Positions 1 to 22,315 of a stretch of 22,315 bases of DNA are shown here, in pieces. How positions within the stretch are numbered: position 1 is the first letter of the stretch; the number at the start of each line of letters is the position of its first letter. The stretch is from a virus. The position numbers and the translations under genes were made by a program. The DNA lies in the IMG/VR virus record IMGVR_UViG_3300049491_000471, positions 1 through 22,315 of that record, one strand, 5' to 3'. The notes below the pieces were generated by a model that did no database searches, was not told where the DNA came from, and worked only from the letters and a program-made list of their open reading frames with translations.

Positions 1-1
1 G

Positions 2-211
2 CACAACACTGCAAGCTACACCCCAGGCAGGGGTGGGGCGGCGTCCTACGGTGGTGGCGCTGGCTCGGCGGGATCGTCCCTCAGCGCCGGCGGTACTGCC
101 ATTGCCACTGACGGCGGCCCCGGAATCATCGTCTTCACCTACACGCCTGCCGGCGGCGCATCTTCTCTACCTGCCACCCGCAGGTTTCCGTTTCCAGTCC
201 TCAACTTTTGA
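2..211 (+). CDS. C-terminal end of a glycine-rich phage structural protein (partial)
   Basis: This frame is open from the window edge and stops with TGA at 209-211, giving about 69 residues. The visible part is rich in Gly, Ser and Ala, then reads GGPGIIVFTYTP. Endings of the type 'GxxGxPGIIVITYTP' are typical of the glycine-rich tip domains of phage fibre or appendage proteins, which form polyglycine-helix or knob structures. The last 16 or so residues (ASSLPATRRFPFPVLNF) follow that motif. The gene precedes two small genes and a DD-peptidase, all read the same way, so it is probably an exposed virion appendage. Its start and most of its length lie outside the window, so the exact type of fibre cannot be named. 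Confidence 0.6.
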   Translation, partial: HNTASYTPGRGGAASYGGGAGSAGSSLSAGGTAIATDGGPGIIVFTYTPAGGASSLPATRRFPFPVLNF

Positions 212-221
212 AAGCTCCATC

Positions 222-689
222 ATGGCCAGAATCTATTCGGTGGTTTTCTCTGCGGTGTCTGTGTCGGCCGCGCAGGACCTGTTCGAGCTGACCCCGGCCG
301 ACGACAAGCCGATCGAAATCGTCGGTATTGAACTCGGTCAGTCGTCGGATTCCGGTGACGCGGCCGACGAACAACTGCAAATCAGCATCATCCGTGGCCA
401 CACGACCAGCGGCAGCGGTGGCAGTTCGCCCACACCGGCGCCGCTGGTACCGGCAGATACCGCTGCGGGGTTCACGTCAGAAGCCAACAACACGACCATT
501 GCCAGTGCCGGCACGACGGCCACGCTGCACACCGGGTGCTGGAATGTGCGCGCGGGCTACATCAACTGGTTCCCCGAGGGCTGTCGGCCTACGGCGGGGC
601 AGGGCAACACCACGATGGTGGTGCGCACCACGGCGCCGGCCGATGCCGTGACGATGAGCGGCACGTTGTACGTGCGCGAGCTGGCCTAA
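222..689 (+). CDS. Phage structural protein of unknown function, 155 aa
   Basis: The frame is open further upstream, but ATG 222 begins the recognisable protein (MARIYSVVFSAVSVSAAQDLFEL). The upstream part of the frame overlaps the preceding gene and has unnatural composition. The pattern 'AAQDLFELTPADDKPIEIVGIELGQ', then 'RGHTTSGSGGSSPTPAPL', then a final 'SGTLYVRELA' is one I associate with a widespread family of small phage proteins found near head genes and fibres. It is beta-rich with no signal peptide or membrane segment. A role as an accessory virion or decoration protein is inference from context. The ribosome site upstream of 222 is weak. Confidence 0.7.
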   Translation: MARIYSVVFSAVSVSAAQDLFELTPADDKPIEIVGIELGQSSDSGDAADEQLQISIIRGHTTSGSGGSSPTPAPLVPADTAAGFTSEANNTTIASAGTTATLHTGCWNVRAGYINWFPEGCRPTAGQGNTTMVVRTTAPADAVTMSGTLYVRELA

Positions 690-708
690 ACCAGAAGGCC
701 GACACCAA

Positions 709-1080
709 ATGTTCCGGTATCAGCCGTTTTGGCCGGGCCGTGTCGTTGCACGCCCGCTGCCGCCGTCCGTTGCCGGGGGTCCAGCGGCAGTCAAAGGCGT
801 GTCCATCACGCTGTACAACGGCCCCATTCCAAAGGCGAGCATGTCGGGGCTGACCGTGTGCTGGTGGGACACGATCACGCCGCACACATGGGGCGCACCG
901 GACTACGCGGCAAACACCGAGACCACGGATGGCAGCGGGGTGCTGGTGGTGGACTTGAGCGCCGACACGGCCCTCTCCATCGACGACTATGGGTTCCTGC
1001 TGATTTACAAAGCGGACGGCTCGAACGTCGATAACTCGCTGGTGTTTGCCGGGCAGGTGCAGATTCAGGACATCTCGTAA
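709..1080 (+). CDS. Small phage protein, unknown function, 123 aa
   Basis: ATG 709 follows AGAAGG about 11 bases upstream. The protein has a basic, Pro-rich N-terminus (MFRYQPFWPGRVVARPLPPS), then a beta-type domain with 'VKGVSITLYNG', 'GLTVCWWDT', 'GSGVLVVDLS', 'YGFLLIYKADG' and 'VFAGQVQIQDIS'. The repeated short hydrophobic strands suggest an Ig-like or fibre-associated fold, which is inference. I do not recognise a named family. Its TAA stop overlaps the next ATG (TAATG at 1078-1082), so it should be translationally coupled to the DD-peptidase and may work with it, for example in placing it on the particle. Confidence 0.65.
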   Translation: MFRYQPFWPGRVVARPLPPSVAGGPAAVKGVSITLYNGPIPKASMSGLTVCWWDTITPHTWGAPDYAANTETTDGSGVLVVDLSADTALSIDDYGFLLIYKADGSNVDNSLVFAGQVQIQDIS

Positions 1081-2639
1081 TGGCGTTGACCGCCGACCTG
1101 AAGCGCTTCTTCCGAGACGACGCCAAGGCGCAGTTCGTCAGCGCGCGTGACGCTGAGAACAACGCCACCACGCCGCCGACACTGGCGTGGTCCGAGCGTG
1201 CCTGCGCAATCAACATCACGCGGCACAAGCCGTACTACGTCCTGGAGGCCGACCCGTCGTTCGTAGCGCCATTCAGCATGACGAAGCTGATGACGATCTA
1301 CACGCTGCTGCAATACCGCACCGAGGCCCAGTGCCTGTCGCAGACGGCGACCATCGACTCGTTCGATATTGGCGGCGGGCAGCTCGTGGCCGGCGACGTG
1401 ATGACGCTCGATGTGCTCATCGGCTTCGCGTTGGTCGAGAGCGACAACACGACGCCCAAGACGATCGCCCGCATCATCGGCCAGGAGCTGCTGACCGCAG
1501 AAGGCGGCGGCACCGGGAATTTCATCTCGGTCGAACGTTTCGTCGAGGAAATGAACACCCAGGCCGCGCGGCTTGGCATGTACGACACGGTGTGGCTCGA
1601 TCCGGTCGGCCTGGAAGCCAGCATCGTGTCGCCCATGGACATGACGCGTGTGACCGGCGCGCTTGAGCAGTACGGCATCGTGCTCGACTGGTGGACCGAT
1701 GCCAGCTACGTGGTGTCGGTCACGCACAGCGGCACGCCGACCAACTACACGATCACCAACACCAACCCGCTGCTCGGCGACCCTGGCTACATCCTGGGCA
1801 AAACCGGTACGGGCGGCCCCGCGCACGTCTCGATGCTGTGGCGCGCCCCGAACGGCGACACCATCGGCCTGGTGTCGATGACCGATGGCGGCAGCGGCAC
1901 CATCGCGGGCCGTTTTGCCGACATCGAAACGATGGTCGCGCAGTTGCCGGTGGACTATCCGGAGCTTGCAGCCGCTACCGGCGTGTCCGCCACGCTGGCC
2001 GCGCTTACCGTGTCGGCCACGGGTGCGCTGCGCATCGCCGGGGCTGCATCACATACGCTGGCCGCGCTTACTGTGTCGGCCACGGGTGCGCTACGCATCG
2101 CTGGGGCTGCATCACACACGCTGGCCACGCTTACGCTGTCGAGCCAGGGCACGCTTGGCACCGCCGGTACGGGGTCGCTGTCCCAAACACTGGCCGCTGC
2201 CACGCTGGCCGCCGCAGGCACGCTGCCCATCGCCGGCACCTTGTCGCAGACGCTGGCCGCCACAACCCTGGGCGCAACAGGCGTTGCTGGCGCCACGAAG
2301 GTCGGCACGCTATCTGCCACGCTTGGCGCTGCCACGCTGGCCGCCACCGCAACCCTGCCCATCGTCGGCACCTTGTCGCAGACGCTGGGTGCGCTCACCA
2401 CGTCGGCTGCGGGCCGGGTGGACATCGCCGCGCAGCTTGGCATCACGCTCGGCAACCTGGTGCTTGCGGCGGCGGCCGGCAGTGGCGCGCCGATCAGCGC
2501 CACGCTGTCGCAGACGCTGGCGGGGGTGACCTTGTCGGCCGCGGGCTACAGCGGCACGCCGGTCTACGTGCGCGAGCCGCAAGTCGTTCAGCTACGCAAG
2601 CCGTCGCGCCAGATCGGCACGCTACTCAAGAGCCAATGA
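1080..2639 (+). CDS. Serine DD-peptidase (S11-like DD-carboxypeptidase) with repeat-rich C-terminal tail, 519 aa
   Basis: The N-terminal 290 or so residues have the three active-site motifs of penicillin-binding DD-peptidases at proper spacing: SMTK at 66-69 (nucleophile Ser66, Lys69), SDN at 121-123 and KTG at 241-243. Between them lie 'VWLDPVGLEAS' and 'SPMDMTRV', typical of the S11/D-alanyl-D-alanine carboxypeptidase fold. Such enzymes trim the terminal D-Ala of peptidoglycan stem peptides, and some cut cross-links. No signal peptide is visible, so it is not a normal secreted PBP. From residue about 305 to 495 the protein consists of degenerate repeats of the type TLAALTVSATGxLxIAG, two of them 63-bp near-identical copies. 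The gene lies just upstream of the head genes. A virion-bound wall enzyme is the likeliest role; a moron altering the lysogen's wall is the alternative. Confidence 0.8.
   Translation: MALTADLKRFFRDDAKAQFVSARDAENNATTPPTLAWSERACAINITRHKPYYVLEADPSFVAPFSMTKLMTIYTLLQYRTEAQCLSQTATIDSFDIGGGQLVAGDVMTLDVLIGFALVESDNTTPKTIARIIGQELLTAEGGGTGNFISVERFVEEMNTQAARLGMYDTVWLDPVGLEASIVSPMDMTRVTGALEQYGIVLDWWTDASYVVSVTHSGTPTNYTITNTNPLLGDPGYILGKTGTGGPAHVSMLWRAPNGDTIGLVSMTDGGSGTIAGRFADIETMVAQLPVDYPELAAATGVSATLAALTVSATGALRIAGAASHTLAALTVSATGALRIAGAASHTLATLTLSSQGTLGTAGTGSLSQTLAAATLAAAGTLPIAGTLSQTLAATTLGATGVAGATKVGTLSATLGAATLAATATLPIVGTLSQTLGALTTSAAGRVDIAAQLGITLGNLVLAAAAGSGAPISATLSQTLAGVTLSAAGYSGTPVYVREPQVVQLRKPSRQIGTLLKSQ
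1992..2550 (+). repeat. Tandem repeats coding the C-terminal tail of the DD-peptidase
   Basis: Two adjacent 63-bp units (1992-2054 and 2055-2117) both encode the same 21-residue repeat TLAALTVSATGALRIAGAAS plus H, and differ at only a few bases. A third, diverged unit starts at 2118. More distant versions continue with SLSQTLAAATLAAAGTLPIAG, TLSQTLAATTLGATG and TLSQTLGALTTSAAG to about 2550. The pattern is alternating hydrophobic with small residues, suggesting a beta-strand or beta-solenoid stalk. The near-identity of the first two units points to recent duplication. Confidence 0.75.
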
Positions 2640-3193
2640 TGAGCACCATGCAAAACCAGATCGTCGTCGGCGAAACGCTGAACTACCGCGCCATCGCCGC
2701 CGACTACCCGGCCAGCGCCGGATGGGTGGTCACGCTGTACCTGAACCCGCGCGCCGGGGGCACGGCCACCAGCGTCGTCGGCACGGCCGACGGCGCCGAC
2801 CACCTGCTGCAAGTCACCGCACTCACCACAGCCGGCTGGGCTGCGGGCGCCTGGGCCTGGGAAACCTGGGCCGCGCTGGGCGGCGAACGTTATCGGCTCG
2901 AACACGGCCAGCTCGACGTGGTGGCCGGCCTCATTGGCGCCGCGGCCGGCACCGACACGCGCAGCCAGGCGCAGCGCGCGCTGGACGATGCCAACACCGC
3001 GTTAGCCGCGTGGACGCCCACCACCAAGCGCTACCGCATCAACGGGCGCGAGATGGAATTCAACAGTTCGGCCGAGATCATCACCATCATCAGCCACTGG
3101 ACGGCCGCCGTGAAGCGCGAAGAGGCAGCCGCCGCCATGGCGGCCGGCCGCCCCAACCCGCGCAAGCTGCAGGTGCGCCTGGGCCGCGCATAA
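2636..3193 (+). CDS. gpW-like head-tail connector with extra N-terminal beta domain, 185 aa
   Basis: ATG 2636 overlaps the preceding stop (ATGA); ATG 2639 is the next codon. Residues 1-100 form a beta-type domain ('GETLNYRAIAADYPASAGWVVTLYL', 'VTALTTAGWAAGAWAWETW'), which I know as a small domain near head-joining genes. Residues 105-185 contain 'RYRINGREMEF', 'SAEIITIISHWTAAVKREE' and a basic tail. This resembles lambda gpW, which joins the portal to the rest of the connector and has the same 'GRxVEF' strand followed by a long helix. Position directly before the portal matches gpW in lambda-like phages. The gpW assignment is by pattern, not by alignment. Confidence 0.6.
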   Translation: MMSTMQNQIVVGETLNYRAIAADYPASAGWVVTLYLNPRAGGTATSVVGTADGADHLLQVTALTTAGWAAGAWAWETWAALGGERYRLEHGQLDVVAGLIGAAAGTDTRSQAQRALDDANTALAAWTPTTKRYRINGREMEFNSSAEIITIISHWTAAVKREEAAAAMAAGRPNPRKLQVRLGRA

Positions 3194-3202
3194 AAGGGCG
3201 AA

Positions 3203-3253
3203 GCGGGACGATTGGGCCTTAACTGTCCCGCGCCGATGCGAAACCATCGGCGC
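3203..3253 (+). promoter_or_regulatory. Two overlapping inverted repeats in the leader of the portal gene
   Basis: The first has arms GCGGGAC (3203-3209) and GTCCCGC (3225-3231), 7 bp with a 15-base loop. The second has arms GCGCCGATG (3230-3238) and CATCGGCGC (3245-3253), 9 bp with a 6-base loop, ending one base before the portal ATG (3255). They share bases 3230-3231, so both cannot fully form together. No convincing Shine-Dalgarno sequence is visible before the ATG. Translational control of the portal, or an RNA-processing site, is inference. Confidence 0.5.
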
Positions 3254-3254
3254 C

Positions 3255-4853
3255 ATGCTTCAAGGTCTGCGCCAGCGCATCGCAAAGTGGGTTGCCCCCG
3301 AAGGGGCGCGTTCCCGCACCGGCATGCGCATGTACGGCGGCGCACGCAACACCAAGACCACCGGCTACTTCGGCACATCGCAAACCTCGGCCGACGCTGA
3401 GCTGCAAAGCTCGCTGCCCCAGCTGCGCAGCCGCAGCCGGCAGATGGTGCGCGACAGCGGCTACGCCAAACGCGCCAAGGCCATCCTGGTGAACAACATC
3501 ATCGGCACCGGCGTCGGCCTGCAGGCCCAGGTGCTGGCCACGCGCGGCGAGCTGAACACCCGCGTCAACGACGACATCGAACGCGCCCACCGCGAATGGG
3601 CGCGTGCAGACGCCTGCCACACCGGCGGCACGCTGCACTTCAGCGACATGGAACGCGCCCTGTGCGGCGAAGTCGCCGAAGCCGGCGAAGTGTTCGTGCG
3701 GCTGCACATGCGCCGCTTCGGCAACAGCCAGGTGCCGCTGGCGCTGGAGATGATCGAAGCCGAGCGCCTGGCCGACGGCATCGGCATGCCCGGCCCCGCC
3801 GTCGAAGGCGGCGAGATCCGCATGGGCGTCGAAGTCGACCGCTTCCAGCGCCCGGTGGCGTACCACATCCGCCAGCGCCACGGCGGCGACATCCGGCCCG
3901 GTGCCGGCGCCACCGACCGCGTCGAGCGCGTGCCCGCCGACGAAATCATCCACCTGCGGCTGACCACCCGCTGGCCGCAGACACGCGGCGAGCCGTGGTT
4001 CCACACCGCCGTGCGCAAGCTCGACGACGTGAACGAGTACAGCCAGCACGAGATCAGCGCCGCGCGCGCCTCGGCCGCGTACTTCGCCACCATCAAGACG
4101 CCCGAATCGCCCAACCCGCTGCAGGACGAAACCGACGACACCGGCGCCGGCACGATGAACATCGAGTCGCTGACCATCCAGGAACTGCGGCCCGGCGAAG
4201 AGCTGGACTTCCACACGCCGAACCGGCCGAACAGCGCGTTCAGCGAATTCATGCGCGCCATGCTGCGCGAGATTGCCGCCGGCGTAGGTACCAGCTACGA
4301 AAGCCTGAGCCGCGACTACAGCCAAAGCAACTACAGCAGCAGCCGCCTTGCGCTGCTGGATGACCGCGACGGCTACCGCGCGCTGCAGCAATGGTGGGTT
4401 CGCTCGTTCCGCGACCCTCTGTACCGGCTGTGGCTGCAGCAGGCCGTGCTGGCGCGCGCCGTCACGGCCATCCCGGTCGAAGCCTTCGGCACCGACATGG
4501 AGCGCTACCACGCCGTGCTGTGGAAGCTGCGCGGCTGGAGCTGGGTCGACCCGACCAAGGAAGTCACCGCCTACAAGGAAGCGGTCAAGGCCGGCTTCAC
4601 CACCGTCACCGATGTGATCGCCCAGACCGCTGGCGGCATGGACATCGAAGACGTGATCGGCACGCGCAAGCGCGAGCTGGAGATGCTGTCCGATGCCGGC
4701 ATCGAGGTCGACACCACCGTGCAGGACCCGCTGGAGATGGCTTCCGCCAAGGCGCCGCCGGTAGCAGCGCCCGCTGCTGATCCCGCCGAACCAGAAGACG
4801 ACGAAGCCACCGGCCAGGCCGCGCGCGTCTACCCTTTGCGAGGTAACGCATGA
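3255..4853 (+). CDS. Phage portal protein (lambda gpB family), 532 aa
   Basis: This is the dodecameric ring protein through which DNA enters and leaves the head, and it binds terminase. The N-terminus (MLQGLRQRIAKWVAP) is followed by 'LRSRSRQMVRDSGYAKRAKAIL' and 'NNIIGTGVGLQAQV', typical of lambda-type portals. Later come 'LTTRWPQTRGEPWF', 'YSQHEISAARASAAYFATI' and 'GTSYESLSRDYSQSNYSSSR' with 'WWVRSFRDPLYRLWL', the conserved core near the clip and wing. Length is normal for the family. The tail (about 495-532) is Ala/Pro/Glu-rich and probably disordered. The stop overlaps the next gene's start (ATGA at 4850-4853), so the portal and protease-capsid gene are coupled. It is preceded by two hairpins and lacks a clear ribosome site. 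Confidence 0.93.
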   Translation: MLQGLRQRIAKWVAPEGARSRTGMRMYGGARNTKTTGYFGTSQTSADAELQSSLPQLRSRSRQMVRDSGYAKRAKAILVNNIIGTGVGLQAQVLATRGELNTRVNDDIERAHREWARADACHTGGTLHFSDMERALCGEVAEAGEVFVRLHMRRFGNSQVPLALEMIEAERLADGIGMPGPAVEGGEIRMGVEVDRFQRPVAYHIRQRHGGDIRPGAGATDRVERVPADEIIHLRLTTRWPQTRGEPWFHTAVRKLDDVNEYSQHEISAARASAAYFATIKTPESPNPLQDETDDTGAGTMNIESLTIQELRPGEELDFHTPNRPNSAFSEFMRAMLREIAAGVGTSYESLSRDYSQSNYSSSRLALLDDRDGYRALQQWWVRSFRDPLYRLWLQQAVLARAVTAIPVEAFGTDMERYHAVLWKLRGWSWVDPTKEVTAYKEAVKAGFTTVTDVIAQTAGGMDIEDVIGTRKRELEMLSDAGIEVDTTVQDPLEMASAKAPPVAAPAADPAEPEDDEATGQAARVYPLRGNA

Positions 4854-6751
4854 CCCAACGCACCAGCCAGCAGCTGCGCGCCCTGACGTTCCACCCGGAA
4901 GCCGAGCGTGCTGCCAACGGCACCATCCCGGTCATCGTGTCCACCGATGCGCTGGTCGATGTCGACGATGGCCCCGAGATCCTGGTGCACGACGCCGCGG
5001 CCATCGACCTGCAGCGCGCGCCGCTGCCGATCGTCGCCACGCACGCGTTGGGGCAGGTGAACGTCGGCGTCGTCGAAAACCTGCGCGTCGACCGCAGCGG
5101 GTCGATGGCCGTGCTGCGCGGTGATGCGCGCTTCGGCAAGCGCCAAGAGGCGGCCGGCTATGAAGCCGACGTGCTCGGCGGCGTCATTCGGTCGGTGAGC
5201 GTGCGTTACGCGCGGGTCAAGGCCCGCGTGCGCGCCGATGGCGTGCTCGTCACCTCGCGCTGGACCCCGAGCCACGTGGCAATGATCGCCGAGCCCGCCG
5301 ACGCGGGCGCGGGGTTCTACCGCCAGGCCGGCGCCACTGCTGCCCCCGCTTTCGAAATCGAGGCCGATGAGTCGGCGCCGATCACTGTTTCTCAACCCGC
5401 GGCGCATCAACGCGCTGCACCTGTAGGAGTCTCCGCAATGGATGACACGCAAGCCGTCGCGGGTAATTCTGCGACCCAATCCGCCACGGTCATCGTCACC
5501 GAAGACCACACCAACCGCCCCAGCGTTGCCGCACTCGAAAAGAGCCGGCAGCAGGCCATCCGCAACCTGGCCAAGACCAGCCAATGCGATGACCGCTACG
5601 TCGATCGTTGGATTCGTGATGGCGCCTCGCTGGAGCGCGTCGCCGACGACATGCTGGAAATCATGAAGCAGCGCGGCGACAACCAGGCCGCCACCTACCT
5701 CGACATGCCGAAGCGCGAAGTCGGCGAATACAGCCTGATGCGCGCGCTGCGTGCCGCCGCGTCGAAGGACTGGTCGAAGGCCGGCCTGGAGCTGGAAGCC
5801 AACCGCGAACTGACGAAGCGCCTGCACCGGCTGCCCAAGGCCGACACCGCCTTCTTCGTGCCGCTGGACATCATGATGCGCGGGCGCAGCGACCGCCAGC
5901 AGCGCGACATGACATCGGCCGGCGTGTCGGGTTCGAACTACCTGGTGTCCACCAACAACCAGCCCGGCAATTTCATCGAGCTGTTGCGCAACACCAGCGT
6001 GGGCCTGCGCATGGGCGTGACGCCGCTGCGTGGCCTGCAGGGCAACGTCACCATCCCGAAGATGACCGCCGGCAACACCGGCTACTGGCTGACGGATGAA
6101 AACACGGCCATCACCGAAAGCCAGCCGACCATCGGCCAGCTCTCGCTGGTGCCGAAGAACGTGGCCGCGCTCACCGAGCTGTCGCACCAGCTCATGCAGC
6201 AGTCGTCGCCCGACGCCGAGCAGCTGGTCATGGACAGCATCGCGCGCGACATCGGCCTGGCGGTTGATGTCGGCATCCTGCGCGGGTCCGGCGCCAGCGG
6301 CCAGCCCACCGGCATCGCCACCACCGGCAGCATCGGCGCCTTCACCGGCACATCGCTGGCCGCCGCCGGGCTGCTGGATGCGCAGGCCGACGTGGCCGCT
6401 GCCAACGCGCTGAACCCGGGTTGCGGCTACGTCACCACCCCGGCCGTGGCCGCGCTGTTGATGGCCCGCCCCGAGCTGCCCAGCACCGGCACCACACGCA
6501 TGTGGAAGGGCAACATGCGCGAAGGCTCCATCTTCGACATGCCCGCGCTCAGCTCGGCGCAGATGTCGTCGGCAACCATGCTCTTCGGCTGGTGGCCTTC
6601 GGTGGTGCTGGCCGAGTGGGGCGTGCTCGAGCTGATGACCAACCCCTTCAGCGACTTCACCCGCGGCCTGACCGCCGTGCGTGGCTGGTACACCTGCGAC
6701 GTAGGCGTGCGCTACGCCGGCGCGTGGAGCTACGCCACCACGATCACCTGA
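4850..6751 (+). CDS. Fused prohead protease and HK97-type major capsid protein, 633 aa
   Basis: Residues about 1-165 are a caudoviral prohead protease (S78-like). His65 in 'IVATHALGQVNVG' and Ser115/Ser117 in 'GVIRSVSVRYARV' fit the His/Ser active site, followed by 'SHVAMIAEPADAGAGFYR'. Residues about 165-290 are polar and helix-rich and may act as a scaffold (delta) domain. Residues about 300-633 are an HK97-fold capsid protein, with 'NYLVSTNNQPGNFIELLRN', 'MTAGNTGYWLTDENTAITESQ', 'LSHQLMQQSSPDAEQLVMDSIARDIG' and 'GILRGSGASGQPTGI'. Protease and capsid are usually separate genes. Here there is no stop between them, although an internal start at 5438 could make the capsid part alone. Confidence 0.9.
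   Translation: MTQRTSQQLRALTFHPEAERAANGTIPVIVSTDALVDVDDGPEILVHDAAAIDLQRAPLPIVATHALGQVNVGVVENLRVDRSGSMAVLRGDARFGKRQEAAGYEADVLGGVIRSVSVRYARVKARVRADGVLVTSRWTPSHVAMIAEPADAGAGFYRQAGATAAPAFEIEADESAPITVSQPAAHQRAAPVGVSAMDDTQAVAGNSATQSATVIVTEDHTNRPSVAALEKSRQQAIRNLAKTSQCDDRYVDRWIRDGASLERVADDMLEIMKQRGDNQAATYLDMPKREVGEYSLMRALRAAASKDWSKAGLELEANRELTKRLHRLPKADTAFFVPLDIMMRGRSDRQQRDMTSAGVSGSNYLVSTNNQPGNFIELLRNTSVGLRMGVTPLRGLQGNVTIPKMTAGNTGYWLTDENTAITESQPTIGQLSLVPKNVAALTELSHQLMQQSSPDAEQLVMDSIARDIGLAVDVGILRGSGASGQPTGIATTGSIGAFTGTSLAAAGLLDAQADVAAANALNPGCGYVTTPAVAALLMARPELPSTGTTRMWKGNMREGSIFDMPALSSAQMSSATMLFGWWPSVVLAEWGVLELMTNPFSDFTRGLTAVRGWYTCDVGVRYAGAWSYATTIT
5425..5440 (+). promoter_or_regulatory. Internal ribosome site and in-frame start for a separate capsid product
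   Basis: AGGAG at 5425-5429 lies 8 bases before an in-frame ATG at 5438, codon 197 of the fused protease-capsid gene. Starting here would give a 437-residue protein holding the scaffold-like segment and the capsid domain without the protease. The sequence around it looks like an intergenic junction, and the adjacent frame has a TAG directly on the Shine-Dalgarno sequence (5424-5426). Use of this start is inference from sequence alone. Confidence 0.6.
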
Positions 6752-6766
6752 TCTGGAGGCCCCGCC

Positions 6767-6982
6767 GTGCAAGTCATTGTGCAGCGCGCCTTCCTGACGG
6801 GGGGCGCCATTCAAGAAGTCGGCAAGCGGCTCGATCTGCCCGACCGCGACGCGCGTGAACTCATCGCCACCGGCAAGTGCGAGGCGGCGCAGCCGCTGCC
6901 CGCGCAGGCCGGGCCGATGACCACCGACACCACGCCCGGCCTGGTGCTGGGCAAGAAGGGGAAATCCAATGCTGGGCAATGA
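6767..6982 (+). CDS. Small protein of the head module, 71 aa
   Basis: It begins with GTG 6767, chosen because GGAGG (6755-6759) lies 7 bases upstream. The sequence MQVIVQRAFLTGGAIQEVGKRL, then 'LPDRDARELIATGKCEAA', resembles small phage proteins that follow the capsid gene and describe an 'RAFxxxGxxxxxGxxxxLxxxxAxxLIxxGKA' motif. Their function is not known to me; a role in head completion is inferred from position. The last 14 bases overlap the next gene, which begins at 6969 in another frame. Confidence 0.65.
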   Translation: MQVIVQRAFLTGGAIQEVGKRLDLPDRDARELIATGKCEAAQPLPAQAGPMTTDTTPGLVLGKKGKSNAGQ

Positions 6983-7340
6983 AGCACCCGCGTCGGGCGT
7001 CACGCAGGCGATCAACAGCGCCAGCCTGTCGGCCGGTGCCAACAACGGCGGCTGGATCGACACGCGCAACATGCAGGGCGACCTGCTGTTCGTCATCTTG
7101 CTGGGCGCGGTCACCGGCAGTTGCATCGTCAAGGTGCAGGACGCCACCGACGGCAGCGGCACCGGATCGGGCGACGTGGCGGGCTTTGCCACGGCAGCGC
7201 TGTCCGCAGCGAACACCGCCACCAAGCTCATCATGCCGGCAAGCAAGTCGCGCGGCTGGGTGCGGCTGGTGTCCACCGTGACCACCGGGCCGATCCTCAC
7301 CGGCGCGGTGCTGCTGGCGCGGCCCAACACCACCGCCTGA
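6969..7340 (+). CDS. Putative head-associated protein, unknown function, 123 aa
   Basis: ATG 6969 follows the purine-rich AAGAAGGGGAAA. The sequence has 'NNGGWIDTRNMQGDLLFVILLGAVTGSCIVKVQDATDGSGTGS' and 'KLIMPASKSRGWVRLVSTVTTGPILTGAVLLARP'. The alternation of beta strands with Gly-rich turns resembles small phage proteins placed between capsid and head-tail joining genes, where lambda has the decoration protein. Decoration is a positional guess. There is no membrane segment of clear length; 'DLLFVILLGAVTGSCIV' is hydrophobic but reads as a buried strand pair. Confidence 0.65.
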   Translation: MLGNEAPASGVTQAINSASLSAGANNGGWIDTRNMQGDLLFVILLGAVTGSCIVKVQDATDGSGTGSGDVAGFATAALSAANTATKLIMPASKSRGWVRLVSTVTTGPILTGAVLLARPNTTA

Positions 7341-7344
7341 CACC

Positions 7345-7617
7345 ATGGCCTTCGCCGAAGACCTGTCGCCCTTCTTCGCCGACTTCGGCGAGGCCGTCAC
7401 CGTTCAAGGTGCGGCGGCAACGGGCATCTTCGACACCGCATCGGACGTGATCTTCGGCGACGTGATGAGCGTCGCCCCGGCCCTGCAGGTGCCGGCCACG
7501 GTGGCCGCTGCCGAAGGCGGCACGGTGGTGGTGCGCAGCACCAGCTACCGCATACGCCAGGTCGTCGACATTCCGCCCGACGGCGCCATTCGCCAGCTGG
7601 TGCTGGCGCGGGTGTAG
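7345..7617 (+). CDS. Head-tail joining protein, gpFII-like, 90 aa
   Basis: The start MAFAEDLSPFFADFGEAVTVQGAAATGIFDTASDVIFGDVMSVA matches the pattern of lambda gpFII-type joining proteins, which open with a short helix, then 'DFG..VT..G....GIFD' and a beta barrel ending in 'S.YRIR.V...PDG..R.LVL.RV'. Both halves are visible here, including 'STSYRIRQVVDIPPDGAIRQLVLARV'. The protein closes the head-tail interface after the connector ring. Length and position, between head genes and the tail terminator, fit. The assignment is from recalled family pattern, not computed similarity. Confidence 0.75.
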   Translation: MAFAEDLSPFFADFGEAVTVQGAAATGIFDTASDVIFGDVMSVAPALQVPATVAAAEGGTVVVRSTSYRIRQVVDIPPDGAIRQLVLARV

Positions 7618-7620
7618 GCC

Positions 7621-8046
7621 ATGACCCTGGCCGCCGCCCAAGTCATCGACGCCGTGGCCGCGCGCCTGGTGCCCATGGCCGCCACCGGCGGGCGTGTGTA
7701 CACCAGCCGCGCCTGGCCGCTGAGCACGCTGCCAGCCTGGCGTGTCACCGCCGAAGACGAAAGCGTGTCGCCCGCCATCATCACCGAGCCGGTGAACGAA
7801 CACCGGCTGACCATCAACGCCCGCGTCTTCGCCAGCGCCGCCGACGATCTGGACGATGCGCTGCACGCGCTGGCCGCGTCCGGCCTGGCGCTGCTGTTCG
7901 CCGCGCCGGCGCCCTACGTCCTGCAGCTCGAAGGCATCCAGCGCCAGCTGGCCACCGAAGGCGAAGCCAACGTCGGCGTGATCACGCTGCGCATGTTGTG
8001 CACCTTCTTCGCCGACCCCGCCACACCCGAAACCATCTACAGCTGA
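7621..8046 (+). CDS. Tail terminator / minor tail protein (gpU/gpZ-like), 141 aa
   Basis: The sequence MTLAAAQVIDAVAARLVPMAATGGRVYTSRAWPL is the usual opening of phage tail-completion proteins: an N-terminal helix, then 'G.VY..R..PL....LPA..V...DE'. It continues with 'HRLTINARVFASAADDLDDALHALAASGLALLF' and 'LEGIQRQLATEGEANVGVITLRMLCTFF'. These form the ring that stops tail polymerisation and joins the tail to the head. It sits three bases after the gpFII-like gene and just before the tail tube gene, the lambda order. Whether it is closer to gpU or gpZ cannot be settled by eye. Confidence 0.7.
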   Translation: MTLAAAQVIDAVAARLVPMAATGGRVYTSRAWPLSTLPAWRVTAEDESVSPAIITEPVNEHRLTINARVFASAADDLDDALHALAASGLALLFAAPAPYVLQLEGIQRQLATEGEANVGVITLRMLCTFFADPATPETIYS

Positions 8047-8058
8047 GAGAGAAACATC

Positions 8059-8712
8059 ATGAGCGTGACCAAGACCGCCGGCACAGTGTTCGCCATCGGC
8101 GCCACCTACGGCACCGGCTTCACCGTGACGGCCATTTCTAATGCCGCGTCTGCTGTGGCGACGCTGAGTGCATCGCACGGCGTCACCGTCGGCGACTTCA
8201 TCGAGCTTTCCACCAGCGGCTGGGACCTGGCGGCCGGGCGCGTGTTCCGCGTGTCGGCGGTGGCTACCAACGATGTCACGCTCGAAGGCTTCAACACCAC
8301 CAGCACTTCGCAGTACCCGGCGGCCGGCGGTGCGGGCACCGGGCGAGAAATCGCCACGTGGACCACCATCGGCCAGGTGTCGCCGGACTTCGGCATTTCC
8401 GGCGGCGAACAGAACTTCGCCGACACCACCTTCGTGTCGAACCTCATCCGCACGCAGGTGCCCACCGACCGCAACCCGATCACCTGCACGCTGCCGCTGT
8501 TCTTCGACCCCACGCAGTCCTTCTTCGCCACCGTGGCTGCGGCGGCGGCGGCCGGCACGCCCTACGTCTTTCGCATGGTGTTCCCGAACGCCAGCCGCAT
8601 GGTGGTGGGCGCCTACTGGTCGATGCGCGGCGTGCCCACCAACCAGGACGGCACGCTGCGTGATGTCATCGACATGGCCTTCGTGGGTCAGCCGACGATC
8701 TACAGCACCTGA
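8059..8712 (+). CDS. Major tail tube protein, 217 aa
   Basis: GAGAGAAACATC precedes ATG 8059, a fair ribosome site. The protein begins MSVTKTAGTVFAIGATYGTG. A beta-rich inserted segment covers about residues 23-85 ('TVTAISNAASAVATLSASHGVTVGDFIELS', 'VFRVSAVATNDVTLEGFNT'). The tube core follows: 'EIATWTTIGQVSPDFGISGGEQNFADTTF', 'LPLFFDPTQSFFATVAAAA', 'YVFRMVFPNASRMVVGAYWSMRGVP', ending with 'MAFVGQPTIYST'. The order of genes (terminator, tube, chaperone, tape measure) makes the assignment strong. It polymerises into the non-contractile tail tube. No sheath gene is present, consistent with a siphovirus. TGATG couples it to the next gene. Confidence 0.85.
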   Translation: MSVTKTAGTVFAIGATYGTGFTVTAISNAASAVATLSASHGVTVGDFIELSTSGWDLAAGRVFRVSAVATNDVTLEGFNTTSTSQYPAAGGAGTGREIATWTTIGQVSPDFGISGGEQNFADTTFVSNLIRTQVPTDRNPITCTLPLFFDPTQSFFATVAAAAAAGTPYVFRMVFPNASRMVVGAYWSMRGVPTNQDGTLRDVIDMAFVGQPTIYST

Positions 8713-9101
8713 TGGATGCACTGGCCGACCTGAAGGCGCGGGCACTGAAGGCGCGCGAATTCACGCACACCATCGGCGAGTGCGTCTTCACGTTGCGCAC
8801 GCCCACGCGCACCGAGGTGCGCGAACTCACGCACGCGCGCGGGCTGCTGCGCGAGGAAGCCGACGCCATGGTGTTGCCGCTGCTGCAGCATTACCTGCTG
8901 TTGCGCGGAATCGTCGGCTGGTCGGGTGTGCGCAACCGCCACGTGCTGGCCGATGCTGGGCCCGACCCGTTGCCGTGGAGCGCCGACGCCGTGGCCATGC
9001 TGCTGGACGCGCACGCCGAGTGGTCCGACGCCATGGGTGCGGCGCTGCTGGCCAGCACGCAGGCGCGCGCCGAAGGCATCGAGGCCGACGCAAAAAACTA
9101 G
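8712..9101 (+). CDS. Tail assembly chaperone, short product (gpG-like), 129 aa
   Basis: ATG 8712 overlaps the tail tube stop (TGATG). The protein begins MDALADLKARALKAREFTHTIGECVFTLRTPTRTEVREL and is otherwise helical. It lies between tail tube and tape measure, the place of lambda gene G, whose product binds the tape measure during tail assembly. The gene ends GCA AAA AAC TAG, so the last two codons form a -1 slippery sequence directly before the stop. This short form is the expected main product, with a minor longer form by frameshift. Family identity is by position and by the frameshift arrangement, since these chaperones are poorly conserved. Confidence 0.85.
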   Translation: MDALADLKARALKAREFTHTIGECVFTLRTPTRTEVRELTHARGLLREEADAMVLPLLQHYLLLRGIVGWSGVRNRHVLADAGPDPLPWSADAVAMLLDAHAEWSDAMGAALLASTQARAEGIEADAKN

Positions 9102-9361
9102 CAGCGCACATCGCAAGGGGGCCAGGCGGTGAGGATGCGCAAAAGTTCCAGGCCATTGGCCTATCGGCCGACGTGCTGGGCCCACTTCCCGAGCTGTCGC
9201 CCCAGGCTGCGCAGGCCTGCCGCTGCTGGGCCTTCTGCGAAGGCTGGGCGCCCGAGCGCTGGCCGGTGTTCGGCGCGCTGCATGACGTGGGCGACTGGCA
9301 TGCGCTCGTGGACTTGATGCAAGCCATCCGCGAAGCCCACCGCAAGGCAGCCACCTCATGA
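8712..9361 (+). CDS. Tail assembly chaperone, frameshifted long product (gpG-T-like), 216 aa
   Basis: This is the 129-codon upstream frame joined by -1 slippage at 9092-9098 to the 87-codon frame 9098-9361. The T-like part reads LAAHIARGPGGEDAQKFQAIGL, then 'LGPLPELSPQAAQACRCWAFCEGWAPERWPVFGALHDVGDWHALVDLMQAI'. The composition of this downstream segment is protein-like, it has no usable start codon and ribosome site of its own near its beginning, and it fills the gap between chaperone and tape measure exactly. In lambda, the G and GT proteins in a fixed ratio load the tape measure and recruit tube subunits; the same role is inferred here. The true coding path is discontinuous by one base. Confidence 0.8.
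9092..9098 (+). promoter_or_regulatory. Programmed -1 frameshift site A_AAA_AAC
   Basis: The heptamer AAAAAAC is in the right phase (GCA AAA AAC) and lies immediately before the 0-frame TAG at 9099-9101. Slipping back one base enters an open frame that runs 87 codons to TGA 9359-9361, overlapping the tape measure ATG. GAGG at 9081-9084, 7 bases upstream, could act as a Shine-Dalgarno-type stimulator, as in dnaX. I did not identify a definite downstream pseudoknot. Confidence 0.85.
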
Positions 9362-11325
9362 CCGCGCCCGCACTTCGTTTCCTGCTCACCGCCGACAACA
9401 AGGCGTCGGCCACGTTCGCCAAGATCCGCGGCGAACTAACGAGCATCGGCACCAGCGCGAAATCGGTACTGGGCAGCATCGGGCCTGGCCTGGCAACGGC
9501 GTTGTCGGTGGCCGGGCTTGTGGGGTTCACCAAGGCCGCCACCGACGGCATCGACCGCCTGAACGACCTGAAGGATGCCACCGGCGCCAGCATCGAAAAC
9601 CTGTCGGCGCTGGAAGACGTGGCAGTGCGCACCGGCTCGGGTATCGAAACCGCGTCGGACGCGGTGCTGAAGCTGAACAAGGCGCTGAACACCGCCGCCG
9701 ACCCGAAGAGCGACGCCGCGGCGGCCATCAAGGCGCTGGGCCTGAGCGTCACCGAGCTGCAGGCGCTCGACCCGGTGGTGGCGCTGCAGAAAGTAGGCCA
9801 GGCGCTGAACGGCTTCGCCGACAACGGCGCGAAGGGCCGGTTGCAGATGGTGCTGCTGGGCAAGAGCACCAAGGAACTGGCGCAGTTTCTGAAGGAGCTG
9901 GGCGACGCCGGGCCGCTGGTGGCCAAGGTGACGACCGAGCAGGCCGAGGCTGCTGAGGCCTACAACAAACAGCTGTTCAACCTTCAGAAAAACGCCACCG
10001 ACGCGGCGCGCGCGCTGGCCATCAATCTGCTGCCGGCTCTGAACGACGTGCTCGGCGCGTTCAACAAAGACGGCTTCAAGGCCGCGTTGGACGCCTTCGG
10101 CGAGCGCATCGGGTTCGGCAAGGCCTACTACGGCGCGCGGAACGTAAAGCTTCTCACGGCCGAAGTGGTGAGTCTGCAGCACCAACTGAACAGCCCGACC
10201 ATTGGTGACAAGAGCGACATTGCCGGCAAGCTCGCGGTCAAGCAAAAGCAGCTCGACGATCTGACTCGCGCCACCCGTGTCGCCGTAGCCGCCGACAAGG
10301 CGCTGGCCGACATCAAGAACCCAGCCAACTACGGCAACGAAGGCCGCAGGCAGGGCACGCGCCCGTCGCTGCCGGCGGTGATCGGTGGGGGCACGGCGGC
10401 AGACAAGAAGCCCAAGAAGGTCGAATCCATCGGGGCCACCGGTGCCAGCGAGGCCATGCAAGACGCGCTGAAGGCCATCGAAGGCACCGATGTCGTCAAG
10501 GTGCAGAAACTCACCGCCGCGCTCGACGAACTGTTCAACCTGCGCGCCGGCGGCCTGGGCGGCGACGCCGCCACCGACGAAGCCATCGCCCGGCTGCGCG
10601 ACGAGCTGGAAAAGCTCGACCCCGTGGCGCAGCGGGCCGCCGAATCTAAACGCGCGCTCGACGCGCTGCTGGCCACCACCGCCAGCGGGCAGGACAAGCA
10701 GCGCCTGGACACCGTGCTGCTCATCAACAAGGCCTTCGACGACGGCAAGATCAGCCTGGGCCAGTGGGGGGAGCTCACCGACCAGATCGACGACAACCTG
10801 GGAAAGACAAAGGACACGGCCAAAGACGTGGCCGACGACATCGGCCAGGTGCTGGGTAACGCAGCCGGTTCTGCCTTCACCAAATTCAACGACCTGCGCG
10901 GCTTGCTCAAAGGCGTGCGCGACGACATCGCGCAGATCGCCCTGCGCGAAACCGTCAGCAAGCCGGCGACCAAGGCGCTCACCGGGTGGCTGGGCGGCCT
11001 GCTGGGCAGTGCCGATGGCAACGCCTTCGGCCGCAGCGGCGTCATGCCCTTCGCCAGCGGCGGCATCGTCGACAGCCCCACGCTGTTCGCATTCGCCAAT
11101 GGCACGGGCTTGATGGGCGAGGCCGGGCCCGAAGCCATCATGCCGCTGAAGCGCGGGCGCAACGGCCAGCTGGGCGTGCAGGGCGCCGGCGCCGTGGCGT
11201 TGACGGTGGTGAACCACATCGACAGCCGCACCGACGCCGCGGTGGTGGGCCAGCTGGTCGCCCAGGGCGTGGCCGCCGGGCAGCAGCAGATGCTGCAGCA
11301 GCTGAAGTCGGCGGGGGTGGTCTGA
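9358..11325 (+). CDS. Tail tape measure protein, 655 aa
   Basis: ATG 9358 overlaps the stop of the frameshifted chaperone. The protein is long, Ala-rich and helical. It begins 'LRFLLTADNKASATFAKIRGEL', the usual start of tape measures in this group, followed by hydrophobic 'IGPGLATALSVAGLVGF' and repeated heptad-like helices. The C-terminal part has the classic motif 'MPFASGGIVDSPTLFAFANGTGLMGEAGPEAIMPLKRG', seen in many siphoviral tape measures. It sets tail length and helps DNA pass the membrane. By the known rule of about 0.15 nm per residue, a tail near 100 nm would be expected. No lytic-transglycosylase or peptidase domain is visible in it. Confidence 0.92.
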   Translation: MTAPALRFLLTADNKASATFAKIRGELTSIGTSAKSVLGSIGPGLATALSVAGLVGFTKAATDGIDRLNDLKDATGASIENLSALEDVAVRTGSGIETASDAVLKLNKALNTAADPKSDAAAAIKALGLSVTELQALDPVVALQKVGQALNGFADNGAKGRLQMVLLGKSTKELAQFLKELGDAGPLVAKVTTEQAEAAEAYNKQLFNLQKNATDAARALAINLLPALNDVLGAFNKDGFKAALDAFGERIGFGKAYYGARNVKLLTAEVVSLQHQLNSPTIGDKSDIAGKLAVKQKQLDDLTRATRVAVAADKALADIKNPANYGNEGRRQGTRPSLPAVIGGGTAADKKPKKVESIGATGASEAMQDALKAIEGTDVVKVQKLTAALDELFNLRAGGLGGDAATDEAIARLRDELEKLDPVAQRAAESKRALDALLATTASGQDKQRLDTVLLINKAFDDGKISLGQWGELTDQIDDNLGKTKDTAKDVADDIGQVLGNAAGSAFTKFNDLRGLLKGVRDDIAQIALRETVSKPATKALTGWLGGLLGSADGNAFGRSGVMPFASGGIVDSPTLFAFANGTGLMGEAGPEAIMPLKRGRNGQLGVQGAGAVALTVVNHIDSRTDAAVVGQLVAQGVAAGQQQMLQQLKSAGVV

Positions 11326-11326
11326 C

Positions 11327-11950
11327 ATGGCCATCATCGCCATGCCCGCCACGTTGCGCATCGGTGCCTGCAGCATCGGCCAGGCGCGCTACGACCTGGT
11401 CGAGATGAGCGACGCCAGCGGCAGCCAGGCGGCACGCGTGTTCGGCCCGCCGCGCTGGCGCTTGAGCCTGGCCAGCCCGCCGGCCCTGACGCTTGCCCAG
11501 GCCGCCGTGTGGGAAGCGCTGCTGCTGCAGCTGCGCGGCGGCGTCAACCACCTCTCGGCGTGGGACCCGGTGCGTGTGCAGCCGGCCGGCACGATGCGCG
11601 GCACGATGACGCTGAACGGCTCGCATTCTGCCGGCGTGGTGGCCATCAGCGTCACCGCCGGCGGCGGCCAGGCCAGCACCACGCTGCTGGCCGGCGACTG
11701 GCTGCAGCTCGGCACCGGGCTGGGCACGTCGCAGCTGGTGAAGGTGGTGGCCAACGCCACGGCCAACGGCTCGGGCGTCATCGCGTTGACCATCGAGCCG
11801 CCGTTGCGCACCGCCTTCAGCGGCGGCGCGGCCGTTGCGTGGGACCGGCCCCTCACGTATTTCAAGCAAGGCGGCGCGCCGCAGTGGAGCTACGCCGCCG
11901 GGCGCACGCAATCGGGCTTCGCCATCGACGCGCTGGAGTCCTGGTCATGA
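11327..11950 (+). CDS. Minor tail protein, distal-tail region, 207 aa
   Basis: It starts one base after the tape measure stop. The N-terminal part 'VFGPPRWRLSLASPPALTLAQAAVWEALLLQLRGGVNHLSAWDP' fits the small barrel domain of proteins that cap the tube beneath the tail tip. Residues about 85-175 are a beta-rich segment ('TMTLNGSHSAGVVAISVTAGG', 'LLAGDWLQLGTGLGTSQLVKVVANATANGSGVIALTIEPPL'), and it ends 'YAAGRTQSGFAIDALESWS'. I recognise the general type between tape measure and tip, but not a precise name; lambda gpM is the likely positional counterpart. Confidence 0.7.
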   Translation: MAIIAMPATLRIGACSIGQARYDLVEMSDASGSQAARVFGPPRWRLSLASPPALTLAQAAVWEALLLQLRGGVNHLSAWDPVRVQPAGTMRGTMTLNGSHSAGVVAISVTAGGGQASTTLLAGDWLQLGTGLGTSQLVKVVANATANGSGVIALTIEPPLRTAFSGGAAVAWDRPLTYFKQGGAPQWSYAAGRTQSGFAIDALESWS

Positions 11951-12555
11951 GCCTCACGCTCGACGGCACCGCCAGCGCGCGTATTGCCGCGGCCGTGCGT
12001 GGCGTGGCGTGGCTGGTGCAGCTCGACTTCACCACCGGCACCATCTATTACACCACCGCGCCGCAAAGCTTCGTCATCAGCAGCCAGACGTACATCGGCC
12101 TGGGCAACCTGGCCGACGTGTCGCCGGTGGGCGAAAGCGAAAACACCGGCGCCGACCAGGTGGTGCTGGGCTTTAGCCTGGTCAACACCGCGTTGCTGGC
12201 GGCCACCATCGGCAACGTCGATACCTACCGCGGGCGCGCCGTGCGGCTGTACCTTCAGCTTTTCGACGAAGCTTTCCAGCCGGCCGGCGCGCCGGTGCTG
12301 CGCTGGTCGGGGACGATGCAGCCGGTGAAGGTGTCGCGCACGCCCAGCGACCCGGCGGGTGGCGCCAGCGTCGGCCGGCTGGAGCTGCCATGCACCCGCG
12401 CCGGCATGGCCCGCGCGCGCAACGCCCAGGGCCTGCGCCTGAGCCATGCCCAGCAGCTGCAGCGCTACCCCGGAGACGTGGGGCTGGAGTACGTGCAGAC
12501 GCTGATCGAACAGCCCAGCCTGTGGCTGAGCAAGCGCTTTCAGGCGCAGCGATGA
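11947..12555 (+). CDS. Minor tail protein (DUF2163/gpL-like), 202 aa
   Basis: ATG 11947 overlaps the previous stop (ATGA). The sequence contains 'AVRGVAWLVQLDFTTGTIYYTTAPQSFVISSQTYIGLGNLADVSPV', 'GFSLVNTALLAAT', 'TYRGRAVRLYLQLFDEAFQPAGAPVLRWSGTMQPVKVSRT' and 'LPCTRAGMARARNAQGLRLSHAQQLQRYPGDVGLEYVQTL'. This matches the layout of DUF2163-like or related minor tail proteins: a reported strip of film-like strands, a change to 'G.V..v' elements, and a final 'RYPGDxGLEYV' near the C-terminus. It precedes a DUF6950 gene and a J-like gene, the usual tip cluster. It probably forms part of the tail-tip hub; the family name is tentative. Confidence 0.65.
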   Translation: MSLTLDGTASARIAAAVRGVAWLVQLDFTTGTIYYTTAPQSFVISSQTYIGLGNLADVSPVGESENTGADQVVLGFSLVNTALLAATIGNVDTYRGRAVRLYLQLFDEAFQPAGAPVLRWSGTMQPVKVSRTPSDPAGGASVGRLELPCTRAGMARARNAQGLRLSHAQQLQRYPGDVGLEYVQTLIEQPSLWLSKRFQAQR

Positions 12556-12965
12556 GCACCCCGCGCGAACTCGCCGACTACCTGGCCGAAGTCGGTGCGA
12601 AGCCCTTCGACTGGGCGACGTGGAATTGCTGCACCTTCGCCGCCGGCTGGGTGCAACGCCGCACCGGCATCGACGTGATGCACGGCCTGGCGCGCACCGC
12701 CAGCCGGCACGCCGCGTGGCGGCTGGTCGGCCAGGTGGGCGGCAGCTTGCAGCAGGCGTGGTCCACTCGCCTGGGCGCCGCGCACATCGCGCCCGAGCTG
12801 GCGCAGGCCGGGGACGTGGTGCTGCTGCTGGTGCCCGGCGCGATCGACGAAGCGGTGGGCCTGTGCGCCGGCCGGCTGGCGGCGTGCGTCACGCCTGAAG
12901 ACGGCATCGCCATGTTCCCGATGGATTGGGCCACGCACGCGTGGCGCGTGGAGCCCGCCAAATGA
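12552..12965 (+). CDS. DUF6950 / NlpC-P60-like tail protein, 137 aa
   Basis: The start overlaps the previous stop (ATGA at 12552). The N-terminal motif 'FDWATWNCCTFAAGWVQRRTGID' carries the conserved Cys pair (Cys26, Cys27) at the head of a helix, as in NlpC/P60-type cysteine peptidases. It is followed by 'AGDVVLLLV' and 'AVGLCAGRLAACVTP', the strand order of that fold. The catalytic His usual in NlpC/P60 proteins ('HxGI') is replaced here by 'EAVGLCAG', so hydrolase activity is doubtful. In many phages this gene lies directly before the tip attachment protein and acts in tail tip assembly, like the C-terminal domain of lambda gpK. Confidence 0.75.
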   Translation: MSTPRELADYLAEVGAKPFDWATWNCCTFAAGWVQRRTGIDVMHGLARTASRHAAWRLVGQVGGSLQQAWSTRLGAAHIAPELAQAGDVVLLLVPGAIDEAVGLCAGRLAACVTPEDGIAMFPMDWATHAWRVEPAK

Positions 12966-15900
12966 CGCGGCTGGTACGCTGGTATCACCGGGGCCGCGAT
13001 CGTGCAGCCAGCGCCGTTCTGGCGCGTCTGGCCACGGCGTGCGCGTTGCTGCTGCCCGCCACCGTGCGCGCCGACCCGGTAACGCTGATCGCCGGCTTCC
13101 AGGCCTTCGCAGCGCTCATCGGCGTGTCGGCCGGCGGCCTGGCGCTGACCATCGTGGTGGCCGCCGTCAACGTGTACGGCGCGGCGGCGGGCCGGCGCAA
13201 GGCACGCGCGGCGGCCGCCCGGCAGAAGGCCGAATACAACAGCAGCCTTCAGGACCGCAGCCTGACGCTGCTGCAAGCCAACCCGCCATGGCGCGTGGTG
13301 TACGGCCGCTGCAGCGGGCTGGGCGGCGACATCGTCGGCATCTTCACCAGCGACAAGTCGGGCACGCGCACCGACGGCACCAGCTACACCAAACCCGACG
13401 CCTACAAACACCTGGTCATCGTGTGGGCGGCGCACCAGGTGCAGGCCATCAACGACATAGCGATCGACGGCGTGTCGATCGGCGCGCTCGACGGCAGCGG
13501 CTGGGTCACCGCCGGCACGTTCTACCGCGCCAATGCGCCCGCGGTTCGGACAGTGGCGATAGGCGCCAGCGCGTATGTTGACGTGTCCGTGGCGGTGGTG
13601 TCCGTGCTGGGCGCCTATGGCACGTCTGGCTCGGCGCTGGATGCCGTCTACACGGATCTCACGTCTTCTATCAGCCTGAGCGTTGGCAATACCAGGATCA
13701 CGAACGGGTCGGCCGATGGGGTGACGGTTCAATACACCATCGCAGTCAATGAAAAGGCGGTGCGGGTCAGCCACCACCTGGGCACCACCTCGCAGACGGT
13801 GGACACCTACCTGAACGGCGTGGTGGCGGCGCAGTGGACATCGAACCACCGCCTGCGCGGCCTGGCCTACAGCGTGGTCACGCTCGACCTGGAATTCCCG
13901 GCCTTCCAGGGCGGCCCGCCGCAGATCACCGCCGACATCAGCGGCCGGCTGGTGTACGACACGCGCACCAGCACCACGGCCTACAGCACCAACAACGCGC
14001 TGATCGTGCGCGACTTCCTCACTAACCCGTGGGGTTTCAATTGCGACACGGCCGAAGTCGACGCCTCGCTGTGCAACGTCGCAGCCAACGCCTGCGACGC
14101 GCGCCAGCTGGCCGCCGTGCACGGCCACGCCACCATCTTCACCGCCAGCGCATCCACCGACGCCCTGACGTTCAACACCAACTGCTGGTTCACCACCGGT
14201 GACGGCGTGCGCCTGACCACCACCGGCACGCTGCCCGCCGGCCTGTCGCTGGCCACCACCTACTACGTCATCGCCGCGAACTCGCGCACCGTGTTCCAGC
14301 TGGCCACCAGCCTGGCCAATGCCGTCGCCGGCACCGCCATCAACATCACCTCGGCCGGCAGCGGCACGCACACCGGCACCTGGTACGACTACGCCACCTA
14401 TGCGGCGTCGGGCGCCTTCACAGCCGGCGACGGGCGCGAGGCGGTGCTCGAGGACCTGTGCGAAAGCATGGCCGGCTTCGCGGTGTACGGCTCCACGTGG
14501 GGCATCATCGCAGGCGTCTGGACGGCCAGCGTGATGACGCTGACCGACGACGACCTGATGGGCCAGATCGAGATCGTGCAGGCCGGGGCCGGGCACGACA
14601 CGCTGTTCAACGGCGTGCGCGGCCAGTACATCGCCACCGGCCGCGCCAGCCCCACCGATTTCACGTCGTACCAGAACAGCGCCTTCGTCACCGCCGACGG
14701 CGAAGAGCTGTGGACCGACATCACGCTGCCCTACACCGCCAGCAAGGTGCGGGCCGGCAACCTGGCGCGGATCTTCACCGAGCGCAACCGCGACGGCCAG
14801 GTCATCCGCTACCCGGCCAAACTGCGCGCCTGGCCGCTGCAGGTGGGCGACCGCGTCACCGTGACCAGCGCCGAATACGGCTTCAGCAGCAAGACCTACC
14901 GCGTCACCGACTGGCAATTCGGCATCGACACCGCCGTGGTGCTGACGTTGCAGGAAGACGCCGCCGCGGTGTACGACCTGGCCGACGCCATCACCGCCGA
15001 CCCGTCGCCCAACACCGCGCTGCCCAACCCGTGGGTGCTGGCGGCGTTGACCAGCGTGGCCGCGGTGAGCGGCGCATCGACGGTGCTGAAGAGCGGCACC
15101 AACCCGCTGGTGCCGCGCATCCTGGTGAGCTGGGACGCCGTGACCGACGCCTATGTGGTCGACGGCAGCGGGCGAATTGAAGTGCTGTGGCAGCGCCCCG
15201 ACGGGCCGTGGCAGCAAATCAACCTGCCAGGCGACAGCACCGAAACCTACATCGGCGGCGTCGATAACCGCGACTTCGTGCTCATCGAGGTGCGCTCGCG
15301 CAACGGGCTGGGCATCGCCTCGCCCAGCGTGTTTATCGGCCATGTGGTGCTGGCCAGCGCGGCCGCGCCCGACAGCCTGATCGACGCCACCTGGTGGCGC
15401 GCCGGGGCGACGCTGGAATGGGTGCACAACGATGACCCCGCGGGCGAGAGCAGCATCGTGTGGGGCACCGGGCCGAAGGGCGCATCGCAGGCGCTGTGGA
15501 AGGCGGTAGCGGCTGGGACGCCTGGTGTCGGCAACGACGGTGGGTGGGTGGCGGGCACGGCTGCCACGTCGCCGAAGAACCTGTTCCCGGTGGACGTGCG
15601 CAAAACGTACCGCGTGGCAGTTCCCGTCATGCGCAGCAGTGGCTCCGGCCGGTGGCTGTTGGGGGTCGAGAGCGGGCTGTGCACGCTGAACACCAGCACG
15701 CCGGCAGGCAGCCCTTACTTCATTCCTGCCACCACCGCCGGCACGACCGGTCGCTGGTATTTGATGGTGGGCTATGTCTACCCGGCCGGCAGCACCGGGT
15801 TGACGAACGCCGGCGCCGGCGTGTATGACATGGAAACCGGCGCACTGCTTGAAGCCGGCACCAATTTCTGCTGGGCTTCGGGCACGACCGAATCCAGCAC

Positions 15901-16468
15901 GAGCGCGCGGTTCTACTTCGCCAGCACCGGCGCCACGAACTATTGGTCGCACCCGGTGGTGGAAGTGTTCGACGGGGTCGACCCGGCCCGGCTGACCTAC
16001 ATCGGCGTGCAACAGGTGACGGCCGGCGACATCGTGGACAGCTCGACAACCACGGGCAGCACCGGCTCGCCGGGTTCGTCGACACGCGTAGCCACGCTGT
16101 GGGGGCCGGAGATCACCACGGAGGCCACCGAGGAGCTGGACATCTACGTCAGCGGCGTGCTGAATGAAACATTCTGGAGCCAGGCGCTCATCGCCAAAGT
16201 GCAAGTGTGGTTGACGCACGCCCCAACTTTCGGTGGGTCGCAAACCGAATTCGGCACGCGGGTTAAGTACGCGTCGCCCATTGATGTCTACACCAACAGC
16301 ACGAACTTCCCGCTTGAAATCAAGGGGCAGATTGCGCCGGGCGCCGTCACGCAGTTCTATGTGCTGCGCGTGTCGATCGACTACGTCGACGCCGCCGGGT
16401 CGGCCAAGACGTGCGGCAAGGAGTTCACGAGCGACGCGCAATGGCGCGTGGTCGTGAGAAAGCACTGA
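12962..16468 (+). CDS. Tail tip attachment / host specificity protein (J-like), 1168 aa
   Basis: ATG 12962 overlaps the previous stop (ATGA). It is the largest gene and fits the central tail hub and host-binding protein. Residues about 20-37 form a hydrophobic stretch ending 'VRADP', resembling a signal peptide, and residues 38-66 form a second hydrophobic stretch before a basic linker. The hub part contains 'LLQANPPWRVVYGRCSGLGGDIVGIF', 'VIVWAAHQVQAINDIAIDGVSIG', 'LVRDFLTNPWGF'-type sequence, and 'LEDLCESMAGFAVYGSTWGIIAG'. A beta-rich insertion lies at about 400-475. Fibronectin-like beta domains follow ('ILVSWDAVTDAYVV'), then a jelly-roll-like region and a C-terminal region that is the probable receptor contact. 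Confidence 0.88.
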   Translation: MTRLVRWYHRGRDRAASAVLARLATACALLLPATVRADPVTLIAGFQAFAALIGVSAGGLALTIVVAAVNVYGAAAGRRKARAAAARQKAEYNSSLQDRSLTLLQANPPWRVVYGRCSGLGGDIVGIFTSDKSGTRTDGTSYTKPDAYKHLVIVWAAHQVQAINDIAIDGVSIGALDGSGWVTAGTFYRANAPAVRTVAIGASAYVDVSVAVVSVLGAYGTSGSALDAVYTDLTSSISLSVGNTRITNGSADGVTVQYTIAVNEKAVRVSHHLGTTSQTVDTYLNGVVAAQWTSNHRLRGLAYSVVTLDLEFPAFQGGPPQITADISGRLVYDTRTSTTAYSTNNALIVRDFLTNPWGFNCDTAEVDASLCNVAANACDARQLAAVHGHATIFTASASTDALTFNTNCWFTTGDGVRLTTTGTLPAGLSLATTYYVIAANSRTVFQLATSLANAVAGTAINITSAGSGTHTGTWYDYATYAASGAFTAGDGREAVLEDLCESMAGFAVYGSTWGIIAGVWTASVMTLTDDDLMGQIEIVQAGAGHDTLFNGVRGQYIATGRASPTDFTSYQNSAFVTADGEELWTDITLPYTASKVRAGNLARIFTERNRDGQVIRYPAKLRAWPLQVGDRVTVTSAEYGFSSKTYRVTDWQFGIDTAVVLTLQEDAAAVYDLADAITADPSPNTALPNPWVLAALTSVAAVSGASTVLKSGTNPLVPRILVSWDAVTDAYVVDGSGRIEVLWQRPDGPWQQINLPGDSTETYIGGVDNRDFVLIEVRSRNGLGIASPSVFIGHVVLASAAAPDSLIDATWWRAGATLEWVHNDDPAGESSIVWGTGPKGASQALWKAVAAGTPGVGNDGGWVAGTAATSPKNLFPVDVRKTYRVAVPVMRSSGSGRWLLGVESGLCTLNTSTPAGSPYFIPATTAGTTGRWYLMVGYVYPAGSTGLTNAGAGVYDMETGALLEAGTNFCWASGTTESSTSARFYFASTGATNYWSHPVVEVFDGVDPARLTYIGVQQVTAGDIVDSSTTTGSTGSPGSSTRVATLWGPEITTEATEELDIYVSGVLNETFWSQALIAKVQVWLTHAPTFGGSQTEFGTRVKYASPIDVYTNSTNFPLEIKGQIAPGAVTQFYVLRVSIDYVDAAGSAKTCGKEFTSDAQWRVVVRKH

Positions 16469-16473
16469 CCCTC

Positions 16474-17163
16474 ATGCGCAAGTGGCACTTCTACGACCTG
16501 GCAAGCGGCCTGTTCACCGGGCGCGTGCTGCTCAGCTCGCGCGGCCTGCCGACGCCGGAACAGACGGTGCAGCTGCCAGGCGGCGGCCAGGCCGTGGTGC
16601 CCGCCATGCCGGGCATCGAGGTGCCGGCCGGCTGTGGGGCCATCGAATGGCCAGGCGGGACGCGGCTGGACATCAAGGCGCGGCGCGTGAACTTAGCCAC
16701 TGGCGCGGTGGAAGCCTTCCAGCCGACGGCGCCGGCCGACACCGTGTTGCACACCTGGGCGTGGGATGAGGCCGCCGAACGCTGGCTGCCCGTGCCCACG
16801 CTGGCCGCGCACAAGCGCGCCAAGCTGGTCACGCTGTCGACCGCTGCCGCAGCCAACGCCGAAGCCGACATTACCGTGCAGGCGCGCACCTTCGCCGCCG
16901 ATGCCGCCACGCGCGATGAGCTGTACCGTGAGCTTCAGTTCGCCCTGGCCGCGCAGCTGGACGGCCTGGCCTTCACCCTGGCGTGGGAGGACGCGGCCGG
17001 CGCAGCGGTCGCGCTCAGCGGCGCCCAGCTCAAAGGGCTGTTGCGCGCCACGCGGGCCCGCGCCGTGGACATACGCGCTCAGTGGCGCGAGCTGCGGGCG
17101 CAGGTGGTGGCTGCCGCCGATGTGGCGGGCGTCGATGCGGTGGTGTGGGTGGCGGTGACATGA
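16474..17163 (+). CDS. Tail fibre assembly-type protein (DUF4376-like C-terminus), 229 aa
   Basis: Start at ATG 16474, just after the J-like stop; the longer upstream frame overlaps the J-like gene and looks artificial. The N-terminus (MRKWHFYDLASGLFTGRVL) and middle ('GAIEWPGGTRLDIKARRVNLATGAVEAFQP', 'WAWDEAAERWLPVP') resemble the fibre-end or assembly proteins that follow tail tip genes. The C-terminal half ('DELYRELQFALAAQLDGLAFTLAW', 'GAQLKGLLRATRARAVDIRAQWRELRAQV') resembles DUF4376. It may bind the tip or help its folding. The gene overlaps the next start (ATGA at 17160). Confidence 0.65.
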   Translation: MRKWHFYDLASGLFTGRVLLSSRGLPTPEQTVQLPGGGQAVVPAMPGIEVPAGCGAIEWPGGTRLDIKARRVNLATGAVEAFQPTAPADTVLHTWAWDEAAERWLPVPTLAAHKRAKLVTLSTAAAANAEADITVQARTFAADAATRDELYRELQFALAAQLDGLAFTLAWEDAAGAAVALSGAQLKGLLRATRARAVDIRAQWRELRAQVVAAADVAGVDAVVWVAVT

Positions 17164-17555
17164 ACGGCGAAGCCATCATCCGCGCGCACCTGGCCGCCAT
17201 GCTGTCGATGGGCGAATCCTTCGCGCCGCTGACGCACGCCCAGGCGGTGCGGGTGGCCTTCGGGGCGATCTATCTCGAAGCGGTGCGGTGCGCGGGCGTT
17301 TTGCCGCGCGACGACAACCATCTGGTGATCTGCGGCGTGCGCGCCGTGCACGAAGCCCAGGCAGGTCTGCTTGACCGCGATCTGCTCATCTCACGCATCG
17401 AAGCGCTGACGAAGGACGAACAAACTGCCTACTCGCTGCGCTACGAACACGGCATGAGTGATGCCGAGATCGCCGCGGCCATCGGCATCGATGAAGACGC
17501 GGTGGTGTCGCTGATGCTGCGCGCGTTGCTCAAAATAACCGGGGTTGCCGAATGA
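17160..17555 (+). CDS. Small HTH protein resembling sigma-70 region 4, 131 aa
   Basis: The start overlaps the preceding stop. Residues about 83-126 read 'LTKDEQTAYSLRYEHGMSDAEIAAAIGIDEDAVVSLMLRALLKI'. This has the order of sigma-factor region 4: a lead helix with 'LT.dEq.a..LRY.hGMS..EIA..iGI.e..V....RAL..I', where a helix-turn-helix normally reads the -35 box. The first 80 residues are helical with no clear match and no region 2. The position, between a tail gene and membrane proteins, is unusual for a transcription factor. It could be a late regulator or a structural protein that has reused this fold. I am fairly sure of the HTH pattern, not of the role. Confidence 0.65.
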   Translation: MNGEAIIRAHLAAMLSMGESFAPLTHAQAVRVAFGAIYLEAVRCAGVLPRDDNHLVICGVRAVHEAQAGLLDRDLLISRIEALTKDEQTAYSLRYEHGMSDAEIAAAIGIDEDAVVSLMLRALLKITGVAE

Positions 17556-17941
17556 GCGTGCCGCCCGAGCTGCAGACCCCCGGCGGCCTGGCCGGCCTGT
17601 TCATCACGATCCTGGGGGCCCTGTGGTTCGTGGTGCGCCGCAAGGTCAGCAGCGACAGCACCGGCATTGCCACCGACAAGGCGGAGACCGGGCTCATCAG
17701 CAGGCTTCAGAAAGAACGCGACGAGGCTGTGGGCGAGGCTCAGCGTGTGCGGGCGCAGCGCACTGCAGACGCGGAAAGAATCGCGACCTTGAAGAGCGAG
17801 AACGCGTACCTGAAAGCGGAACTGCGCGACGAGCGGGCGAAGACGCGAAAGCTTATCAGCGGGCTGCCCGGTCAAGTGCGCAAGTTCCTTCAAACCAATG
17901 TCGACATGCTTGGCGATGTCGACGAACGCATAGACCTTTGA
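17552..17941 (+). CDS. Membrane protein with coiled coil, holin-like candidate, 129 aa
   Basis: ATG 17552 overlaps the previous stop (ATGA). Residues about 11-28 ('GGLAGLFITILGALWFVV') form one membrane segment, followed at once by 'RRK', and by a charged coiled coil from about 48 to 100 ('LQKERDEAVGEAQRVRAQRTADAERIATLKSENAYLKAELRDER'). By the positive-inside rule the C-terminal coil faces the cytoplasm, opposite to Rz spanins. This fits a one-membrane-segment holin-like or regulatory protein better than a spanin. No lytic enzyme is next to it, so a lysis role is inference from its type and position. Confidence 0.6.
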   Translation: MSVPPELQTPGGLAGLFITILGALWFVVRRKVSSDSTGIATDKAETGLISRLQKERDEAVGEAQRVRAQRTADAERIATLKSENAYLKAELRDERAKTRKLISGLPGQVRKFLQTNVDMLGDVDERIDL

Positions 17942-17957
17942 GCCAAGGCGATGAGCA

Positions 17958-18233
17958 ATGAGCAGCAACCGAATCAACAGGGCGATTCACTGGGACGGCC
18001 GCGGCGGCCAGGCGTGGCACGAAGGGTCACACAATCAACTGCGCGTGGCTCCCAAGATCAACGGCAAGCCGGTGCAGACGATCAGCTATTACCCGCTGTC
18101 GATGGTTCGTGCAGGCCGAATGATCGCGGAAGAGGGCGACACGGCCGCGCGTGAGATGACCGATGCCGAGCAGAAGCATGTGGACATGCTGCTTGAGCTG
18201 ATGAGTCGGATCGGCCTCTCTCCTCTGGAGTGA
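17958..18233 (+). CDS. Small phage protein, unknown function, 91 aa
   Basis: ATG 17958 is preferred over ATG 17951 because AAGG (17945-17948) is 9 bases upstream of it, and because the 17951 frame gives a disorderly product. The sequence MSSNRINRAIHWDGRGGQAWHEGSHNQLRVAPKINGKPVQTISYYPLSMVRAGRMIAEEG, then a charged helix 'AAREMTDAEQKHVDMLLELMSRIGL', suggests a small soluble protein with a helical C-terminal end. I do not recognise the family. Its last codons contain GGAG, serving as the ribosome site of the next gene. Confidence 0.55.
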   Translation: MSSNRINRAIHWDGRGGQAWHEGSHNQLRVAPKINGKPVQTISYYPLSMVRAGRMIAEEGDTAAREMTDAEQKHVDMLLELMSRIGLSPLE

Positions 18234-18238
18234 CGGCG

Positions 18239-18427
18239 ATGACGCCCCGCAACGAACGCGACGCCTTCATGGCCATCGACGGCACCCGGCCGGCGCGCGG
18301 CTATGCGTCGATGCCGCGCTACCGCGAGCCGATGAGCGCCGAGACGCGCGTGGCGCTGGCGGTGGCTGCCGTGTGCGCGCTGGTCGCCGCGGCGGCGTTC
18401 GTTTACGGCTGGTGGGTGGTGCGGTGA
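18239..18427 (+). CDS. Small single-span membrane protein, 62 aa
   Basis: ATG 18239 is chosen with GGAG (18227-18230) 8 bases upstream; a GTG at 18230 overlapping the previous stop is the alternative. The N-terminal half is soluble and basic ('NERDAFMAIDGTRPARGYASMPRYREP'), and the C-terminal half is one membrane helix ('VALAVAAVCALVAAAAFVYGWWVV') ending in Arg. That suggests a C-tail-anchored protein. Its size and position suit a small lysis-module protein such as an antiholin, but nothing in the sequence proves this. Confidence 0.55.
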   Translation: MTPRNERDAFMAIDGTRPARGYASMPRYREPMSAETRVALAVAAVCALVAAAAFVYGWWVVR

Positions 18428-18630
18428 GCCCGGTGCCGATCGACACCGTCACCGGGCTGCAGGCCGGCGGCGAGGTGCACGACGGCGCGCGCGCTGTGGT
18501 GGTGGGCTACCTGGTGACGCACGGCGACGGCTACCAGGCGCGCATGGGGCCGGACAAGGCCCGCGCCGAGCTGTACGCGGCGCGCAACCACGCGACCCTT
18601 GAGCCTATGTACGTGCGGCGGCCGGTGTAA
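18424..18630 (+). CDS. Last small gene of the late operon, 68 aa
   Basis: GTG 18424 overlaps the preceding TGA (GTGA), the coupling style used throughout this operon. The protein has 'SPVPIDTVTGLQAGGEVHDGARAVVVGYLVTHGDGYQARMGPDKARAELYAARNHATLEPMY'. It contains a positively charged helix near the end, with no signal or membrane segment. I do not recognise it. Its TAA stop (18628-18630) lies inside the first arm-type repeat of the attachment site. Confidence 0.5.
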   Translation: MSPVPIDTVTGLQAGGEVHDGARAVVVGYLVTHGDGYQARMGPDKARAELYAARNHATLEPMYVRRPV

Positions 18631-18645
18631 ATTCCGGTGTAAATT
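18622..18645 (+). repeat. Putative integrase arm-binding sites, left pair (tandem 12-bp repeats)
   Basis: Two perfect copies of CCGGTGTAAATT stand head to tail at 18622-18633 and 18634-18645, 82 bases before the tRNA-like core. The same tandem pair recurs in the same orientation on the other side of the core. They are the arrangement expected of arm-type sites for the N-terminal domain of a lambda-like integrase. The first copy supplies the stop codon of the last late gene. Confidence 0.75.
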
Positions 18646-18727
18646 GGTGCCGGACAAGGGCTGTCTGGCGCCGCCACTGACCGCTGCGCCCAGGGTAAGT
18701 CCGCGCCGCCATTGGCAGTCACTTGCG

Positions 18728-18772
18728 TTCACACGGCAGGGGTCGCAGGTTCGAACCCTGCACCGCCCACCA
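18728..18772 (+). other. attP core: 3' part of a tRNA-Val(CAC) gene
   Basis: Read backwards from CCA (18770-18772), the sequence gives discriminator A, acceptor strand ACCGCCC, a perfect T arm (GCAGG-TTCGAAC-CCTGC), variable loop GGGTC, anticodon-stem strand GGCAG and loop TTCACAC, so the anticodon is CAC (valine). No matching 5' half exists upstream: there is no GGGCGGT acceptor strand or D arm, and the bases before 18728 pair poorly. It is therefore not a full tRNA but the copy of a tRNA 3' end that a phage carries in its attachment site. The identity segment is probably about 45 bp. Confidence 0.82.
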
Positions 18773-18789
18773 ACGAAATCTCAGTCAGA

Positions 18790-19815
18790 TCAAACACTTA
18801 CAGCGGCCCTTCGGGGCCGCTTCCCTTTGGCCGAAGGGCTACGGTGTAAATCCCGGTGTAAATTGCCCAGCTTGGCCAGGGCCTCGCGCTGGGGCTTCAC
18901 CATCACGTGGGCGTAGCGCTCGGTGGTGTTGATGCTGGTGTGGCCCAGGATCTCGCGCACCACGTGCAGGTCGGCGCCCAGCTGCAGCAGGATGGTGGCG
19001 CAGCTGTGCCGCAGGTCGTGGAAGTGCACGTGCGGCATGCCCGCGGCTTCACGCGCGCGCCTGAAGCCCGACTTGACGCCTTCAAAGTTGATGGCCAGCG
19101 GCAGCAGTTTCAGCCATGGCCGCAGCGCCGGCACGATGGGCACTTCGCGGTACCGCAGCGTCTTCGTGTTGCCGGCCTGGATGCGGATGGTGGTGCGGCC
19201 GATGTCGGCGGCGGCGATCTTGCACACCTCGCCGCGGCGGCAGCCCGTGAGCAGCGCCACCCAGATGGCCGTGCGCACCTGGTCGCTGGCGTGGTCGGCG
19301 ATGGCCTTCACCTGGGCCATGCTCAGGTACACCGTGCGCTGGTTGTTCTCGGGCACGCGCTTGACCAGGCTGCTGTAGTCGACCGGCGTGCGGCCGTTGT
19401 CCCACGCCGTGCGCAGCGCCTTCTTCAGCGTGCCCAGGCTGCGGTTGATGGTGGCGGCGGCGTAGTGGCCGGCCAGGTCCTGCACGATGGCGCTGGCCAC
19501 CTCGCGCGTCTGCGATGCGCGCCGGCCTTCAAGCCACTTGCCGATGCGGTAGGCGTGGAACTGCGCCGTCAGTGGGCTGCGCAGCGTGAGTGCGTGACGT
19601 TCTGTGTAGTCGGCCATCAACTCGGCCAGCGGCGGGTCGCCTGGAATCGACGGGGCGCGGGCCGATGCTGCCAGGTGCAGCGCGCGCGTCAGCTCGGCTT
19701 CGAGAAGCTTGGCGTCGTTCGCACTTGCACCAGGCGGCAGGCGTCGGTGTAGGCGGCGACGGCCGACGCAAGCCTCGGCGTGCCAGCGGCCGTCGGCGTC
19801 TTTGCGGGTGGGCAT
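18790..19815 (-). CDS. int: Tyrosine-family site-specific integrase, 341 aa
   Basis: This recombinase inserts and excises the phage at the tRNA attachment site beside it. ATG at 19815 opens '[27 protein letters not shown]', a small DNA-binding N-terminal domain. Residues about 62-140 are the core-binding (SAM-like) domain. The catalytic residues are all present: Arg193 in 'TGCRRGEV', Lys218, His266 and Arg269 in 'HFHDLRH', His292 in 'LGHTS', and Tyr301 in 'TTERYAHV'. Length is normal. The start lies 127 bases inside the upstream HTH gene, so the two are overlapping. The last 25 or so residues are coded by attP arm repeats and the hairpin. Gene orientation is opposite to the late operon, facing it. 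Confidence 0.95.
18802..18821. terminator. Hairpin, possible bidirectional terminator
   Basis: AGCGGCCC (18802-18809) pairs perfectly with GGGCCGCT (18814-18821) around a TTCG tetraloop. A following TCCCTTT on the plus strand is a weak T-rich tail, and the minus side is weaker. It lies where the plus-strand late operon and the minus-strand integrase gene converge, inside the last codons of the integrase. A second pairing, GCCCTTCGG with CCGAAGGGC at 18832-18840, competes with it. Confidence 0.5.
18841..18864 (+). repeat. Putative integrase arm-binding sites, right pair (tandem 12-bp repeats)
   Basis: The sequence has ACGGTGTAAATC (18841-18852) and CCGGTGTAAATT (18853-18864), matching the left pair with one or two changes in the first copy. 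It lies 68 bases beyond the tRNA-like core and inside the 3' end of the integrase gene, where on the minus strand it encodes NLHRDLHR. Together with the left pair it gives P and P' arms on both sides of the core. Confidence 0.75.
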
Positions 19816-19970
19816 GATGTGGCGCGCTCCTTCGTCCAGGCGGTGACGTCGACCAGGTCGAAGCGGCGGCGACGCCCAACGAGCATACTCGGGCAGCCGT
19901 CGAGCACCATGCGTGCGACCGTGCGCTCGCTGACGCGCATGTGGGCGGCAAGTTCGGCGGGGGTCAGCAT
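19689..19970 (-). CDS. Excisionase-like helix-turn-helix protein, 93 aa
   Basis: ATG 19970 opens [49 protein letters not shown], the winged HTH pattern of the AlpA/excisionase (HTH_17) group: a recognition helix followed by 'G..R.RF...DV..W'. Such proteins bend DNA at attachment sites or act as transcriptional regulators, and they often sit directly before an integrase. Residues after about 50 are read from the same DNA as the integrase N-terminus in another frame, and they look low in structure. The overlap is 127 bases. The functional part is the first 50 residues. The stop lies well inside the integrase gene. Confidence 0.7.
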
Positions 19971-20461
19971 ATCGCCCCTTCGATGACGATGGCCCCGGCC
20001 GGCGCGTTGCCCGCCCTGGCTTGCTGAATGCGCTGCGCCGTCTTGTCCTTCGCGCGTTCGTATTCGCGCAGGCTGCAATGCTCGAGCTGCGTGGCGTGCA
20101 GCCACAGCCCGTCGTCCAGCGCCTGCAGCTCGGGGCCGCGCAGCGCCCAGGTGCCGCGCTCGGTGTGGCGCTGCTGCACGGTGGCCAGCACGCGCTGCGC
20201 CACGGCGATGCGTTCATGGCTGGCGGGGTCGCTGCAGATGCCCAGGCCGGCCAGGCTTTCGGCGATGTTCAGCGCGTCGGCCATGTTCAGCCACTGCGCG
20301 GCGCAGTCGTGCCCGGCGCGGAACAGCGCCAGCGCGTTGTTGACGATGCCCTGCAGCTCCAGGCGGTCGCACGCGGCCAGCTTGGTGGCGCCTTCGATGG
20401 CCACGGCGATGGGGTTCAGGATGACGCGCCGGTCGAAGCGCGAGCGGGCGCGGCGGCTCAT
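19964..20461 (-). CDS. Conserved-type phage protein, unknown function, 165 aa
   Basis: ATG 20461 is chosen because it overlaps the previous gene's TGA (ATGA); the frame upstream of it encodes poor sequence. The protein is helical and reads '[28 protein letters not shown]', '[37 protein letters not shown]', '[55 protein letters not shown]' and a short C-terminal strand. I have seen this architecture as an unnamed protein in early regions of betaproteobacterial phages. There is no membrane segment or enzyme motif. The stop overlaps the HTH gene start by seven bases. Confidence 0.65.
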
Positions 20462-20664
20462 GCGGCCTCTCGCGCCAGGCCCACTCGCGTGCGGGCCAAT
20501 TCGCTGTAATACGCCTTGCAACAATAGAACAGACCGTCGCGCGCCCGGGCGCTGCGCGAGAAGAACTCGGCGTCAGCCGGCCACCATTCGCGGCAGCGGG
20601 TGCACAGCTTTTCGTCGCCGTAGTCGGTGCTGCGCCAGTTGGGCACCACGCGCGGGCGGGTCAT
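20458..20664 (-). CDS. Small Cys-rich, zinc-ribbon-like protein, 68 aa
   Basis: The protein has 'LCTRCREWWPADAEFFSRSARARDGLFYCCKAYYSELARTR'. The CxxC pair (in 'CTRC') and the second Cys pair (in 'YCCKA') with 'FF.R....DGL...CK.Y..E' resemble the small zinc-ribbon modules of phage proteins related to HNH-adjacent domains, where the second half is usually CxxC; here it is CC. It begins in a TGA/ATG overlap with the preceding gene and ends in one with the next. DNA or RNA binding is a guess based on fold type. Confidence 0.65.
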   Translation of the reverse strand: MTRPRVVPNWRSTDYGDEKLCTRCREWWPADAEFFSRSARARDGLFYCCKAYYSELARTRVGLAREAA

Positions 20665-20915
20665 GCTGGCGCCCCGGTGCGCGCGTCATACCACCCGCGC
20701 ACAAACTCCCAGCGCATCAGCACCGCGCCCAGTGCGTCGTCGCTCGACACGCGCAGCGTGGGGCAGCGTGGCTCGCCGTTGTTCAGCGTCATGACCAGGT
20801 CTTCGGCTGCGTCCAGCACCAGGCTGGTGTGTTCGTCGTCGCTCGCGTCGAAGCGGCCCAGCATCTTCCAGCTGCCGTTGTTGTTCAGCTCCAGGCGGAC
20901 GGGCTTGATCATCAT
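20661..20915 (-). CDS. Small protein of the early operon, 84 aa
   Basis: Starts at the double ATG 20915/20912. It reads 'MIKPVRLELNNNGSWKMLGRFDASDDEHTSLVLDAAEDLVMTLNNGEPRCPTLRVSSDDALGAVLMRWEFVRGWYDARTG', a compact acidic protein with strands then a helix, and no membrane segment. Function unknown. The insertion-sequence remnant begins about 13 bases upstream of the start, and no Shine-Dalgarno sequence remains there, so translation of this gene may be impaired. Its stop overlaps the next gene's start. Confidence 0.6.
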   Translation of the reverse strand: MMIKPVRLELNNNGSWKMLGRFDASDDEHTSLVLDAAEDLVMTLNNGEPRCPTLRVSSDDALGAVLMRWEFVRGWYDARTGAPA

Positions 20916-20927
20916 GTTTGCTCACTA

Positions 20928-21349
20928 CTGTCCGGTTAAATGACCCATGCCGAGCCTGAGAGCAAGCATTGGCGCGGGCTGTAGGCCGATTTCGTTTGGT
21001 GCCGACTTGAACTTCGATGCCCGAGAACCGAGTACTTTCCCCGGCTTGACCGCCTGGGAGAGCACACGTGTACATCGGCAAGACATTGTTCGCTCAAGTC
21101 ATGGAGTTCGTGCCGTGGACCAGCTTCGCGCGCATCGTGCATCGCTACGGCGGCAACTCCGGCGTGCGCACGCTGTCGTGCGCCGAGCAGTTCCGCGCGA
21201 TGGCGTTCGCCCAGTTGACTTGGCGAGAGAGCCTGCGCGACATCGAGGTCAGCCTGTCGTCCAATGCCAGCAAGCTTTACGCGATGGGCTTTCGCGCAGC
21301 GGTCAAGCGCTCGACGCTGGCCGATGCCAACGAATCGCGAGATTGGCAA
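20928..21349 (+). mobile_element. Truncated IS4-family insertion sequence remnant
   Basis: The stretch holds the 5' part of an IS4-type element: a probable left end beginning CTGTCCGGTTAAATGACCC, a leader of about 140 bases, and the first 94 codons of a transposase. The right half, catalytic part and right terminal repeat are absent. Phage coding sequence resumes near 21350. No target duplication can be shown because one end is missing. The exact left end is an estimate. About 300 bases of this segment have no other gene. Confidence 0.7.
21068..21349 (+). pseudogene. IS4-family transposase, N-terminal fragment (DUF4372-type)
   Basis: GTG 21068 opens MYIGKTLFAQVMEFVPWTSFARIVHRYGGNSGVRTLSCAEQFRAMAFAQLTWRESLRDIEVSLSSNASKLYAMGFRAAVKRSTLADANESRDW. 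This matches the N-terminal domain of IS4-family transposases, including 'FxxCAEQFRAMAFAQLTxRESLRDIE' and 'STLADANExRDW'. Homology ends at about codon 94 in 21349, and the frame continues with unrelated residues. The catalytic DDE residues, which lie later in a protein of about 370-400 residues, are missing. It cannot be an active transposase. Confidence 0.85.
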
Positions 21350-21632
21350 TCGGCGCAACAACTTCCCGCACCCGCACCGGCCGCACGCGCCATCGCATTA
21401 CCACATCGTTACTGGTTCGGCCCTCTTGCCATGTCCGGTGCATTTCTGCGCACCAGCCGCGCGCTTGTTCGCGGGTGCAGAACAGCAACGCGCGGGTGGG
21501 CTCGCCTTCATACGGCTGGCCGACAACAAGGTCACGCGCCCACGCGCAGCCGATGAGCATGATCTGGTCGGCCGGGTGCGAGCCGGTGAATTCGATTCCC
21601 CACAGCAGTCGGTTCCAAATCTGATGGCTCAT
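21303..21632 (-). CDS. Phage protein with 3' end replaced by insertion-sequence DNA, 109 aa
   Basis: ATG 21632 opens MSHQIWNRLLWGIEFTGSHPADQIMLIGCAWARDLV, then 'GEPTRALLFCTREQARGWCAEMHRTWQ' and 'RWRVRPVRVREVV'. The first 94 or so residues look like a real phage protein: a response to a host hazard is not evident, and I do not recognise the family. The ORF then continues with APIANLAIRWHRPASSA, which is the IS fragment read backwards (21303-21349). The original C-terminus is therefore lost or altered, perhaps by only a few residues, since 'VRPVRVREVV' is a plausible last strand. Function and activity are unknown. Confidence 0.6.
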   Translation of the reverse strand: MSHQIWNRLLWGIEFTGSHPADQIMLIGCAWARDLVVGQPYEGEPTRALLFCTREQARGWCAEMHRTWQEGRTSNDVVMRWRVRPVRVREVVAPIANLAIRWHRPASSA

Positions 21633-21641
21633 GGAAAGGCC

Positions 21642-21902
21642 TTACTGCAGCGTGGTGATTGATGAGGGCTTCAGATCGGCGATCTGGCGAAGCACCGTCC
21701 GGCTGGTGTCGAAGCCGATGGACGCCTCGGCCATGCCGGTCATGCCGGCGAAGTGGCTGGTCCAGAACACCAGGCGCTGGTCGGCGTCCATGTCGCGCGT
21801 GGCCAGCACGATCGGCAGCGCCAGCGCTTGCCCCAGCTGCGTGGACAGTTCCACCGGATCGTTGCCGCTGAGCTGCACAACGGTGTCTGACAAGTCGGTC
21901 AT
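21642..21902 (-). CDS. Early-region protein, unknown function, 86 aa
   Basis: ATG 21902 overlaps the preceding stop (ATGA at 21899-21902). The sequence MTDLSDTVVQLSGNDPVELSTQLGQALALPIVLATRDMDADQRLVFWTSHFAGMTGMAEASIGFDTSRTVLRQIADLKPS has an alpha/beta character and no membrane segment. I do not recognise it. It ends nine bases before the start of the next gene in the operon. Confidence 0.6.
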   Translation of the reverse strand: MTDLSDTVVQLSGNDPVELSTQLGQALALPIVLATRDMDADQRLVFWTSHFAGMTGMAEASIGFDTSRTVLRQIADLKPSSITTLQ

Positions 21903-22192
21903 GCCGCCACCCCCGCCTGGCGGGTGATGCGCACCACATACGGGTGCTCGGCGTCGAAGCGTGCGATCAGCCCGCGCGCTTCGGCGTAGCCCAGCGCCTG
22001 ACGGTTCATCTCGATGAAGTCGTCGGGCATCTCGCGCGGGTCGAGCATGGGGCGCGTGTCCAGCCAGCGGATGTTGCCGGGCTGCTGCACATGGTCGAGC
22101 ACGGCCTCGCTTTCGATGTCGCTGATGCAGGCGCGGTCGGCCAGCTGCAGCGCGGTGAGGATCAATTCAACGTGGCGGTCGGGGTCGCTCAT
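21899..22192 (-). CDS. Early-region protein, unknown function, 97 aa
   Basis: ATG 22192 overlaps the stop of the partial gene at the window edge (ATGA). It reads MSDPDRHVELILTALQLADRACISDIESEAVLDHVQQPGNIRWLDTRPML, then 'MPDDFIEMNRQALGYAEARGLIARFDAEHPYVVRITRQAGVAA'. The second half resembles a winged-helix-like element ('Y.eaRGLI.rfd...pYVVRIT'), possibly an HTH-type domain, though I would not rely on it. No named family recognised. Confidence 0.6.
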   Translation of the reverse strand: MSDPDRHVELILTALQLADRACISDIESEAVLDHVQQPGNIRWLDTRPMLDPREMPDDFIEMNRQALGYAEARGLIARFDAEHPYVVRITRQAGVAA

Positions 22193-22315
22193 GGTGGTGG
22201 CGTGTCGTCCTGGGTGGTGTTGGTGTCGAACAGCGGCAGCGGCGGCAGCGCCACGGGCTTGCGTGCCAGGTTGCGGTCGATGCCGTGCTGGCGCACGCGG
22301 TGTTCCGCACCTGCC
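22189..22315 (-). CDS. C-terminal end of an early-region protein (partial)
   Basis: Open from the right edge and stopping with TGA at 22191-22189, overlapping the next gene's ATG. The visible 41 residues are AGAEHRVRQHGIDRNLARKP, then VALPPLPLFDTNTTQDDTPPP. It is a basic helix followed by a Pro-rich, disordered tail. The rest lies outside the window, so no function can be given. Confidence 0.6.
   Translation of the reverse strand, partial: AGAEHRVRQHGIDRNLARKPVALPPLPLFDTNTTQDDTPPP

Follow-up and report, generated by a model that had tools for sequence, protein, structure and literature searches.

A modular late gene, which encodes a PBP-type DD-peptidase domain of the S11 family joined to a repeat stalk and a short basic tail, was identified in an environmental viral DNA stretch of 22,315 bases (an IMG/VR virus record, possibly a fragment; the whole stretch is hereafter referred to as the window). 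The product is most likely a virion appendage whose S11 head attacks the stem peptides of peptidoglycan at entry, a reading given about an even chance of being right. It is favoured because the head carries all three S11 motifs and its closest solved sequences are DD-endopeptidases; because the gene overlaps both of its neighbours by one base in a morphogenesis operon and its product has no signal peptide; because genes at the same place in two other viral contigs, L007 and L022, share its tail and have other N-terminal parts; because this place is empty in Pseudomonas phage PPpW-3 and Enterobacter phage Arya and holds other proteins in L010 and L013; because the S11 genes of four phage isolates lie in the tail module, with LamG fusions in R6L and Mwe-JY26; and because the neighbouring 222-689 product is a predicted jelly roll and a VanY protein has been detected in the virions of cyanophage S-SCSM1. 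Against it count the position of the window gene before the portal gene rather than in the tail module, where the isolates have theirs, the loss of the Asn of SxN in two phage relatives, a DUF6950 protein already encoded among the tail genes, and the poor prediction of the KTG region and the stalk.

The features of the window on which the analysis draws are as follows.

222 to 689, + strand: cassette neighbour of a jelly-roll family with homologues in 19 other viral loci (homology, model)
709 to 1080, + strand: cassette neighbour with the N-terminus MFRxxPFWPxRVVARP (sequence)
1078 to 1082, + strand: TAATG overlap of the stop of the 709-1080 gene and the start of the S11 gene (sequence)
1080 to 2639, + strand: S11 gene, a single open reading frame with an ATG start; head, repeat stalk and C-terminal tail, 519 aa
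1164 to 1973, + strand: Peptidase_S11 (PBP-type DD-peptidase) head, residues ~29-298 (Pfam, Foldseek, VIA-align)
1275 to 1286, + strand: SxxK nucleophile motif, codons S66-M-T-K69 (sequence; kept in 5/5 phage S11 domains)
1440 to 1448, + strand: SxN motif, codons S121-D-N123 (sequence; Ser kept in all phage domains)
1800 to 1808, + strand: KTG motif, codons K241-T-G243 (sequence; invariant in phage domains)
1986 to 2561, + strand: repeat stalk, ~9 units of 21-23 residues (direct-repeat search, TRF, protein reading)
2562 to 2636, + strand: C-terminal tail VYVREPQVVQLRKPSRQIGTLLKSQ, common to the L007 and L022 proteins
2637 to 2641, + strand: TGATG overlap of the S11 gene stop and the head-tail joining gene start (sequence)
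2639 to 3193, + strand: head-tail joining protein (phrog_5774, E 1.5e-30)
3255 to 4853, + strand: portal protein, lambda family (Pfam PF05136, E 2.5e-97)
4850 to 6751, + strand: protease/major capsid protein (Pfam PF05065, E 6e-30; phrog_617)

Within residues 1-300 of the S11 protein, SMTK at 66, SDN at 121 and KTG at 241 are the sole matches to S..K, S.N and KTG, so that each of the motifs reported in a first-pass annotation of this DNA is present once and in order. The repeat region of about 190 residues described there was likewise recovered, ~9 units spanning residues ~303-494 when the stalk is read as protein; its DNA forms a direct-repeat family (D1) of 7 copies at 1991-2563, with a TRF period of 63. 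The short basic tail comprises the last 25 residues. In agreement with the earlier reading, no signal peptide was found by Kyte-Doolittle hydropathy, the top 15-residue mean in the first 60 residues being 0.3, and by the same measure the protein lacks the export signal of bacterial low-molecular-weight PBPs of the DacA/PBP7 type. GC content at the third codon position of the S11 part (0.885) is the same as that of the structural genes.

Assignment of the head to S11 is supported by profile, by the ordered SxxK, SxN and KTG motifs and by fold. The profile comparison proposed by the first-pass annotation gave a Pfam Peptidase_S11 (PF00768) match over residues 62-259 with an E-value of 4.9e-11 and 43 bits against a cut-off of 27.6, which places it beyond chance. 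Class C, the other family proposed there, was not borne out: besides S11, Pfam gave only a match to Beta-lactamase2 (class A-type), which was rejected on its score (15.3 bits against a cut-off of 22, E 0.013). A phmmer search of solved structures retrieved the DD-endopeptidases 6azi (E 1.2e-5) and 6muq (E 1.2e-4) as the closest sequences, with KTG aligned with KTG; the best NCBIfam model, that of the PBP7-type DD-endopeptidase (PRK11669.1), scored 31.2 bits, below its cut-off of 294. A structure was predicted from an input alignment (A2) of 11 rows, in which most blocks of the head have pLDDT values of 60-87 and the stalk is unconfident. The predicted head matches 6azi in Foldseek (E 2.3e-12, TM by target 0.69) and the K15 DD-transpeptidase in VIA-align (Z 21.8, rmsd 2.9, 245 residues), with Pseudomonas aeruginosa PBP5 tied. 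The geometry of KTG is unconfirmed in the model, since residues 230-245 have pLDDT values below 50; alignment A2 probably misplaces the KTG of the window protein, which may account for these low values. Domain family, fold and motifs are thus shared with bacterial PBP5/DacA, the PBP7 DD-endopeptidase and the Streptomyces K15 DD-transpeptidase, whereas the window protein has no signal peptide and carries a repeat stalk instead; a Pfam search of it gave no match to the C-terminal PBP5 domain. As all three motifs are intact, beta-lactam binding by the predicted head is possible.

The S11 gene lies ahead of the portal gene in a late operon, followed by genes for head-tail joining, portal, protease/capsid, head closure, major tail, tape measure, distal tail, tail and tail fibre proteins, which upholds the structural operon proposed earlier. 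Elsewhere in the window, a sigma-70 region 4 domain (Pfam E 1.2e-9) is encoded at 17160-17555, an odd site for a regulator between tail fibre and holin-like genes. An apparently shortened gene at 21068-21556 matches DUF4372 (E 9.8e-29), which we take to be the N-terminus of IS4-type transposases.

Comparison with relatives collected by a portal protein search revealed that the interval between the terminase and head-tail joining genes is a variable slot, newly seen here. The genes upstream of head-tail joining differ among these relatives, being GDSL-lipase-like in L013, a beta-helix in L010 and without an assignment in the rest; the slot is empty in PPpW-3 and Arya, since their terminase and head-tail joining genes abut, and merely ~360 bases separate the two genes in L091. 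S11 matches were absent from all 33 related records searched, many of which are short. A tail motif, KP[SA]RQIGxLLK, was noticed first in L007, and a degenerate DNA search of viral contigs for it returned two stretches only, L089 (the L007 contig) and L022, in both of which the tail-bearing gene is directly upstream of head-tail joining. The L007 protein has a different N-terminal domain (a weak match to the end of phrog_24476) followed by repeats, and the L022 protein has an N-terminus resembling that of the 709-1080 gene of the window, also with repeats. The window tail matches those of L007 and L022 at 11 and 10 of 16 positions, respectively, and none of 5000 shuffles scored as high; the L007 comparison was run after the likeness had been noticed, and the L022 tail was unseen before the DNA search. 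Occurrence of one tail with an S11 head, with another head or with plain repeats, in one slot, indicates that S11 is a swappable head on a common stalk-and-tail plan. The conserved C-terminal tail would be the anchor to the particle.

The rarity of S11-type enzymes in phages, asserted in the first-pass annotation, holds in the data searched: among 50,697 records, S11 was found above the Pfam cut-off in four phage isolates (R6L, ZS04, Mwe-JY26 and Tedan), and a viral structure-prediction library gave four strong matches. The latter comprise two DacC-named proteins of uncultured phages and two unnamed entries of 755 and 512 aa, lengths that fit R6L gp77 and the Tedan protein. All four isolates have the S11 gene in the tail module: in R6L and ZS04 it is the second gene after a large tail protein gene, in Tedan it follows a tail-fibre-like gene, and in Mwe-JY26 an S11-LamG protein is followed by a lysozyme gene. 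Like the window protein, gp77 of Erythrobacter phage vB_EliS-R6L and ZS04_37 have a leaderless S11 domain with all three motifs in a larger late-operon protein; however, the window domain is 27-29% identical to theirs, R6L gp77 is LamG-S11-LamG (the first LamG by sequence, the rest by Pfam) where the window protein has a repeat stalk, and their genes follow tail genes whereas that of the window precedes the portal gene. The paper describing R6L is without proteomics, gp77 being named by similarity (PMC5463345). The D-Ala-D-Ala carboxypeptidase of Microcystis phage Mwe-JY26 and P67b_00005 of Ruegeria phage Tedan resemble the window protein in having an N-terminal S11 head and a non-enzymatic C-terminal part; this part is LamG or unassigned in the two phages and consists of repeats in the window, and the Asn of SxN is replaced in both (SGS, SGG) whereas the window retains it. 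The Ser and Lys of SxxK as well as KTG are kept in five of five phage S11 domains, and the loss of Ser66 and Lys69 in all relatives, by which the earlier proposal was to be refuted, is thus not seen. In phylogenetic trees the phage S11 domains group with support of 89/85 and 90/77; a single phage origin is suggested, although these values are under the program threshold and the branches are long.

Further searches defined the extent of this group. Viral-contig scans with the phage S11 domain alignment or with the R6L and Mwe-JY26 proteins gave no relatives, and a scan with the window domain gave L001 only, which was not counted as a structural relative on account of the leader-like N-terminus of its S11; phages closer to the window possibly lie outside the set searched. 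A scan of genome contigs found cellular-type S11 proteins only, and the hits of a profile search in 385 genomes, all from one class, had the length of cellular proteins. Human faecal hits named 'Bacteriophage sp.' were set aside, the two inspected, L005 (MT835555.1) and L052 (MT836334.1), lying among bacterial housekeeping genes; by gene content, these records are apparently bacterial DNA. Hits in 'Acinetobacter phage MD-2021a' were set aside solely on the bacterial gene names pbpG, dacA and dacD. Microcystis phage MJing1 has genes named D-Ala-D-Ala carboxypeptidase, yet they gave no S11 match. A further phage case of S11 or M15 may be the endolysin of phage DLP4, described as a D-Ala-D-Ala carboxypeptidase (PMC6469090).

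Four other readings were weighed, ranked here from the most to the least probable. The S11 head may be a virion-borne binding module that docks on stem peptides with little or no catalysis, like lectin-like heads in relatives. The same tail bears a non-enzymatic-looking head in L007 and repeats only in L022, S11 is fused to LamG in two isolates, and the SxN Asn is lost in Mwe-JY26 and Tedan, all of which favour such a module. However, the motifs are intact in the window, R6L and ZS04, and the K15 DD-transpeptidase, which has the S11 fold, carries Cys at the position of this Asn (mutants C98A, C98N), so that loss of the Asn need not abolish activity. On balance, a purely binding role is considered unlikely.

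The neighbouring gene at 222-689 bears on whether the protein might instead be attached to the head, at the capsid surface or neck, and serve a purpose other than entry, such as tethering particles to wall fragments. Homologues of the 222-689 protein that are 41% identical to it occur in Manatee Spring phages, close to a gene that bears a pectate lyase annotation. The structure predicted for the 222-689 protein is a jelly roll of high confidence and resembles other viral jelly rolls to a modest degree, cement, turret, vertex and tail-needle knob proteins among them, which is compatible with a surface role. The cement, turret and vertex matches, together with the position of the S11 gene next to head-tail joining and portal genes, speak for head attachment; the tail-needle knobs among the same matches and the tail-module location in all four isolates speak against it, and head attachment is judged improbable.

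Recurring sequences were also observed around the 222-689 family in other loci. The gene just upstream of the homologue in L021-L025, L029, L030, L032, L034, L036, L037 and L039 encodes a protein of ~200-240 aa ending in a short recurring tail (FPRPILNF, RRPSxGLLxR or RRPxxGALLxx) that recalls the KPSRQIGTLLKSQ of the S11 protein; the upstream proteins of L026 and L038 are without it. Such tails are perhaps a common attachment tag. The gene just downstream often begins MxxFRxxPWWPxRVxAR, followed by repeats; starts of this type are found at 709-780 in the window and at 6487 in L021, 4998 in L022, 6476 in L023, 6491 in L024 and 6499 in L025.

Ranked next, and also of low probability, is a role in lysis, as an enzyme or aid that works from within the cell when infection ends. 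No recognised endolysin was found among the window genes scanned, and in Mwe-JY26, R6L and ZS04 the S11 gene is closely followed by one for a lysozyme or endolysin. However, an endolysin gene may lie outside the record, since the window is possibly a fragment, and a lysis role would need neither a repeat stalk nor a common tail, nor would it fit a protein without a signal peptide encoded at the start of a morphogenesis operon. A lysogenic-conversion factor that modifies the lysogen's wall or its response to beta-lactams, the alternative put forward in the first-pass annotation, is hardly credible: an integrase gene on the strand opposite to the S11 gene makes the phage probably temperate, but the protein has no export signal and its gene overlaps late structural genes by one base on both sides rather than forming a separate moron-like unit. 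The virion-bound or fibre-like wall enzyme put forward alongside it gains indirect support from the operon overlaps, the common tail and the tail-module genes of the isolates.

Known virion wall enzymes provide a frame for the virion-appendage reading. Glycosidases predominate among those described, and amidases and endopeptidases make up a smaller part (PMC5380687); the role proposed for the window protein, local cutting of the wall at entry, is that of virion-associated lysins (PMC5380687), and it combines a predicted catalytic wall-enzyme domain (S11) with a gene in a morphogenesis operon, as expected of that class. The D-Ala-D-Ala carboxypeptidase ORF214 of cyanophage S-SCSM1 was detected in virions (PMC9602691) and shares with the window protein a DD-carboxypeptidase-type domain; it is, however, a VanY (M15) rather than an S11 domain. 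In the sequence (L099, 318-3713), this domain is part of a protein of 1131 aa whose gene adjoins that of the baseplate hub, and it forms an M15 counterpart of the S11 protein. In the open-licence literature searched, this VanY is the sole proteomic case of a virion DD-carboxypeptidase; the search found neither a penicillin-type serine DD-peptidase shown in a virion nor proteomic or enzymatic data on an S11 protein of any phage. The DUF6950 protein among the window tail genes (12546-12965, Pfam) is presumably NlpC/P60-like, hence a possible tail-tip peptidase.

As a virion appendage, the S11 protein would be fixed to the particle by its conserved basic C-terminal tail, and the stalk would carry the head so that it reaches the host peptidoglycan during adsorption or DNA entry. 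The head would then attack D-Ala-containing stem peptides or cross-links through an acyl-enzyme at Ser66, presumably as an endopeptidase rather than a carboxypeptidase, and the wall would be loosened locally. A bolder and more tentative version, in which the slot exchanges unrelated heads on a common stalk-and-tail and has here acquired an active penicillin-binding DD-peptidase that sits on the virion, binds beta-lactams and cuts cross-links at entry, is regarded as rather doubtful.

The findings suggest a virus-borne wall-attacking enzyme of a rare kind. Were it active on the virion, phage entry would involve a member of the enzyme class targeted by beta-lactams, and penicillin might block the process. 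The common tail with exchanged heads also offers a way to study how these phages swap surface domains at a constant locus distinct from the usual place of tail fibres.
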